Origin: Rhodococcoides fascians NBRC 12155 = LMG 3623
Lineage (GTDB): Bacteria > Actinomycetota > Actinomycetes > Mycobacteriales > Mycobacteriaceae
Length of the DNA: 64,000 nt
Direction: 5' to 3'
Assembly (NCBI RefSeq): GCF_001894785.1
Contig: NZ_BCWW01000002.1
Coordinates: 124,001 to 188,000 of the forward strand
Both the position numbers and the translations under genes were made by a program. This document shows positions 1 to 64,000 of the stretch, piece after piece. The notes under the pieces are model-generated. The model saw only the letters and a program-made list of their open reading frames with translations, did no database searches and was not told where the DNA came from. How positions within the stretch are numbered: position 1 is the first letter of the stretch; each line of letters opens with the position of its first letter.

Positions 1-2
1 CC

Positions 3-320
3 AACACCTGGATCTTCATTCTGCTCGCGGACTACTTCGTATGCAGAAGACTGCTCGGCCTGGCACCCCGCGACAACATCGAGTTCCGCGAAGGGCGAGT
101 GCGCAATTGGAACCCCTGCGGCATCGTCGCCATGGCAGCGGGCGTCGCGGTGGGCGGGCTCGGCGTGTTCGGACTCTACCCGTCGTATTACGCGTCGTTC
201 ATCGCCATGCTTCTCGGTCCTCTTCTCTACGTTCCGCTCACGATGGCAACCCGCGGACAGTTCTACGAACCACCGAAATCGAACGATACCCTCATCGCCG
301 AAAGGATTGTGGCGTCATGA
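3..320 (+). CDS. NCS1-type nucleobase/cation permease, C-terminal fragment
   Basis: This is the last 105 codons of a membrane protein that enters from the left edge. The visible part starts with a helix ending in ILLADYFVCRR, then a short charged loop, a glycine/alanine-rich helix, and a final helix running into YVPLTMATRGQFYEP. Helix, loop with RNWNP, two more helices and a short soluble tail is how members of the cytosine/purine/hydantoin permease family end. The stop codon overlaps the ATG of the next gene (ATGA), so the two are probably cotranscribed and the permease likely imports the substrate of the nitrilase-family enzyme. The family call rests on a fragment only. Confidence 0.6.
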   Translation, partial: NTWIFILLADYFVCRRLLGLAPRDNIEFREGRVRNWNPCGIVAMAAGVAVGGLGVFGLYPSYYASFIAMLLGPLLYVPLTMATRGQFYEPPKSNDTLIAERIVAS

Positions 321-2035
321 CATTCACTGCAGCAGCCGTACAATTCGAGCCCACGCTGTTCGCGAAGGAATCGAACGTCACCGCTCTGAGCGATCTCGTG
401 GAGAAGGCGGCGTCGGACGGGGCGCGCCTGATCACGACACCCGAGATGGCAACCACCGGCTACTGCTTCCACGACACCGAGGAAGCGGCAACCGTCGTCG
501 AACAGATCCCCGGCCCCACCACCGAGACGTTCGCCGAGATCGCGTCCCGTCGTAACTGCTACATCGTCGTGGGCATGCCCGAAGTCGATGCGACGAGCGG
601 ATTGTTCTACAACAGTGCAGTTCTCATCGGTCCCGAGGGAATCGTCGGCACACACCGCAAGACGCATCCGTACATCGCCGAGCCCAAATGGGCGGCCCCG
701 GGCGATCTCGGGCACCAGGTGTTCGAGACCCCGCTCGGTCGCATCGCACTGCTCATCTGCATGGATCTGCACTTCCTGGAGACGGCGCGAGTGGCTGCGC
801 TTCAGGGTGCCGACGTGATCTGCCACATCAGCAACTGGCTCGCCGAACGCACTCCCGCCCCCTACTGGATCAGTCGGGCCTTCGAGAACAACTGCTACGT
901 CATCGAGAGCAACCGCTGGGGTCTCGAACGAACCGTTCAGTTCAGCGGCGGCACCTGCATCATCGAACCCGACGGAAACGTGGCCGGCCGCCTCGACGTC
1001 GGTGACGGTATTGTCCTCGGCGACATCGACATTCGTCGCACACGAGAGGCCGGGCCCGTGCGCAGGCCGAATCTGTACCGTGAACTGCAGACCAACACGT
1101 ACGCGTGGAACCCGCTCGATTTCTTCACCCTCTACGGCCACTCGCCCTTACCGGCCGGGCGGACTTCGTCGGTGAGCGTCGTGCAATGCACTCCGGGGAC
1201 GTCGATCGACGGCAATCTCGACGACATCGAGCAGTGGGCCGCCGGCCTTGCAGGCGCGAGCGATCTCATCGTGTTTCCCGAACTGTCCGTCACCGGGCCG
1301 GTCTCCGCGGATCGCCCGCCGCGCGAGGTCGGGGAGTCGATCGACGGGACGTCGCTCTCACGCGTCGTCGATATCGCTGCCCGGCATGGTGTTTCGATGG
1401 TCGTCGGTGTGGCCGAGCACGACATCGGTTCCGATCGGGTGTACAACTCCGCAGTGCTGGTTCAGCCGGACGGAACCTGCACGGCGTACCGCCAGATCCA
1501 TCTGTCCGTCGAACACACCTCGCTGTTCGACGCGGGCGACCGCTGGACCGTCGTCGACCTTCCCGTCGGGAGAGTGGGAATGCTCGTCGGTCACGATGCA
1601 CTGGTGCCGGAGGCCGGCCGAATTCTGGCGCTGCGTGGTTGTGATCTGATCGTTTGCCCGGCCGCACTCGCAGGCACCTTCGTCGGCTCCCATCCGGGAA
1701 CCGACATCCCCCATGCAGCAGAGATTCCCACCGGAGCCGATCCCACGCACTGGCATCACATGCGCGTCCGGGCAGGCGAGAACAACGTGTACTTCGCGTT
1801 CGCCAACACGATCGACACCGACCGCGGAATTGCCGGACACAGCGGAGTATTCGGGCCCGACACCTTCGCCTTCCCCCGAACCGAAGCCCTCGTCGAGAGC
1901 GACGCGCCGGGCCGCGCGACCTGCGTCGTGGACACCACGAGCCTGGGTGGGGCGTACCCCACCAACGTCGTGCGCCGCAAAGACCTCGTGCTGATGCGGC
2001 AACCACACCAGTACGGAATCCTCTCGACGGCCTGA
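317..2035 (+). CDS. Tandem carbon-nitrogen hydrolase (two nitrilase domains, second one degenerate)
   Basis: A 572-residue protein made of two nitrilase-superfamily domains, each of the usual 260-280 residues. Domain 1 (about 1-280) has the full Glu-Lys-Cys triad: E43 in TPEMATTGY, K115 in HRKTHPY and C148 in LLICMDLHFLE. Domain 2 (about 286-572) keeps the Glu (E322 in VFPELSVTG), but the Lys position is Gln (Q393, AYRQIHLS) and the Cys position is Gly (G425, MLVGHDALVPE). It is therefore probably a non-catalytic, structural or regulatory domain. The start is the ATG overlapping the permease stop; a longer in-frame extension to position 41 would read through the permease. Substrate is unknown: an amide, nitrile or N-carbamoyl compound imported by the permease is the natural guess. 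Confidence 0.85.
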   Translation: MTFTAAAVQFEPTLFAKESNVTALSDLVEKAASDGARLITTPEMATTGYCFHDTEEAATVVEQIPGPTTETFAEIASRRNCYIVVGMPEVDATSGLFYNSAVLIGPEGIVGTHRKTHPYIAEPKWAAPGDLGHQVFETPLGRIALLICMDLHFLETARVAALQGADVICHISNWLAERTPAPYWISRAFENNCYVIESNRWGLERTVQFSGGTCIIEPDGNVAGRLDVGDGIVLGDIDIRRTREAGPVRRPNLYRELQTNTYAWNPLDFFTLYGHSPLPAGRTSSVSVVQCTPGTSIDGNLDDIEQWAAGLAGASDLIVFPELSVTGPVSADRPPREVGESIDGTSLSRVVDIAARHGVSMVVGVAEHDIGSDRVYNSAVLVQPDGTCTAYRQIHLSVEHTSLFDAGDRWTVVDLPVGRVGMLVGHDALVPEAGRILALRGCDLIVCPAALAGTFVGSHPGTDIPHAAEIPTGADPTHWHHMRVRAGENNVYFAFANTIDTDRGIAGHSGVFGPDTFAFPRTEALVESDAPGRATCVVDTTSLGGAYPTNVVRRKDLVLMRQPHQYGILSTA

Positions 2036-2047
2036 GTGGCCGAAAAC

Positions 2048-2097
2048 GCCAGTGGCGTGGTCATGTCCCCGCTGGGGCACACAACCACGCCACTGGC
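2048..2097. terminator. Convergent-gene hairpin, 14-bp stem
   Basis: A perfect 14-bp inverted repeat (arms 2048-2061 and 2084-2097) encloses a 22-nt loop that itself contains CCCCGCTGGGG. It lies just after the nitrilase stop and before the end of the opposing DUF3068 gene, so it may terminate transcription from both sides. There is no T-run, so it could equally be a dispersed repeat. Confidence 0.5.
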
Positions 2098-2102
2098 TAT
2101 CT

Positions 2103-2128
2103 GGTCGTTCCGCAGGCTCTACTCCTGC
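2103..2128 (+). repeat. 26-nt dispersed repeat, copy 1
   Basis: A 26-nt sequence containing GTCGTTCCGCAGGCT is found again at 11570-11595 with one mismatch. It includes a small GCAGG/CCTGC inverted repeat. Both copies follow the 3' end of a plus-strand gene, in a convergent gap, beside a long hairpin. Confidence 0.6.
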
Positions 2129-2136
2129 ATAGGCAC

Positions 2137-3261
2137 TTACTCCTTGGAGAGGTTCGTCCTCGGAATCTCTTCCGTGCGATCGGTCGTCCAGTCGCGGTTC
2201 GGTGCGGTGCCGCCACTGGGGGTCGGGCGGGGACCGGTGTCGGTGCGGGCCGGCTGACGGTGTCCACCGTTGCCGCCGCCGCGCAGCAGCAGAACGACTC
2301 CGGCGATCAGCGAGATGACACCGAGGATGCCGGCGACGATCGGAACGGTGCGGCCGAAGAGCGACAGCTTGTCCTGGCCGTCCTTCGCCTGCTGGATCTG
2401 GTACTCGACGGTGTTCTCGTCGAACGTGATCGGGGCCTTCAGCACGTCGACCTCGGGACGGCCTGCCTCACGGCCGTAGTACTGGTGGATCTGCTCTTCG
2501 CCCTTGACGACGACGCCGGTCTCGGGCTCGACCCACAGGGTGCGGGTGTTCTCGTACCAGCGGGTCATCGTCACCGGTGCGGTTCCACCTTCGACGCCCC
2601 AGGTGTCGGCGGGCAGCGTGACCTTGTTGGTCGGCAGGTTCACCACGGTCGACAGGTCGACCGGTCCGACGGTCTGCTGGTACTGGTACACCGGCGTGCC
2701 GTTGATTTCGGTTTCCTCGACGAAGTCGATGTCCTTCGAGGCGCGCGCGTTGACGTCGAAGTACGGGTAGCTCTTCTGCTCGGCGTTGAACGGGAACTTG
2801 TACTGCAGACCGGTGTGGGCCACTTCCTCGGCCGGCTTGTCGCCTGCCACCTGAATGGTGCCGATCGGGCTTTCGACGGGCATCGAGGTCTTGCGGTCGA
2901 TGCTCACGCGGTCGACCGTGGCGGTCAGCAGGCCGGTGTCGGCCTGCTTGTCGGTGCGGCGCAACGTCTGTCCGGCCTGAAGAGTCATGATGTCGGCGTC
3001 GGAGGGATCCTCGACGGTGACGAATCGCTGTGAGGTCAGCGGAACGTTCTGATCGACCACGGCGCGACCGGCTGCCAGCGACCGCGCGTCGAGGACGCTT
3101 CCGGTGCCGGTGGAGACTGTGGTGACCTCGAGGTCGAGTGGAGTCTTCTCGAGCGCCGAGACGGTGTAGGTGGGGATGAGGATGGCGGCAACCACCAGAA
3201 ATGCGCCCAAGCCGATGAGGAAAAGGGCCAATATCCGGCTCGGCCCTGAGCGCTCCGCCAT
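2137..3261 (-). CDS. DUF3068 membrane-anchored envelope protein (Rv0227c-like)
   Basis: A 374-residue protein with one N-terminal membrane segment (about 10-32), a large extracytoplasmic beta-rich domain (about 35-310), a second membrane segment near 316-335 (VPIVAGILGVISLIAGVVLL) and a disordered polar tail. The layout and motifs match the DUF3068 family of mycolata, annotated in databases as PorA-family. The ATG is preceded by GGAG seven bases upstream. In M. tuberculosis the homologue Rv0227c sits beside the acyltransferase Rv0228 and close to aftD, as here, which supports a role in building or trafficking the mycomembrane. Biochemical function is not established. It is divergent from the acyltransferase with a 167-nt shared upstream region. 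Confidence 0.8.
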   Translation of the reverse strand: MAERSGPSRILALFLIGLGAFLVVAAILIPTYTVSALEKTPLDLEVTTVSTGTGSVLDARSLAAGRAVVDQNVPLTSQRFVTVEDPSDADIMTLQAGQTLRRTDKQADTGLLTATVDRVSIDRKTSMPVESPIGTIQVAGDKPAEEVAHTGLQYKFPFNAEQKSYPYFDVNARASKDIDFVEETEINGTPVYQYQQTVGPVDLSTVVNLPTNKVTLPADTWGVEGGTAPVTMTRWYENTRTLWVEPETGVVVKGEEQIHQYYGREAGRPEVDVLKAPITFDENTVEYQIQQAKDGQDKLSLFGRTVPIVAGILGVISLIAGVVLLLRGGGNGGHRQPARTDTGPRPTPSGGTAPNRDWTTDRTEEIPRTNLSKE

Positions 3262-3428
3262 GCTGAATCTCCTTAGTCGACCGCTTCACTGGAAGACACC
3301 GCAGGCGGGATCGTACGAATTCCCCGATGCGCTGCCCGATTTCTTACGACACGTCGCAGGTGACAGTAACAGTCGACAGTGGCACCGGTCTCGTCCATGC
3401 CGGTTCGACACGGCACACTTGAGCCACC

Positions 3429-4574
3429 ATGAGCACTCGAGTCCACTCGGCGTCCGTCGTACCGTTGCGTGCCTTCGTGCCCGCTCTGGAGGGGATGCGG
3501 GCAGTTGCCGCGCTCGGCATCGTCGTCACCCACGTCGCATTCCAGACCGGGGCCGCCAATTCCCCGCTGATGGGCCGAGTCTGGGGCCGGTTCGATCTCA
3601 CGGTGGCGATCTTCTTCGCGCTGTCGGGATTTCTGCTGTGGCGCCCGCATGCCGCGCAGGCCCGCGGACTCACGCAGGCGCAGCCCACTCGCCGCTACTT
3701 CTGGTCTCGCGCAGTGCGCATCCTGCCCGCCTACTGGGTGGTCACGGTGCTCGTCCTGCTGTTTCTGCCGCACGCAGGCGGGGACTATCGGGTGTGGCTG
3801 GCCAACCTGTCGCTGACCCAGGTGTTCGTACCGTTGACGCTGACCGAGGGCATGACGCAGATGTGGTCACTGTCGGTGGAGGTGGCGTTCTATCTGTTGC
3901 TGCCGCTGTTCGCCTGGCTGATGATCCGGCTTCGGGGATCGTCGGCGAGGTACCGGGTGTGGGTTCTGCTCGCTGCGTCCGCGGTGACGCTTTCCTGGGC
4001 GTTCATTCCGATCGCGACACCGGAAGCCATCCATCACGACAACTGGTTGCCCGGCTACTTCCCGTGGTTCGCCGCCGGCATGGTGCTTGCCGAAGTATCG
4101 GTCGGTCCGCAGATGTGGGTGCATCGTTGGGCGCGTCGCACATGGGTGATGCCCGCGATCGCGGTGACGGCATTCGTTCTGTCGGCGACGCCGCTGGCGG
4201 GCCCACAGGGATTGGTGCGGCCCGAGCCGTGGCAGTTCGAGCTCAAGATCGTCTTCGGTGCCGTGCTGGCGTTCGCGATGCTCTCGCCGTTGGTGCTGGC
4301 CGATTCCGGCCGCAGGCATCGGGTGTTCGAGCATCCGGTGATGCTGACCCTCGGCCGCTGGTCGTACGGGATCTTCATCTGGCACCTGGCCGTGCTCGCC
4401 GTCGTGTTCCCGGTGTTCGGCATCGTCCCCTTCTCCGGCGGCATGTGGTTCGTGCTGACGGTGACCCTGGCACTGTCGATTCCGGTCGCTGCCGCGAGCT
4501 ATGCGTTGGTGGAAGAGCCGGCCCGGCGCAGGTTCGCGCCGAAGAAGGCGGTTACGGCTTCCGCATCGCGCTGA
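3429..4574 (+). CDS. tmaT: Acyltransferase-3 family membrane protein, TmaT-like (trehalose mycolate acetyltransferase)
   Basis: A 381-residue polytopic protein of the acyltransferase-3 (OafA/NolL) family with about ten hydrophobic segments. Family hallmarks are the N-terminal LEGMRAVAALGIVVTHV with the catalytic-type His35, RAVRILPAYW after the third helix, and SLSVEVAFYLLLP. Its position beside DUF3068 and aftD matches M. tuberculosis Rv0228, described with its corynebacterial relatives as TmaT, which acetylates trehalose monomycolate to allow MmpL3-type export. That function is taken from family and context; sequence alone shows only an O-acyltransferase. The 3' end overlaps the 3' end of the opposing aftD by 23 nt. 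Confidence 0.75.
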   Translation: MSTRVHSASVVPLRAFVPALEGMRAVAALGIVVTHVAFQTGAANSPLMGRVWGRFDLTVAIFFALSGFLLWRPHAAQARGLTQAQPTRRYFWSRAVRILPAYWVVTVLVLLFLPHAGGDYRVWLANLSLTQVFVPLTLTEGMTQMWSLSVEVAFYLLLPLFAWLMIRLRGSSARYRVWVLLAASAVTLSWAFIPIATPEAIHHDNWLPGYFPWFAAGMVLAEVSVGPQMWVHRWARRTWVMPAIAVTAFVLSATPLAGPQGLVRPEPWQFELKIVFGAVLAFAMLSPLVLADSGRRHRVFEHPVMLTLGRWSYGIFIWHLAVLAVVFPVFGIVPFSGGMWFVLTVTLALSIPVAAASYALVEEPARRRFAPKKAVTASASR

Positions 4575-7500
4575 CGGCCAACGCGACGATGCCGATCAAC
4601 GAGGCCAGCTGCACCGCGTAGGACCCGCCCACGTATCCGTCGGCCGACCGCCACGGTCCGAGTGAGAGCAGCGCTGCCCCCAGCAGGGCGAATCCTCCTG
4701 CTGCGCACACCGATACGCGAGACGTGAGCTCCGACCCGTAACGGCGGTTCAGCAGCGCCGAGCCGACACCGAGAACCAGCACCGAGATCGCTCCGACGAC
4801 GCCTGCCAGCACGATCGCCGCGCCGAGCAGCGCCGCGAACGCCACCGGAGTGCTACGCCAGGGCCTGGGCGCGGGGCCTGGATCGACGACGCCGCGGGGC
4901 CGTCGCACCGCCGCGATCAGAAACGGAATCAAGAGCAGTAGTCCGCCGAAGATCCCGAGTCGGTACCAGCGGTCGGTGGTGAAATCCAACGACACCGTGC
5001 CCGACGCCCCGGCCGGGACGATCCAGGCCTGCTGCCAGCCGTCGACGACCACCGGAGTCAGTTCGGTCCCTCCGGGTGTCGTTGCCCGCCAGCCGTTGTT
5101 GTTGCTTTCGGGGATGACGAGCAGGCGATCCGAGGTGCTCGAGGTAAGGGTCACTTCGCGGTGATCGGGGCTCCATGCTGTGGTGCGCGCCGCCTGCGGT
5201 GCAGACGTGTCCGGCCACAACGCCGGAATGGGCATGGTGCGCAGTCGAAGCCCGTCGACGAAGAACGACGCTCCGGGTTCGACGACGATGTCCTGGCGTC
5301 CCTCGGGGAGCGACACGGGATTGACGAACTTTTCGTTGACCGGGATGTCCGCGTCGCAGACCGATGCGGGTAGAGCTGCGCCGGAACGGAATTGGTCTGC
5401 GGTCGCCGTCACCGAGGTGCGCACCGTCTGCCCCGCGATGGACACCAGGGGTCCGTCGAAGCAGTCGACCGTGATCTGCCGGTCACCGTCGTACGGCGGC
5501 CCGATCGGCTCACCGGCGGACAACGGTGTGACCTCGGCAAATCCGGGCGGTTGAGATTGGATGAAGCCCAACGAGTTTCGGTCGAGTACGCCGTCCCAGT
5601 CGACGATGGAGAGCACGATCCTGTCGGTCACGTACGGTGCCAACGCGAGTGTCGTCGAACCCTCGGTATCCACATCGCGCACCATCGGACCGTTGCCCAG
5701 GTTCACTGCCACCCGCGTGGGGTGGGCAGGCAATGCGCCGAGGCTGGGGCTCAGCTCGAGCCCGTCCACCAGTGTCGGAGCGGGCAATTGGATGGTGAGA
5801 GTGGGGTCGGTGCCGGCTCGATCGGTGATCGACTTCTCCGGTGCCGTCCACGACGTACGCGGGTCGCCGTCGGTGGCGGCGAAGGCCGAACCGTCGAGGT
5901 CCGCGACGTCGGACGCCCCACTCGCCAACGGCCGGCCGGGTTGAGCCAGCAGGGCCTCGAGCTCGGGGGACTGCCGCGTGCGTACCGTCAGCTCGGGGAT
6001 CACCGCGGTGCCCATCGGGACGTCGATCGTGCGCGAGAAGCGGCCCAGTTCCTCCGGCGACTTGGACAGTCCACTGCTGCACCGGATTCGATCGTCGGTG
6101 TCCAGGCAACCGGAGCGGCCCGGAAATTCTTGGCCCAGCTCCCACGCGTCGACGCTCGCGCCCGCAGGAGTGGGCGGCAACACCGCGCGATGCACGATGG
6201 AGACCGGCTTCGGGTTGTCCCGGTCGGAGTAGTCGTCCACCGACACCTCGCTGATGCCGAACTGACTGCCCCGGGTGCCGTCGACCGTCGACTTCGCGGT
6301 GATGCGCAGCCACGGAGTTTCCCCACCGGGCAGCGACACCGTCATCGGGTCTCCCGGCTTGTCCACCCGGGCCGCCGTCGAGCCGTTCGGAGTGGTGACC
6401 TCGACCCACTTGACCGGGTCTCCGATCGTTCCCGGGCTGGTCCGCATGTGCAGCAGCCCGCCGCGCACCGGAGTATCGAAATCGAGTTGAAGCCATTGCC
6501 CCACAGCGCGTTCGATGCCGTTGCTGATCCAACCGGTGGCCAGGTCACCGTCCACTGCGGCCGCGACCCCGCTGCCGGGCACACTGCCCCCGATCTGAGT
6601 CGCGTCCGACGCCGAACTCGACGCGGTCAACGTCGCGCCTTCCCACTCCGCGTCCACGGTCTGCGCCCCGTACACCGGATAATCGGGAACCTCGTTGAGC
6701 GAACGGCGGGGCTCGTCGGCGGCCCGCAACGCGGAGTTGTGATTGTCCACCTGACCGAAGTCGGTCTCGCGATTCATCGGTGTGTCGGTCACCGTCACCG
6801 AATCGACGGGCAGGCCCGCAGCAGCTGCATCCGACGCCAACAGCGTCGGCCCGGCCGGAACGGGCAGGCGAACACCGTTGTTGCGCAACTCGTTCGATCG
6901 CAGAATCGACTCGGGCCCGCCCTGCACCACCGGCACCCGATCCACATCGACCGTGTACGGACCGGAGGCAGGTACGTCCGCTGCGGCATCGACCGCGTAG
7001 ATCTCTACGGCCGGATACGGAGGCCGTAGATCGCCGTCCAGAACCACCCCGTCCACCTGACCCGGTGCCACGTCCTCGCCGAACTCTGCCACCTTCTCGA
7101 GCCCCGGCGAACCGTCGAGCACGCGGTGGACGGACGCCGGTCGGGTGGACCGCGAATCCTCCGGATCCAGGTCGTTGCGCACGACGACGTAGCTGATGCC
7201 CTGTCCCACAAGGGTATCGGCCAAGCCGGTCGACGGCCTGCCGTCGGCGAAGAGTCGTTGCACCGAGTCGAGGGCGCGAATGGCACCGGGCGGCGTGAGC
7301 GGCACCGCATCTCGGACGGCCCAGGGCGTGGTCGCGAGAGCCTGCAACGGCTCGTCGCGCGTCAGGCCCCAGGTCTGCAGAGCGAACGGTGCGCCGGGCA
7401 CGATCAGTGCACGCTGCGCGTCGGAACCGTCGGGACTCGAGCCGGAGGCATGGTCGGTGAGCCAGTCCGCGGCGTCGTGCCAGTACTGCGGCACGGCCTC

Positions 7501-8841
7501 GTACGCACCGCGCGGCGCGAGCTTGCCCGTCCATGCCAGCGCCGTCGAGAGCGTCAGCGCCACCAGGACCAGCGCGGTCACCGCCATCATCGGGTGCTTT
7601 TCGGGATGCGCGACGGCCGCTCGCCACGTCGGCCGTGGAACCGAACCCGGCAGTGGAACCCGGGCCAGCAGATGAGCGAGGCCGAGTACCAACGGGATTC
7701 GGATGACCGGCTCGAGTTTGTGAATGTTGCGCAGAGGTGCGCCCGCGGAATCGAGGAACACTCGCACGGTTGCCGCGAACGGACCGTCGAGATCGCCGAC
7801 GAACCCTGCGCCCAGGCCAACGAGGCCGACGAACAACATGATCGTCAACCGGCCGCGGGCCGGCATCGAGCGCATCGCCAGCCCCGCAATGCCAGCGGCC
7901 GCGATCAAGCCGGTCGCGATCACGGCAGCAGGCTGAGTCACCAGCACGGCGCCCGCCACCCGTTCGGGAGAGACGAACGGGGTCCAGCTGCCGGTACCGC
8001 GTAGTACCTCGGTCAGCGACGTCCACTGGGTCGTCGTGCCGGACGATTCGATGTAGTCGAGGAACGGCGGAGAGACCTTGCCCAGCAACAGCAGTGGGAC
8101 GATCCACCACAGTGTCGCCAGCACCAGAAAGCCGGTCCACCAGGCCGCGAATACCAGCCAGCGGCGGTTCGGCCGATGGCACAGCAGCCAGATGACGGCA
8201 ACGAGAACGGCGGCGGCGGTGGCGACGGCATTGACCGCGCCCATCAACGCCACGGCCAGTGCCGATTGTGCCGCCGCACGCCGAACCGTGTTCGTTGCGG
8301 ACCGACTGTTCAGGTAACGAACGATGGGAACGAGCACCCACGGCGCGAGCATCATGGGCATCGTCTCCGAGGAGATCGACGCCAGAGTGGTGATCACCCT
8401 GGGGGACAGCACGAATGCTGTCGCTGCGATCAGACGGGAAGTGCGACTGCCGACACCGAGTGCCTCGGCGAGCCGGACGATTCCCCAGAAGCCGGCGACG
8501 AGTAGCAGCGCCCACCAGATGCGTTGCGTGATCCACGGTGGGATCGACAGCAGATCACCGCCGGCGAAGAACGCCCCGTGCGGGAAGAAGTAGCCGTAGG
8601 CCTGATTCTGCACCTGGCCCAGCGGTGCTGCGCTGTTCCACTGATGCGAGGCGCGTTCGAGAAATCCGAGAGGGTTCTGCGCCAGGTCGTACTTGGTATC
8701 GGCGACGGTGAAGCCCGGGACCTGCAGAAATGTGAGCAGGAATGCGAGAGCGGAGACTCCGAAGAGCCAAATCCGACCGAGCGGCTCGGCCGAGATCAAC
8801 GATCCACGTGAGCGACCAGCGTCAGCGGCTGCCGTACTCAA
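4552..8841 (-). CDS. aftD: Alpha-(1->3)-arabinofuranosyltransferase AftD
   Basis: A 1429-residue GT-C type membrane glycosyltransferase, close to the roughly 1400 residues of mycobacterial AftD. The N-terminal third is polytopic, with a first periplasmic loop carrying the acidic pair region FTVADTKYDLAQNP expected for GT-C enzymes. The middle is a large extracytoplasmic part with discoidin/carbohydrate-binding-like stretches (for example SQFGISEVSVDDYSD near residue 870), and the C-terminus has further membrane helices after RWYRLGIFGG. AftD adds alpha-1,3 arabinofuranose branches to arabinogalactan and lipoarabinomannan from decaprenyl-phosphoryl arabinose. The start shown is a TTG inside the end of the upstream DUF2613 gene (20-nt overlap), suggesting translational coupling; a second TTG 15 codons later is possible. 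Confidence 0.9.
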   Translation of the reverse strand: MSTAAADAGRSRGSLISAEPLGRIWLFGVSALAFLLTFLQVPGFTVADTKYDLAQNPLGFLERASHQWNSAAPLGQVQNQAYGYFFPHGAFFAGGDLLSIPPWITQRIWWALLLVAGFWGIVRLAEALGVGSRTSRLIAATAFVLSPRVITTLASISSETMPMMLAPWVLVPIVRYLNSRSATNTVRRAAAQSALAVALMGAVNAVATAAAVLVAVIWLLCHRPNRRWLVFAAWWTGFLVLATLWWIVPLLLLGKVSPPFLDYIESSGTTTQWTSLTEVLRGTGSWTPFVSPERVAGAVLVTQPAAVIATGLIAAAGIAGLAMRSMPARGRLTIMLFVGLVGLGAGFVGDLDGPFAATVRVFLDSAGAPLRNIHKLEPVIRIPLVLGLAHLLARVPLPGSVPRPTWRAAVAHPEKHPMMAVTALVLVALTLSTALAWTGKLAPRGAYEAVPQYWHDAADWLTDHASGSSPDGSDAQRALIVPGAPFALQTWGLTRDEPLQALATTPWAVRDAVPLTPPGAIRALDSVQRLFADGRPSTGLADTLVGQGISYVVVRNDLDPEDSRSTRPASVHRVLDGSPGLEKVAEFGEDVAPGQVDGVVLDGDLRPPYPAVEIYAVDAAADVPASGPYTVDVDRVPVVQGGPESILRSNELRNNGVRLPVPAGPTLLASDAAAAGLPVDSVTVTDTPMNRETDFGQVDNHNSALRAADEPRRSLNEVPDYPVYGAQTVDAEWEGATLTASSSASDATQIGGSVPGSGVAAAVDGDLATGWISNGIERAVGQWLQLDFDTPVRGGLLHMRTSPGTIGDPVKWVEVTTPNGSTAARVDKPGDPMTVSLPGGETPWLRITAKSTVDGTRGSQFGISEVSVDDYSDRDNPKPVSIVHRAVLPPTPAGASVDAWELGQEFPGRSGCLDTDDRIRCSSGLSKSPEELGRFSRTIDVPMGTAVIPELTVRTRQSPELEALLAQPGRPLASGASDVADLDGSAFAATDGDPRTSWTAPEKSITDRAGTDPTLTIQLPAPTLVDGLELSPSLGALPAHPTRVAVNLGNGPMVRDVDTEGSTTLALAPYVTDRIVLSIVDWDGVLDRNSLGFIQSQPPGFAEVTPLSAGEPIGPPYDGDRQITVDCFDGPLVSIAGQTVRTSVTATADQFRSGAALPASVCDADIPVNEKFVNPVSLPEGRQDIVVEPGASFFVDGLRLRTMPIPALWPDTSAPQAARTTAWSPDHREVTLTSSTSDRLLVIPESNNNGWRATTPGGTELTPVVVDGWQQAWIVPAGASGTVSLDFTTDRWYRLGIFGGLLLLIPFLIAAVRRPRGVVDPGPAPRPWRSTPVAFAALLGAAIVLAGVVGAISVLVLGVGSALLNRRYGSELTSRVSVCAAGGFALLGAALLSLGPWRSADGYVGGSYAVQLASLIGIVALAVSAMRKP

Positions 8842-8992
8842 CCTGGTTCAGCAAGGACGAGTCGGCGTTTCCGGTGCGATCGATGTCCGGCCGAGAGTTG
8901 TCTGCTGCACCGGCGGTGACTCCGAATACGACGCCGGCACCCAGTACGGCTCCGACGACGGCGGCAATGACACCCGGGACAGCGAACTTCAT
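8822..8992 (-). CDS. DUF2613 small secreted or membrane protein (Rv0236A-like)
   Basis: A 56-residue protein starting MKFAVPGVIAAVVGAV: one hydrophobic helix followed by a short polar tail ending NQVEYGSR. This pattern and the position directly upstream of aftD match the DUF2613 small secreted protein Rv0236A of mycobacteria. The longer open frame to 9046 adds 18 residues without hydrophobic character, so the internal ATG is preferred. Its 3' end overlaps the aftD start by 20 nt. The conserved pairing hints at a helper of AftD, but no function is known. Confidence 0.75.
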   Translation of the reverse strand: MKFAVPGVIAAVVGAVLGAGVVFGVTAGAADNSRPDIDRTGNADSSLLNQVEYGSR

Positions 8993-9095
8993 CTCGGTTC
9001 TCCAGTCAGTCGGCTCAGTGAAGCAGTGGGCGAGGTTGTCCCCCACGCGGGCATCACGGTATCACCTGCACCCTGTGAACCGGCCGGTGGACGCG

Positions 9096-9563
9096 TTACT
9101 TTCCGGGAGGAACGATCAGCACGGGTCGATGGCTGTGCCGCAGCACGTGCTCGGCCACCGAGCTCTGCAGTAGGGCCCGCAGCCCCGTGGTGCCTCTGGT
9201 GCCGGTGACGATGATGTCGACGTTCATCTCGTCGGCCTTCTCCACGATCGCGCTCCAGATGGCGGTGGTGCATTCGGTGCACTGGCCTTCCACCTTCAGG
9301 CCTGCGGCCTCGGCCAGGGCGACGCCCTCGCTGTTGGTCACCTTCGCGTCGGTGAGAGCGACGTCCTCGGCCTCGTCGTCCGGCACCCACTCGGGCTGCA
9401 TGACGCCCGACAGACCTGACATCCGCGCTGCTTGACGCACCATCGGTTCCCAGGCCGTGACGACGATCGCGCGAGAGGTGGTGAGAAACCGTCCCGCATA
9501 GTCGATGGCTCGTTTGGCGTTGTCGGAACCGTCGTAGGCAATGAGTATGAGGTCAGCAGTCAT
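9096..9563 (-). CDS. Universal stress protein (UspA family)
   Basis: A 155-residue single Usp domain. It opens with the beta strand and Asp loop LILIAYDGSDNAKRAIDYA and ends with GTRGTTGLRALLQSSVAEHV followed by RPVLIVPPG. The G-2x-G-9x-(G/S) nucleotide-binding pattern is kept, with Ser where Gly is usual, so ATP binding is likely. The start ATG six codons inside the open frame is chosen because AGGAGA lies about nine bases upstream. It is a single-gene unit between the aftD operon and lpqI. Usp proteins modulate stress survival; the partner is unknown. Confidence 0.9.
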   Translation of the reverse strand: MTADLILIAYDGSDNAKRAIDYAGRFLTTSRAIVVTAWEPMVRQAARMSGLSGVMQPEWVPDDEAEDVALTDAKVTNSEGVALAEAAGLKVEGQCTECTTAIWSAIVEKADEMNVDIIVTGTRGTTGLRALLQSSVAEHVLRHSHRPVLIVPPGK

Positions 9564-9717
9564 GGTGGTGATTCTCCTCATGTCGCTTTCGTCCAGATTA
9601 CCCCGCCCCCGCCCCGGATCAATGTGGGTTTCGGTCGCTCGGAGTGCAACAAAGTCGCATTGATCCCAACCGGAGGGCGGTCAGCAACACGCAACTTCTC
9701 GGCTACCGTCGTATTCC

Positions 9718-10893
9718 ATGCGACTTCGGTTTTCGGTTCGGTCCGCTGCAGCAGTGACGGTCGGGGTGGGGTTGCTCGTCTCGTGTTCCAGTGAATCGTC
9801 GCAGGTGGCCTCGACGCAGTCGGCTCCGTCCTCGACGACGACCGCTCCGCAGACGACGGTCCCGCAGTCGACGCCTCCGCCGGCCGACGCGTGTGTCACC
9901 TTCGTCGACGGTCTGACCGAGCGACAACGTCTCGCTCAATTGCTCACCGTGGGCGTCACCGGAACGCAGGACGCGATTCGGATCATGTCCACCGAGCAGG
10001 TGGGCGGGATCTTCGTCGGCAGCTGGACCGACGAGTCGATGCTCGGTAACCGTGAGGTTCCGCAGGTGCTCGACGCGTCCGCGGTGGCACCGATGGTGAC
10101 GATCGACGAAGAAGGCGGACGCGTGTCGCGGGTTGCCGATCTGTTGGGTGCGGCACCGTCGGCGCGGGAACTGGCGCAGACGATGTCGGTGGACGAGGCG
10201 TATCAGGAGGCCTTGACGCGAGGCCGGGGACTGAAGGATCTCGGCGTCACCGTCGACTTCGCGCCGGTTGTCGACGTCAGTGCTCAGCCCGATGATTCCG
10301 TCATCGGCGACCGCTCGTTCTCCGACGATCCGCAGGTCGTCATCGAGTACGCGGGGGCGTACGCGAAGGGGTTGAAGGATGCGGGTGTCGAGCCGGTCAT
10401 CAAGCACTTTCCCGGGCACGGCTCGGGTTCGGGTGACTCGCACACCGGGGCCGTCACCACGCCGCCGCTCGACGAGCTGAAAGCCAAGGATCTGCTGCCG
10501 TTCGCCGCGCTCGACACTACCGGAGTGGGCGTCATGGTCGGCCACCTCGACGTGCCAGGACTGACCGACCCCGGTGTTCCCGCCAGCATCAGCCCTGCGG
10601 CCATGGCGTTGCTGCGCGACGGCGTCGGATACGGAGCGAAGCCCTTCGACGGTCCGATCTTCACCGACGACCTCAGTGGCATGGCGGCGATCACGGCCCG
10701 GCTCGGGATCGTCGACGCGGTCGAGTCGGCGTTGGTGGCCGGAGCCGATGTGGCGTTGTGGCTGACCACCGATCAGGTGCCGGCGGTGTTGGACAATCTG
10801 GAGGACGCAGTGGCGACGGGGCGCCTTCCCGCAGCCCAGGTGGACGAGGCGGCGGCGACGGTTGCCCGGTTCAAAGGGGCGTGCGGAGCCTGA
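9718..10893 (+). CDS. lpqI: Lipoprotein beta-N-acetylhexosaminidase LpqI (GH3)
   Basis: A 391-residue secreted lipoprotein: positively charged N-terminus, hydrophobic stretch and lipobox LLVSC (Cys about 23), then a Ser/Thr/Pro linker and a GH3 (beta/alpha)8 domain from about residue 58. The NagZ signature KHFPGHGSGSGDSH is complete, giving the catalytic His/Asp loop, and the nucleophile Asp lies in FTDDLSGMAAI. LpqI releases N-acetylglucosamine from muropeptides during cell-wall recycling. Its place next to aftD and a TetR gene matches Rv0236c-Rv0237-Rv0238 of M. tuberculosis. Confidence 0.92.
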   Translation: MRLRFSVRSAAAVTVGVGLLVSCSSESSQVASTQSAPSSTTTAPQTTVPQSTPPPADACVTFVDGLTERQRLAQLLTVGVTGTQDAIRIMSTEQVGGIFVGSWTDESMLGNREVPQVLDASAVAPMVTIDEEGGRVSRVADLLGAAPSARELAQTMSVDEAYQEALTRGRGLKDLGVTVDFAPVVDVSAQPDDSVIGDRSFSDDPQVVIEYAGAYAKGLKDAGVEPVIKHFPGHGSGSGDSHTGAVTTPPLDELKAKDLLPFAALDTTGVGVMVGHLDVPGLTDPGVPASISPAAMALLRDGVGYGAKPFDGPIFTDDLSGMAAITARLGIVDAVESALVAGADVALWLTTDQVPAVLDNLEDAVATGRLPAAQVDEAAATVARFKGACGA

Positions 10894-10955
10894 TCGGTCG
10901 TCGCTCGACCTTACTGTGGAGTAACGTCTAGTGCTTCGTACGTATTGGAGGATCC

Positions 10956-11558
10956 ATGGCTGGCGGCACCAAGAGACTGCCCCGCGCCGTCCGCGAGCAG
11001 CAGATGCTCGACGCGGCAGTGGATGTGTTCTCCGACAACGGGTTTCACGAGACATCGATGGATTCGATCGCCAAGAAGGCGGCCATCTCGAAGCCGATGC
11101 TCTATCTGTACTACGGCTCGAAAGACGAGCTGTTCGCTGCGTGCATTCATCGTGAGGGCCTCAAGTTCGTCGAGGCCCTGACGCCCGCTGCAGACCCGAC
11201 CCTGACGCCGCGCGAACAACTGCGCCGTGCGCTGGTCGGTTTTCTCGGCTTCGTCGGCGAGAACCGAAAGTCGTGGATGGTGCTCTACCGCCAGGCGATC
11301 GGTCAGCAGGCTTTCGCCTCGCAGGTGCAGAGCAGCCGAGACCGGTTGATCGAGCTGACCGCAGGTCTGCTGGCGATGAGTACCCGAGACCCGGAACAGT
11401 CACAGAACTTCGGGCTGATGGCCGTAGCGCTGGTCGGGGCCGGTGAGGCCGTGGCCGACCGCGTGGCAGGCGGAGAAATCGAGGTCGACGCGGCAGCGGA
11501 CCTCCTGGAAAACCTGGCGTGGCGCGGACTCGCCGGCAAGAAAACTGCCACAACCTAG
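10956..11558 (+). CDS. TetR-family transcriptional regulator (Rv0238-like)
   Basis: A 200-residue regulator. The N-terminal helix-turn-helix spans about residues 14-60, with MLDAAVDVFSDNGFHETSMD followed by SIAKKAAISKPMLYLYYGSK, a textbook TetR DNA-binding domain. The rest is an all-helical ligand and dimerisation domain. The ATG has TGGAGG five to eight bases upstream. It lies 62 nt after lpqI and faces the htdX-fabG4 operon. Its position is that of Rv0238. It is a candidate regulator of the nearby lipid genes, whose upstream regions contain a shared palindrome (see findings); ligand and targets are unknown. Confidence 0.88.
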   Translation: MAGGTKRLPRAVREQQMLDAAVDVFSDNGFHETSMDSIAKKAAISKPMLYLYYGSKDELFAACIHREGLKFVEALTPAADPTLTPREQLRRALVGFLGFVGENRKSWMVLYRQAIGQQAFASQVQSSRDRLIELTAGLLAMSTRDPEQSQNFGLMAVALVGAGEAVADRVAGGEIEVDAAADLLENLAWRGLAGKKTATT

Positions 11559-11569
11559 CTGGCCGCCCG

Positions 11570-11595
11570 GGTCGTTCCGCAGGCTCCACTCCTGC
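11570..11595 (+). repeat. 26-nt dispersed repeat, copy 2
   Basis: It matches the element at 2103-2128 in 25 of 26 positions and begins 12 nt after the TetR stop codon. As with copy 1, a long hairpin lies beside it in a convergent gap. Confidence 0.6.
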
Positions 11596-11610
11596 CGCCA
11601 CCTACACAGC

Positions 11611-11666
11611 CGAACTCGAAGTTATGGACGGAAATCCGAGGAAATCCGTCCATAACTTCGAGTTCG
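11611..11666. terminator. Long perfect hairpin (22-bp stem) between convergent genes
   Basis: Arms 11611-11632 and 11645-11666 are perfectly complementary over 22 bp, with a 12-nt loop (AATCCGAGGAAA). It sits between the ends of the TetR gene and htdX. It could act as a bidirectional terminator, but there is no T-run, and the length and perfection look more like a dispersed palindromic repeat. Confidence 0.6.
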
Positions 11667-11673
11667 AGCCAAC

Positions 11674-12531
11674 TCAGCGCAGGGTTCCCGTCAGATGCGG
11701 GTAACCCTTCTTCGGGTTCTTCAGTGACAGGTCCCAGCCGGTACCGACGGCATCGGCGTAGGCATTGATCGTCGCGGGCAGGATGATCGGCTTGCCGAAT
11801 CGGATGCTGTACTTCACGGCCTCCGGGATGCGGCCTTCGACCGTCTGCAGTACCGCTGCAGCACTCCACATTCCGTGTGCGATGGTCTTCGGGAAGCCGA
11901 AAGCCTTTGCACCGAGCGAGGATACGTGGATCGGGTTGCGGTCTCCGGAGATGGCCGCGTACCGGCTGATGATCCGCTGATCGACGCGCAGGGTGCGGGT
12001 CGGGGGCGGCGGTACCTCGTCTGCAGGCGGTGTTTCACGGGGTCCACCCGAGAGCGAGGTCTTCTGCAGGCTCAGGAAGCTCGAGGTCTGCTTCCAGACC
12101 AGTTCGCGTCCCACCTTGACCTCGCTGATCAGGTCGACCAGCAAGCCCTTGCGGTGCTCGCGCAGATTCTCCGCGTGCACTCGAATATCCAGCGGCTCCG
12201 ATGCCGAGATGCCGCGGAACTGCTCGATGACGTTCTCGGCGTGCACCGAACCGATGGCGGCGAACGGAAAGCCCTTGGACACCATCAGTTTCATCACTGT
12301 CGGGAACACAAGCGTGAACGGGTAGGTGATCGGGAGTTGATCGCCGAATCGCAGCCCCGTCGCGCGGCAGTAGCCGGCCAGGTTGTCCTGGTCCACTCGC
12401 AGGCCCTTGAGCTCGAACACGGTGCTGGGCACCGTCTTCGACTTGGACCCGAGGAAGGGCAAGGCACCCAGTGCAGCCGAGGTGTAGATCTGGGACGTCT
12501 TCGGCTGCTCGGTGAGCGTGACGGTGCTCAT
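11674..12531 (-). CDS. htdX: (3R)-hydroxyacyl-thioester dehydratase HtdX (MaoC-like)
   Basis: A 285-residue double hot-dog protein, close to the 280 of mycobacterial HtdX (Rv0241c). The C-terminal hot-dog carries the hydratase-2 motif [14 protein letters not shown] with catalytic Asp and His, followed by the lid AHGMWSAA. The N-terminal hot-dog lacks this motif and is probably structural. It catalyses dehydration of (3R)-3-hydroxyacyl-CoA/ACP. The ATG overlaps the fabG4 stop by 4 nt (ATGA), so reductase and dehydratase are made from one message and act in sequence. Confidence 0.9.
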
Positions 12532-13874
12532 GCGCCGAGGAGGCTCTGGCCGCACACGCGCACGACCTGCCCGGTGACGGCGTTGGATGCGGGAGAAGCG
12601 AAGTAGGAGACCAACTCCGCGACGTCGACGGTCTCGCCGCCCTGCAGCAGCGAGCTCATGCGCCGTCCGGCCTCGCGGGTGGCGAACGGGATGGCCGCCG
12701 TCATCGCGGTCTCGATGAAGCCGGGAGCAACCGCGTTGATGGTGATGTTCTTCTTCGCGAGCACCGGTGCGGAGGCGTGCACCAGGCCGATGACGCCGGC
12801 CTTGGAGGTGCCGTAGTTGGTCTGGCCGCGGTTGCCCGCGATACCGGCGATGGAGGAGACGTCGACGACGCGGCCGCCGTCCTTGAGCGCGCCGGATGCC
12901 ACCAGCTCGTCGGTGATACGCTGCGGCGCAGCGAGATTGACGCCGATGACGGAGTTCCAGCGGGCGTCGTCCATGTTCGCGAGGGTCTTGTCGCGGGTGA
13001 TGCCGGCGTTGTGCACGATGATGTCGGCACCGCCGTGGCGCTCGAGCAGGTGCTTCGAGAGGACCTGGCCGGCGTCGGGCGAGGTGACGTCGAGGGCCAG
13101 CGAGGTACCGCCGACCTTGTTGGCCGTCTGCGAGAGTGCTTCTCCCGCTGCGGGAATGTCCGCGGCGATGACGGTGGCTCCGTCACGGGCGAGAACCTCG
13201 GCGATGGTGGCACCGATGCCGCGGGCAGCGCCGGTGACGACGGCGACCTTGCCGGCGAGCGGCTTGTCCCACGAGGCCGGCGCCTGCGAGTCGGCGTCGC
13301 CGACGACGATGACCTGGCCGTCGACGAAGGCGGACTTGGCCGACAGCAGGAAGCGCAGGGTGGATTCGAGGCCGGAGAGTCCGGTCGACGCGTTGGGGGA
13401 GATGTAGACGAGCTGAGCCGTCGCGCCGCGCTTGACCTCTTTGCCCACGCTGCGGGTGAAGCCTTCGAGGGCGCGCTGCGCGATGTGCTCGTCGACGCTC
13501 GACGTTTCTTCGGGGGTGGTGCCGATGACGACGACGCGAGCGGACGGTGCCAGGTTGCGGATGACCGGCTGGAAGAACTTGAAGAGCTGCTCGAGCTCGG
13601 CGACGTTACCGATGCCGGTGGCGTCGAACACCAGTCCGCCGTGCTTGTCGTCGTGCGGCTGCGACTGCGGGTAGTCCGAGAGCAGCTCACGCAGCGGCTC
13701 GACGAGGCGGCCGTTGCCGCCGATCAGGACCGGTCCGGCCAGTGGCGGCTCGCCTGCCTTGTAGCGGCGCAGCTTCTCGGGCTGCGGCAGGCCGGCCTGC
13801 TTGGCGATGAAGGCTCCCGGCGCGGACGCGAGGAACGTTGAGTAGAGATCTGGGGCTCCCTTGGAGGCTGCCAC
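12528..13874 (-). CDS. fabG4: 3-oxoacyl-thioester reductase FabG4 (high-molecular-weight FabG)
   Basis: A 448-residue protein with an N-terminal flavodoxin-like domain typical of HMW FabG and a C-terminal short-chain dehydrogenase domain from about residue 205. The latter has [19 protein letters not shown] (cofactor loop), NAGITRD, a Ser in [12 protein letters not shown] and the catalytic YGTSK. The start is taken as GTG at 13874 because AAAGG lies seven bases upstream and the resulting N-terminus resembles mycobacterial FabG4; an ATG five codons earlier is possible. FabG4 reduces 3-oxoacyl-CoA with NADH. It is first in a two-gene operon with htdX and divergent from fadA2. Confidence 0.92.
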
Positions 13875-13941
13875 TGTCGTACCTTTCATTCAGCGCTGCT
13901 CGCTCTGAGGGCGAGGCGCACGACCGGGTGTCGACAACCAA

Positions 13942-13957
13942 CTTACTCGCCAGTAAG
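13942..13957. promoter_or_regulatory. Palindromic operator candidate, fabG4/fadA2 intergenic region
   Basis: The sequence CTTACTCGCCAGTAAG has perfect 6-bp arms around CGCC and sits in the 139-nt divergent region between fabG4 and fadA2. The inner 13-mer TACTCGCCAGTAA recurs exactly at 28690-28702, and a variant occurs at 28631-28643 upstream of fadE5. The size and symmetry fit a TetR-family operator. The regulator is inferred, not shown. Confidence 0.6.
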
Positions 13958-14013
13958 ATGAAACTCCACCAGGGCCATTCCCCACATGCTGGGGACGATG
14001 TTTGGAGACGTCA

Positions 14014-15312
14014 GTGACAAGCAAGCAGCTACGACCGGTCGCAATCGTCGGTGGCAACCGCATTCCGTTCGCGCGTTCGGACAAGAAGTACGCGCTGGCG
14101 TCCAACCAGGACATGCTCACCGCCACCATCGACGGTCTCGTCGCCCGTTTCGGTCTGCAGGGCGAGCGTCTCGGCCTCGTCGCAGCCGGTGCCGTGCTCA
14201 AGCACTCCCGGGACTTCAACCTCACCCGTGAGGTCGTGCTCGGCAGCGCGCTGAGCCCGTACACCCCGGCCTTCGACATCCAGCAGGCCTGCGGTACCGG
14301 TCTACAGTCGATCATCGCCGTCGGCGACGCCATCGCCTCGGGCCGGATCGACGCCGGTATCGGCGGCGGCGTGGACACGACGTCCGACGCTCCGATCGGT
14401 GTCAACGACGAACTGCGCGAGTTCCTGCTCTCGCTGAACCGGGCGAAGAGCACCACCGCTCGCCTCAAGCTGCTCGGCAACGTCCGTCCCGGCATGCTCG
14501 GCATCGAGATCCCCCGCAACGGTGAGCCGCGTACAGGCCTGTCGATGGGTGATCATGCCGCCATCACCGCGAAGGAATTCGGTGTCCGCCGCGAGGACCA
14601 GGACGAACTGGCCGCAGCGAGCCACCACAACATGGCGGCTGCGTACGATCGCGGATTCTTCGACGACCTGGTGACGCCGTTCCTCGGCCTGACTCGCGAC
14701 GACAACCTGCGTCCGGGATCGACCGTCGAGAAGCTGGCCACCCTCAAGCCGGTCTTCGGAACCAAGCTGGGCGACGCCACCATGACGGCCGGCAACTCGA
14801 CTCCGCTGACCGACGGCGCGTCGGCTGCGCTGCTGTCGAGCGACGAATGGGCTGCCGAGCGCAACCTGCCGGTGCTGGCGCACCTCGTCGATTCCGAGAC
14901 CGCCGCCGTCGATTACATCCACGGCAACGGATCGTTCAAGGACGGACTGCTAATGGCCCCGACGTACGCGATTCCGCGTCTGCTCGCCCGCAACGGTCTG
15001 ACTTTGCAGGACTTCGACTACTACGAGATCCACGAGGCGTTCGCTTCGGTGGTGCTCGCGACGCTGCAGGCGTTCGAGAGCGACGCGTACTGCAAGGAGC
15101 GTCTGGGACTCGACGGTGCGCTCGGTTCCATCGACCGCAGCAAGCTCAACGTCAACGGGTCCTCGCTCGCCGCGGGCCATCCGTTCGCCGCGACCGGTGG
15201 ACGCATCGTCGCGTCGCTGGCGAAGATGCTGGCCGAAAAGGGTTCGGGCCGCGGCCTGATCTCGATCTGCGCGGCCGGTGGCCAGGGCGTCACCGCCATC
15301 ATCGAGCGCTGA
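14014..15312 (+). CDS. fadA2: Acetyl-CoA acyltransferase (thiolase) FadA2
   Basis: A 432-residue thiolase. The nucleophile Cys is in the QQACGTGL motif near residue 94, the catalytic His in GHPFAATGGR, and the second Cys in SICAAGGQG near the C-terminus, so the active site is complete. The GTG at 14014 is preferred because TTGGAG precedes it by six bases; the upstream TTG at 14002 is less likely. It performs thiolytic cleavage or condensation of acyl-CoA and is the partner of FabG4/HtdX in interconverting 3-oxoacyl thioesters. A strong hairpin terminator follows at 15419. Confidence 0.93.
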   Translation: MTSKQLRPVAIVGGNRIPFARSDKKYALASNQDMLTATIDGLVARFGLQGERLGLVAAGAVLKHSRDFNLTREVVLGSALSPYTPAFDIQQACGTGLQSIIAVGDAIASGRIDAGIGGGVDTTSDAPIGVNDELREFLLSLNRAKSTTARLKLLGNVRPGMLGIEIPRNGEPRTGLSMGDHAAITAKEFGVRREDQDELAAASHHNMAAAYDRGFFDDLVTPFLGLTRDDNLRPGSTVEKLATLKPVFGTKLGDATMTAGNSTPLTDGASAALLSSDEWAAERNLPVLAHLVDSETAAVDYIHGNGSFKDGLLMAPTYAIPRLLARNGLTLQDFDYYEIHEAFASVVLATLQAFESDAYCKERLGLDGALGSIDRSKLNVNGSSLAAGHPFAATGGRIVASLAKMLAEKGSGRGLISICAAGGQGVTAIIER

Positions 15313-15418
15313 TCACCGCAGCTTCGGCTGCTCCCCGATACGGGGACACGATCTGGGGGTCACAGGGTCGGCGGATCCGGCAAACGAGGGGTTTTCGGAT
15401 CTGCTGATCACAACGTCG

Positions 15419-15452
15419 AAAAGGCACGCAGAGCTCGCTCTGCGTGCCTTTT
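15419..15452. terminator. Bidirectional intrinsic terminator
   Basis: A 15-bp perfect stem (15419-15433 with 15438-15452) and 4-nt loop CTCG, beginning with AAAA and ending with TTTT. It separates the convergent fadA2 and livK genes and can work on both strands. Confidence 0.9.
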
Positions 15453-15461
15453 CGTATCCGG

Positions 15462-16781
15462 TCAGCCGGGTATGCCGCTTTCCGGCGGAGTCGATTCGTC
15501 CCCGGTGTATTCCTCCACTGCCGAGTCTCCGATGTCGGTCTGCAACACGGCAGTCAGGTACTCGGGTACACCTCCACGGATCTGGAAGACACTGGCTCCG
15601 GAGATTCCGAGGTGGCTTTCGTCGGAGTATCGGAACGGGGCCAGCTGCGGGCCTTGGAAGTCCATTCCGCCGTCCTGGATCGCGGAGACGATGCCCTCAC
15701 GGGTGGGATTCTCGCCGGCCGCCTGAAGTGCCTGTACGAACGCGTACGCCTGGCTGAGTCCGTAGATGCGGTAGTTGGTCAGTGGGTCACCTGTTCCGTT
15801 CTGAGCCCAGACCTTCTGCCACAGTTGCGTCCACGGATTCTCGGGGGAGTCGACGCCGGGGATGTATTCGAGCGAAATCATGCCTTCGAGGGACTGGGCA
15901 CCGTTGGTGACCGCGCCCTGGGAGAAGCGTCCGAGCAGAGAACCGACCAGGTCGACGTCGGAGCCGATCGAACTGTAGAACCACTCGGGATCGTAGTTGA
16001 GCCGCATCGCGGTCAGTTGGCTCAGTGCGGTGTACGACGGGACGTTGAAGCCGAGCACGAGGTCGGCTCCGGCACCCTGTAGAGCGGCGATCTGTGGTGC
16101 GACATCGGTGTTGCCGGAGGTGTAGCGCACGACCTCGACGATCTGGTCGTCGAGATACTGGCGTACCGCGGCTTCGCTGTCCCTGCCGAGATCGTCGTCC
16201 TGGAGGAACAGCCCGACCTTGGCGTCGGGCCGGTTCTTCGTCACCCAGTCGCCGATGATCTTGCCCTCGACCTGGTAGTCGGGCTGCCAGCCGAAGGTAT
16301 TCGGGTACTTCTCGGGGTCGTTGCCCCACATGATCGCGCCGGAGGAGACGAAGAGATCCGGCACACCCTCCTCGTTCAGGAAGTCGATGACTGCGCTGTG
16401 CGTCGCTGTGCCGAGTCCACCGACGACGGCGAACACTTCGTCCTGGAGGACGAGTTCGTTGACGACCTGGGTGGTGGTCGTCGGATCGTAGGAGTCGTCA
16501 CGAACGACGTACTCGATCTGCCTGCCATTGACGCCGCCCGCGGCATTGACGTAGTCGAAGTAAGCCTTTGCGCCCGTGGGTATTTCGCTGTAGCCCGGTG
16601 CTGCGACCCCGGTCAGGGGGAAGTGGGCTCCGATCTTCACCGAGGTGTCGGTGATGCCGATCGTCGAGCCTTCCGAGGATTCTGTTGCCTCGTCTCTACC
16701 GCCTGCACCGCACGCTGCGGCCAACGAGACGACGGCGACGAGTGCGGTCGTTCTGACCGCCACCGATCCGAACTTCTTCAT
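15462..16781 (-). CDS. livK: ABC transporter substrate-binding lipoprotein (branched-chain amino acid/amide type)
   Basis: A 439-residue lipoprotein with signal sequence and lipobox LAAAC (Cys24), then a type-I periplasmic-binding fold (Peripla_BP_6) beginning IKIGAHFP-like KIGAHFPLTGVAAPG. The ATG is chosen because it overlaps the livM stop (ATGA) and gives a proper signal peptide; the open frame extends further without one. It is the last gene of a five-gene importer operon (livG-F-H-M-K). Ligand specificity cannot be read: this family binds branched-chain amino acids, short amides, urea or aromatic acids. Confidence 0.9.
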   Translation of the reverse strand: MKKFGSVAVRTTALVAVVSLAAACGAGGRDEATESSEGSTIGITDTSVKIGAHFPLTGVAAPGYSEIPTGAKAYFDYVNAAGGVNGRQIEYVVRDDSYDPTTTTQVVNELVLQDEVFAVVGGLGTATHSAVIDFLNEEGVPDLFVSSGAIMWGNDPEKYPNTFGWQPDYQVEGKIIGDWVTKNRPDAKVGLFLQDDDLGRDSEAAVRQYLDDQIVEVVRYTSGNTDVAPQIAALQGAGADLVLGFNVPSYTALSQLTAMRLNYDPEWFYSSIGSDVDLVGSLLGRFSQGAVTNGAQSLEGMISLEYIPGVDSPENPWTQLWQKVWAQNGTGDPLTNYRIYGLSQAYAFVQALQAAGENPTREGIVSAIQDGGMDFQGPQLAPFRYSDESHLGISGASVFQIRGGVPEYLTAVLQTDIGDSAVEEYTGDESTPPESGIPG

Positions 16782-17821
16782 TTCATCTCTTTTCTGGTTG
16801 AACGCAACCTTCGAAACGTGCCCACCAGACCCAGTGGGGCGAACAGGATGACCAGGACGGTGAAGATGCCGGTCACCAGTGGTGCGAGTTCGGCGGATTG
16901 CAGACTGCTCAGCCCCAGATCGAGTCCGAGGTTGGTGACCACCGGTGGGATGTAGGTGAGCAGCAACGCCCCGATCAGTGCCCCGGACAGAGTGCCGAGC
17001 CCGCCGATGACGACGGCGGAGAGCAATGTCAGGGAGAGCGTCAGAGTGAACCCGCTCGGGGCCGCGATCCGCGCCGACATCGCGAGGACGGCACCTCCGG
17101 CACCCGCGCATGCGGCGCTGACGACGAACGCCAGGATGCGTGCCCGCCCGAGGGCGATTCCGGACAGCTCGGCGGCTACTTCGTCGTCCCGAACGGCCCG
17201 CCAGCGACGGCCGATCCGGCTCGACGAGACGTTCGCCAACAGGAAGAACACGACGACGAGCAGCACCCAGCTGACGTAGGCGACGAATTTGGTTCCGCTG
17301 AGCTCGTTTCCGGTGACGAAGAACATCATGTCGTCGATCAGCTCCGGCACTTTCGGGGCCGGGACGACGAGACCCTGTTCACCGCCGAGGTAGTCCGAGA
17401 AGTACAGGGCCAGTCCCGGTACGGCGACGGCCAGAGCCAGCGTCGCGCCGGCCAGGTACGGGCCGTGCAGTCGGGCGGCGGCCACTCCCACGACCACGCC
17501 CACCAGGGCAGAGATCACGGTGGCGGCCAGCAGTACGAGGGGCACCGACCATCCGGAATCGTTGGCCCGCAGCATCAATGCCGCGGTGTACGCACCGACG
17601 GCCATGAACGCACCGTGCCCGAGCGAGAGCTGCCCGCTCAGACCGGTCAGCACGGTCAATCCGCCGGCTGCGATCGCCAGGTACGCGACCGACGTCAGCT
17701 GACTCTGACGGAAGGTGCTCAGTGATTCGAGCGCCAGCACGATGACGACGAGTCCGATAACAGCGCAGAGGAAGTGGCGTCGTACCGGGGTGGCCGTGAT
17801 TCGAGTGAGAGTTGAGTTCAC
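16778..17821 (-). CDS. livM: ABC transporter permease LivM-type
   Basis: A 347-residue membrane protein with about nine to ten helices and the LivM/BPD_transp_2 motif GLSGQLSLGHGAFMAVGAYT in the second helix region. The cytoplasmic coupling segment carries SRIGRRWRAVRDDEVAAELSG followed by the shift to GIALGRARI. The GTG start lies one base after the livH stop; the stop overlaps livK by 4 nt. It forms the translocation pore with LivH. Confidence 0.93.
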   Translation of the reverse strand: MNSTLTRITATPVRRHFLCAVIGLVVIVLALESLSTFRQSQLTSVAYLAIAAGGLTVLTGLSGQLSLGHGAFMAVGAYTAALMLRANDSGWSVPLVLLAATVISALVGVVVGVAAARLHGPYLAGATLALAVAVPGLALYFSDYLGGEQGLVVPAPKVPELIDDMMFFVTGNELSGTKFVAYVSWVLLVVVFFLLANVSSSRIGRRWRAVRDDEVAAELSGIALGRARILAFVVSAACAGAGGAVLAMSARIAAPSGFTLTLSLTLLSAVVIGGLGTLSGALIGALLLTYIPPVVTNLGLDLGLSSLQSAELAPLVTGIFTVLVILFAPLGLVGTFRRLRSTRKEMK

Positions 17822-17822
17822 G

Positions 17823-18701
17823 TCATACCCTCCTGGCTGCTGCGCTGGCGAACAACCCGCTCGGACGGACGAGGAGAACGACGATCAGAATGATCAACGC
17901 CGCGCTCGACACGAGGTCCTGGCCGAGGTAGCCGCTGACGAAACTGAGCCCGACGCCCATCAGCAGGCCTCCGACCACTGCGCCTGCCGGGCTGTCGAGA
18001 CCGCCGAGAACGGCTGCGACGAAGCCGAAGACGACGATCGAGTCCATGTACCCGGGGTGCACCAGAGAGCCGCCGGCAATGAGCAGCCCGGCCAGCGATC
18101 CGACAACTGCGGCCAAAGCCCAACCGAGCGTGAGCATTCGACTCACCCGGACTCCGAGCAGCTTCGCCACCTCCTGCTCGAATGCGCTGGCGCGCATCTT
18201 CAGTCCCAGATCGGTGAACCGGAACAGCAGAATCAGCAAGCCCAGGACCACGAGAACGGCGACGATCTTGAACACGTCGTATCCGGTCAGGGCCACGTTG
18301 ATCTCCCCGACCTTCTGGCCGGTGAGACCGAACGGTGCTGGGAACGAACGAAATTGGTTCCCGAAGATGATGGCCGCAACCGCGTGGATGATGATGAACA
18401 ACCCGAGCGTCAGAATCACCGGGTTGATGTGCGAGGAGCTGTCGACGAACCGAATGACGAGTCGTTCGATCAACGCTCCCAACAGCAGTCCGCTGAGCAG
18501 CGCGACTCCGAAGCCCAACCAGTACGAGTAACCGGCGTCGATGACGACCAATGCGACGTACGTGGTGATCATGGCCATCGGTGCCTGGGCGAAGTTGACG
18601 ATGCGGGTCGATCGCCAGATGAGGACGAGAGCGAGGGCGAACGCGGCATAGACCATGCCTGTCGTCACGCCGTTGATGAGGATGGTGAGCAGTTGTTGCA
18701 C
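17823..18701 (-). CDS. livH: ABC transporter permease LivH-type
   Basis: A 292-residue permease with eight or so hydrophobic segments, the motif GVTTGMVYAAFALALVLIW near the N-terminus, IVNFAQAPMAM, and the coupling loop MRASAFEQEVAKLLGVRV. It starts with GTG. It pairs with LivM, and its gene lies 26 nt after livF and 1 nt before livM, so the operon is tight. Confidence 0.93.
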   Translation of the reverse strand: MQQLLTILINGVTTGMVYAAFALALVLIWRSTRIVNFAQAPMAMITTYVALVVIDAGYSYWLGFGVALLSGLLLGALIERLVIRFVDSSSHINPVILTLGLFIIIHAVAAIIFGNQFRSFPAPFGLTGQKVGEINVALTGYDVFKIVAVLVVLGLLILLFRFTDLGLKMRASAFEQEVAKLLGVRVSRMLTLGWALAAVVGSLAGLLIAGGSLVHPGYMDSIVVFGFVAAVLGGLDSPAGAVVGGLLMGVGLSFVSGYLGQDLVSSAALIILIVVLLVRPSGLFASAAARRV

Positions 18702-18727
18702 TGTGGCTGGCGTCCTTTCGGCTTGCT

Positions 18728-19450
18728 CTAGAACCCGAGATAGGCGTGTCGGAGGGCGTCGTCCCCGGCCAAGGTGTCGGCCGGGCCTTCCACCGCGACC
18801 TTGCCCAGATCGAGGACGACGGCATGTTCGGCGATGGACAGTGCACTTCGTGCGTTCTGTTCGACGAGCACGACCGTCATCGATTCGGAATCGACGAGTG
18901 CGCGCAGCGTTTCGAAGATCTGAGCGGCGACTTTCGGCGCCAACCCGAGCGACGGTTCGTCGAGCAGGAGAACCGACGGCGTTGCCATCAGTGCTCGACC
19001 GATCACCAGCATCTGCCGTTCTCCGCCCGACAGCATGTGCGCCGACGAGGTTCGGCGTCCGGTCAGCGGCGGGAACATGTCGTAGATCCGATCGAGGGTC
19101 ACGGCGTCGTGACTTCTGTTGCGTCCCAACGCACCGAGGCGAAGGTTCTCGTCGACGGTCAATTCGGCTATCACGCCCCGGCCTTCGGGCACGTGTGCAA
19201 GCCCTTTGCGGGACATGCGATCCGGAGGTATGCCGACGATGTCGACGCCGGCGAGCTCGATACGTCCCGACGTCGGCTTCAGGAGGCCGGAGACAGTGCG
19301 CAGCAGCGTGGTCTTTCCGGCACCGTTCGCTCCGAGTACGGCGGTGATCGTGCCCGCGGTGACGGTCATCGACACCGAATCGAGGGCGGTGACCGGCCCG
19401 TAGTGCACGGTGAGGTCGGTGATCTTCAGGTGTGTCGCGTCAGTTGTCAT
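18728..19450 (-). CDS. livF: ABC transporter ATPase LivF-type
   Basis: A 240-residue ABC ATPase with Walker A GANGAGKTTLLR, Q-loop region, signature LSGGERQML, Walker B VLLLDEPSLGLAP and switch His region VLVEQNA. The short length and VPEGRGV segment are typical of LivF. Its start overlaps the end of livG by 11 nt. Confidence 0.95.
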   Translation of the reverse strand: MTTDATHLKITDLTVHYGPVTALDSVSMTVTAGTITAVLGANGAGKTTLLRTVSGLLKPTSGRIELAGVDIVGIPPDRMSRKGLAHVPEGRGVIAELTVDENLRLGALGRNRSHDAVTLDRIYDMFPPLTGRRTSSAHMLSGGERQMLVIGRALMATPSVLLLDEPSLGLAPKVAAQIFETLRALVDSESMTVVLVEQNARSALSIAEHAVVLDLGKVAVEGPADTLAGDDALRHAYLGF

Positions 19451-20243
19451 GTGCCACCTCGTTTCCGAGATATGCGGCCAGTACGGCCGGATCCTCCCGA
19501 ATCTGATCCGGTGTGCCTTGGGCGATGACCTTGCCGAAGTCGAGGACGTAGATCCGGTCGCACACGGTCATGACGAGGTCCATGTGGTGTTCGACGAGCA
19601 TGACCGATGTTGCCGGTCGGTCCGGGTGGGAATCCTTGTTTGCTGATGTGAGAGAGCGGATTTCGTCACCGAGTTCGCTCATTTCGTCGTTGGACAGGCC
19701 CGAGGCGGGTTCGTCGAGCAGGATCAACGACGGTTCGCTTACCAGTGCGCGCGCGAGGGCCACGCGTTTGCGCACCGCGTAGGGCAGGCTCGGTGGCAGC
19801 CGGTGCGCGTAGCCGTCGATGCGCAGTCGTTCCAGGGTGTTCATTGCGGTCGAGCGGACCGCCGCGTCGTCGGCCGCGCTCGAGGGAAGGCCGAGGAGGC
19901 CGCTGAGGATTCCGGTGCGTGCCGTTCGGTCGGCCCCGACCATGACGTTGTCCAGCACGGTCATTCGATCGAACAGTCCCAGTCCCTGCAGCGTTCGGCT
20001 CATGCCGAGCCGGGGCAGGTCGTGTGGGCGCAGGCGGCTCAAGGTTTCGCCGTGTCGGCCCAGGGTTCCCGATTGGGGTCGAACGAGACCGCACGCAACG
20101 TTGAACAGTGTGGTTTTGCCTGCCCCATTGGGTCCGATGACGCCGAGGACTTCGCCGGGGCGTACCTCGATGGTCACTCCGGAGAGCGCGACGATGCCGC
20201 CGAAGGACACGTCGACGTCCGTCATGGTGAGGACCGGATCCAT
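19440..20243 (-). CDS. livG: ABC transporter ATPase LivG-type
   Basis: A 267-residue ATPase with Walker A GPNGAGKTTLFN, Walker B LILLDEPASGLSNDEM and switch region VMLVEHHMDLVM. The LivG insertion between Walker A and the signature is present. The signature is degenerate: LPYAVRKRVALARAL replaces the usual LSYGxQRRLExARAL. The ATG at 20243 has no clear Shine-Dalgarno; a TTG at 20261 preceded by GAGGTG is a good alternative. It is first in the operon and divergent from the PucR regulator. Confidence 0.92.
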   Translation of the reverse strand: MDPVLTMTDVDVSFGGIVALSGVTIEVRPGEVLGVIGPNGAGKTTLFNVACGLVRPQSGTLGRHGETLSRLRPHDLPRLGMSRTLQGLGLFDRMTVLDNVMVGADRTARTGILSGLLGLPSSAADDAAVRSTAMNTLERLRIDGYAHRLPPSLPYAVRKRVALARALVSEPSLILLDEPASGLSNDEMSELGDEIRSLTSANKDSHPDRPATSVMLVEHHMDLVMTVCDRIYVLDFGKVIAQGTPDQIREDPAVLAAYLGNEVAHDN

Positions 20244-20409
20244 CGTGTCGAGAGAGTTCAAGTGATGCACCTCACAATCTGTTGGGTCCACTATGGGGCG
20301 TCCAGCACAACGCGCGGTATGGGCGCTCCGCACAGAATGTTTGGGTGTCTGGGCACCAGTAACGGTCAAATCACCCTGTGATGTGGGCTCTGTGCGCAAA
20401 AATGGGCGG

Positions 20410-21714
20410 ATGGCTTCTCCCGGGGTGCGTCGCGCGACGTCGCGATCCGCTGCGCGCGGCGCTGTGAAGCCCTCCGAACAGGAGAAGATTCGCGGTGCGT
20501 GGGCCGCGCTGTTGCCGCGGGCGGATGCGATTGCCGACTCGATCACGCTGGCGCTGATAGAGCAGGAACCCGCGTACCTGGCAAGCACCACTCCTGACAT
20601 CGCCGGCGAAATTCGTCGCAGTACTCGCGCGCATATCAGCCAGGGCCTACGCACGCTGTCCGGTCTTGCGGCCGCGGGCGACAACGCCCGAGAGGTATGG
20701 CGTCGCACCGGGAGAGAGCGTGCGCGCCAAGGCATTCCGATGGAGTTGGTGCTGAAGGCGTATACGCTCGGGAGTCGGACGCTGTGGGAAGAGTTGATGC
20801 TCGAGCGTGAACAGTGCAGATCCGTGATCGACGAGCATCTACTGCTCGTCGCCGGCCAGCAGTTGTGGAGAGCGCTGGACAGTCAGTACGAAACTCTCGT
20901 CGAGGCGTACCGCCAGGAGAGCGCGCGTATGCAGCAGCGCGATCTCGCCAATGTGCTGGTGATCTTGGACGGTCTCCGGTCGGGCCGAGGCGGCGATCCG
21001 GCTTTCGTGATCGAGGCCCGCGCGACCCTTGGCCTTTCGGCCTCACAGCAGATCGCCTGCGTGGTCGGCCCGCTCGACGATCAGGGGTCGCCTCCGCTCC
21101 CCGCGCCCGAGGACGCGATGGACCAGATCGGCGCAGTGTCCCACTGGAACACTCGGGACGGGCACCAATTCGCGCTCGTGGCACTCGGGACCGGATCGTG
21201 GAGATCGGTCATCGACGCCCTAGCCGCGCGGGCGGTCGGCCCGGTCGGTGTGGCGCATTCGCCCGAGGGCGTGGCGTCGTTCGCGGCGGCGTATCGCCTG
21301 GCGGCACTGACGGCCGAGACCATCACCGAAGACAGTGGCGTCGCGTTGGCGACGGACCGACTACCGAGGGTGATCATGGCCGCCGATGATCAGTCGTCGG
21401 AACTGTTGGTTCGCCATGCGCTCGGCGCTCTGTTCACGCATCCGGAGCCCCACCGAGAAACGTTGCTCGACACGTTGGCGCACATGCTCGCTTCGGACGG
21501 TTCGCCCACCAACGCTGCGAAGGCGCTCTACTGCCATCGCAACACCGTCATCTACAGGGTGCGTCGAATCGAGGAGTTGACCGGGCGTGACTTGACCGAT
21601 GCACGCGACCGGCTTCTGCTCACTCTTGCGCTGGTCAGGACGGGGCATTGGGCGCGGGCCGTGGAGCGGGACGACGGTTCGACGACCCACGGTTCATTCA
21701 ATCGAATGAAATGA
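20410..21714 (+). CDS. PucR/CdaR-family transcriptional regulator
   Basis: A 434-residue regulator: an N-terminal helical RsbRD-like sensory region (about 20-175), a GGDEF-like middle domain without catalytic motifs, and the C-terminal PucR helix-turn-helix GSPTNAAKALYCHRNTVIYR followed by VRRIEELTGRDL. The ATG at 20410 is chosen because it leaves a normal promoter gap; the open frame reaches back to 20293. Divergent orientation from the liv-type operon suggests it controls that importer, probably in response to the imported compound. A second regulator of the same architecture lies at 41486. Confidence 0.88.
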   Translation: MASPGVRRATSRSAARGAVKPSEQEKIRGAWAALLPRADAIADSITLALIEQEPAYLASTTPDIAGEIRRSTRAHISQGLRTLSGLAAAGDNAREVWRRTGRERARQGIPMELVLKAYTLGSRTLWEELMLEREQCRSVIDEHLLLVAGQQLWRALDSQYETLVEAYRQESARMQQRDLANVLVILDGLRSGRGGDPAFVIEARATLGLSASQQIACVVGPLDDQGSPPLPAPEDAMDQIGAVSHWNTRDGHQFALVALGTGSWRSVIDALAARAVGPVGVAHSPEGVASFAAAYRLAALTAETITEDSGVALATDRLPRVIMAADDQSSELLVRHALGALFTHPEPHRETLLDTLAHMLASDGSPTNAAKALYCHRNTVIYRVRRIEELTGRDLTDARDRLLLTLALVRTGHWARAVERDDGSTTHGSFNRMK

Positions 21715-21779
21715 CGATGGCAATTCCGAACTCGCTGTAACGAGTGGTTGAAGTCTGCATATATTCCGTGTGGCTCCGT

Positions 21780-21810
21780 ACTGCTGCCTGACCCCCGACC
21801 CGGCAGCAGT
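21780..21810 (+). terminator. Hairpin after the PucR gene
   Basis: A 9-bp stem (ACTGCTGCC, 21780-21788, with 21802-21810) is followed by GCGGGGCCTTTTG. This is a plausible intrinsic terminator 66 nt after the regulator stop. The rest of the 228-nt gap before the VanW gene shows nothing I recognise. Confidence 0.6.
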
Positions 21811-21942
21811 GCGGGGCCTTTTGCGTGCGGCGCGTGCGAGGGTCTCAGAACGAGCGGTGCTGTGCGGTTTGCGTAAGCTCGTCCGCGGGGTACGCCGCGC
21901 AGCAGGCCGGAATATGAATCGACGGTCCTGGAAGGGTCGAAT

Positions 21943-24171
21943 GTGAGCGAGGGCAACAGTAGGTCGGGTGACGCGCCGAAGGGTGCCGAGCCCCGCCCCG
22001 ACGTACCGCCGTACGACACGCCGACCGAGGTGTTCGGGGCCATCCGCGACGACGCCGAGGAGCCGAAGCACGCAGAGCAGCCGGTCTCCGAGGGCCAGGA
22101 CGCCACGGAATCCGATGCGAACAAAGCCGAATCGAACGATGCCGAGCCGACGCTGGCCGAGGGAACCGAAGCCGATGGCACCGCCGAGATCGACCGATCC
22201 GAGCCGGTTGCCGACCTCGATACCGCCGGAGATCCGGACGTCGACCAAATCGGCGAGGCCGAGTCTGCTGCACCCGGCGCGAACGCGCAGCCCGCACCGG
22301 TGGCAGACGAATCGCCGACGGTGGCGCAGCCCGTTGTTCTACCGTCCTCTTCCTCTGACGCCGGGCAACCTCAGCCACCGGCCGAACCTCCCTCTACTCG
22401 TCCTGAGAACGGTCCGTCGGAGCACGACGGATCCGGGTCCACGCCGCCGTGGAAGAAGATTGCCATCGGTACCGGCGCGGTGGTTGCCGTCCTCGGGTTG
22501 CTGTACGCGGCGGACTGGATTGCTTCCAGCGATCGGGTTCCGCGCGGTGTGACCGTCGCCGGTATCGAGGTGGGCGGCAAGAGTCATTCCGACGCCGAGG
22601 CCGTACTGCGTGCCGAATTGGGACCTCGGGCGGAGGAGCCGATTCAGGTGGGCATCGACGACCGGCAGGTCGAGGTGTTGCCTGCCGCGGCCGGGCTGGG
22701 AGTCGATTGGAACGCGACGCTCGATCGCGCGGGGACGCAGCCCATCAACCCGATCACGCGTCTGACGTCGCTGTTCGGAAGCCGGGAGATCGGCGTCGTC
22801 TCGACCACCGACGAGCAGGCACTCTCGGTAGCCATCGACGGCCTGCGAGCGGAGACGGACCGTGCGCCCGTCGAAGGCGACGTCGTCTTCGAAGGTGCCA
22901 CCCCGGTAGCCGTCGAACCGCTGGCCGGGCGAGTTCTGGACGCCGACGGGACGCGTCGAAATCTGCAGACCGAGTGGTCGACGGGTGCGACCGAGGTCGT
23001 GTACGAATCCACCCCTGTCACCGTGACGCAGGATGCGGTCGATCAGGCTCTGTCCAACGTCGCGGCCCCCGCGGTCTCTGAGCCGGTGGTCATCGAAGGT
23101 CGACAGAACGTGGATGCAACGTTGCCGGTGGACCGTGTGGGTGAGGTGCTGCGCTTCGACCCGGACGGGCAGGGCGGTCTCACGCCGATCTACGACACCG
23201 GTATCGCCACCGGCATTCTTGCTCCGCAACTGGTCCGCACCGAAGTTCCGCCCAAGGACGCGTCGTTCACGTTCTCCGGCGGAGCTCCCACCGTCGTTCC
23301 CGGAGTGATGGGTGAGCTGGTCGAGTGGAACAAGACCCTCGAGCAGCTTCCCGCCCTGCTGGCTGCGGACGGTCCGCGCTCGACCGAGGCCGTCTACGAA
23401 CCGGCACCGCCTGCCCTGACCACCGAAGCGGCTGAGAATCTCGGCGTGCGAGAGGTGGTCGCGGAGTACACGACCGGAGGTTTCGAGTACGCGTCGGGCG
23501 TGAACATCGGGCTCACCGCGCAGATCGTCAACGGCGCGCTGGTCAAGCCGAAGGAGACGTTCTCGCTCAACGGGTACACCGGTCCGCGCGGGACCGCTCA
23601 GGGCTTCGTCGAATCGGGAATCATCGACAACGGTCGACCCGATCGTGCCGTCGGCGGCGGCATCAGCCAATTCGCGACGACTCTGTACAACGCGTCGTAC
23701 TTCGCGGGCATGGAAGACACCGACCACACCGAGCACAGCTACTACATCAGTCGATACCCCGAGGCCCGGGAGGCGACGGTCTTCGAAGGTGCCATCGACC
23801 TGAAGTTCACCAACCCCAACGACACCGGCGTGGTGATCGAGTCGTTCGCGGATTCGTCCAGCGTCACCGTCCGGCTGTGGGGCACCAAAACCGTCGACGT
23901 CGAATCGATCACCGGGCCCCGGACGCGGCCCACCTCGCCCAATACCGTGACATTGCCGGCCGGTGCCGGCTGCGTCGCATCCGGCGGGGGACCGGGATTC
24001 ACCGCCAGTGACACCCGGGTGATCAGCGACGCCGCGTCGGGCAGGGAGATCTCGCGCAACACCAGAACCGTGAAATACGACCCCATCCCGATCGTGAAAT
24101 GCGTCCAGCCCGATCGTCCGGCTCCGACCCCCGAACCCGACGACCCCCCGCGCCCGAACGACGACGAGTGA
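21943..24171 (+). CDS. VanW-family peptidoglycan-associated membrane protein
   Basis: A 742-residue protein with three parts. An acidic, disordered cytoplasmic N-terminus (about 1-160) is followed by one membrane helix (about 167-186, IAIGTGAVVAVLGLLYAADW) and an extracellular region with repeated putative peptidoglycan-binding (PG_binding_4-like) units (about 190-480). A VanW domain (about 505-655) then shows GGGISQFATTLYNAS. A proline-rich tail ends the protein. The start is GTG with GGAAGGG upstream. VanW proteins occur in cell-wall and vancomycin-resistance loci, but their activity is undefined. There is no van operon here, so antibiotic resistance should not be inferred. Confidence 0.88.
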   Translation: MSEGNSRSGDAPKGAEPRPDVPPYDTPTEVFGAIRDDAEEPKHAEQPVSEGQDATESDANKAESNDAEPTLAEGTEADGTAEIDRSEPVADLDTAGDPDVDQIGEAESAAPGANAQPAPVADESPTVAQPVVLPSSSSDAGQPQPPAEPPSTRPENGPSEHDGSGSTPPWKKIAIGTGAVVAVLGLLYAADWIASSDRVPRGVTVAGIEVGGKSHSDAEAVLRAELGPRAEEPIQVGIDDRQVEVLPAAAGLGVDWNATLDRAGTQPINPITRLTSLFGSREIGVVSTTDEQALSVAIDGLRAETDRAPVEGDVVFEGATPVAVEPLAGRVLDADGTRRNLQTEWSTGATEVVYESTPVTVTQDAVDQALSNVAAPAVSEPVVIEGRQNVDATLPVDRVGEVLRFDPDGQGGLTPIYDTGIATGILAPQLVRTEVPPKDASFTFSGGAPTVVPGVMGELVEWNKTLEQLPALLAADGPRSTEAVYEPAPPALTTEAAENLGVREVVAEYTTGGFEYASGVNIGLTAQIVNGALVKPKETFSLNGYTGPRGTAQGFVESGIIDNGRPDRAVGGGISQFATTLYNASYFAGMEDTDHTEHSYYISRYPEAREATVFEGAIDLKFTNPNDTGVVIESFADSSSVTVRLWGTKTVDVESITGPRTRPTSPNTVTLPAGAGCVASGGGPGFTASDTRVISDAASGREISRNTRTVKYDPIPIVKCVQPDRPAPTPEPDDPPRPNDDE

Positions 24172-24254
24172 CGTCCTGTGCTCGACGTGTCACTTCGAAT
24201 CACGCGGATTCGGACTGTGGCGTCGACGCTCGATCGGGTGTTTGCTGGATGTAG

Positions 24255-24833
<579 letters not shown>

Positions 24834-24860
24834 CCGCTGTTCGACTTGGTTCGGCCCCCT

Positions 24861-24982
24861 TCAGCCTGTTCGGCCCGCCCACGGGTTCGGCCCTGTCCGC
24901 CCACCTTCGGCCTGTTCGGTTCGCCCACCGGTTCGGCCCTGTCCGCCCACCTTCGGCTTGTTCGGTTCGCCCTCCGGTTTTC
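24861..24982 (+). repeat. 46-bp direct tandem repeat, about 2.6 copies
   Basis: Units 24861-24906 and 24907-24952 differ at only a few bases. A third, partial unit (24953-24982) runs straight into the first palindromic element. Each unit is built from variants of TTCGG, CTGTTCGG and GTCCGCCCACC. Short open frames here are repetitive and not coding. This is the left part of a 587-nt stretch (24834-25420) without a gene. Confidence 0.75.
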
Positions 24983-25072
24983 GCAAACGCGCGCGCACTT
25001 GCTGAACGCGCGCGAAATAGTAGCCCAATCACGGGCAATTCTGCGCGCATCTGACAAATGCGCGCGCGTTTG
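24982..25072 (+). repeat. Palindromic repeat element, copy A
   Basis: A roughly 91-nt element whose ends are imperfect inverted repeats: it starts CGCAAACGCGCGCGCA and ends TGCGCGCGCGTTTG, with inner arms GAACGCGCGCGA and GCGCGCATCTGACAAA. Three more copies lie at 25195, 26350 and 26554, all in the same orientation. The alternating CG tracts could adopt Z-DNA, and the whole unit could fold into a long hairpin, like a REPIN. Confidence 0.85.
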
Positions 25073-25194
25073 TCAGGTCGGTCTCGTGAAGTCGGCCGGC
25101 GACGCTTTGCCGAGCCGGTTCTCCTGGTGGTGCAGCTGCGCTTCGCTCGGTGCGGCCTCGTTTGCTCGTCCACCTGTTTCGGCTCCGTCTGCTT

Positions 25195-25287
25195 CGCAAA
25201 CGCGCGCGCACGTGCTGAACGCGCGCGACATAGTGGCCGAATAGTCGACAATTCTGCGCGCACCTGACAAATGCGCGCGCGTTTGCG
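25195..25287 (+). repeat. Palindromic repeat element, copy B
   Basis: This copy has the same outer and inner arms as copy A. The centre (CATAGTGGCCGAATAGTCGA) differs from all other copies. It ends 133 nt before the DUF559 gene. Between copies A and B (25073-25194) I see no gene. Confidence 0.85.
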
Positions 25288-25420
25288 GGACTGACAGCTA
25301 GGCGAACTGGTACGCCGGTACCTGTATTCATCCACAAGCCCGGAGTTGTGCACAGTCGTCAGCTTTCGAGCTCGACTCCGTCGACGCATGGCCGAGACTC
25401 GGAGCATGAAGGACGACCGA

Positions 25421-26392
25421 ATGATTCGACGCTCCGAGGCGCTGGCAGACGGGAGCGCCGATCACGAGTTGCGCGCAATGTATGAGCGGGGTGGCTGGGA
25501 GCGTTTTGTGAATGGCGTCTACGTTCCGTCGTCGAGATTGGCCGGGCTGACAGAACAGGAGCGGCACAGACTGTTGATCGATGCGGTTTTGCCGATCTTG
25601 TCCGGTGGTTACGTCGTCAGTCACCGTTCGGCTGCACTGCTGCACGGTTTACCCTTACCCACTGGCGGATTGGACAAGGTTCACGTCACCCGACACCGCC
25701 GCGGCGGCGGTCGTACGAATACGGCTGTGACCGTGCACTGTGCACCGTCCTTATCGAGCGTGACGGTCGACGGTGTCTCGGCGACCTCTCTGGCTCGGAC
25801 AGTGGTCGACCTTGCTCGAACCGAGACGCTGCTGTCTGCGGTAATCGCAGGTGACGTGGCGTTGAAGTGCTGTGACGAGAGTGAGCTCGACGCGGAGTTG
25901 CAGCGGGCTAGGGGCTGGAAAGGTGTGGCGCAGGCGCGACGAGCGGTGAACCTCATGGACGGGCGCAGTGAAAACCCCGGGGAATCGCAGAGTCGAATCA
26001 TATTGCGCGAGGCTGGATTCGACGTCGAGTCTCAGGTGGAGATCCTGGATCCAAGTGGGCGATCGGTGGCACGGATCGATTGGATGGTCAATGGCCTCGT
26101 CGTATGCGAGTTCGACGGTAAAGCCAAGTACACGAAATACTTACGACAGGATGAGAACCCCGGCGACGTGGTGTTCAGGGAGAAGGTACGGGAGGACGCG
26201 GTGCGCGATCTCGGATATCCGGTGGTGCGCTGGACCTGGGCGGACCTGGCGAATCCAGCAGAGTTGGTGGCTCGCGTTGCCCGAGCTGTAGAACGGGCCG
26301 CTGCCTTGCCGCCACCGCGAGGCAGCGTGCGAATTGCATCGAGTCGGGAGCAAACGCGCACGCATTTGCCGAACGCGCGCGAAATCGCCTAA
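25421..26392 (+). CDS. AbiEi-type/DUF559 protein with Vsr-like nuclease fold
   Basis: A 323-residue protein of the actinobacterial AbiEi antitoxin-like family. An N-terminal winged-helix-like segment (ALADGSADHELRAMYERGG) leads to SHRSAALLHGLPLP. The C-terminal DUF559 domain (about 200-300) has the PD-(D/E)xK-like acidic residues ENPGESQSR, IDWMVNG and CEFDGKAKY. The ATG at 25421 has AAGGA seven bases upstream and matches the family's usual N-terminus; ATG 25406 is an alternative. No toxin partner is adjacent. The last 14 or so codons, including the stop, lie inside palindromic repeat copy C, so the repeat has replaced or extended the natural C-terminus. An imperfect CACAA/TTGTG repeat lies about 75 nt upstream. 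Confidence 0.8.
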   Translation: MIRRSEALADGSADHELRAMYERGGWERFVNGVYVPSSRLAGLTEQERHRLLIDAVLPILSGGYVVSHRSAALLHGLPLPTGGLDKVHVTRHRRGGGRTNTAVTVHCAPSLSSVTVDGVSATSLARTVVDLARTETLLSAVIAGDVALKCCDESELDAELQRARGWKGVAQARRAVNLMDGRSENPGESQSRIILREAGFDVESQVEILDPSGRSVARIDWMVNGLVVCEFDGKAKYTKYLRQDENPGDVVFREKVREDAVRDLGYPVVRWTWADLANPAELVARVARAVERAAALPPPRGSVRIASSREQTRTHLPNAREIA

Positions 26393-26440
26393 CTATTCCG
26401 CAGAATTCGCGCGCATCTGACAAACGCGCGCGCGTTTGCG
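26350..26440 (+). repeat. Palindromic repeat element, copy C (overlaps the DUF559 stop)
   Basis: This copy has the same arms, with centre ATCGCCTAACTATTCCGCAG. It supplies the final codons and TAA stop (26390-26392) of the DUF559 gene. Copies C and D share nearly the same centre, so they are closer to each other than to A and B. Confidence 0.85.
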
Positions 26441-26553
26441 CCGGGGCCGGGGGAAGCGTCGCCAGGGCTAGGGGGAAGCCTTTACCGGGGGAGCGTCTAC
26501 GTGGGTCGGGTTCGGTGTCCGTGGCGCGTGAAGTCCATCGGCCCCGGCTAGGT

Positions 26554-26645
26554 CGCAAACGCGCGCGCATTTGCCGAACGCGCGCGAAATCGCCTAAGTA
26601 TTCCGCAGAATTCGCGCGCATCTGACAAACGCGCGCGCGTTTGCG
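26554..26645 (+). repeat. Palindromic repeat element, copy D
   Basis: This copy is almost identical to copy C (centre ATCGCCTAAGTATTCCGCAG). The left 41 nt and the reverse complement of the right 41 nt agree at roughly 34 positions. Most mismatches would be G-U pairs in an RNA copied to match the minus strand. The 347-nt gene-free stretch 26393-26739 holds copy D, most of copy C and the fadE5 terminator; the 113 nt between C and D show nothing recognisable. Confidence 0.85.
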
Positions 26646-26692
26646 CCGCTACGTAGGCCGTCAACCAACCCACACCCGGCGCACATAGAACA

Positions 26693-26723
26693 ACGGCCGC
26701 ACCCGATGAACAGGTGCGGCCGT
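26693..26723 (-). terminator. Intrinsic hairpin downstream of fadE5
   Basis: An 11-bp perfect stem (ACGGCCGCACC, 26693-26703, with 26713-26723) and a 9-nt loop lie 17 nt past the fadE5 stop on the minus strand. It has no strong T-run, but the position and GC-rich stem fit a terminator. Confidence 0.75.
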
Positions 26724-26739
26724 CGAAGGTTTCAGGGAA

Positions 26740-28575
26740 TCAGAATGCTGCTTCGTCCAGTTCCATGATGTCGTTGTCGATGTTGGTGAGGATGGCGCGC
26801 GTGGCGGTGAGCTGCGGCAGGATGTTCTTGGCGAAGAACGAGGCCACTGCGATCTTGCCCTCGTAGAACGCCTTGTCCTTGCCCTCTGCGCCGTTGTCCA
26901 GTGCGGCGATGGCGATTTCGGACTGACGCAGCAGCAGCCAGCCGATGAGCAGGTCGCCGAAGCCCATGAGGAAGCGCACCGATGCCAGGCCGACCTTGTA
27001 CAGCTCGGTGGGCTGGTCCTGTGCGCCCATGAGGTGCTGGGTCATCGAGGTGACGATGGCCTGGACGTCCTCGAGGGCGGTGGCGAGCAGTGCGCGCTCG
27101 GCCTTGAGGCGTCCGTTGCCTGCTTCGCTGTCGATGAACGACTTGATCTGTCCGGCAACGTGAGCCAGGGCTACGCCGCGGTCGCGGGCGATCTTGCGGA
27201 AGAAGAAGTCCTGCGCCTGGATGGCGGTGGTGCCCTCGTACAGCGAGTCGATCTTGGCGTCGCGGATGTACTGCTCGACGGGGTAGTCCTGCAGGAAGCC
27301 GGAGCCACCGAAGGTCTGCAGCGATTCGGCGAGCACCTGGTAGGCGATCTCCGAGCCGACGCCCTTGACGATGGGCAGCAGCAGGTCGTTGACGCGGTAG
27401 GCGATGTCTTCGTCGGCGTCCGAGACCTGCTTGGCGGTGATCGGGTCCTGGTGTGCGGCGGTGTAGAGGTACACCGCGCGCAGGCCCTCGGAGTACGCCT
27501 TTTGCATCATGAGGCTGCGGCGCACGTCGGGGTGGTGCGTGATGGTGACGCGCGGTGCGGTCTTGTCGGTCATCTGCGTCAGGTCGGCGCCCTGGACGCG
27601 TTCCTTGGCGTACTCGAGTGCGTTGAGGTAGCCGGTGGAGAGGGTGCCGATTGCCTTGGTGCCGACCATCATTCGAGCGTGCTCGATGACGTCGAACATC
27701 TGCGCGATGCCCTTGTGGACCTCGCCGACGAGCCAGCCCTTGGCGGGGACGCCGTGGCCACCGAAGGTGAGCTCACAGGTGGCGGAGGCCTTGAGGCCCA
27801 TCTTGTGCTCGACGCCGGTGACGAAGGCGCCGTTGCGCTCTCCCAGTTCACCCTTCTCGAAGTCGAAGAGGATGGACGGAACGAAGAACAGGCTCAGGCC
27901 CTTGGTGCCGGGTCCGGCACCTTCGGGGCGGGCGAGCACGAGGTGGAAGATGTTCTCGAAGAGGTCGTCGGAGACGGCCGAGGTGATGAAGCGCTTGACG
28001 CCCTCGATGTGCCAGGAGCCGTCGTCCTGCTTGATCGCCTTGGTGCGTCCTGCGCCGACGTCGGATCCGGCGTCGGGCTCGGTGAGGACCATGGTGGCAC
28101 CCCACTGGCGCTCGACGGCGACCTTGGCCCATTCCTTCTGCTCGTCGGTTCCGTTGTGGTACAGGATGTTTGCGAAGCCGGGGCCTGCGGAGTACATGAA
28201 GGCGGCGGGCTGCGAGCCGAGGAGCATCTCGTTGATGCCCCACAAGAGGTTGCGAGGCGCTGCCATGCCGCCGACCTCTTCGTCGAGGCCGACACGCCAC
28301 CACTCACCGTCGGCGAGGGCCTTGTAGGACTTTTTGAAGGATTCGGGCAGCTTCAGGCTGTGGGTCTCGGGATCGAAGACCGGGGGGTTGCGGTCGGCGT
28401 CCGCGAAGGATTCCGCCAGGGGGCCCTCGGCCAGGCGTACTACCTCGCGCAGCATGTCACGGGCTACTTCACCGTCCATGTCGCCGAAGTTGTCGCCCTC
28501 GAGGGTCTCGTCGAGTCCGAACAGCTCGAAGAGATTGAATTCGAGGTCCCGGAGGTTGCTCTTGTAATGGCCCAT
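26740..28575 (-). CDS. fadE5: Acyl-CoA dehydrogenase FadE5
   Basis: A 611-residue acyl-CoA dehydrogenase, exactly the length of mycobacterial FadE5. Domains run in the usual order: N-terminal helical domain (to about 160), beta domain with [13 protein letters not shown] (FAD/substrate loop), and C-terminal helical domain with [20 protein letters not shown] and [16 protein letters not shown]. The Glu in YEGTTAIQ is the expected catalytic base position. FadE5 acts on a broad range of acyl-CoA chain lengths in the first step of beta-oxidation. Candidate operators of the same type as at fabG4/fadA2 lie just upstream. It is convergent with fadA2 but 11.4 kb away. Confidence 0.95.
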
Positions 28576-28622
28576 TGCTCGTTCGCTCTCCAGTCGGTGG
28601 TGCGGTCTCGTGAGTACCGCCC

Positions 28623-28646
28623 AAGTTAGCTACTCGTCGGTAACTT
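28623..28646. promoter_or_regulatory. Operator candidate upstream of fadE5
   Basis: Perfect arms AAGTTA (28623-28628) and TAACTT (28641-28646) flank a core TACTCGTCGGTAA that differs by two transitions from the palindrome at 13944-13956. It lies 48-71 nt before the fadE5 start, in the promoter region. Confidence 0.55.
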
Positions 28647-28654
28647 AACGGATA

Positions 28655-29278
28655 TTACCCCCGATCGGTTCCGCTGCCAAGGGCGGACCTACTCGCCAGT
28701 AATAGAGCGTCGATCGCTGTGCCGCCGGTCACGTCTCGATACCGGTTCTCGGCCGTGGTGACGGTGAGTCGGTCCCCGATGTCTGTCACCAAATCCTCTG
28801 GCGTGTACAGGATCTCGGGTTCCTGTGGACCGCCGACGCCGTCGGTGATGTTCGACGAGTGATGGCCGAGAATCATGAGGATTCCGTCAGGTTTCAACGC
28901 GGACATCGCAGCCGATACGGCTCGGCGTCGCTCGTCCGGAGGTGAATGGAGGTAGAACATGAGCACCAGGTCATAGTTGGGCTCGGTTGCCAGCTTCGTC
29001 ACATCGGCGTGTATCCAGGTCAGGCGCTCGCGCACCGACCGCGGGGCCGACTCGGCCACTCGACTCGCCCGCGTCAATGCCACCGACGAGAAGTCGACGG
29101 CGTCCACGATCCAGCCGCGCGTCGCGAGCCAGATGGCGTTGCGGCCTTGGCCGGCCGCCAGATCGAGGGCTCGACCGCGCGGGATTGTCGTCGCGACTTC
29201 GACCAACGTGGCGTTCGGAGCCTCGCCGTAGACGAGTTCTCGGCGTTCGTACTTGCGATCCCATTCGGCAGCGTCCAC
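28655..29278 (-). CDS. Class I SAM-dependent methyltransferase (TehB/thiopurine-like)
   Basis: A 207-residue methyltransferase. It starts with WDRKYERRELVYGEAPN, the usual opening of the TehB/TPMT-like group, then has the SAM motif ALDLAAGQGRNAIWLA (about 37-52), an acidic residue after strand 2 (VDAVDFS) and DLVLMFYLHS for motif IV. The substrate is unknown; relatives methylate tellurite, thiols or small molecules. Its 3' end lies 80 nt upstream of fadE5, and its last codons contain an exact copy (28690-28702) of the 13-mer operator candidate. Confidence 0.85.
   Translation of the reverse strand: MDAAEWDRKYERRELVYGEAPNATLVEVATTIPRGRALDLAAGQGRNAIWLATRGWIVDAVDFSSVALTRASRVAESAPRSVRERLTWIHADVTKLATEPNYDLVLMFYLHSPPDERRRAVSAAMSALKPDGILMILGHHSSNITDGVGGPQEPEILYTPEDLVTDIGDRLTVTTAENRYRDVTGGTAIDALLLASRSALGSGTDRG
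28690..28702. promoter_or_regulatory. Exact copy of the 13-mer operator candidate
   Basis: TACTCGCCAGTAA is identical to 13944-13956. It lies in the 3' end of the methyltransferase gene, 115-127 nt upstream of the fadE5 start and 44 nt from the variant site, so the pair may form a double operator. Confidence 0.5.
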
Positions 29279-29300
29279 GCCGGAAGCCTAATGGGAACTG

Positions 29301-30410
29301 CTACAGCGTGGCCCGCAGCAACAGCACGTTGTAGTTCTGGAACACCGTCGCCAAGAAGTAGAGGTCGCGGCCCGTCGAGAACGGGTGGATGTACGGGGCG
29401 TAGATCGAGCTGATCTCGCGAGTGTCGACCAGTACCTCGGGTGGGCTCCACGGTCCGACGGGCGATGAATAACGCCGCAGCACAATGGAATTGGCGTTGT
29501 CGGTGGTCATCATCAGGTACTGGCCCACCGCAGCGTTGTATGCAACCGACAGTTCGCCGACGCCGTCGACGATGGGGGCGGCCGCAGCAGGGTCGCCCTT
29601 CTTCCAATCCTTACCCGTCCAATATTCGTATTCGCCGAGCCTCGTGATGTCCGCATCTCTGACGCGAGCGACGTGGCCGAGTGTGGAGCGACCCGGCGGT
29701 GTGCCGTACTGGTAGATGTATCCGTTGTCCTTCAGGTAGGCGCTTTGCTGGAAGTTTCGATCTCCGCCAGCGCTCGGCCTGTGGGTCTCGGGTAGTGCGG
29801 CCCAGTTCTCTCCGTTGTCGGTCGAGGCGGCGAGGCCGGAGAAGTTGGTGTCCCAGGTACCTGCGGGTCCCCAGTTCTTGACCGACATGAGGTTGAGGTA
29901 CTGGGTGTCGCCCACGGCGACTCCGGCGGTGGGGATTCGGCTGATTTCGACGAAGGGGATCTTGGGGCTGGGGACGACTTCTTTGGTCTGTCCGACGGCG
30001 TCCTTGACGACACTGTCGAAGTTCATGCCATCGGCGAGGTTTCGGTCGCTGCTGCGGACGATGGCGTTGCTGCGCCAGGACCAGAGGCTGCCTTGCAGGA
30101 GGTTGGGGACGCCGACGCCTGCGGTGTCGCCGAAGGCGGTCAGGACCTCGCCTCGGCCGTTGTCCCACATGATGCCGAGGTCGGTGCCGATCATGTTGAC
30201 GTTCTGGGTCATGTTCGGGCTCGACATTCCGGTCACCTGGGCGACGGCCTGTGCGCGGCCGTGCAGTTGCGGCAATCCGAATGTTCCGTTCAGACCGGCG
30301 ATGGGGTTGATTGCGTTGGGGTCGGCGAGGGCCGTTTGGCCTGTGACCAGCATCGATGCCGTCACCGTCAGTGCTGCGACTGTCAAGAGTCTGGATCCCA
30401 CGCGTGTCAA
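29301..30410 (-). CDS. Secreted DUF4185 protein, candidate endo-D-arabinanase (GH183-type)
   Basis: A 369-residue secreted protein with a signal peptide ending near TGQTALADPNA. The rest is a five-bladed propeller-type domain with DLGIMWDNGRGEVLTAFGDT and repeated strands such as LYFLATVFQNYNVLLLRATL at the end. DUF4185 proteins of mycobacteria were recently shown to cut the D-arabinan of arabinogalactan, which defined family GH183. This gives a plausible function in wall remodelling. The start shown is TTG; a GTG three codons later (30401) is also possible. It is monocistronic and divergent from marR. Confidence 0.7.
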   Translation of the reverse strand: MTRVGSRLLTVAALTVTASMLVTGQTALADPNAINPIAGLNGTFGLPQLHGRAQAVAQVTGMSSPNMTQNVNMIGTDLGIMWDNGRGEVLTAFGDTAGVGVPNLLQGSLWSWRSNAIVRSSDRNLADGMNFDSVVKDAVGQTKEVVPSPKIPFVEISRIPTAGVAVGDTQYLNLMSVKNWGPAGTWDTNFSGLAASTDNGENWAALPETHRPSAGGDRNFQQSAYLKDNGYIYQYGTPPGRSTLGHVARVRDADITRLGEYEYWTGKDWKKGDPAAAAPIVDGVGELSVAYNAAVGQYLMMTTDNANSIVLRRYSSPVGPWSPPEVLVDTREISSIYAPYIHPFSTGRDLYFLATVFQNYNVLLLRATL

Positions 30411-30544
30411 AACTGCCCCGTTTCATGGTGTTTCCCCGATAACACCTCGCAACCATGGCAGCGGTTTGTTATGGGCAAGTTCAATCAACTCGTAGCCTGT
30501 TTCGCGAATCGGGCGAATGCCCCTCGGTGTCGTAATCTGGACAC

Positions 30545-30979
30545 GTGAGTGATCTACCCGATTCCCAGCTGGCGCGGGATCTGTCCGTCAGTGCGATGCG
30601 GCTGAATCGGAGACTGCGTCTGCGGCATTCGAGCGACCGGTTGCCGGTGGCTCAGTTGTCGATTCTGACGACGTTGCTTCGTGAGGGGCCGATGACTACC
30701 GGTGAACTGGCTTCTCGGGAGCGAATCAAGCCGCCGTCGGTGTCGCGGTCGTCGCATCAGTTGGTCGAGGCCGGCCTGATTGTCCGTGAGCCGCACCCGA
30801 CCGACGGCCGGCAGGTGGTGCTGCAGTTGACCGAGGCGGGCGTTGCGACTGCTCGCGACGAGGTGGCGTCTCGCGAAATCGCTCTTGCCGAACAGCTGGA
30901 CGAGTTGTCGGCTCGGCAGCGGGAAACGTTGGCCGCAGCGTCGGCAATCCTGATCGAATTGGTCGATCGAGTCGACTGA
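30545..30979 (+). CDS. MarR-family transcriptional regulator
   Basis: A 144-residue MarR protein with winged helix about 35-100: LPVAQLSILTTLLREGPMTT, GELASRERIKPPSVSRSSHQ and the wing PHPTDGRQVVLQLT, which contains the conserved DxR (TDGRQ). It starts with GTG, and no strong Shine-Dalgarno is seen. It is divergent from the DUF4185 gene (134-nt gap), which may be its target. Ligand unknown. Confidence 0.9.
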   Translation: MSDLPDSQLARDLSVSAMRLNRRLRLRHSSDRLPVAQLSILTTLLREGPMTTGELASRERIKPPSVSRSSHQLVEAGLIVREPHPTDGRQVVLQLTEAGVATARDEVASREIALAEQLDELSARQRETLAAASAILIELVDRVD

Positions 30980-30984
30980 GACCG

Positions 30985-31146
30985 TCAGTTCTCGTGTTGA
31001 ACTTCGCGATCGAGACCGTCGATATTCCACTCGATGGTGGATCCGAGTTCCTCGGAATCTCCTCGGTGCGCGACGCGGCCGAGGACGGTGGCGACTATTG
31101 CAGCGCACACCATCCAGACGACTACGCCTATCAGCAACCCGGTCAT
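30985..31146 (-). CDS. Small single-pass membrane protein
   Basis: A 53-residue protein: MTGLLIGVVVWMVCAAIVAT forms one helix, followed by a polar tail GRVAHRGDSEELGSTIEW. The ATG at 31146 starts right at the helix; the longer open frame to 31317 has no membrane or coding character. It is convergent with marR, with stops 5 nt apart. I do not recognise it. The 174 nt upstream to the next gene hold only AT-richer sequence, probably its promoter. Confidence 0.55.
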   Translation of the reverse strand: MTGLLIGVVVWMVCAAIVATVLGRVAHRGDSEELGSTIEWNIDGLDREVQHEN

Positions 31147-31320
31147 GGACACTTTGTAGCACTGATGTCTGAGAAATCGCCGTGAAACGGTGGTTATGAA
31201 GTGTTGCTGTTCGATATACATCGCGTGCGGTCCGGCAAATGCGACAAAGTGAAGCTTCTTGTTCCCCAACAGATGTGGAGACCCGACGGATTGTTTTCGT
31301 GTCCTTCTCGAAAACAAAAA

Positions 31321-31977
31321 TCAATGAGTTTTGCGTAATTGTTCGACGACTCGGCGAAAGCGACTGTTCGGTGTGCACATATGCGACACCACATCGAGAT
31401 CGGACTCGAAATCCACATCTCGCAATTGCGACACCATGGTGACCTCGGCTCCCGCAGCGGTCAGTGCCACCCGAGTGTCGTCGCCCGTCGACGGTGCCGA
31501 CATCGGTACGTCCAGCAATGCCCGGGCCTGAGCAGGATTCCGTAGACCCAGGATCCACCAACCGCCGTCCTCGGCGGCACCGAGTAGATCGGTGTCGGCC
31601 AGCAGCGCGGCTGCGTCGCTGAGCAGTCGCCCGGTGACCTGCGGGGTGTCCATTCCGATCTGAAGTACCGCACCCGCGGGTGCGGCGTCGGCGTGCGCAT
31701 TCGCCAGCCGTTCGCCCAGTCCGTCGCCGCGCTGCGGGATCACGGTGAACGACGCGAGGGCTCGGGTGAGTTCCTCGGCGCGGGCCGCGTCGTGAAGATG
31801 GCCGGTGAGGGCCACGACGCGGTGGTCGACGTCCGCTGCCGCGACGGCGTCGAGGGTGTCCAGCAGCGCGGCAGCTGCCACTTCGGCGGCGGCCGCGTCG
31901 CCGATCGTGGCGGCGAGGCGAGTCTTGGCAAGTCCTGGAACGGGTGCTTTGGCCACGACGAGGGCGGTGACGGTCAC
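31321..31977 (-). CDS. DUF2064/GT-A-fold nucleotide-diphospho-sugar transferase-like protein (Rv0540-like)
   Basis: A 218-residue Rossmann-like GT-A protein opening with TALVVAKAPVPGLAKTRLA and carrying LQIGMDTPQVTG at the DxD position, GAAEDGGWWILGLR and STGDDT. This is the TIGR04282/DUF2064 family, which includes arsenosugar glycosyltransferase-like proteins. It starts with GTG overlapping the preceding stop (GTGA), so it is the last gene of the four-gene operon. In M. tuberculosis Rv0539-Rv0540 have the same pairing. Function unknown, probably sugar or nucleotide-sugar transfer. Confidence 0.85.
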   Translation of the reverse strand: MTVTALVVAKAPVPGLAKTRLAATIGDAAAAEVAAAALLDTLDAVAAADVDHRVVALTGHLHDAARAEELTRALASFTVIPQRGDGLGERLANAHADAAPAGAVLQIGMDTPQVTGRLLSDAAALLADTDLLGAAEDGGWWILGLRNPAQARALLDVPMSAPSTGDDTRVALTAAGAEVTMVSQLRDVDFESDLDVVSHMCTPNSRFRRVVEQLRKTH

Positions 31978-32627
31978 GAGAGCACCTTCCAGAAGTCGCG
32001 CACGGCCACGATGGTGCCGCGGACCGAGCCGGAGACCTTGGATGTGCCTGCGGTTCGTGGTCGGTAGTCCACGTCGTGTTCGACGACGGTCCAGCCGGCC
32101 TCGGCCGCGAGCACGAGTAGCTGCAGCGGGTAGCCGGAGCGTCGGTCGGTGACTTCGAGGTCGAGTAGTGCTTGTCGGCGGACCGCTCGGATGGCACCGA
32201 GGTCGTGTACGGGCAACTTGTACTTGGTCCGAAGTCGAAGAGACAGAACGGCATTGCCGATTTTTGCGTGCAGCGGGGAACTTCCCTTGGCGGGCCGGCG
32301 ACGGCCGACGGCCAGGTCTGCGCTGTCCAGTGCAGCAACCAGGGTGGGTAGGTCGCGCGGGTCCATCGAGCCGTCTCCGTCGAGCACGCAGACGATATCG
32401 GTGTCGGCGGCGAGGACGCCCGCGTGCACGGCAGCTCCGTATCCGGGCACGATTTCCGCTACCACTGCCGCGCCGTGGGCGGCTGCCACCGCGGCGGTGG
32501 CGTCGGTCGAATTGTTGTCCACGACGATCGTTCGATATCCCGGCGGGATCGAATCCAGCACGGCTGGAAGCGATTCGGCTTCGTTCATGCAGGGAATGAC
32601 GACGGTGACCGATCCGGGCTCAGACAC
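31974..32627 (-). CDS. Family 2 glycosyltransferase (polyprenyl-phosphate sugar synthase type, Rv0539-like)
   Basis: A 217-residue GT2 domain: VTVVIPCMNEAESLPAVLDS, then VVDNNSTDATAAV, the DxD motif VLDGDGSMDP and an acceptor region ending RPRTAGTSKVSG. There is no C-terminal membrane domain, as in dolichol-phosphate-mannose synthase-like enzymes. The GTG start is chosen because it places the first strand right after a short lead and overlaps the epimerase 3' end by 8 nt. It likely transfers a sugar from a nucleotide donor to a polyprenyl phosphate. Confidence 0.85.
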   Translation of the reverse strand: MSEPGSVTVVIPCMNEAESLPAVLDSIPPGYRTIVVDNNSTDATAAVAAAHGAAVVAEIVPGYGAAVHAGVLAADTDIVCVLDGDGSMDPRDLPTLVAALDSADLAVGRRRPAKGSSPLHAKIGNAVLSLRLRTKYKLPVHDLGAIRAVRRQALLDLEVTDRRSGYPLQLLVLAAEAGWTVVEHDVDYRPRTAGTSKVSGSVRGTIVAVRDFWKVLS

Positions 32628-33678
32628 GGGGTGGGCCCGTTCCCTCGGCGTCGCGCAACGGTGCGTCGGCGAACGCGGTGAGACCGTCCTGCGGCAGGAT
32701 CTGCGCGCGAAATCCCAGAACCTCTTCTGCCCGCTGTGGACTGGCGACGATGTGCCGTACGTCCCCGGCTCGGTACTGGCCGGTGATTTCGGGCGCTGGT
32801 CCACCCCTCGCGTCGGCGAGAACGGACGCCACCTCTCCGATGGTGATCGGATGACCCGAGCACACGTTGAGCGCGGTGAAGCCGTCCAGTTCGGCGGAGA
32901 TGGACGCGATGTTCGCTGCTGCCACGTCGTGCACGTGGACGAAATCGCGGGCCTGCTTGCCGTCCTCGTAGACCGTGGGCGGCTTCCCGAGTTCGAGCGA
33001 GGACCGGAACATTGCCGCCACACCGGAATACGGGGTGTTGCGCGGCATGTGCGGGCCGTACACGTTGTGGTAGCGCAGCGCGACGACGGAACCACCGGTC
33101 GACAGTGCCCACGCGGAGGCGTAGTTCTCCTGCGCCAGCTTGCTCGCTGCGTAGGTGCTGCGCGGTTGCAGCGGTGAATCCTCCTCGACCAGTAGCCAAT
33201 CGAGTGGCTCGCCGGACGCAGGGTCGCGGTTGTCGAACAGCCCGGCGTCCAGATCGGCCCGGGTACGCGGTCGCGGCACGACGGTCTCGCCGGAGGAATT
33301 GAGGTAGCGCCCTTCGCCGTAGACCACCATCGACGATGCCAGTACCAGGCGGGAACACCCTGCCTCGTACATCGCCGCGAGCAGGACTGCAGTTCCGAAG
33401 TCGTTGTGACTGGCGTATGCCGGTGCGTCCGCGGCGTCGACGCCTGCGCCGACGACAGCAGCCTGATGGCACACGACATCCACACCGCGTAACGCTTCGA
33501 CGAGTGAATCCTTGTCTCGCACATCCAGATCGGTGATGCCCTCGGCTGTCGCGCCGGGTCCGTGAGCGGAACCCAACATGGCGTCGACGGCGACCATCTC
33601 CAGATCGGTGTCGCGCGCTGCGTCGAGAATGTGGCCCCCGATGAATCCGGCTGCGCCGGTGAGCAGTACGCGAGTCAT
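32620..33678 (-). CDS. NAD-dependent epimerase/dehydratase (extended SDR, GalE3-like)
   Basis: A 352-residue extended short-chain dehydrogenase: cofactor loop LLTGAAGFIGGHI at the N-terminus, SSMVVYGEG (catalytic Ser region) and YAASK (catalytic Tyr/Lys), with RDFVHVHDVAAANI further on as in UDP-sugar epimerases. The ATG overlaps the preceding phosphorylase stop by 4 nt. In M. tuberculosis Rv0536 (galE3) holds the same place after Rv0535. It probably makes the nucleotide sugar used by the GT2 enzyme; the exact sugar cannot be read. Confidence 0.88.
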   Translation of the reverse strand: MTRVLLTGAAGFIGGHILDAARDTDLEMVAVDAMLGSAHGPGATAEGITDLDVRDKDSLVEALRGVDVVCHQAAVVGAGVDAADAPAYASHNDFGTAVLLAAMYEAGCSRLVLASSMVVYGEGRYLNSSGETVVPRPRTRADLDAGLFDNRDPASGEPLDWLLVEEDSPLQPRSTYAASKLAQENYASAWALSTGGSVVALRYHNVYGPHMPRNTPYSGVAAMFRSSLELGKPPTVYEDGKQARDFVHVHDVAAANIASISAELDGFTALNVCSGHPITIGEVASVLADARGGPAPEITGQYRAGDVRHIVASPQRAEEVLGFRAQILPQDGLTAFADAPLRDAEGTGPPRV

Positions 33679-34472
33679 GGCAGCTCGACCGGCAGTGTGA
33701 CTCCGGCGTGCACCCGGCAGTGCGGGCACTCGCCGGTCGGCGCGTCGCGCACCGCGGATCGGACGAGCGCCTTGAGCGGTTCGATGTTCTTCTGGAATTC
33801 GGCGAACACGTCCACTGCTTTGACTCCCTGACCGGATTCGATCCCGGCGTCGAGGTCGGTCACCAACGCTATCGGCGCGTAACAGAGTTCGAGCTCGCGG
33901 GCCAGGACGGCCTCGGGGTGACCGGTCATGTTCACCAGTGTCCAACCTTGGCGCGCGAACCATTGGCTTTCGGCGCGAGTGGAGAACCGGGGACCCTCGA
34001 CGACCACCATGACACCGCCGTCGACCGCGGACCCCTGGACGGCCGCGCTGCGTAACTCCGCGCAGTAGGGATCGGCGAATTCGACGTGGATGCCGCCGTT
34101 GTCGAAGTAGGTCTGGGTGCGGCCAGACGTCCGATCGACGAGTTGATCCGGAATCACGACGGTTCCCGGACCGTATTCGGCCACCAACGATCCCACGGCG
34201 CACGGGGCGAACACGCGGCTGACACCGAGCATGCGCAGCGCCCACATGTTGGCCCGATACGGCAGGGTGTGCGGCGAGTATTCGTGAGCGCGGCCGTGTC
34301 GAGGTAGAAAGGCAACTCGTCGTCCTTCCACCTCCCCGACGGTGATCGGTGCGCTCGGTGATCCGTAGGGCGTGTCCAGCTCGATCTCTTCGGCGTCGTC
34401 GGCGAAGAACGAGTAGAAGCCACTGCCGCCGATCACCGCGATCTCGGCCTGTAACCCCGCTTGCGTGTTCAT
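33675..34472 (-). CDS. mtnP: S-methyl-5'-thioadenosine phosphorylase (Rv0535-like)
   Basis: A 265-residue PNP/MTAP-family enzyme: IAVIGGSGFYSFF (phosphate loop), FLPRHGRAHEYSPHTLPYRA, and MTGHPEAVLARELELCYAPI with VTDLDAG near the C-terminus, the MTAP pattern rather than bacterial PNP. It ends with a CPHC pair. GGAGG lies upstream of the ATG. It phosphorolyses methylthioadenosine to adenine and methylthioribose 1-phosphate (purine salvage). It heads the operon with the epimerase, GT2 and DUF2064 genes and faces the membrane-protein gene divergently with almost no gap. Confidence 0.88.
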   Translation of the reverse strand: MNTQAGLQAEIAVIGGSGFYSFFADDAEEIELDTPYGSPSAPITVGEVEGRRVAFLPRHGRAHEYSPHTLPYRANMWALRMLGVSRVFAPCAVGSLVAEYGPGTVVIPDQLVDRTSGRTQTYFDNGGIHVEFADPYCAELRSAAVQGSAVDGGVMVVVEGPRFSTRAESQWFARQGWTLVNMTGHPEAVLARELELCYAPIALVTDLDAGIESGQGVKAVDVFAEFQKNIEPLKALVRSAVRDAPTGECPHCRVHAGVTLPVELP

Positions 34473-35868
34473 CTACCCATCCTCCATCACCGTCGGTCGA
34501 TATGCTGGTCCGAAACCGTGTTCGTCTTCAAGTCCGCAGGGAGAAAACACTATCCGTTACTGGAGAGAAGCCGTCGCCGGTGCGCTGGCCGTCGTGCTCG
34601 TTGCCGTCGCGTTCGTCGTTCCGTATCTGGGCAACGAGATCGTCACCCCGATCATCAACAGAACACCGCAGCAGGTGCGCGATTTCGCCGACGCCGCACC
34701 GCTGTTCGGTTTTCGTGAGGTTCATGTCGGATGGGGAACGCCGTTCGCCGTCCTCATCGCGGTGGCGACCGTGCTGTGGGGACCGACCGTGGCTCGACGC
34801 CTGTCCTGGACGCGGCTGTTGTTCGTCGTCTGGGGTGCGTCGGCGGCGTGGACGATGGCGCTGGCGATGGTCGACGGTTGGAAGCGTGGGTTCGTCGACC
34901 GATTGGCCTCGACGGACGAGTACCTGCACGAGGTGCCCGGCATCACCGACATCCCCGCGACACTGCGCGGATTCTCCGAGCGCATTCTGGATTACCAGAC
35001 GGATTCGTGGACCACTCACGTCTCGGGCCATCCGCCCGGTGCGCTGCTGACGTTCGTCTGGCTCGACCGTCTCGGTCTGAGCGGCGGGGCCTGGGCGGCA
35101 ACGCTGTGCGTGTTGGTGGGAACCAGTGCCGCAGTTGCCGTGGTTCTCACGCTCGGTGTTCTGGGCGACGAGGACATGGCCAGGCGCGCAGCACCGTTCG
35201 TGGCGATCGCACCGGCAGCGATCTGGATCGCCGTCTCCGCCGACGCGTTCTATGCCGGGGTCGCGGCGTGGGGTATCGCGCTGCTGGCGGTCTCGACGAA
35301 GCGCTGGCTGTGGCCCGCATCCATCGGTGCGGGAGTGCTTCTCGGATTCGGAATCTATTTGAACTACGGCCTGGTGTTGATGGGTCTGCCCGCGGTCGCG
35401 GTGCTGATAGCGGGCCGAAAGGTTCTGCCGTTCCTCGGCGCGGTGATCGGTGCCCTGCTCGTTGCGGGAATCTTCACGGCGTACGGATTCTGGTGGTACG
35501 ACGGGTACGAGCTGGTGCAGGAGCGGTACTACCAGGGCATCGCCAAGGATCGTCCGTTCGAGTACTGGGGCTGGGCGAACTTCGCTGCACTGTTCTGCGC
35601 GCTCGGCGTCGCTGTGCCGGCGGCCTTCCCACGCATCGCCGCGCGGGTGCAGCCGATCAACCTGTTGGTGCTCGGCGGCCTCGCGGCGGTGGTGATGGCC
35701 GATCTGAGTCAGCTGAGCAAAGCGGAGACGGAGCGAATCTGGCTGCCGTTCGCGATGTGGATGTTGATCGCCCCGGCGGTGCTGCCGCGTCGAACACATC
35801 GATTCTGGTTGGCGCTGCAGGTGATCGGGGCCTTGGCCGTCAATCATCTGCTGTTCACGAATTGGTGA
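34465..35868 (+). CDS. Polytopic membrane protein, GT-C-like (Rv0541c-like)
   Basis: A membrane protein of up to 467 residues with about eleven hydrophobic segments and an extracytoplasmic loop DYQTDSWTTHVSGHPPGALL, which recurs in a mycolata family that includes Rv0541c and looks like a GT-C glycosyltransferase without an assigned sugar. The N-terminus is uncertain. The only canonical start before the first helix is GTG 34465, which overlaps the divergent mtnP start, has no Shine-Dalgarno and gives a poor lead peptide. AGGGAG instead precedes an ATC at 34552. The stop overlaps that of the convergent methyltransferase by 14 nt. Confidence 0.75.
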   Translation: MFIYPSSITVGRYAGPKPCSSSSPQGENTIRYWREAVAGALAVVLVAVAFVVPYLGNEIVTPIINRTPQQVRDFADAAPLFGFREVHVGWGTPFAVLIAVATVLWGPTVARRLSWTRLLFVVWGASAAWTMALAMVDGWKRGFVDRLASTDEYLHEVPGITDIPATLRGFSERILDYQTDSWTTHVSGHPPGALLTFVWLDRLGLSGGAWAATLCVLVGTSAAVAVVLTLGVLGDEDMARRAAPFVAIAPAAIWIAVSADAFYAGVAAWGIALLAVSTKRWLWPASIGAGVLLGFGIYLNYGLVLMGLPAVAVLIAGRKVLPFLGAVIGALLVAGIFTAYGFWWYDGYELVQERYYQGIAKDRPFEYWGWANFAALFCALGVAVPAAFPRIAARVQPINLLVLGGLAAVVMADLSQLSKAETERIWLPFAMWMLIAPAVLPRRTHRFWLALQVIGALAVNHLLFTNW

Positions 35869-36520
35869 GTGGAGCCGGAGTCATCTGCGCGAACCAGCGG
35901 CCGTCGATCGGAGCCACGTCCACCATCTGCAAGCCGGCGGCGCGGGCGAGGTCGGCGGTGGCGTCGGCGCTGACACTCGACCAGGCGAACCAATCGCCGA
36001 CCATGGTGTCGGTTTCCCAGCGAACGGTGCGGTGCCGAATACCGGAGTCACTCGGTTCGTCCACCTCGGCGATGATGGCTCCGTGTGGTGCCAGCAGATC
36101 GGCGGCTCGGCGTAGCAGGCGCACCGGATCCCCGCCGATGCCGATGTTGCCGTCGGCGAGCAGCACACACGACCACGTGCCGGTGCCGGGCAGAGGCTCG
36201 AAGAGGTCACGGAGAACGGCGTTTCCGCCGCGGCCGATGGTCAGGTCGACGGCAGCCTTCGACGTGTCGACGCCGAGCGCCGAGAGTCCACGTCGGGCAA
36301 GAGCTTCGGTCAGCCGGCCGGGTCCGCATCCGAGATCGATGGTGGACCCGGTACATCGGCTGATCATGGCGTGGTCGGCTCGGCGATCCTCTTCCGAGGA
36401 TGCGCTTCCGCCCATCCAGCGGGCCGTGGGCAGACGTTCTCTCGAGCCGTCGGAATCGCCGATCCAGCAAGGCAATCCAGCGGCGGCGCGGTGGAAAAGG
36501 GTGTCTGCGGTGACGCTCAT
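35855..36520 (-). CDS. Class I SAM-dependent methyltransferase
   Basis: A 221-residue methyltransferase: TIDLGCGPGRLTEALARRG is motif I (about 60-78), VDTSKAAVD follows strand 2, and WSCVLLADGNIGIGGDP is motif IV. The N-terminal 55 residues are variable. The ATG overlaps the upstream membrane-protein stop by 4 nt, so the two form one transcription unit. Substrate unknown. Confidence 0.85.
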   Translation of the reverse strand: MSVTADTLFHRAAAGLPCWIGDSDGSRERLPTARWMGGSASSEEDRRADHAMISRCTGSTIDLGCGPGRLTEALARRGLSALGVDTSKAAVDLTIGRGGNAVLRDLFEPLPGTGTWSCVLLADGNIGIGGDPVRLLRRAADLLAPHGAIIAEVDEPSDSGIRHRTVRWETDTMVGDWFAWSSVSADATADLARAAGLQMVDVAPIDGRWFAQMTPAPLTNS

Positions 36521-36987
36521 GTTCGGCTCCGTACCACGGTGAAGCGAATGAAGTAGACGACGGCGCTGGCGGCGAACAACACCGTTGTCAGAACCAGCCA
36601 TCGTTCCAAGAAGGGGTCTTGGGTCAAACCTGTTGCCGCACGATAGGTCTCCGCGCCCTGGGACAGTATTCCGGGGAAGAACATCAAGAACGTCAGTGCT
36701 GTGCCGAGGGCCGGGACGCGAATGTAGTTGATGGGCGAGACGGTCAGCTGCAGTCGTCCGAGCCCGGTGAGAAGGCGATCGGCCGCCGAGTACAGCGGGA
36801 ACAGAACCGCGTCGTGCAGCAGTACCGATCCGAAGAACCAGACGGCAATGGAATGCCACCAGATGTCGCTGTTCCACAACGTTTTCGGTCCGGCGATGTG
36901 GACGACGTAGCCGACCAGAGCGAAAGAGAGCAGCAGGCCGACGGCATGCAGAGGGTGGCCACCGTAGATCCGTCGGAAGGCTCTCAT
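36517..36987 (-). CDS. Small polytopic membrane protein of unknown function
   Basis: A 156-residue protein with about four hydrophobic segments (LHAVGLLLSFALVGYVVHIA, IAVWFFGSVLLHDAVLFPL, ALTFLMFFPGIL, LVLTTVLFAASAVVYFI). The HDA in the second helix and the INYIRVPALG loop may be conserved positions. The internal ATG with GGGA upstream is chosen; an extension to 37074 lacks hydrophobic character. I do not recognise the family. It is coupled (ATGA) to the methyltransferase downstream. Confidence 0.65.
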   Translation of the reverse strand: MRAFRRIYGGHPLHAVGLLLSFALVGYVVHIAGPKTLWNSDIWWHSIAVWFFGSVLLHDAVLFPLYSAADRLLTGLGRLQLTVSPINYIRVPALGTALTFLMFFPGILSQGAETYRAATGLTQDPFLERWLVLTTVLFAASAVVYFIRFTVVRSRT

Positions 36988-37089
36988 TCCCGGTCCCCTG
37001 TCGCGTTTTACGAAACGTCTGTGAAAGCACCAGAGCGCGAGCAGCACCGACGTCGTCGGTGACTGCCCGCGCACGGGTTCAGGAGCTGA

Positions 37090-37788
37090 TTATGCGGCAG
37101 TCTTGACCGTGATGGTCGCAACGCCGACGAGCAGTCCCGGGGTGACAGCGTCGGTCTTGAACGTGTCGTTGAGCAGTCCGGCTGCGGTCTCCGAGATCTT
37201 CACCTGCGTGCCCTGCAGGATGGCGGTGTTCTCGGGGCCGGTTGCCAACGGCTGCAGGGTGCGGCCGTCGAGGTCGAACAGCACGGCGTCGGCAGCAGCC
37301 TCTTCGCCGTTGACCGTGACGTCACCGGTGAGCAGCGACGTGCCCGGGTCGATGTCGAAGTTGGTCAGCTCGACCACGGTCTCGCCTGCGGTCAGCGACA
37401 ATCCGCTGCCGTCGTGGTTGATCTCGCCCTGCACGTAGGGGTCGACCGTGCCGGGCTCCCAGTACTTGACGTCGCCACCGGTGATCGGGAAGCGAATGGA
37501 ACCGTCTGCGAGAGTTGCGGTTCCGACTACGCCCGGCGTGAGGCCGAGGGTGGTCAGTGCGCCCAGGAAGCCGGGGTCGAGAGCAACTGCGGTGTCGACG
37601 CCGTTGCTGAGGTCGGCGACCTCGGCTGCGGGCTCGGGAGTGCTCTCGGTGGTCTCCATGGCCGACGATTCCGAGGAGGTGGCTGCGTCGGTGGTGCTGG
37701 ATGCGTCGTCGCTGGAGCACGCGGCGAGCGGGACGATGGTGAGTGCACCGATTGCGGTGGCGGCCAAAGCTTTACGAACAGTGAACAT
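37090..37788 (-). CDS. Secreted lipoprotein of unknown function
   Basis: A 232-residue lipoprotein: MFTVRKALAATAIGALTIVP, lipobox LAACS (Cys about 24), a Ser/Thr-rich linker and a beta-rich domain (about 60-232) with DPGFLGALTTLGLTPGVVG, a central FDIDPGTSLLTGDVTVNG and a final VGVATITVKTAA. The composition suggests an immunoglobulin- or HtaA-like sandwich, but I cannot assign a family. ATG 37788 is preferred over a TTG three codons earlier. It is monocistronic. Confidence 0.75.
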   Translation of the reverse strand: MFTVRKALAATAIGALTIVPLAACSSDDASSTTDAATSSESSAMETTESTPEPAAEVADLSNGVDTAVALDPGFLGALTTLGLTPGVVGTATLADGSIRFPITGGDVKYWEPGTVDPYVQGEINHDGSGLSLTAGETVVELTNFDIDPGTSLLTGDVTVNGEEAAADAVLFDLDGRTLQPLATGPENTAILQGTQVKISETAAGLLNDTFKTDAVTPGLLVGVATITVKTAA

Positions 37789-37943
37789 GTCGGTCAACCT
37801 TCCGTGCTCGTCTCTCGAGCGTTGTGGGTTATTCGGCGCTGCTTGCCGATCGGATGGGTCTTCATCGCGATGCCTGCATTGAAGCGGTGCCGACCTGTTA
37901 CCCCACGGTGTGAACGGTCAAACCAGACATGTTCACGTTCGGC

Positions 37944-39530
37944 TCAGCCCAGGATCAGATCCGCGGCTCGTTCGCCGATGATCACCGACGGTGCATGGGT
38001 GTGGCCGCGGATGATGCTGGGCATGATCGATGCGTCGGCGACCCGGAGTCGGTCGACACCCCGAACCCGCAGCGCGGCATCGACGACGCTGCCGGCATCG
38101 CTGCCCATCCGCGCGGTGCCCACCGGGTGGTACAGAGTGTGCGCGTTCTGCTCGAGGGCCTCGGTGAGCAGATCCGCCGGGGAGATGTTCGACGCCACCC
38201 TGGGGCGTACGACGTCCCCGAGCTGGCCCTTCAAGGACGGGGTTTCCGACAGCGCGACGCATACGCGCAGTCCCTCGATCATGGCCTTGCGGTCCATGCC
38301 GTCGGGGTCGCTGAGGTAACGCGGCTCGACGATGGGCTTGGCCAGAGGGTCGGCGGACCGGAGCGTGATCTCGCCTCTGCTCTTGGGTTGCAGCAGGACG
38401 GTGCCGATGACCGCGGCGTGTGCGTCGGCGGCGATCAGGCCTTCGTCGAAGAACGGGGCCGGTCCGAAGATGAGTTCGAGGTCCGGCAGCGGCAGATCTT
38501 CGCGACTCCGGATGAAGCCGTATGCCTCCGCGACGTTGGAGGTGAGCATGCCGCGTCGGCGCGCGAGATAGTTGATGAGTTCGGGAATCTTCTCGGCATG
38601 GAAGAGGGAGTCCTTCTCGGTCTTCCATCCGATGAGGGCGGCCAGGTGGTCGAGGAGGTTCTGCCCGACGTCCGGCGAGTGGTGCCGGACGGTGATGCCG
38701 TGGGCTGCGAGCTGCTCCTTGTCTCCGATGCCGGAGAGCATCAGCAGCTGCGGTGTGTTGATGGCTCCGCCGGACAGAACGACTTCCTTGTGTGCGCGCA
38801 CCGTATGGGTGACGCCGTCGGAGGTGTATTCGACGCCGACGGCGGCGCTGCCCTCGAAGAGAACCCGGGTGGCCTGTGCCTCGGTGAGGACGGTGAGGTT
38901 GGTGCGCTTCTTGGCCGGGCGAAGGTAGGCGTCGGCGGTGCTCCAGCGGGCGCCGCGTTTCTGGTTGACCATGGTGCGGCTGAAGCCCGTGGGTTCGGGC
39001 AGGTTGGGGGTTTCCACCGAGTAGCCGGCTTCCTCGACGGCGGAGAGGAAGGACGAGGTGAGCGGGCGTGAGCTGCGCTGGTGGGAGACGATCAGCGGCC
39101 CGCCGGTTCCGGCGTCCAGTTCTGTTGTGCCCTCGATGTTCTCGATCTTGCGGAAGTATCCGACGAGGTTGCGGAACGACCACGAGTCGTCGGAATTGGC
39201 CGCCCACTCGTCGTAGTCGGCGGCGAATCCGCGTACCCACATCATGGCGTTCATCGACGACGAGCCGCCGAGCATCTTGCCGCGCGGCCAGTAGATGCTG
39301 CGGTCGCGTAGCCCCGGCTGCGGTTCGGTGAGGTAGTCCCAATCGACCTCGGTACGAAAGAGTTTGGAGAACGCGGCGGGGATGTGGGCGAACTTGTTCT
39401 TGTCTTCCGGGCCTGCCTCGAGCAGGATCACGCTGTTGCGGGGATCGGCGCTGAGCCGGTTGGCCACCACTGCGCCGGCCGAGCCCGCGCCCACGACGAT
39501 GTAGTCGGCGGTTGTGTTCTGTGTGCTCAT
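37944..39530 (-). CDS. GMC-family FAD alcohol oxidoreductase (choline dehydrogenase-like)
   Basis: A 528-residue GMC enzyme: FAD-binding YIVVGAGSAGAVVANRLSAD at the N-terminus, GMC signature 1 near RGKMLGGSSSMNAMMWVRG, signature 2 near SGGAINTPQLLMLSGIG, and the C-terminal active site YHPVGTARMG with RGHTHAPSVIIGERAADLI. The second active-site residue is His where Asn is common (GNTNAP). It oxidises a primary alcohol to the aldehyde. It lies 42 nt downstream of the aldehyde dehydrogenase on the same strand, so together they would take an alcohol to a carboxylate. The substrate is not evident; no betaine genes are nearby. Confidence 0.92.
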   Translation of the reverse strand: MSTQNTTADYIVVGAGSAGAVVANRLSADPRNSVILLEAGPEDKNKFAHIPAAFSKLFRTEVDWDYLTEPQPGLRDRSIYWPRGKMLGGSSSMNAMMWVRGFAADYDEWAANSDDSWSFRNLVGYFRKIENIEGTTELDAGTGGPLIVSHQRSSRPLTSSFLSAVEEAGYSVETPNLPEPTGFSRTMVNQKRGARWSTADAYLRPAKKRTNLTVLTEAQATRVLFEGSAAVGVEYTSDGVTHTVRAHKEVVLSGGAINTPQLLMLSGIGDKEQLAAHGITVRHHSPDVGQNLLDHLAALIGWKTEKDSLFHAEKIPELINYLARRRGMLTSNVAEAYGFIRSREDLPLPDLELIFGPAPFFDEGLIAADAHAAVIGTVLLQPKSRGEITLRSADPLAKPIVEPRYLSDPDGMDRKAMIEGLRVCVALSETPSLKGQLGDVVRPRVASNISPADLLTEALEQNAHTLYHPVGTARMGSDAGSVVDAALRVRGVDRLRVADASIMPSIIRGHTHAPSVIIGERAADLILG

Positions 39531-39572
39531 GATTGTCCTTCGGGTTCGTCGGCAGCTGTCGTTGGACGCTGC

Positions 39573-41321
39573 TCAGCCGCGCAGGGCGGAGGCGAATATT
39601 GCCGGAAGTTTGGTCCAGGACGGTGCTCCGGCGAATGCGGTAAGCAGTTTCCCGGTCGATGCTGCGGTTTTGTTGGTGACGAACCACGGCGGCTTGGGGG
39701 AGATGGACATCTCTCCGCTGATCAGCGACCTCGACAGTGGGCGGAAGGGTCCGCGTACCACGGTCCGTTCGGCACCGTCGATCAGTAATGCGTTGTGCAC
39801 GATGCCGATTCCGCTCTGCACATCGTCGACGGTGTGGCCGGGGAACGCGCCCCAGGTGGCCGATGCGGTGAGGAATCCGAGGGCGGTCCAGGCATTGACG
39901 GCAATGGTGCCGTACCGCAGGTCTGCAAGCATGGAGTCGAACTTCTCACCGAGTTCCTTGATGGTGCTCGGCGTGCCGATGATGTTGATGCCGAGGGTGC
40001 CGGTGAACTCCTCGTTGGCCGTCTGGACGGCCTTGGCGGCGAATGCTGCTCCGCTGTAGGGCAACTCGATGACGCCCATCACGGGTGCGAAATACTCGGT
40101 CTGCAGAAGCGGTGCGTACTCGCCGGGATCGAGGTCGGTGATGAGCACCCGGCCACCGCCGTCGCCGAGCCGTTCGGCCGACGGGTACGTGGCGGTGGCG
40201 TCGGACACCCGTCTGTCGCTGCCCGGGTAGTAGGGGGCGCGGGCCGGTGCCCGGTCGAGTGCGGCGCGCAGGGCTGCGATGAACTCGTCGCGCTGCTTCC
40301 ATTCGGAGGACAGCACGACGACCTGCGAAGCGACACAGTTGTATCCGCTGTTGTGCAGTCGCTGGGTGGCTACGTGTTCGGCTTGGAACTCGATGTCCGC
40401 GCGGCTCCACTCGCCCGGCAGCACGATGGTGGGCGAGACGCCACCGAGTTCACTGGAGATCTCCTTGGTCAGGATCGGCCGGTTCGCCGCCTTACGGGCG
40501 GCACCGTCGGGTCCCGGGCCGAAGACGATGGCGTCGTGGGTGATTGCGCTGCCCGTCATGTGGACGTGGTCGACGCGATCGTGGTTGACCAGGTAGGTGC
40601 CGACGTCGGCTCCACCGGTGAGCAGACGCAGCGCGCCGATGTCCACCAATGGGGCGAGGATCTTCTCGAAGACCGGCAGCAGTGGGTCCATGATGGGGTT
40701 GAGCTTGAGCGCGACGACCCGGTTGAAGGCGATCAGTTCGTACAGGGCGTCGAGCGGGGCGATCGAGGTGATGTTGCCCGCGCCCAAGACGACGCCGACG
40801 CCCGCGGTGCGCGTCGGGTCGAGTTGGGCGAGGCCTGCGGTGCGCTGTGCGGTGGCACGGTCGATTCCCGGCCGGAGCCACACCTCGGCACTGAACCCGT
40901 TGAGCAGTAGCTTCTCGAAGTTGTTGAGCGGCAACACCGATACGGTCGTTCGTCCGCCCGGGGCTGTTCCGAACTTCGCTCCGGCCAGCGGGCTGCCGCC
41001 TGCCTCGAGCGCCGAGAGGGTGTGCGCGAGCGTGCCGAGACCGCCGAGAAGCGAGTACGGGCCGGAGAGCCATTCCTCACCGAGCAGGTTGGACGAGGGG
41101 TCGAGGCCTTTGACCGACGCGGCGGCGGTCACCCATTCCTGCGCATGCGTCGTGGTGAGGGCGTGCATGCGCTCGAGCAGCGTCCGGCGGTCGGCCAGGC
41201 CGAGCCTGCCCCAGGTCTGCTCGCCTGCGTCGAGGTCGGCAAGAGCGGTATCGACCGCCAGGGAGGCGTCCGGTCCGTTCGTCGGTACAGGCTGCAGATG
41301 CGGGGTGACTTCGCTGGTCAA
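39573..41321 (-). CDS. Aldehyde dehydrogenase family protein with C-terminal extension
   Basis: A 582-residue ALDH-fold protein, about 80 residues longer than usual. The catalytic Cys is in [14 protein letters not shown], the general-base Glu in [16 protein letters not shown], and [11 protein letters not shown] supplies the cofactor loop, so it should be active. The extra C-terminal segment begins near [19 protein letters not shown] and contains [15 protein letters not shown]. The start is taken as TTG 41321, the first good position after an AG-rich leader; the open frame runs to 41411. Operon with the GMC oxidoreductase; divergent from the PucR regulator. Confidence 0.85.
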
Positions 41322-41485
41322 CTTTTCGTCTCCACTCGTCGTTCGGATACACGGCTTCGAGTGTGATTCTGGTCGCATTCGGGGCGGCAGGCTATGGGCC
41401 GCCGCTGTCAATCGAGCGCAGCGGATTGTGCCGTCGCACAGTTTGGGTGTGGCGTGGCTTACATCGGCCGGGCTATGGTTCAGTC

Positions 41486-42673
41486 ATGACCACCACCGAG
41501 TCCGCTCTGCATCCGTCACCGACCGAGCTGGCGGCGGCGATGCTCGACGACGTCGACGAGCTGGCGAGCGAACTGGTCCGGCGCATCCTGGGAGCCGAGC
41601 ACGCGTATCTGGAGGCGACGCTGCTCACCGCGGATCAACTTCACGAAGCGTCTCGCAGCAATCTGGCCTCGATGTTGGGCAAGCTGTCCGGGCGTGCGCC
41701 GGTTCGGCTCGAGTCGGCGCAGCAGGCGGGCAGGCTCAAGGCCGAGCAAGGTGTACCGCTGGCGGCATTGCTGCACGCGTTCCGGCTCGGTGGTCGGCTG
41801 GTCTGGGACGAGTTGATGGTGCGTTCGCACGGCCGGGCCAGCCACGCGCTGCTGGACATGGCGGCGCAGGTGTGGGCATTGGTCGACGTGTATTCCGACG
41901 AGGCGGCCGAGGCGTATCGAGAGAGCGCCGATATGCGAGCCCGCGAGAGCGCCGAAGCCCGCGGCCGGCTGATTCGGGTGCTGTTCGCCGATCACGCCGC
42001 GAATCCGGCCGCGGCGGCGGATGCCCTGCGTGCGTTCCGAATTCCGGATCGCGGCTTTTTTGCGGTGGTATCCCAGGAACCCTCGTCGACGGGACTCGGT
42101 ATCGAAGGCGTCGTCGCTCGGTTGCGGGCCGCGGGAACCGAGTCGGTGTGGGATGCCGAGGTGGACGGCAGCATCGGATTGTTCTGTGCCGCTCGGGAAT
42201 CCGACATCGATACGGCACTGGTCACTTTCGGAGAACTGTGCCCGGGGCGGATCGGTGTCAGTTCGGTGTTCCGGTCGCCGTCGGGAATCGGTGACGCCGT
42301 GGGGCAGGCCCGTCTGGCCCGGTCGTGCAGCTTTCCCGATTCTGTGCCGTCGACGCCGGTGCGCTACGACTCGGTCCCGGTGCCGTTACTGCTCGCGCGC
42401 GACCCGAAATCCGGCCGTATCGCGGCTCGTCAGATCCTCGGCGATCTGTTGGCGTTGCCCCGCGCCGAGCGGACGAGTCTGCTCGCCACTCTCGATGCGT
42501 GGTTCTCGTGCGGTGGCTCCACCAAGGATGCCGCGGAACAGCTGCACTACCACCGCAATACGGTGTTGTACCGATTGCGGCGTATCGCCGAACTCACCGG
42601 TCGCGACTTTCGTGATCCCGTGCAGGCCGCCGAACTCTATGTCGGGCTTCGAGCCCATCAGCTACTGACCTGA
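41486..42673 (+). CDS. PucR/CdaR-family transcriptional regulator
   Basis: A 395-residue regulator of the same architecture as the one at 20410: N-terminal helical RsbRD-like region ([20 protein letters not shown]), a middle domain without catalytic motifs, and the C-terminal helix-turn-helix [20 protein letters not shown] followed by [15 protein letters not shown] 41486 is used; the open frame reaches 41363. Its divergent placement suggests control of the ALDH-GMC operon. The stop is 4 nt from the convergent lipase stop. Confidence 0.88.
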
Positions 42674-42677
42674 CGGG

Positions 42678-43652
42678 TCAGTGGCTGGCCAGCACGACGT
42701 CGAGGATTCCCGTTCCCAGCGGTACCGGAACGCAGGACGGCTGACGCGCATTCGCGGGGTCGAGTGCGTTGAGCGCCAGACGCAGCGCGGTCGGGTCGTA
42801 GGTGAACGTGAAGTGGGCGACCTCGGTGTCGGGGCACACGTCCTGGATCACGATGTTGTGCGCTCCCGGATCTCGCAGCAGCGCATTGGTATACGGCTGA
42901 ATCACCTCGTCGACCTTGGTGGCGATCGAGGTGTAGTCGACGCCGGGGACGGTGTCGCCGCCGGCGTTGAGGTTCTCGAGAAAGTCCGATCCGGCCATCA
43001 ACTGGGCGAGGCCCGGTCCGAATTCGTCGGCCACCAGACCGGTCGCGCCGGGCACGGCTTGTACGACGGGGGCGACTCCGTACATGGTGCCGCCGTAGGT
43101 CGGTGACGCGATTCCCACCCATCGGTCGACGACATCGGCCCCGCCGAGCCGGTTGACGAAGTATCGGGCGACGGCAGCACCCTGCGAGTAGCCCACCACG
43201 TCCACCGCCGCGGCACCGGTCGCGTCGAGGATGGTCGCCGTCATCGATTTCAGTTGTGCTGCACTGTCTTCGATGACGCCGTAGCCGTTGGACTTACCGT
43301 CCGGTGAAGTGCCGTAATTGATCGCGAAGACACAGAAGCCTGCGGCGCGCAGGATGGGTGAGAAGCCGGCCCAATCGGAGTAGGCGGTGGCGTCGGTGCC
43401 GTGGACGAGAACGACAGGATTGGGGTGCTCGGCAGAGGGCACGCAGCTCATGTCGTTGGCCCCGGGCGGGGCGGCGTCGCGGTTGGTCGACGCGTACCGA
43501 ATGGCATCGGCGTGGTCGGGTTGAGGCGGTGCAGCGGCGATGGGCATGAGTGGGCCGGCATGTGCGAGTGGTGCCGCTTGGGTCGACAAGGCCGACAGTG
43601 CAGCGGTGAGTGCGACGACGAGAAGAATCAGACTTCGGCGTGGTCCGCGCAT
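42678..43652 (-). CDS. Secreted alpha/beta-hydrolase lipase (EstA/LipA-like class)
   Basis: A 324-residue secreted hydrolase with a signal peptide (cleavage probably after QAAPLAHA). The fold shows PVVLVHGTDATAYSDW (oxyanion region), FCVFAINYG, the nucleophile elbow VVGYSQGAAVARYFVNRLGG (Ser about 158) and a final His in VAHFTFTYDP. Cys pairs (MSCVPS, GFCVF, QDVCPD, QPSCVP) suggest disulfides. Relatives are actinobacterial triacylglycerol lipases and esterases. ATG 43652 is preferred over GTG 43658. The gap upstream to the tRNA (188 nt) holds nothing I recognise. Confidence 0.88.
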   Translation of the reverse strand: MRGPRRSLILLVVALTAALSALSTQAAPLAHAGPLMPIAAAPPQPDHADAIRYASTNRDAAPPGANDMSCVPSAEHPNPVVLVHGTDATAYSDWAGFSPILRAAGFCVFAINYGTSPDGKSNGYGVIEDSAAQLKSMTATILDATGAAAVDVVGYSQGAAVARYFVNRLGGADVVDRWVGIASPTYGGTMYGVAPVVQAVPGATGLVADEFGPGLAQLMAGSDFLENLNAGGDTVPGVDYTSIATKVDEVIQPYTNALLRDPGAHNIVIQDVCPDTEVAHFTFTYDPTALRLALNALDPANARQPSCVPVPLGTGILDVVLASH

Positions 43653-43840
43653 GATCACACGGTATTCCTGCAGTTGTGAAATGTCCCTACGAATTCGGAC
43701 ATGAACGCATAAAAGTCACAACAATAGTTCTGTAGCGATTTTTGTGTCGCATGCCGATTGCCGACCGAGCTACCGGTGACGGCGAGGGTGCAGACGCAGG
43801 GATCGATCGAAAGACGGGTTTACCGCCGACAAGGGGAACG

Positions 43841-43914
43841 TGGAGCCGGTGACGGGAATCGAACCCGCCTCTCAACCTTGGGAAGGTCGCGTTCTACCAA
43901 TGAACTACACCGGC
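43841..43914 (-). tRNA. tRNA-Gly (anticodon CCC)
   Basis: On the minus strand a 71-nt cloverleaf runs from 43914 to 43844: acceptor GCCGGTG/CACCGGC, D arm GTTCATTGGTAGAAC, anticodon stem CGACC/GGTTG with loop TTCCCAA (anticodon CCC), T arm GCGGGTTCGATTCCCGT and discriminator T. The CCA end is encoded (43843-43841). All stems pair, with single G-U wobbles in the anticodon and T stems. Glycine acceptor identity follows from the anticodon, which reads GGG. Confidence 0.95.
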
Positions 43915-43933
43915 GTGTGGTGCGGCGTCCAGA

Positions 43934-45727
43934 TTAGCAGGGTGGCCCGACGTCGATGCGTACACCGTGCAGCAGGGCCTGGGCGTCCTCGGCCGGCACC
44001 GGTTCGGAGAAGAGGTAGCCCTGAGCGCGGGTGCAGCCCAAGGCCACCAATGTGCTCCTGGCACTCTCGGTTTCGACGCCCTCGGCGATGATGCTCAGGC
44101 CGAAGGCGTGCGCGAGCCCGATGATCGACTGGACGATCGCGAGGTCGTCGGTCGCCCCTGATCCGAGGTCGGTGACGAACGCGCGGTCGATCTTGAGCGC
44201 GTCGACGGGCAGTTCCTTGAGGTGTGACAGCGAGCTGTATCCGGTACCGAAGTCGTCGATCGCCACCTGCACGCCGAGGTCCCGCAGTTCTCGGAGCGTC
44301 ACTCGAGTACGCGAAAGATCCTGTACGACGGCCACTTCGGTGATCTCCAGGCACAGGTTGCAACCCGCGATCGAGAATTCGTCGAGGGCGCTCGCCACGG
44401 TGGCCGCAAAGCCGGTGGTGACCAGCTGTACGGGCGAGATGTTCACGCGCATCACGATGTCGAGGCCGGGGATGTCCCGTTGCCACGCCGCCAAGGTCCG
44501 GCACGCGTAGTCGAGAACCCACCGACCGAGCTCGCCGGCGAGGTTCGTCTCCTCCGCCACCGGAATGAAGGCCGACGGTGGTAGCAGCCCGCGGGTGGGG
44601 TGACGCCACCGAACCAGTGCCTCCACCGCAGTGATGCGCCCGGTGACGAGGTCGACCTCGGGTTGGAAGTGCAACGTCAGCGAGTCGCCTGCAATGGCGT
44701 CACGCAGATGGATCTCGACGTCGTTGCGGAGTTCGGATTGCGCGTGCATCTCGTCGGTGAACAGCGAGATATGATGTCCACCAGCACGCTTGGCCACCAG
44801 AGCGGCTTGCCCTGCTTGCCGGAGCAGAGAGTCGGCGGTGTGGGTGCCGGGCTCGCCGAAGGCGATTCCGATGCTGGCGCTGCGACCGATTCTCTCGACA
44901 CCGAGAGTGACCGGTGCCTGTATCGACTCGGCGATCGTGCGGGCACGGTCGGTGGCGACGCGGTGCGAGCACGGGCCGGCCAGGACCACGACGAACTCGT
45001 CGCCGCTCAGGCGGGCCGCGAGACTCGCCGATTCGTCGACGAACGCCTGCAGGCGTTCGGCGACAGCCTGTAGGTACTGGTCGCCGGCGAGGTGTCCGAG
45101 GAAGTCGTTCAGCGCCTTGGTGCGGTCCAGGTCGATGTGCAACACCGCCACCGGACCGGGCATCGACGGATCGAGTCGGTCACGGAGGTGCTGCGTGAGT
45201 GCGGTGCGGTTCGGGAGTGAGGTGAGACCGTCGTGCAAGGCCGAGAACCTGATCTGTTCCTCGGCACTGACTCGCGCCTGCAACTGCGACAGCAGAGCAG
45301 CAATTGCTTTGAGGGCGTTCAGTTCTGCCTGGGACCAACTTCGGTCTCCCACTTTGATGAAGCCCAGAATCCCGGTGGTGCGTTCGGAGTGCAGCAGCGG
45401 CACGACGGCCATCGAGGTGGCGCTCAATCCCGAGGCGGTCTCGACGCGTCGGCGATAGTCCTCCTGCTCCGGGTCGGGCCGAAACACTGCCGGTTCGGAC
45501 AGTGTTTCGGCCATCGCGAAGACCGAGTCGGCCTCGTCGAAGTAGACGACGGCCAGGGGGTCGGGATCGGGCACGCTCAGGCGCGGTGGCCATTCCGCGG
45601 TGAGTCTGGTTGCCCGGGCATCGAAATCGTGGTGCCGGAGAAAGCTGAAATCGATGCCGAGGTAGTCCACGAGCTGACGCAGTACCGACAGGTATGCTTC
45701 TCGCACCGTCGCCGCGTCGACGCCCAT
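43934..45727 (-). CDS. GAF-GGDEF-EAL c-di-GMP turnover enzyme (Rv1354c-like)
   Basis: At least 597 residues: a GAF-like sensor (about 1-165, with VVPLLHSERTTGILGFIKVG), a GGDEF domain (about 175-335) with RLSGDEFVVVLAG, and an EAL domain (about 345-590). SGDEF is a tolerated variant of GGDEF. The EAL domain is complete: AVEALVRW, NISPVQL, CLEITEVAVV, AIDDFGTGYSSL, LKIDRAFV and AEGVETE. It may therefore both make and degrade c-di-GMP. The start is unsure: ATG 45727 lies inside the GAF sequence, and homologous sequence continues about 20 codons upstream to a CTG preceded by GGGAG. It matches Rv1354c, next to the E1-like gene as in M. tuberculosis. Confidence 0.88.
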   Translation of the reverse strand: MGVDAATVREAYLSVLRQLVDYLGIDFSFLRHHDFDARATRLTAEWPPRLSVPDPDPLAVVYFDEADSVFAMAETLSEPAVFRPDPEQEDYRRRVETASGLSATSMAVVPLLHSERTTGILGFIKVGDRSWSQAELNALKAIAALLSQLQARVSAEEQIRFSALHDGLTSLPNRTALTQHLRDRLDPSMPGPVAVLHIDLDRTKALNDFLGHLAGDQYLQAVAERLQAFVDESASLAARLSGDEFVVVLAGPCSHRVATDRARTIAESIQAPVTLGVERIGRSASIGIAFGEPGTHTADSLLRQAGQAALVAKRAGGHHISLFTDEMHAQSELRNDVEIHLRDAIAGDSLTLHFQPEVDLVTGRITAVEALVRWRHPTRGLLPPSAFIPVAEETNLAGELGRWVLDYACRTLAAWQRDIPGLDIVMRVNISPVQLVTTGFAATVASALDEFSIAGCNLCLEITEVAVVQDLSRTRVTLRELRDLGVQVAIDDFGTGYSSLSHLKELPVDALKIDRAFVTDLGSGATDDLAIVQSIIGLAHAFGLSIIAEGVETESARSTLVALGCTRAQGYLFSEPVPAEDAQALLHGVRIDVGPPC

Positions 45728-45870
45728 GAGTTCGGTGGCGACGCCGGTGACGAGGACCTCGAGTGTCCGACTGTTCTCCAGGGCCCTACTCCCGCCTCTC
45801 GTCGACGCGGTCTCGTGAACCGCTCCTGTAGACGCAGTGCAGGACTGTTCCCCCTGGTCTATGCCGGACT

Positions 45871-47988
45871 CTACCCCGGTAAGGACGCCGAAACCGCGAC
45901 TCTGCGACTGTATATCGCGCCTCGTGGCGCAGTGCCGAGCCGCAACACCAGAGCGATCGACTCGGCCTCGTCCAGTTCCGCCAACGTCCGCAGCTCGAAG
46001 TTCAACTGCTGCAACGTCTCTGCGTGGGTCGGAGACAATTCTCGGTGCTCGTCCATCGTGCGCGCGTAGAGGAACGGTGGTGAGACGGGTTGAACTGCCA
46101 GTGCGTGCAGATGTGAAGTCACCCAAACGTTCTCCGTTGCAAATCCACCCCGGATGTAATGCGCTGGAGTCGATCCGGGCACCACGATCACTGCGAGCGC
46201 GGAGCTCGCCGATACCCGATCGCGCATGTCGGTGGCCAGAGCAGCGCCTGCGTTCCAGGCAGACACGAGCGCCATGACGTCGGGCCGCCCGATGATGTCC
46301 AGCGTGGACAGGTCTGCGGCGTCGATGCCGAGGCTGGCGACGTCGATGCCCCGATCCGGGTCCGGATCGCCTGCCCAGCGCAGTTCGGAGAACATCTCTC
46401 GGTGCAGATGCGGCGTGAGATACCGAATCCGGTCGGCGGCCGCGAGAATGTCCGCTGCCGCGGTGATGGACTCGCGCGCCGTCAACAGCACGGCACGTCC
46501 GCCTTCGGCGGCTGCGGCCGCAACGAGATCGGCGACCACCGCATCGTCCAGCGTCGACGGTGACCCGAGCTCGCGGTCCGTGGATCGGGTGAGCACGGCG
46601 TCGAGGAGGCGTCGATCGGTGATCGGCCCGGCGGTACCGTCGCGCAACGACAGCTCGACCGCCTCGTCGGTGATCTCGATGCCGGCGAGCGTGCCCTGGG
46701 CGTCGGCGGCTACGCGCGCGTTGAATCCGGCTGCGCCCACAGCGACGAAGCTGCCGCGGTACGCGATATCGAGAGTGGACGTTCGGGATCGATCGACGTC
46801 GACCCGGAAGGTCGGCCCGTTCGAGGAGAAGGTCCACGGCTGACTGTTTCCACCGGAAGGCGCTCGGCGTGCTGCTTCGAGTATCGAGTCATGAGAATCC
46901 ACGCTCTGCGGACCGGCCGCATCACCCGAGTCGACCTGTCTGCGGGTGGGGGCCGGCGTGTTCAGCCCGTCGAGGTGCACCTCGAGATCGATGCGGATAC
47001 GGCCGGACGGTAGGTGCGCTCCGGTCCCGAAGCGTCGGACCGCCGCGGCGATGGTGGCACCCCCGAGTTGGACGTCGCCGCCCAGCTGGGGCCATGTCTC
47101 GATCGTTTCGCCCACCTCCACCATCGAGGCCGCCATCCGAGCCGAGAGCAGGGAGGCGTCGAGCTGATCGAGGACGATGGGAATCTTGTCGCGGGTTCCG
47201 AGTCCGTGCAGGCCGGCGGACTCGATGTCGCCGAGTACTCCATGAAACACCGGCCGCTGTGGTTCGAGGTCGAATCGCTCGACGTCCAGCAGACCTCGAT
47301 CGGAGGTCTCCATCAGTACGGGGATTCGACGCGACCTGGCCGCCTCTCGTGCGCGGACCTTGATGTCGAGGGAGTCGCATTCCTCGACGAGCAGGTCGAG
47401 TCCGTCGAAGAACTCGTCGATCGTGGTCTCGTCGATCCCGTTCCGAAAGACCTCCACCGTCAGGTACGGATCTATTTCGGCGATTCGCCGGGCGGCGACG
47501 ATCGCTTTGTTGACACCCAGATCGATGATCGACGCCGGAATCCTGTTGAGGTTCGACAGTTCTATCTCGTCGAAATCCGCGAGGCGAAGAGTTCCGCAGA
47601 TTCCCTCGAGTGCAAGAGTGTGCGCAATGGCGTGTCCGACGCTCAAACCGATGACGCCGATCGTGAGATCTCCCAATTTCTGCTGTTCCTCGAGAGTTAT
47701 CTTGTTTCTGTTTCGGTCCAGTCGGAGGTGCCGATACGAATTCGGACCGAGAACGGCGACGACGGTATCGCGCCACGGGAAATAGACCCACCTGTCGCTT
47801 TCGTCGAGAAGGCTCTGCTCAGGGCTCGGCAACAATGCATGCAGTCCGGCTCGCTGAGTGGCGCGTTCGTCGAGAACGGTGATCGAGGTGTCACCCCGTA
47901 GCTCGTCCAGGGCGGCTCGCTGTGTGGCGACCGTCTCGTCGAATATCACAGGCTGCCAGCTGTATTCGGCAGTGTTCGGAATCGTCAC
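45871..47988 (-). CDS. ThiF/E1-like adenylyltransferase fused to nitroreductase domain (Rv1355c/MoeY-like)
   Basis: A 705-residue fusion. Residues 1-100 are a leader domain. About 108-350 is a ThiF/MoeB/E1-type nucleotide-binding domain with IGVIGLSVGHAIAHTLALEG and ADFDEIELSNLNRI, the canonical D-x-D and NLNR motifs. About 370-690 is an FMN nitroreductase-like domain with EAARRAPSGGNSQPWTF. No Cys-x-x-Cys zinc pairs of typical ThiF/MoeB are seen. The start is GTG overlapping the upstream stop (GTGA). It matches Rv1355c (named moeY without proof). The activated substrate and redox step are unknown. See findings. Confidence 0.85.
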   Translation of the reverse strand: MTIPNTAEYSWQPVIFDETVATQRAALDELRGDTSITVLDERATQRAGLHALLPSPEQSLLDESDRWVYFPWRDTVVAVLGPNSYRHLRLDRNRNKITLEEQQKLGDLTIGVIGLSVGHAIAHTLALEGICGTLRLADFDEIELSNLNRIPASIIDLGVNKAIVAARRIAEIDPYLTVEVFRNGIDETTIDEFFDGLDLLVEECDSLDIKVRAREAARSRRIPVLMETSDRGLLDVERFDLEPQRPVFHGVLGDIESAGLHGLGTRDKIPIVLDQLDASLLSARMAASMVEVGETIETWPQLGGDVQLGGATIAAAVRRFGTGAHLPSGRIRIDLEVHLDGLNTPAPTRRQVDSGDAAGPQSVDSHDSILEAARRAPSGGNSQPWTFSSNGPTFRVDVDRSRTSTLDIAYRGSFVAVGAAGFNARVAADAQGTLAGIEITDEAVELSLRDGTAGPITDRRLLDAVLTRSTDRELGSPSTLDDAVVADLVAAAAAEGGRAVLLTARESITAAADILAAADRIRYLTPHLHREMFSELRWAGDPDPDRGIDVASLGIDAADLSTLDIIGRPDVMALVSAWNAGAALATDMRDRVSASSALAVIVVPGSTPAHYIRGGFATENVWVTSHLHALAVQPVSPPFLYARTMDEHRELSPTHAETLQQLNFELRTLAELDEAESIALVLRLGTAPRGAIYSRRVAVSASLPG

Positions 47989-48713
47989 GACGCCACCGCC
48001 GAGTGCAGGTTCTTCGACGTGCCGTGCTGCGCGAGCAGCGAGACCGTGTTGCGTTTCATGCGCCGCCACGTCTCGAGTTCGGCATCGAACGCGAGAGTCG
48101 TTCGGTCCCACCAGAACACCTCGGTTCGGTATCGGTCGTCGGGGTAGGGCACCGGTTCGATGTGCGTTGCGATCGCTGCTCCGGTGCGCAGCCACGCGGC
48201 GCGGACGTGGGAGGCGGCAGTGGCCAGCGCGTAACGAGCGCCCAGCAGTGCTGTGCTGTACGCCGGTGACTGCGCGATCATGGTGGTGACGGCGCGGCCG
48301 CGGGGTGCTCCCGGGGCAACCCACGCCGACTTGATCTCGACGACCCCGTCCTCGATGCGGCTGTCGAGCATCGCGCGAACGCGGTGTCGGCCCTCGGGAT
48401 GCGCGGCGAATTCGACGAGTGCGTGTGATTGATCGGCCGAAGAATACGGCCCTTGAACGCGAACTCCGCCGAGGATCGTTCCGGTTCGGTCGAGAGCGGC
48501 GAAGAACAATGCGGTGGTCCCGCCGTCGCGAATTGCCGATATCTCGAGCGCTGGTGTCACGTCGTGGCGTCGATAGCTTTCTTCGGCACCGTCGAGAAAT
48601 TGCGTCCACAAAGCGGGACTTCGGGTGGGAGTCGTGGCCAGAATGTGGCACTGGGAGGGATGATCGAAGTACGAAGGAACGTCGATTCGAATGCGCTTGG
48701 GTCGAATGTACAT
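47985..48713 (-). CDS. GNAT/autoinducer-synthase-like acyltransferase-type protein
   Basis: A 242-residue protein starting MYIRPKRIRIDVPSYF, with GGAAGAG five bases upstream of the ATG. The central region (ALFFAALDRTGTILGGVRVQG, VEIKSAWVAPGAPRGRAVTT, then ARYALATAASHVRAAWLRTG) follows the strand-helix order of the GNAT superfamily and resembles LuxI/N-acyl-amino-acid-synthase proteins, in which an R-G-turn after a strand binds the acyl carrier. That assignment is tentative. Its stop overlaps the start of the E1-nitroreductase gene, so both are translated together and probably act on the same molecule. Confidence 0.5.
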   Translation of the reverse strand: MYIRPKRIRIDVPSYFDHPSQCHILATTPTRSPALWTQFLDGAEESYRRHDVTPALEISAIRDGGTTALFFAALDRTGTILGGVRVQGPYSSADQSHALVEFAAHPEGRHRVRAMLDSRIEDGVVEIKSAWVAPGAPRGRAVTTMIAQSPAYSTALLGARYALATAASHVRAAWLRTGAAIATHIEPVPYPDDRYRTEVFWWDRTTLAFDAELETWRRMKRNTVSLLAQHGTSKNLHSAVAS

Positions 48714-48853
48714 AGGGGCTCTTCCTGAGGGAGTGTCACCGAATGTGAGAGGTGTGACCGATCGATTGTCCGACTGTTCGGTCCGCACGTACCTGTGGAA
48801 GTGGTCACTCGGGTGCTTCGCGTAAGGCCCGTGAGGACCAGTAGCCTGCAGTG

Positions 48854-49432
48854 GTGCTGCTCTCCGACCGTGACATTCGTGCCGAAGTGACCCTGGGCAA
48901 CCTGGCGATCGATCCCTTCGATCCGTCGATGGTGCAGCCGTCGAGCGTCGATGTGCGACTCGACAAGCTGTTCCGGGTGTTCAACAACACCCGGTACACC
49001 CACATCGATCCGTCCCAGCAGCAGGACGAGCTGACGACGTTGGTGGAGCCACGAGCGGGTGAGCCGTTCGTTCTTCATCCGGGGGAATTCGTCCTCGGTT
49101 CCACTCTCGAACTGACGACGTTGCCGGATTATCTGGCGGGTCGACTCGAGGGGAAGAGCTCTCTGGGCCGGCTGGGACTGCTCACCCACTCGACGGCAGG
49201 ATTCATCGACCCGGGATTCAGCGGCCACATCACGTTGGAGTTGTCCAACGTCGCCAACCTGCCGATCACGCTGTGGCCGGGAATGAAGATCGGGCAGCTG
49301 TGCCTGTTCCGGCTGTCGTCACCCTCGGAGAATCCGTACGGCAGCGCTGCGGTCGGCTCCAAGTATCAGGGGCAGCGTGGTCCCACTCCGTCGAAGGCGT
49401 ATCTGAACTTCATCCAGTCGGACGTGACATAG
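48854..49432 (+). CDS. dcd: dCTP deaminase (probably bifunctional deaminase-dUTPase)
   Basis: A 192-residue trimeric-dUTPase-fold enzyme. It shows [64 protein letters not shown] (catalytic Glu in TLELSN) and [11 protein letters not shown] at the C-terminus. It is nearly colinear with M. tuberculosis Dcd, which converts dCTP to dUMP directly. Two GTG codons adjoin; the second (48854) gives the family N-terminus [12 protein letters not shown]. It is monocistronic. Confidence 0.96.
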
Positions 49433-49525
49433 ACCAACGTTCGGTCTGTTTTCTTGGACGAAACCTGGTGAGTTCCCGGTTGTAGCGGTATTCTGGTGCT
49501 CGAACGTGGGTTGGGGCCTACCAGA

Positions 49526-51106
49526 ATGAGGTTTCTCGTGTCCGCGGTACCCGATCCGTCCGTGCTCGGCGCTTCCTTGGGGTCGAGTGGCGTCCGCAGT
49601 GTGATCAGCGACAGCTCGGGTGTCGACACGGTGCTCCACGTCCTCGAACCGGTCGCCACCGGGCCTGCGCCCAACGGTCTCGCCCCGGATCCTTGGGATG
49701 CCGTCGTCGCCTCGGTGCACAGCACGGCAGACGAATACGCGTCCGCTCGCCACTACCCGGTGCTCGCCCTTCGGGAGAGCGATCCCGACACGGCCTTCCG
49801 CGAGGACTTCTCCGACGGCATCGTGCTCGTATCCGAACTGGGTGCGCAGCTGGGCGCGTTACGAGAAACCGGAGTGCTCGCCGGCGAGCGTTGCGTCGCG
49901 CTGTTCGACGTCGGCGCATCCGGCACCAGCGTGTCGGTGGTCGACGTCGAGTCCGGTCGCGTCCTGGCCTCGCATCGCACCGAAGAACTCCGCGGCGACG
50001 ACTGCGACCGTGTGCTCAGCGACCACCTGATCGAGACGTTCGGCGCGGCGGAGGCGTTGACGGTGGCAGCTCGTCGACATCTTGTGCACGACGTGCGAGA
50101 CGGCAAACACCAGCTGTCGATCCTGCGCAGCGTCTCTGTCGTCGGGCCGTTCGTCGGCGGTCGCGCCTCGTTGTGGCGACACGACCTCGACGAGCTCATC
50201 GGCGACGCCGTTCGTGCAGCAGTCTGCGCTGCTGTCGACGTGCTCGAGTCCGTCGCCGCGAGCGGCGTTCACGTGGAGGCGATCGTCGCAGTCGGCGGCG
50301 GTGCCAACATGCAGATCGTTCGGCAGACACTGTTCGACGCCCTGTCGTTGCCCGTCTACGTTCCGGAACGGCCGGAATTGTTGGCTGCCCGTGGGGCGGC
50401 CGGGATCGCGCGGACCGTGGGAGCCAGGCCTGCACCGGCCCCTGCCGTGACCGCCGTGACCGCCGTGACCGCCGTGCCCTCCCGTCGTCCGCGGCACAGC
50501 GGCAGCCCGTCTCGGCGAATGGCCAGGGCCGCGAAGTCCCGCCGCGTCGGGGGCGCACTCGCCGCGCTCGTTGCGGTGTGCGTGGCCGGAACCGTGGTCG
50601 CGGCAGCGGCCCGGACCACCGACGACACCCCCGAACCGTCGATCGCGACCTCCCAGAACGCGTCGCCCTCCGCCCGATCGCAGGTTGTGATGCCGGCGGT
50701 GGACGGCTCACCGTCCGTGTCGACGCCGCCCTCGGTGCCGGCCACGGACGTGGCCGCGTCGTCCTCGACGTCTCCGACATCTGGAGTCTCGACGTCCTCT
50801 CCTGCACCCACCTCGCCGAACAGTGCCGAGTCACCGCCTCCAACCCGCACGATTCCTGACGTCACTGTCCTTCGGCCCGCGCGTGAGGGCACTCGAGTTC
50901 CGACGACGACCACGGCTCGGACCACCACGACGGCTCCGATTCACCCCACGACCACCACTGTGCCGACCACCACTGTGCCGACCACCACTGTGCCGACCAC
51001 CACTGCGCCGACAACCACTGCGCCGACCAGAACGACGTTGCCGCACACCACCACTCGCGCCTCGACCCCGACGAAACCCACGATCACCACGCCTCGGCGA
51101 CCGTAG
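49526..51106 (+). CDS. Hsp70/actin-fold ATPase-like membrane protein with Thr/Pro-rich tail
   Basis: A 526-residue protein. Residues about 10-310 form an Hsp70/MreB-like nucleotide-binding fold: phosphate-2 loop LFDVGASGTSVSVVDV, a helix-rich insert with GPFVGGRASLWRHDLDELI, and adenosine motif AIVAVGGGANMQIV. A membrane helix (about 342-362) and a 160-residue extracellular tail rich in Thr, Ser and Pro (TTTVPTTT repeats) follow. The substrate-binding half of Hsp70 is absent. ATG 49526 is used; GTG 49538, with GAGG six bases upstream, is as likely. A paralogue without the tail lies at 54357. Confidence 0.75.
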   Translation: MRFLVSAVPDPSVLGASLGSSGVRSVISDSSGVDTVLHVLEPVATGPAPNGLAPDPWDAVVASVHSTADEYASARHYPVLALRESDPDTAFREDFSDGIVLVSELGAQLGALRETGVLAGERCVALFDVGASGTSVSVVDVESGRVLASHRTEELRGDDCDRVLSDHLIETFGAAEALTVAARRHLVHDVRDGKHQLSILRSVSVVGPFVGGRASLWRHDLDELIGDAVRAAVCAAVDVLESVAASGVHVEAIVAVGGGANMQIVRQTLFDALSLPVYVPERPELLAARGAAGIARTVGARPAPAPAVTAVTAVTAVPSRRPRHSGSPSRRMARAAKSRRVGGALAALVAVCVAGTVVAAAARTTDDTPEPSIATSQNASPSARSQVVMPAVDGSPSVSTPPSVPATDVAASSSTSPTSGVSTSSPAPTSPNSAESPPPTRTIPDVTVLRPAREGTRVPTTTTARTTTTAPIHPTTTTVPTTTVPTTTVPTTTAPTTTAPTRTTLPHTTTRASTPTKPTITTPRRP

Positions 51107-51191
51107 ACACCGCCGTTCGATTCGCCGTGGCGGCGATAGATCTACGGTTTCGACCGCCACGGGGCAGCGTCCTCGAGGCAGGATGGTCGGT

Positions 51192-52631
51192 ATGGAGTCA
51201 CAGACCGAGCGCGAAGACAAGTTCGATGTCGATGCAGACTTCGAGTTCCCCTCCCTCACCTCGCTCGTTCCTGCCGACGGCGCGGCGGTGGAGACCGACA
51301 CCGAACTGGTCAGCGAGTACTTCGACACCACCGGTCACGATCTGCTGCGTCGGGGAATCACCCTTCGGCGACGCACCGGAGACTCCGACAACGGTTGGCA
51401 CGCAAAGGTTCCTGCGGAGAAGGCGCGAACCGAGATCAGGCTTCCGCTCGGCCACGGCGACCCGCAGGTCGTGCCCGACGAGCTGGCCGACGTACTGCGC
51501 GGGGCGGTCATGGGCAAGCAGTTGTCGGCTGTCGCCACCCTGACGACGCGTCGGAAGATTCGTACCGTCACCGATGCAACCGGAGCCGTCGTGGCCGAAT
51601 TCGCCGACGACGCGGTGTCGGTCGTCCTGATCGGCGGCGCGACCGGGCCGCAGTGGCGTGAGGTGGAGGTCGAGCTCGGGCCCGCCGGCTCGGAATCGTT
51701 CCTGAAGAAGGCGAGCAAGGTGCTTCGCGCGTCGGGTGCGACGCCGTCGGCACATCCGTCCAAGTTGAACCGTGCGCTGTCGGTGATTCGGGAGGAGCCG
51801 GCGCACGACGGGCTTCGGTTGCTCGTCGATTATCTCGACGAGCAGGCGCAGGCCATCGTGGCCGGCGACGTGTATCTGCGCCGCGGACTGGATCCGATTC
51901 ACTCCACGCGGGTGGCCATCAGGCGCTATCGCAGTACGCTTCGCGTCTTCGGTAGCGTGTTCGAGGACGAGCCCGCGGCCGCACTCGAAGCCGAATTATC
52001 TTGGTATGCAAGCCTGCTCGGCGAGGTGCGGGATCGGCAGGTGCAGCGGGCGCGGTTTGCAGCGGCGCTGCGAGACCTTCCGTCGGAACTAGTTCTGGGC
52101 CCGGTGGCGTCGCGTATCGAGAACGACCTGCTGGCCGAGCAGATCCGACACCGCGAAGCCGCGATGGCCGAGCTCGACGGCGAGCGCTACCGAGAGTTGC
52201 TCACGACCGTGGCTGCCTGGTCGAGGGGATTGCCGATCGATGGCGAGGTGAGTGAGCGGTTGCTGATCAAGCTGGCGCGCAAGGCCGGTAAGAAGGCCGT
52301 AGACCGCACCGAGAAGGCTGTGCGAGGCACCGACGACGAGGAACTGCACCGCGCGAGGAAGGCCTCGAAGCGGGCTCGGTACGCGGCCGAGTTGGTGGCA
52401 CCCGTCGTGGACAAGAAGGTGTCCAAGTCGAATATCAAGAGATACAAGCAGATTCAAGAAGTTCTGGGCGAGCATCAGGATGCCGTCATCGCGGCGGAGA
52501 TTCTGCGCACCCTCGGGGCTCGAGCGGGAACCACCTCCGGCGAGAACGGGTTCACGTTCGGACTCCTCTTCGAGCGTGAGCGCCGTGCAGCCGAACTAGC
52601 TCGTGACGAGGCGAGCAAGCTGGAGTTCTGA
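51192..52631 (+). CDS. CYTH-CHAD domain protein
   Basis: A 479-residue protein. The N-terminal CYTH domain (about 1-195) opens with the ExExK-type motif TEREDKFDVD and carries further charged strands (SEYFDTTGHDLLRRGITLRR, REVEVELG). The C-terminal CHAD domain (about 205-470) has conserved His/Arg helices: DPIHSTRVAIRRYRSTLRVFG and RARKASKRARYAAELV. CYTH domains bind triphosphates and CHAD domains bind inorganic polyphosphate granules, so a polyphosphate-related role is likely. ATG 51192 is chosen; 51183 is also possible. It sits among the Hsp70-like genes. Confidence 0.9.
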   Translation: MESQTEREDKFDVDADFEFPSLTSLVPADGAAVETDTELVSEYFDTTGHDLLRRGITLRRRTGDSDNGWHAKVPAEKARTEIRLPLGHGDPQVVPDELADVLRGAVMGKQLSAVATLTTRRKIRTVTDATGAVVAEFADDAVSVVLIGGATGPQWREVEVELGPAGSESFLKKASKVLRASGATPSAHPSKLNRALSVIREEPAHDGLRLLVDYLDEQAQAIVAGDVYLRRGLDPIHSTRVAIRRYRSTLRVFGSVFEDEPAAALEAELSWYASLLGEVRDRQVQRARFAAALRDLPSELVLGPVASRIENDLLAEQIRHREAAMAELDGERYRELLTTVAAWSRGLPIDGEVSERLLIKLARKAGKKAVDRTEKAVRGTDDEELHRARKASKRARYAAELVAPVVDKKVSKSNIKRYKQIQEVLGEHQDAVIAAEILRTLGARAGTTSGENGFTFGLLFERERRAAELARDEASKLEF

Positions 52632-52713
52632 CCCCGCACACAAACCGTCGTTTTCCCCGTTTGTGCCCTCGAAGTGTACTGTGAGGCCGAATCGAGTAGG
52701 GGGGTCGACGGGT

Positions 52714-53781
52714 ATGTCCGTTGCGTTGGGCGTTCACGTCGGAACCGACGAGATCTCGGCCGTCTTGGTCGAAACCGATCTGCCCGGTCTGGGCCCGGTC
52801 ACCTCGCGACCCGTGTCGATCGCCGCTGCCCCCGGCGGAATCGGTGACGCCGTTGCGACGGTTCTCGGAATCATGCGTGTACAGGCAGCTCAACGAGACC
52901 TGATCGTCGACGGTGCCGCCGTGGTCTGCGACAACCTTCTGCACGGCGAGATCGTTCGGGCCGCGCTGGCCGACCACCGCGTCGTCGACGTCGAGGTCTT
53001 GGCGATGGACGATCCGCGGTTGCCCGACGAGTACCCGTTGGACGTGGCCGCCGCCGTCGTCGGTGCCGCGTCCAGGACGGGCCGCCCGACGGGTGACGAG
53101 ATCGCTGCGGGGCAACCCGGCTTGGACGATCGGGCCGGAGAATTCGATGCTGCGTCGCGGGGATCTCGATGGACCATGGTCGGATTGGGTGTGGCCGTGC
53201 TGGCTGCTCTGAGTGGGGCAACCGTGTGGGCGTTCTCCTCGCCCGCGCCGACTCAGGACGCAGTACTCGATACCGCAGATTCCAGCATCGCCCCATCGGC
53301 GCCCGGTCGGCCGGCGTCGAACGCCGGGCCGGTTGTTCCTGTGGCTGGGCCGTCCGCGGTTCCACCGATCGGCGCGGGTGTTCTGGATGTGTCGACCGTC
53401 GGCTCCGGGTCGGGCGACATCTGGATCGACGCGGTCCCGGCGGCCCCGAGTGCGACGTCGAACGCACCGAGTTCGTCGTCGACGGGACGGGGCAACTCGG
53501 GTGGCGGCAATTCCGCCCCCGGCGGTCGGGATACGAAAACAGAGATCTCGAAGCCCGAGACCGAGACTCCGCCGACCGACGACGAAACCACAGCTCCCAC
53601 CGATACGGACGTCCCCGATCCCACGGAACCGGGTCCGACCGAGCCCACGGAGCCGACGGAGCCCACGGGGCCGACCGAGCCCGTGGAGCCCACGGAGCCG
53701 ACCGAACCCACGGACCCTTCGGGGCCGACGGATCCCGCGCCTCGGACGGAGGAACCACCTGTCATCGATCCGGCCGAGTGA
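52714..53781 (+). CDS. DUF7159-type membrane protein with PTEP-repeat tail
   Basis: A 355-residue protein. An N-terminal globular domain (about 1-130, VALGVHVGTDEISAVLVETD) of the DUF7159 type looks like half of an actin-like fold. A membrane helix near 152-172 (MVGLGVAVLAALSGATVWAF) follows, then a long disordered tail. The tail ends in tandem repeats of P-T-E-P type (residues about 300-340), encoded by an imperfect GAGCCCACG-based repeat. GGGGG precedes the ATG. It shares the 'N-terminal fold, helix, Pro/Thr tail' plan with the protein at 49526, so the two may be cell-surface partners. Confidence 0.65.
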   Translation: MSVALGVHVGTDEISAVLVETDLPGLGPVTSRPVSIAAAPGGIGDAVATVLGIMRVQAAQRDLIVDGAAVVCDNLLHGEIVRAALADHRVVDVEVLAMDDPRLPDEYPLDVAAAVVGAASRTGRPTGDEIAAGQPGLDDRAGEFDAASRGSRWTMVGLGVAVLAALSGATVWAFSSPAPTQDAVLDTADSSIAPSAPGRPASNAGPVVPVAGPSAVPPIGAGVLDVSTVGSGSGDIWIDAVPAAPSATSNAPSSSSTGRGNSGGGNSAPGGRDTKTEISKPETETPPTDDETTAPTDTDVPDPTEPGPTEPTEPTEPTGPTEPVEPTEPTEPTDPSGPTDPAPRTEEPPVIDPAE

Positions 53782-53931
53782 CGATTTTGTCGATAATCCG
53801 TTGTGAGCGAGCGGGTTCGCTACTTCGAAAAGTCCGTGGTGTGACAGGTGTGTGAATTCGACTCGGACACCTGAACTTCTGCTCGAGCCTGGCTACCATC
53901 GGGTGATCGACCAGTAGACGGTGAGTTCTCG

Positions 53932-54219
53932 GTGACCGACAAATCCGCAGTAGAACCGGTGACGCGCACGACCATCGACAGGGCGGTGGGTGTCCTCATT
54001 GCCTTGCGCGGCTGCAGTCCGGATGAGGCGTTCGCCGAATTGGCAGCGCACAGTTTCCGTTTCGATGTTTCTCTCGTGCAGTCGGCTCGATCCATCGTCA
54101 CTGCGGCACGAGGAATGGACTCCGACAACGGCGTGGGCTGTGCCGCGATGTCGTCGGCGCAGGAGGAGTGGGGCTCGTTGCTCGCCGACCGTCGGGACGG
54201 ATTCGGGCACGTCGCCTGA
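53932..54219 (+). CDS. Stand-alone ANTAR-domain protein (putative RNA-binding antiterminator)
   Basis: A 95-residue protein that is little more than an ANTAR domain. TIDRAVGVLIALRGCSPDEA, FAELAAHSFRFDVSLVQSAR and SIVTAA fit the three-helix ANTAR pattern (conserved Ala-x-Gly, Ala-Phe and Ser). ANTAR domains bind paired hexaloop hairpins in nascent RNA and prevent termination, normally when fused to a signalling receiver; none is attached here. It starts with GTG. The adjacent Hsp70-like gene, 137 nt downstream, is a possible target. Confidence 0.8.
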   Translation: MTDKSAVEPVTRTTIDRAVGVLIALRGCSPDEAFAELAAHSFRFDVSLVQSARSIVTAARGMDSDNGVGCAAMSSAQEEWGSLLADRRDGFGHVA

Positions 54220-54356
54220 CCCAACTCGTCGCCCGAGTGGTTGTAACGAATCCCAAAACAAACCGAAAGTTGAATAGAACAGGGCATTTACCGACTCCTC
54301 GACGGTTCGAGGCGCTACGATCGCCAGGTCGGAGTAGCTAGGCGAGTCGAGGGAAC

Positions 54357-55325
54357 ATGAGATCTGTCCTTGGTGTCTCGGTGGGTTCAGCCATTGCCCG
54401 GGGTGTAGCCCTGGATGCGTCGGACGAGTCGGTACGTTCTGCGCACGTCGTGCGATCGTTCGATCCCGACGACCATCTGCAGGTCGCGCTCGATCTGTTG
54501 GATTCGATGTCGCGGGATCAGATGGTGGATCGACCGGACATCGTTCTCGCCGTTCCGGACGATCCCGGTGCGCGCGGACGCACGTCGGCGTATTCCACGT
54601 ACGAGGCCGATCGTCTGCTGGTGGCGTCGGAGCTCGGGGCACAACTTCGGTATCTACGCGGCACGGGGATGCTCGAGGGTGCGCGCACCGTGGCCGTATG
54701 CGACATCGGAGCGTCGGGAACCACCGTGTCCATTGCCGACCCTGCCACGGGAGCGGTGCACAGTTCGGTCCGCACCACGTTGTTCGGCGGGATCGGGTGT
54801 GACGCCCAGATCTCGCGTTACCTTCTGTCCGTCTACGGGGCAGACGAATTGGCCTCGGAACGGGCCCGCGCGGAGTTGCTGGTGTCCGTTCGCACGGCAC
54901 GCGAACAGCTGTCACGCCTGCGGGTGGCCGAGGTCGCCGGGCCGTTCGTCGGCGGACCGGTCCGGTTGTGGCGCAACACGTTCGACGATGTTCTCGAGCG
55001 CAGTATCCGATCGCTGGAAGATTGGGTGGCCAGCATCATCGTCGACGCACCCTGCGCCGTGAATGCGTTGGTGATGGTGGGCGGATGCGCCAACCTGCCG
55101 TCGCTTCGTCGGATGTTTCGACGCGATCTGATGTTGCCCGTCATCGCGCCTGCCAATCCCGAGTCCCTCACTGCGCACGGGGCTGCCCTGATGGCGATCG
55201 ATGCGGTCGCGTCGCGCCAACACCGTCCGCGCGGCGCGATGAGCAGTGCGTCGGTGCTGACGCAGCCGGCCGCGATGGTGGGCATGGTGGGGTACCGGGA
55301 CGCCCCGCGGCACCGTTCTGCCTGA
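54357..55325 (+). CDS. Hsp70/actin-fold ATPase-like protein (short paralogue)
   Basis: A 322-residue cytosolic-looking protein clearly related to the one at 49526: SELGAQLRYLRGTGMLEG, CDIGASGTTVSIAD (phosphate loop), VAGPFVGGPVRLWRNTFDD and NALVMVGGCANLPSLRRMF (adenosine motif) align with their counterparts. It lacks the membrane helix and long tail. GGGA precedes the ATG. Possible functions are chaperone-like ATPase, polymer or regulator; nothing in the sequence decides. Confidence 0.75.
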   Translation: MRSVLGVSVGSAIARGVALDASDESVRSAHVVRSFDPDDHLQVALDLLDSMSRDQMVDRPDIVLAVPDDPGARGRTSAYSTYEADRLLVASELGAQLRYLRGTGMLEGARTVAVCDIGASGTTVSIADPATGAVHSSVRTTLFGGIGCDAQISRYLLSVYGADELASERARAELLVSVRTAREQLSRLRVAEVAGPFVGGPVRLWRNTFDDVLERSIRSLEDWVASIIVDAPCAVNALVMVGGCANLPSLRRMFRRDLMLPVIAPANPESLTAHGAALMAIDAVASRQHRPRGAMSSASVLTQPAAMVGMVGYRDAPRHRSA

Positions 55326-55408
55326 GCCCCTTCCTGGCCAACGTGCGTCGTCGTTGGGTAGGTTGCTCGGGTAATGATGAACAGTAGGGACGAGACGGTG
55401 GGGCAACA

Positions 55409-56488
55409 GTGGCAGAGCAGGTAGCGGAGTCCGGCGCAGCAGCATCCGATGCGGGAGCATTCGATCCGGCGGAGCACGCGCGCAGCATGGTCGGGTATCA
55501 CTACCGCACCGAGGACTACTACGAGGTGGGCCGCGAGAAGGTTCGCGAGTACGCCCGTGCCGTTCAGGATTTCCACCCCGCCCACTGGGACGGCGATGCC
55601 GCAGCAGCGCTGGGCCACAGCGCTCTGGTGGCCCCGCTGACGTTCATGTCGTTGGTCGGCACTCTGGCGCAGAAGAAGCTGTTGCAGTCCATCGCCGAGG
55701 GCTACGACCTCAGCCAGATTCTGCAGACCGATCAGGTACTGGTGTTCCAGAAGCCGATTCTGGCCGGTGACCAGTTGACCTGCGATGTCTCCCTCGACGC
55801 GTTCAAGACGGTCATGGGTCGAGACATGATGATCACCAAGAACGTCGTGTCCAACCAGAAGAACGAACTGGTGCAGACCACGTACACCACGCTGCTCGTG
55901 GGGCGATCCGGCGAGATCGATCCGGCCATCTCCGAGGCGGCTCGCAACATCGTGATGTTCGGTGCGACGACCGACACCAGCAGTGCCGAGGCGAGTGAGC
56001 ACGACACCCTGTCCACTCCGCAGGAACACGAGCCGCTCATCGTCGAGGAGTACCGGGGTCAGCCCACTCGGAAGTTCGACGAGGTGAATGTCGGCGACGA
56101 GTTGCCCTCGCGCACTGTGCGTTTGACTCGCGGAGATCTGGTGAACTACGCCGGCGTCGCCGGTGACGCGAACCCGATTCACTGGGACGAGAAGTTCGCC
56201 AAGATGATCGATCTCGAGAACGTCCTGGCGCACGGGATGCTCACCATGGGTGTCGGCGGCGGATTCATCAGCGAGTGGCTCGGCGATCCAGGCGCGGTGA
56301 AGGACTACACCGTTCGATTCACCACCCCGATCCCGGTGGACACACACAAGCCGGCCGAAATCGTTTTCGGCGGCAAGATCAAGTCGAAGGACGAGGAGTC
56401 CCGTACGGCCGTCATCTCGATCGGCGCGACCTTCGAGGGCAAGCGAATCTTCGGCCACCGCGCTACTGCGACAGTGCAATTGGGCTGA
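55409..56488 (+). CDS. Fused (3R)-hydroxyacyl-ACP dehydratase, HadA-HadB type
   Basis: A 359-residue protein that joins two hot-dog domains. The N-terminal one (about 25-185) is HadA/UPF0336-like with YEVGREKVREYARAVQD and DFHPAHWD. The C-terminal one (about 210-358) is a MaoC/HadB domain with the hydratase motif YAGVAGDANPIHWDEKFA and the lid LAHGMLTMGVGGGF. In mycobacteria HadA and HadB are separate subunits of the FAS-II dehydratase for mycolic acids; the fused form is common in Rhodococcus. The GTG start has GGTGGGG five bases upstream. Confidence 0.9.
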   Translation: MAEQVAESGAAASDAGAFDPAEHARSMVGYHYRTEDYYEVGREKVREYARAVQDFHPAHWDGDAAAALGHSALVAPLTFMSLVGTLAQKKLLQSIAEGYDLSQILQTDQVLVFQKPILAGDQLTCDVSLDAFKTVMGRDMMITKNVVSNQKNELVQTTYTTLLVGRSGEIDPAISEAARNIVMFGATTDTSSAEASEHDTLSTPQEHEPLIVEEYRGQPTRKFDEVNVGDELPSRTVRLTRGDLVNYAGVAGDANPIHWDEKFAKMIDLENVLAHGMLTMGVGGGFISEWLGDPGAVKDYTVRFTTPIPVDTHKPAEIVFGGKIKSKDEESRTAVISIGATFEGKRIFGHRATATVQLG

Positions 56489-56625
56489 GCCTGTTGCCGC
56501 GTATCGGCTCCTCGGTTTCGGATTTCTGACTCCGATCGGCGTCGGGTTTCCGAATGTGGGGAGCTGATGTGTGGGTGGGGGCGTGGATGTGTGGGTGGGG
56601 GTTGCAATCTACGCCCCGGTTCGGA

Positions 56626-56672
56626 ATTTACGCCCCATGCGGGGGGCGTGGATTGCTGCTGGGGGCGTAAAT
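56626..56672. repeat. Inverted repeat within a G-rich intergenic stretch
   Basis: ATTTACGCCCC (56626-56636) and its perfect complement (56662-56672) flank GGGGGG-rich sequence. Just upstream, GGATGTGTGGGTGGGGG occurs twice in a row (about 56563-56600). The 241-nt gap between the dehydratase and the next gene is otherwise empty. The runs of G could form a G-quadruplex; it might also terminate the dehydratase gene. Confidence 0.5.
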
Positions 56673-56729
56673 GTGTCGGCTGAGCCACGCCGTCGAAGCG
56701 GTGTGACCCGAAGAAGGCACTTGCGCAAA

Positions 56730-56894
56730 TCAGCGAACGATGTCCATGCTCGGGTCGTTCTTGGGTTTGTGGTCCCAAATGGAGGTGTCGGACTCGAGGG
56801 TCTGGCCCTCATGGGTGGGTTCCACCGGCTCCGGTAGTTGTCGCCACTGTGCCCGCGGGGCGTGCTGAGGTTCGATGCTCGATTCATCGTCCAT
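56730..56894 (-). CDS. Small hydrophilic protein of unknown function
   Basis: A possible 54-residue acidic protein, MDDESSIEPQHAPRAQWRQL to IWDHKPKNDPSMDIVR. It has no membrane segment or recognised domain and no clear Shine-Dalgarno. It starts 38 nt after the stop of the GntR gene on the same strand, and its composition (W, P, D) looks coding. A weak call. Confidence 0.35.
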   Translation of the reverse strand: MDDESSIEPQHAPRAQWRQLPEPVEPTHEGQTLESDTSIWDHKPKNDPSMDIVR

Positions 56895-56931
56895 GGTGGT
56901 CAAGCTACCCGCCGTAGCGGCGCAGCCGCAC

Positions 56932-57645
56932 TCATTCCCAGCTGGAGACAACCTTGCGCGTCGGGCGTTCGTTGCTGTTGGAGAACAGGTGTGGGCTTTT
57001 GCTCTTGATGTATTCGACGTCGGCGAACACGGCGCGCAGGTGCTCGCGCATCGACTGGGCGGCGGCCTCGAAGTCTCGGGCTTCGAGGCCGTCGACTATT
57101 GCGGTGTGTTGTTCGATGAGGTCGGGGATGGGACGGGTGTCGCGCAGTCCGAGTCGTCGGGCCCGGTCCAGATGAGCTTTCGCGGATTCGACGGATCGCC
57201 ATGCGGCGGAATGTCCTCCGGCTGCGAGGAGTAGCTGGTGGAATTGCTCGTCCAACTCGAAGAATTGGTCCATGTCGATTCCCGGCTCGGCCTGCGCTGC
57301 CAGATTGGCGCGCAACGCAGCGAGGTCCTCGTTCGAGCGAGAGGTGACTGCATCTTTCAAAGACGCGGTTTCGATTGCCTCCCGGACGAATTGGGCATCG
57401 GCAACACGGTCGGTGTCGACCCGCGAGACGAAGGTGCCGAGTTGTGGGAAGACCTGAACCAGACCCTCTTCGGCCAAGAGGATCAGGCTTTCGCGGACGG
57501 GCGTGCGGCTCACGGACATTTGCTCGGCGAGGTCGTTCTCCGACAGCGGGCTACCCGGGGGGAGCGTCAGCGACACGATGCGTAGGCGCAATTCTCGGTA
57601 CGCCCGCTCCCGTGCGGTGACTTTCCTGCTGCTCTGTGTGCTCAC
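56932..57645 (-). CDS. GntR-family (FadR/FCD) transcriptional regulator
   Basis: A 237-residue regulator. The winged helix-turn-helix (about 10-75) has YRELRLRIVSLTLPPGSPLS, LAEQMSVSRTPVRESLILLA and EEGLVQVFPQLGTFV. The FCD ligand domain (about 85-215) shows the metal/acid-binding pattern with FELDEQFHQLLLAAGG and the two later His residues QHTAIVDGL and REHLRAVF. It is divergent from the sugar-acid operon with a 119-nt gap and is almost certainly its regulator, sensing a hexonate or KDG-type intermediate. Confidence 0.92.
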   Translation of the reverse strand: MSTQSSRKVTARERAYRELRLRIVSLTLPPGSPLSENDLAEQMSVSRTPVRESLILLAEEGLVQVFPQLGTFVSRVDTDRVADAQFVREAIETASLKDAVTSRSNEDLAALRANLAAQAEPGIDMDQFFELDEQFHQLLLAAGGHSAAWRSVESAKAHLDRARRLGLRDTRPIPDLIEQHTAIVDGLEARDFEAAAQSMREHLRAVFADVEYIKSKSPHLFSNSNERPTRKVVSSWE

Positions 57646-57712
57646 CGGTCAAGACTAACGTGACCTCGTGGGTGACCCACAGGGCCGAAGCCTTGACGAA
57701 GTGCTGGCCGTC

Positions 57713-57735
57713 ACTAGTATGGTAGTACTGATATT
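57713..57735. promoter_or_regulatory. Candidate GntR operator upstream of the sugar-acid operon
   Basis: ACTAGTATGGTAGTACTGAT contains arms AGTA and TACT six bases apart. It lies 30 nt before the first gene of the operon and 68 nt from the GntR start, where an autoregulatory operator is expected. Confidence 0.45.
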
Positions 57736-57764
57736 CAAGGCACTACGGCGGAGGCTCTACAGCG

Positions 57765-58811
57765 ATGGCAGTGATCAGCGGCAACGACGAGGCAGCCGTC
57801 CTACACGGTCCACGTGACCTGCGGGTCGAGAAGATCGACCGTATGCAGGTCGGCGACGGCCAGGTCAGGGTGGAGGTACACGGCGTGAGCCTGTGTGGCT
57901 CCGACCTGCACTACTACGCCGACGGCCGCAACGGCTCCAACTCGCTGACGCAGCCCACCGTCTTGGGTCACGAGGGATTCGGGGTCGTCACCGAGGTCGG
58001 CGCGGGCGTGCCCCAGGACCGGATCGGCCAGCGAGTGGCCATCGAACCCGCGATTCCGAACGGCACCTCACCGCTGAGCCTGAGCGGTCACTACAACGTC
58101 TGCCCCAGCGTTGTCTGTTTCGGATCCCCACCGAACCACGGACTGCTGCGGCAATCCGTCGTTCTCGCAGCCGAATTCGCGCACCCACTCCCGGATTCGA
58201 TCGGCGACGACGTCGCTGCGCTGATCGAGCCCCTGGCCGTCGCAGCGTGGGCTGCCGCACGGGTCGGGTCGGTGCTGGGCAAGCGCATCGCGATCACCGG
58301 TGCCGGGCCCATCGGTCTGTTGGTTCTGCAGACGGTCATCGCCCTGGGCGCGTCGGAGACGACCATCACCGACGTCGCACCAGCTCGACTCGAGGTCGCG
58401 GCAGCGCTGGGTGCCACCACGACAATGCGTTCCGGCGAAGACGCACTGCCGGAAGGCGCTTTCGACATCGCCTTCGACTGCTCGGGACATCCCGGAGCCA
58501 TTGCCGACGCGGCACGCTCACTCGGCCCGGCAGGCATTCTGGCGCTCGTCGGCGTGCCCGGACGCGCGTCTGCCGAATTCCCCATCGGAGCAGTGCAACG
58601 CTGGGAGCTCGACATCCGCGGGTGCTTCCGTTACGGCCCCTCGGCATTCGCCGACGCGATCGCACTCGCCGGATCGGCGCGAGTGGACCTCGCGGCACTC
58701 GTCACATCGACGTACCCGTTGGCCGAATCTGCCGCAGCGCTCGAGGCCGCGCTCGCCGACCCCACCCAGCTCAAGATCGTCATCGACACCACTTCGCAAG
58801 GACCGCAATGA
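57765..58811 (+). CDS. Medium-chain alcohol dehydrogenase, L-gulonate/L-idonate 5-dehydrogenase type
   Basis: A 348-residue MDR enzyme. Catalytic zinc ligands are present ([16 protein letters not shown] and the later Glu in [11 protein letters not shown]), with the NAD loop [13 protein letters not shown]. The structural-zinc loop is broken: where four cysteines are usual, only the last (GHYNVCP) remains in the sequence after [14 protein letters not shown]. In this operon the expected reaction is oxidation of L-gulonate (or L-idonate) at C5 to D-fructuronate (or 5-ketogluconate). The stop overlaps the next ATG (ATGA). Confidence 0.8.
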
Positions 58812-60013
58812 AAATCATCGACGCCACCGTCATCGTGACGGCTCCGGGCCGCAACTACGTCACGCTCAAGATCACTACCGACGAGGGCATCGTCGGGTGG
58901 GGTGATGCGACGCTGAACGGACGCGAGCTCGCAGTCGAGTCGTACTTGAAGGACCACATTGCGCCACTCCTGATCGGACGCGATCCCCATCGGATCGAAG
59001 ACATCTGGCAGTACCTGTACAAGGGTGCCTACTGGCGACGTGGGCCGGTGACCATGACGGCCATCGCAGCCGTCGACGTCGCACTGTGGGACATCAAGGG
59101 CAAGGCCGCCGATATGCCGGTCTACCAGCTCCTCGGTGGTGCTGCACGAGACGGGATCATGGTCTACGGGCACGCCAGCGGCGGTAGCATCGAAGAGATG
59201 CTCGACGACGTCCAAGCGCATCTCGACAAGGGCTACAAAGCAATTCGTGCCCAGTCGGCCATTCCCGGTCTCAAGAAGACCTACGGAATTCCGGTCGACG
59301 GCTTCTACGAACCCGCATCCGGCGCTGCGCCGCAGGAAGATTCGTGGGATACCGCCCCGTACATGCGGTTCGCACCGCAGATGCTCGGTGCCGTGCGCGA
59401 ACGTCACGGGTTCGACTTCCATCTCCTGCACGACGTGCATCACCGTCTGAGTCCGATCGAGGCCGGACGCCTGGGTCGCGACCTCGAAGAGATGCGGATG
59501 TTCTGGATCGAGGATCCCACTCCAGCCGAGGATCAGAGCGCCTTCGCCACCATTCGCCAACACACGACCACCCCCATCGCCGTCGGCGAGATCTTCAACT
59601 CGATCTGGGACTGCCAGGATCTGATCACCAACCGGTGGATCGACTACATCCGAGCGTCGGTCTCACACGCCGGCGGCATCACCCATCTGCGCAGAATCTT
59701 CTCGTTGGCGGATCTCTACGGCGTTCGGTCCGGATCTCATGGTGCGGGCGATCTTTCGCCCGTCTCCCTCGCAGCCGCATTGCATGTCGATCTGTCGATC
59801 CCGAACTTCGGCGTGCAGGAGTACATGGGTCACGTCGACCCGACCGGCGATGTGTTCCAGACCAGCTACACCTTCACCGACGGTTTCATGCACCCGGGAA
59901 ACAAGCCGGGCATCGGCGTCGAGGTGAACGAAGAGGCCGCCGCGAAGTACCCGTACAACCCCAAGTATCTGCCCGTCAATCGCCGTCTCGACGGCAGCAT
60001 GCACGATTGGTGA
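58808..60013 (+). CDS. manD: D-mannonate dehydratase (enolase superfamily, ManD)
   Basis: A 401-residue mandelate-racemase-subgroup enolase. It opens [20 protein letters not shown] and shows [32 protein letters not shown] (first metal ligand), [14 protein letters not shown] and [12 protein letters not shown] for the second and third ligands, [14 protein letters not shown] and [12 protein letters not shown]. This is the ManD/RspA/Dgd signature. It dehydrates D-mannonate to 2-keto-3-deoxy-D-gluconate. Some members of this clade are low-efficiency enzymes used in L-gulonate or L-idonate breakdown, which fits the neighbours. Confidence 0.93.
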
Positions 60014-60021
60014 AGCGCCAC

Positions 60022-60957
60022 ATGACCACAACGCAATTCGATGTCGTCCTGCTCGGCGAGCCCCTCGTCGAGGTCTCGACCACCGAGGCCTTCCGACACG
60101 GAGCGCACGGGGTGCTCGGGGTGTCGGGAGATGTCGTCAACGCAGGTGCCGCTGCCGCGGCCGCGGGTGCCTCGGTCGCGCTGATCGCGCGGGTATCCGA
60201 CGACGAGCTCGGCGACGCCGTCTGTCGGCGAATTCGTGAACTCGGTATCGACGACACCTACATTCGGCGAGTTCCCGGACAGCAGGGTGTCTATTTCCTG
60301 CACATCGATCCGGAGGGGAATCGCCAGTTCTCCTATGCCCGAGCCGGATCGGTGGGCAGTCAGCTCGATGTGGCAGACCTGCCCGAGGGTGTGATCGAGC
60401 AGGCGGGTGCCGTGCTGGGCGGCGGAATCGCTGCGGCACTGTCGCCGACGCTCGCCCGCACGATGCTGCACGCGGCGCAGCGCTCGGGCAGATTCGTCTA
60501 CGACCCCAACTTTCGCCCCAGGTTGACCACGGCCGACGAGGCCCGCGCATTCCTGCAGAGCGTTGCTCCCTGTACCGAGGTGATGGTGCCATCGGCACCG
60601 AGCGAGATCGAATTGCTCCTGGGCACAACCGAACCGGAGGCTGCTGCAGCTTTCCTGATGGGCTGGGGTGCACGTTCCGTGGTGGTCACGCGAGGGTCCG
60701 AAGGGTCCAGCATCTTCACCGCTGCGGGGACGTCGCACCAGCCGGTGATCCCCGCGCTCGAGGTCATCGATCAGACCGGTGCCGGTGATGTGTTCGCCGG
60801 CACCCTGACGGCGCGTCTCGCTCTCGGCGACGATCTTCGCGAGGCGGCGGCCATGGCAGCTGCTGCGGCATCGCTGAGCGTCGGCGGGCGGGGCGGCACC
60901 GGTCTCATCGCACCGCTGTCCGAAATCCGACGTCACAGAGAACGAGTGACGACATGA
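60022..60957 (+). CDS. kdgK: 2-keto-3-deoxygluconate kinase (PfkB family)
   Basis: A 311-residue ribokinase-family protein: LLGEPLVEVST at the N-terminus, GGDVVNAGA-like SGDVVNAGAAAAAAGASVAL, FVYDPNFRPRL and the catalytic anion hole VIDQTGAGDVFAGTL. KDG kinases carry such a DPNxRxxLW-like strand. It phosphorylates KDG to KDPG with ATP. It lies 8 nt after manD, and its stop overlaps the next start (ATGA). Confidence 0.9.
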   Translation: MTTTQFDVVLLGEPLVEVSTTEAFRHGAHGVLGVSGDVVNAGAAAAAAGASVALIARVSDDELGDAVCRRIRELGIDDTYIRRVPGQQGVYFLHIDPEGNRQFSYARAGSVGSQLDVADLPEGVIEQAGAVLGGGIAAALSPTLARTMLHAAQRSGRFVYDPNFRPRLTTADEARAFLQSVAPCTEVMVPSAPSEIELLLGTTEPEAAAAFLMGWGARSVVVTRGSEGSSIFTAAGTSHQPVIPALEVIDQTGAGDVFAGTLTARLALGDDLREAAAMAAAAASLSVGGRGGTGLIAPLSEIRRHRERVTT

Positions 60958-62366
60958 CGGTGGCCACGCGATTGTCCGATGCGACCGCCGAGGTCGTTCG
61001 TCCCACCGCCAGCGGAATCGTGCATCTCGGCGTCGGGGCATTCCATCGGGCGCATCAGGCCGCGTTCACCTACGAGGCGGCGCTGCTGACCGGTGAGACC
61101 AATTGGGGCATCACCGGTTTCACTCAGCGCAGTAACACCGTGGTGGAACAGCTTGCCCCACAGGACGGGTTGTTCACCCTGGTGCAGAAGGGAACCGAGG
61201 AGACGACGGCGACCGTCGTCGGTTCGATGCTCGACGTACGGAACGCGGCCGCTGACCCCGGCGCGGTTGTCGAGGCCATCGCCGATCCCGCAACGCACAT
61301 CGTCACGCTGACGGTCACCGAGAAGGGGTATCGACTCGACCCCGCGTCGGGTCGATTGCGCCTGGACGATCCGGAGATCGCGGCGGATCTGGCCGGCAGG
61401 CCGCCGCGCACCGTTGCCGGACAGTTGGTGGCGGGCTTGGCTCGACGCATGGCGGGCGATGCGCCTCTCACGGTGTTGTGTTGCGACAACCTACCGTCGA
61501 ACGGGCGGATTCTGTCCGAACTCGTCAGTGCTTTCGTCGAGGCACGCGGCATGAACGACGGCCTGGCCGAATGGATCTCGCGTCGAGTCACATTCCCCAG
61601 CAGCATGGTCGATCGAATCGTGCCGGCTACCACCGATGAGGACAGGGCGGACAACGAACGAAGAACGGGCCTGCGCGACGACGCCCTGGTGGTGTGCGAA
61701 CCCTTTCGGCAGTGGGTGATCGAGGACGATTTCGCGGGTCCGCGACCGGCGTGGGAACGAGTGGGCGTGCAGTTCGTCGACGACGTGGAGCCGTGGGAGA
61801 CCATGAAGTTGCGCGTCCTCAATGCCACTCATTCGGTGTTGGCCTACCTCGGAATTCTGCGTGGACACAACACCATCGCGGAGGCGGTCCAGGATCCGGA
61901 GCTCGACGAGATATGCCGGGCCATGGTTCTCCGAGATGTTGCGCCGACGACGGCCGGCGGAATGGACGCTGTCGGGTACGGCAACGAGGTACGCACGAGA
62001 TTCGGCAATCCGGCGCTGAAACACACCACCCGGCAGGTGGCGATGGACGGATCGCAGAAGCTCGGACCGCGCCTACTCGGAACCGTGCGGGACGCCACAG
62101 ACGCCGGTGGTTCGACGGACATGCTCGCCCTTGCCGTCGCAGCCTGGTGCGCCTTCGTTCTCGCCGAGACGGAAGCCGGACGTGCACTAGACGATCCGTT
62201 GTCGGCGCAGTTGACCCGGGCCGGGTCGGCGTCGGACCTGCTCGCTGTCGAGTCCATCTTCGGGTCCGATCTCGGGCCCACGTCACCGTTCGGCACGCAG
62301 GTCGTTGCGTGGACCGACTTCCTACGGACCAACTCGCTCGGCGAGTGGAAACGAGTACTCGTATGA
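60954..62366 (+). CDS. uxuB: D-mannonate oxidoreductase / fructuronate reductase (mannitol dehydrogenase family)
   Basis: A 470-residue polyol-specific long-chain dehydrogenase: GIVHLGVGAFHRAHQAAFTY (NAD loop), TLTVTEKGY, CCDNLPSNG, RVTFPSSMVDRIVP and the catalytic KLRVLNATHSVLAYLG. In this context it interconverts D-fructuronate and D-mannonate. It is coupled to the kinase upstream and the aldolase downstream by ATGA overlaps. A mannitol 2-dehydrogenase role is the alternative but fits the neighbours less well. Confidence 0.88.
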   Translation: MTVATRLSDATAEVVRPTASGIVHLGVGAFHRAHQAAFTYEAALLTGETNWGITGFTQRSNTVVEQLAPQDGLFTLVQKGTEETTATVVGSMLDVRNAAADPGAVVEAIADPATHIVTLTVTEKGYRLDPASGRLRLDDPEIAADLAGRPPRTVAGQLVAGLARRMAGDAPLTVLCCDNLPSNGRILSELVSAFVEARGMNDGLAEWISRRVTFPSSMVDRIVPATTDEDRADNERRTGLRDDALVVCEPFRQWVIEDDFAGPRPAWERVGVQFVDDVEPWETMKLRVLNATHSVLAYLGILRGHNTIAEAVQDPELDEICRAMVLRDVAPTTAGGMDAVGYGNEVRTRFGNPALKHTTRQVAMDGSQKLGPRLLGTVRDATDAGGSTDMLALAVAAWCAFVLAETEAGRALDDPLSAQLTRAGSASDLLAVESIFGSDLGPTSPFGTQVVAWTDFLRTNSLGEWKRVLV

Positions 62367-63022
62367 CCTTCGAACCCACTATTTCTGGCGAAAGCCTTAC
62401 CGCTCGCGACGTATTGCGCGTGAGCCCGGTGATTCCTGTGGTGGTCATCGATCGGGTCGAGGACGCAGTGCCGCTGGCGCGTGCACTCTATGCGGGCGGT
62501 ATCGGCATCATCGAGATGACGTTGCGGTCCGAGGCCGGGCTCGGTGCCATTGCGGCGATCGCTGCGGACGTGCCGGAAGTGGTCATCGGCGCGGGAACGG
62601 TGTTGAACCGCGACGATGCCATGAGATCGGTGGATGCCGGCTCTAGGTTCCTGGTCTCACCCGGATCGTCGAAGGGTCTTCTCGACGCGGTACGCACGCT
62701 ACCGGTGCCTGCTCTGTCAGGCGTGTCGACTGCGACCGAGGCGATGACCGTTGCCGAGGCCGGATCGACCGAGATGAAGTTCTTCCCGGCCGAGTTCTCG
62801 GGTGGCGCAGCGGCACTGGGCGCGCTGGCAGGCCCGTTGCCGCACTTGACGTTCTGCCCCACCGGCGGGATCACTCCGCAGAACGCTGTCGACTACCTGG
62901 CATTGCCGAATGTGGTGTGCGTCGGCGGTAGCTGGCTCACGCCGCGCTCACTGGTGCAGGCGGGGGACTGGGCCGCGATAGAGGAACTGGCCCGTTCTGC
63001 GAGTGCGCTCGGCACCGCGTAG
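62363..63022 (+). CDS. eda: 2-keto-3-deoxy-6-phosphogluconate (KDPG) aldolase
   Basis: A 219-residue class I aldolase: VIPVVVIDRVEDAVPLARAL, GIGIIEMTLRSEAGL (catalytic Glu), VIGAGTVLN, FLVSPGSS and the Schiff-base Lys in TEMKFFPAEFSGG, then FCPTGGITPQN. It splits KDPG into pyruvate and glyceraldehyde 3-phosphate, the last step of the pathway. ATG overlaps the uxuB stop. Confidence 0.95.
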   Translation: MTFEPTISGESLTARDVLRVSPVIPVVVIDRVEDAVPLARALYAGGIGIIEMTLRSEAGLGAIAAIAADVPEVVIGAGTVLNRDDAMRSVDAGSRFLVSPGSSKGLLDAVRTLPVPALSGVSTATEAMTVAEAGSTEMKFFPAEFSGGAAALGALAGPLPHLTFCPTGGITPQNAVDYLALPNVVCVGGSWLTPRSLVQAGDWAAIEELARSASALGTA

Positions 63023-63048
63023 TTCGGTTCGCGAAGGGTCATTGACGT

Positions 63049-63078
63049 ATTGGTATAACAGTGCTTGTATATCACTGT
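63049..63078. promoter_or_regulatory. Candidate operator/promoter region for the transporter gene
   Basis: The 158-nt gap after eda contains TTGGTATAACAGTGCTTGTA: perfect arms ACAGTG (63058-63063) and CACTGT (63073-63078), preceded by a GntR-like TTGGTATA half. It is AT-richer than its surroundings, so the transporter may have its own promoter under the same regulator. Confidence 0.4.
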
Positions 63079-63180
63079 GGCGAGCGCCACCAACCCTCCT
63101 CGATGAGGCACAGGTCTCGCGGAGGCCGCGGCGAACTCGCATCATGAACTCATCGATCATCACCAGCAATGGAGCTTCGG

Positions 63181-64000
63181 ATGTCACAGGACACCAACGA
63201 GTCGACGGACGATCGCGGTAACACCGCCGTCCCGACTCGCAGCACTAAAGACCTCACCAAGGCGGCGATGTCCGGTTGGCTGGGTACGGCAATGGAGTTC
63301 ATGGACTTCCAGCTGTATTCGCTCGCCGCCGCGATCGTTTTCAATCGCATCTTCTTCCCCGACGTGAGCCCGGCGATCGGCTTGATCGCGGCCATGGCCA
63401 CTTATGGAGTCGGCTACGTGGCCCGCCTGGTCGGTGCCATCTACTTCGGCCGGATGGGCGATCGGATCGGTCGAAAGAAGGTCCTGTTCATCACCATTGC
63501 GATGATGGGCGCATCCACCACCCTCATCGGCGCACTGCCGACGTACGACGCGATCGGCATCATGGCACCGATCCTGCTCGTTGCCCTCCGCCTGATCCAG
63601 GGATTCGGTGCCGGAGCCGAAATCGCCGGTGCGACGGTCATGTTGGTCGAGTACGCACCGGACAAGCGTCGAGGCCTCATCGCATCGCTGGTCTCTCTGG
63701 GAACCAACTCCGGAACCCTTGCGGCCTCGGCTATCTGGGCCCTGCTGCTCGCTGTCCTGTCCGAGGATCAGTTGCTGAGCTGGGGCTGGCGAGTGCCGTT
63801 CCTCGCGAGCTTCTTCCTGATGATCTTCGCAGTGTGGTTGCGCTCGAACCTGAAGGAAAGCCCGGTCTTCGAGGAGCGTGCCGACGTGGTCGACGGTGTG
63901 GCTCTCTCGCGCGACGAGATCGAGAAGACCGACGAGGACGTGAAGGTCAGCGTTCTCGAGTCCGGTCTCAAGCAGAAGAAGGGGCGCGCGTTCTTCATCG
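63181..64000 (+). CDS. MFS transporter, metabolite:H+ symporter (MHS) family, 5' part
   Basis: The first 273 codons of a gene cut by the right edge. It has a polar N-terminus, helix 1 with MSGWLGTAMEFMDFQLYSLA, the loop motif YFGRMGDRIGRKKVLF (MHS version of RXGRR), LIQGFGAGAEIAGATVMLVE in helix 5 and LRSNLKESPVFEE after helix 6. GGAG precedes the ATG. By position it should import the hexonate degraded by the operon. Confidence 0.9.
   Translation, partial: MSQDTNESTDDRGNTAVPTRSTKDLTKAAMSGWLGTAMEFMDFQLYSLAAAIVFNRIFFPDVSPAIGLIAAMATYGVGYVARLVGAIYFGRMGDRIGRKKVLFITIAMMGASTTLIGALPTYDAIGIMAPILLVALRLIQGFGAGAEIAGATVMLVEYAPDKRRGLIASLVSLGTNSGTLAASAIWALLLAVLSEDQLLSWGWRVPFLASFFLMIFAVWLRSNLKESPVFEERADVVDGVALSRDEIEKTDEDVKVSVLESGLKQKKGRAFFI

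Follow-up and report, generated by a model that had tools for sequence, protein, structure and literature searches.

The locus described here lies in a stretch of 64,000 nucleotides (the window, meaning the whole stretch analysed) and consists of one gene with two copies on either side, all in identical orientation, of a palindromic element of 90–91 bp (copies A–D, R1 family; Table 1). An earlier note on this DNA had claimed four such elements forming long imperfect hairpins, and locating and folding them confirmed this. The bracketed gene has a flavin reductase gene on its left and an acyl-CoA dehydrogenase gene on its right, the latter having orthologues in all 37 genomes of the genus. Its start is either at 25388 (in-frame, 334 aa) or, judging by the length of relatives, at 25406 (328 aa). 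Copy C covers the last codons and the stop of the gene, and such an overlap of an element with the 3' end recurs in all 12 of 12 close orthologues, the window's gene included. The canonical strand of all four copies is the minus strand, i.e., antisense to the bracketed gene. Two other features were seen nearby: a 46-nt repeat in three tandem copies between the flavin reductase gene and copy A (window positions 24839–24976), and, at 21767–21823, a stretch matching the mycobacterial F6 small RNA (Rfam RF01791) with 64.1 bits.

Table 1. Genes and palindromic elements located in the window.
Feature	Position	Strand	Basis
Dispersed copy of another palindrome family, whose bracketed gene is in the relative G021 (L217)	11605..11670	+	79.5 bits; in model
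Flavin reductase-like gene, left boundary of the cassette site	24303..24833	+	Pfam PF01613; synteny
Palindromic element copy A (R1 family)	24982..25072	-	103.6 bits; copy itself in model
Palindromic element copy B	25195..25285	-	95.7 bits; copy itself in model
Bracketed gene: AbiEi-like DNA-binding module and Vsr/EDxHD-like putative nuclease domain, 328 aa	25406..26392	+	
Palindromic element copy C, running over the gene's 3' end and stop codon	26349..26438	-	90.0 bits; in model
Palindromic element copy D	26554..26643	-	96.2 bits; copy itself in model
Acyl-CoA dehydrogenase gene, right boundary of the cassette site	26740..28575	-	Pfam
Dispersed copy of the palindrome bracketing the paralogue G000:C3:601971	56498..56568	-	85 bits; in model
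Weak match to the bracket palindrome of a homologue in G021 (L216)	56607..56672	-	E 1e-05, 74% identity

The encoded protein is probably a DNA-cutting one, in which an AbiEi-type DNA-binding module is fused to a Vsr/EDxHD homing-endonuclease-like domain. The N-terminal part is AbiEi-like in sequence and has an AbiEi-type antitoxin fold. The C-terminal domain shares the catalytic-domain fold of the EDxHD homing endonucleases, with I-Bth0305I as its nearest fold, and the putative nuclease residues are invariant. The AbiEi/DUF559 (Vsr-like) character proposed earlier is borne out. Homologues carry database names such as "type IV toxin-antitoxin AbiEi domain protein," "very-short-patch-repair endonuclease," and "hypothetical protein." A sequence search of the PDB with the protein gave no match, and phages gave no homologue at 1e-5. 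No toxin gene (AbiEii nucleotidyltransferase) adjoins the gene.

The two copies of the left pair (A and B) are 89% identical, and those of the right pair (C and D) 98%. Their end motif occurs 13 times in the window with at most one mismatch (0.63 expected), each time inside copies A–D. Among the 18 copies of the own genome that aligned well, the ends are strongly conserved and the centers variable; mostly, one end is an 18-nt near-perfect palindrome and the other a perfect one. When folded as RNA, each of the copies A–D gives a long hairpin on either strand (minus-strand z from -4.6 to -7.9, with 0 of 200 shuffles as stable), and copies A and D also give hairpins when folded as DNA. Covariation within the R1 family did not exceed that of shuffles (150 aligned matches), so that the ends are kept as sequence and not as a freely changing stem.

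Homologues lacking a match to the R1 model proved to have brackets of unlike hairpins that were near-identical left versus right. We then compared 500 nt of flank on either side of 141 homologous loci from Rhodococcus and other genera of the same order, taking as the gene the part that aligned to the window's protein. Matching upstream and downstream flanks scored above the 99th percentile of controls (32, from 1656 cross-genus pairings) at 112 of the 141 loci, i.e., 54/72 in the genus and 58/69 in other genera, and above the control maximum (40) at 47/72 and 50/69, respectively. These loci were chosen for spread among the matches listed, are not a random sample and are not independent, 12 of them being orthologues of one gene. 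Two further controls were used: random intervals of about 1 kb scored above 32 in 17 of 800 cases and above 40 in 4 of 800, and the neighboring acyl-CoA dehydrogenase gene was bracketed at 0 of 29 loci. Brackets lying farther out than the compared flanks are missed, as in G006 (L138), which has elements on both sides and yet had a flank score of 22 in a first version of the test. That version had weaker controls: the cross-locus comparison gave a 95th percentile of 45.6 and a maximum of 95, because related loci have palindromes in common, and 300 random intervals gave a 95th percentile of 31 with a single value of 379.

The bracketing palindromes are imperfect, with a median of about 70 bp. 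Loci that are bracketed and fold at z < -2 number 96 of 141 for at least one side and 73 of 141 for both (z-scores from mononucleotide shuffles), and some of these flank matches may reflect tandem or low-complexity repeats instead of hairpins. The direct-sense match was the stronger one in 77 of the 112 bracketed loci and the inverted one in 33. Searches by tblastn also gave three plasmid-borne homologues, with bracket scores of 35, 149, and 100, the last from Collinsella, which belongs to a different class. In Collinsella aerofaciens (L353, NZ_OY725717.1), outside the class Actinomycetes, the homologue apparently has two tandem hairpins on either side. We conclude that this is a large gene family of Actinomycetota whose members as a rule each lie between two copies of their own palindrome.

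The palindromes diverge together with the genes. Of the 112 bracketed loci, we compared the 101 with segments of 40 nt or longer, which gave 4773 of 5050 pairs with protein alignments of at least 180 residues. Palindromes were alike (score > 40) in 77/80 pairs with at least 75% protein identity, in 14/41 at 60–75%, in 7/122 at 50–60%, and in 0/4530 below 50%; the Spearman correlation is 0.29. Palindromes of paralogues within the own genome are likewise unlike one another. The palindrome type is thus specific to the gene lineage. By eye, dispersed copies in three of four divergent species (G052, G003, and G010) have ends like those of the local brackets and unlike the window's, and one dispersed copy inspected in G020 does not follow the local bracket type. 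In the G020 genome, whose own brackets are of another type, a 25-kb contig (L045) carries an R1-type dispersed copy, possibly stemming from a relative, and G052 has a dense cluster of four palindromes of its own type in about 1.3 kb (L048).

The R1 element is also dispersed: beyond the four copies of the earlier note, many more occur elsewhere in the genome and in related Rhodococcus. Searching the own genome by blastn with copy A gave 32 matches, in many cases the two strands of a single copy, and a covariance model built from the 18 copies gave 54, both strands counted. At E ≤ 1e-4 the model matched in 20 of the 37 genomes of the genus. The 12 genomes holding the gene or an orthologue of at least 75% identity (among the matches listed) have 34–91 matches each, and the other 25 have 42 (G052), 32 (G009), 16 (G020), 8 (G024), 3 (G006), 2 (G003), 2 (G010), 1 (G017), or none (17 genomes), all these counts including both strands and being confounded with phylogeny. 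G009 and G024 have kept R1 copies without a close orthologue of the gene. The named hosts of a 30-base core of the element are Rhodococcus strains (10 stretches), and blastn found no match to the element in either the phage or the plasmid collection.

Most copies lie outside genes (83 of 91 copies selected in four genomes; 8 overlap one), and only 2 of 81 dispersed copies lie between divergent genes, versus 89 of 390 gaps of at least 150 nt. The 91 are a selection from 262 both-strand model matches, orthologues included, and genes were called with a simple home-made caller. Some dispersed copies occupy orthologous positions shared by three or four species. One of these positions (L198, L186, and L168, three species) has a pair of elements after an apparent tRNA end and a terminator, and the members of the pair resemble each other more within a species than across species, by their look. 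No clean insertion with a target-site duplication was seen at four places that we aligned, where the flanks have diverged. Dispersed copies of two other palindrome families were few in the about 2 Mb sampled: one family has five sites, of which four represent a single orthologous place in as many genomes, plus two weak sites, and the second has a single site.

R1 loci, entered by hand as one per cluster, show a moderate bias toward the origin: in G021, 18 of 24 fall in the half of the arms nearer the origin (p 0.023), and in G016, 14 of 17 do (p 0.013), with no locus of either genome farther out than 0.74 of an arm. The main contig of G023 is unclosed; most loci on it are at most 1.6 Mb from dnaA and one is 3.6 Mb away, and further R1 loci of this genome are on other contigs. 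The exact end motif was absent from 20 sampled 20-kb stretches of the terminus half of G021. Terminus-linked or fork-polarized chromosome sites were considered and rejected, since dnaA lies in the element-rich half and orientation is not cleanly split by arm.

The site between the two conserved genes exists in several states. The gene adjoins the dehydrogenase at 18 of the 30 genus loci inspected (and, by coordinates, in G043 and G022 likewise), and at 6 of these 18 it is a relative with 50–54% identity and other palindromes. Among eight gene-less sites inspected, five have a lone palindrome. Those of G049 and G017 partly resemble the brackets of G047 (78–82%) and G006 (84–86%), the G017 one folding poorly; that of G004 adjoins the dehydrogenase, agrees with a G047 bracket in 69 of 72 positions, and is separated from the flavin reductase by a different gene; and those of G009 and G024 come from another family. 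The sites of G044, G001, and G051 show no palindrome apart from the dehydrogenase's own terminator-like hairpin. The dehydrogenase tree pairs G004 with G047 and G017 with G006 as sisters (both 100/100), and G009 with G042 (98/91); site states were labeled by hand, for G050, G045, G046, and G019 from short distances. Both the loss of the gene by recombination between repeats and its gain at a lone palindrome fit these states.

We consider it fairly probable that the protein and its palindromes form a partnership of nuclease and target, working in outline like the RAYT-REPIN pair but with an unrelated enzyme. This reading brings together the bracketing, the co-divergence, the dispersal of R1, the invariant putative nuclease residues, and the gene-bearing and lone-palindrome alleles of one site; binding, cutting, copying or spreading, and a benefit are the steps that we infer. 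A fusion of AbiEi-type and EDxHD-type modules that lies between co-diverging palindromes of about 60–90 bp would most simply bind them and cut or nick them. AbiEi proteins are described as binding two 23-bp inverted repeats and repressing their own genes (PMC7319586), and I-Bth0305I as dimerizing on a target of nearly 60 bp (PMC3943268). A precedent comes from accounts of RAYT-REPIN systems, in which the enzyme persists in single, distinct copies alongside the palindromes dispersed with it (PMC3116915; PMC8049555). The protein, probably dimeric and using its AbiEi part, might bind its own palindrome and nick or cut it, perhaps when the palindrome is extruded or single-stranded at the replication fork. 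Repair could then copy one palindrome onto another, which would keep the brackets alike, homogenize the copies of a genome, and occasionally seed new ones, and recombination between two bracketing copies could delete the gene and leave a solo palindrome. Three points weigh against this reading: covariation in R1 stays at the level of shuffles, G009 and G024 carry copies although a close orthologue is missing there, and co-divergence would be seen with a repressor's operators too.

The link between nuclease and repeats raised in the earlier note is upheld by the 112 of 141 loci with matching flanks and by the palindrome type tracking the gene type. That most dispersed copies lie at other loci, away from DUF559 genes, speaks in part against it, and the bracketing at the gene loci and the co-divergence speak for it; the link is one of bracketing and co-divergence, not of adjacency of every copy.

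The palindromes might instead be autoregulatory operators, duplex sites which the AbiEi-type module binds to control its own gene, in the way of AbiEi and Rv2827c at their promoters, with the dispersed copies as further sites. The AbiEi-like sequence and fold of the protein agree with this, as does the negative autoregulation that AbiEi proteins are reported to exert through paired 23-bp inverted repeats (PMC7319586). The lack of covariation in R1 is what sequence-specific duplex binding would lead one to expect, and the operators of a repressor would co-diverge too. Yet there are copies on the 3' side as well, overlapping the stop in all 12 close orthologues, the putative nuclease residues are invariant, and dispersed copies are seldom found between divergent genes, where promoter operators would be expected. 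We therefore regard this explanation as unlikely.

A homing cassette also seems unlikely to us. Here, the nuclease would cut a gene-less site with a single palindrome, and repair would import the whole cassette, leaving a palindrome on both sides. In keeping with this, the fold nearest to the C-terminal domain is that of a homing endonuclease, one and the same site is gene-bearing in one species and solo in its sister, and the gene occupies the same chromosomal site in lineages with only 45–54% protein identity. But a close relative of the gene is found at one site per genome (among the matches listed) despite the many palindromes, and the intact palindromes at the gene would leave the occupied allele, like the dispersed copies, open to further cutting, which counts against homing.

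That the elements are ordinary gene-end hairpins (terminators or mRNA stabilizers), duplicated by chance or local recombination and with no tie to the protein, would suit their rarity between divergent genes but is very improbable, as the region has no more terminator-like sites than chance would give (2 versus 1.9 in shuffles, one a five-pair stem within copy A and the other that of the acyl-CoA dehydrogenase gene), control intervals and genes are rarely or never bracketed, and the palindrome type tracks the gene type. A structured RNA from the minus strand acting in trans (the earlier note had hinted at a structured RNA from G-U pairing) is scarcely credible: copy A is more stable on the minus strand (-60.1 versus -49.4 kcal/mol on the plus strand, through G-U pairs) and this asymmetry is real for the R1 family, but it is not general among 202 bracket hairpins (antisense strand more stable in 102, sense in 86), the lean toward antisense in the genus (59 versus 35, many being orthologues) is reversed in other genera (43 versus 51), covariation does not rise above shuffles, and copies A–D have no Rfam match at the gathering score. 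Recognition of hairpin G-T wobbles in the manner of Vsr is not supported either, given that the G-U asymmetry is not general and the family shows no covariation.

Returning to the partnership of nuclease and palindrome, we compared it with known systems. I-Bth0305I and Vsr lack its fusion to an AbiEi-type module, and the gene here is, unlike theirs, free-standing between two conserved genes with intact palindromes flanking it. AbiE type IV toxin-antitoxin systems have in common with it the AbiEi-like N-terminal part and the inverted repeats beside the gene, but here there is no adjoining toxin gene, a nuclease domain is added, and the repeats occur downstream and dispersed too. R1 elements are short and dispersed with inverted ends like MITEs, but differ in that no parent transposase was identified; at the four places aligned, with their diverged flanks, no clean target-site duplication was seen.

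The closest parallel is the REPIN-RAYT system, and the REPIN-like layout described in the earlier note, with dispersed hairpin palindromes around a gene, holds up. Both systems are reported or found to have a vertically kept gene for a DNA-processing enzyme, with distinct types per genome, and palindromes that lie beside the gene and, as short hairpins, dispersed extragenically, enzyme and palindrome evolving together (PMC3116915; PMC8049555; PMC8266576). Membership among RAYT-driven REPINs was rejected, because the Y1/RAYT transposase domain (Y1_Tnp, PF01797) has 0 matches in the own genome (G000); it is present in 1 of 24 other genomes of the genus searched. A conserved GTAG or CGTC tag is given as a REPIN-RAYT feature (PMC3733652), and by eye none was seen at the palindrome's foot among 18 copies inspected together with 40 nt of flank. 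The enzyme here is AbiEi plus Vsr/EDxHD-like, not a Y1 HUH transposase, and the palindromes stand on both sides of the gene, more often in direct sense. Among the papers listed from the open-licence literature, titles and abstract openings yielded no description of such an arrangement of nuclease and palindromes. More tentatively, we may be dealing with an unrecognized class of selfish or domesticated AbiEi-guided nucleases of Vsr/EDxHD type, which recognize, cut, and copy their own palindromes and, as a counterpart to RAYT-REPIN that needs no HUH transposase, maintain lineage-specific repeats across Actinomycetota. A gene family that is common but unexplained would then gain a concrete substrate, and, as most of the genes tested are flanked by their predicted DNA target, recognition is directly testable for many natural pairs of enzyme and target. 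In RAYT-REPIN, the textbook-like case, a bacterial enzyme has coexisted over millions of years with a population of dispersed palindromes (PMC8049555); a second system of this layout with an unrelated nuclease at its core would, if true, mean that the arrangement arose more than once.
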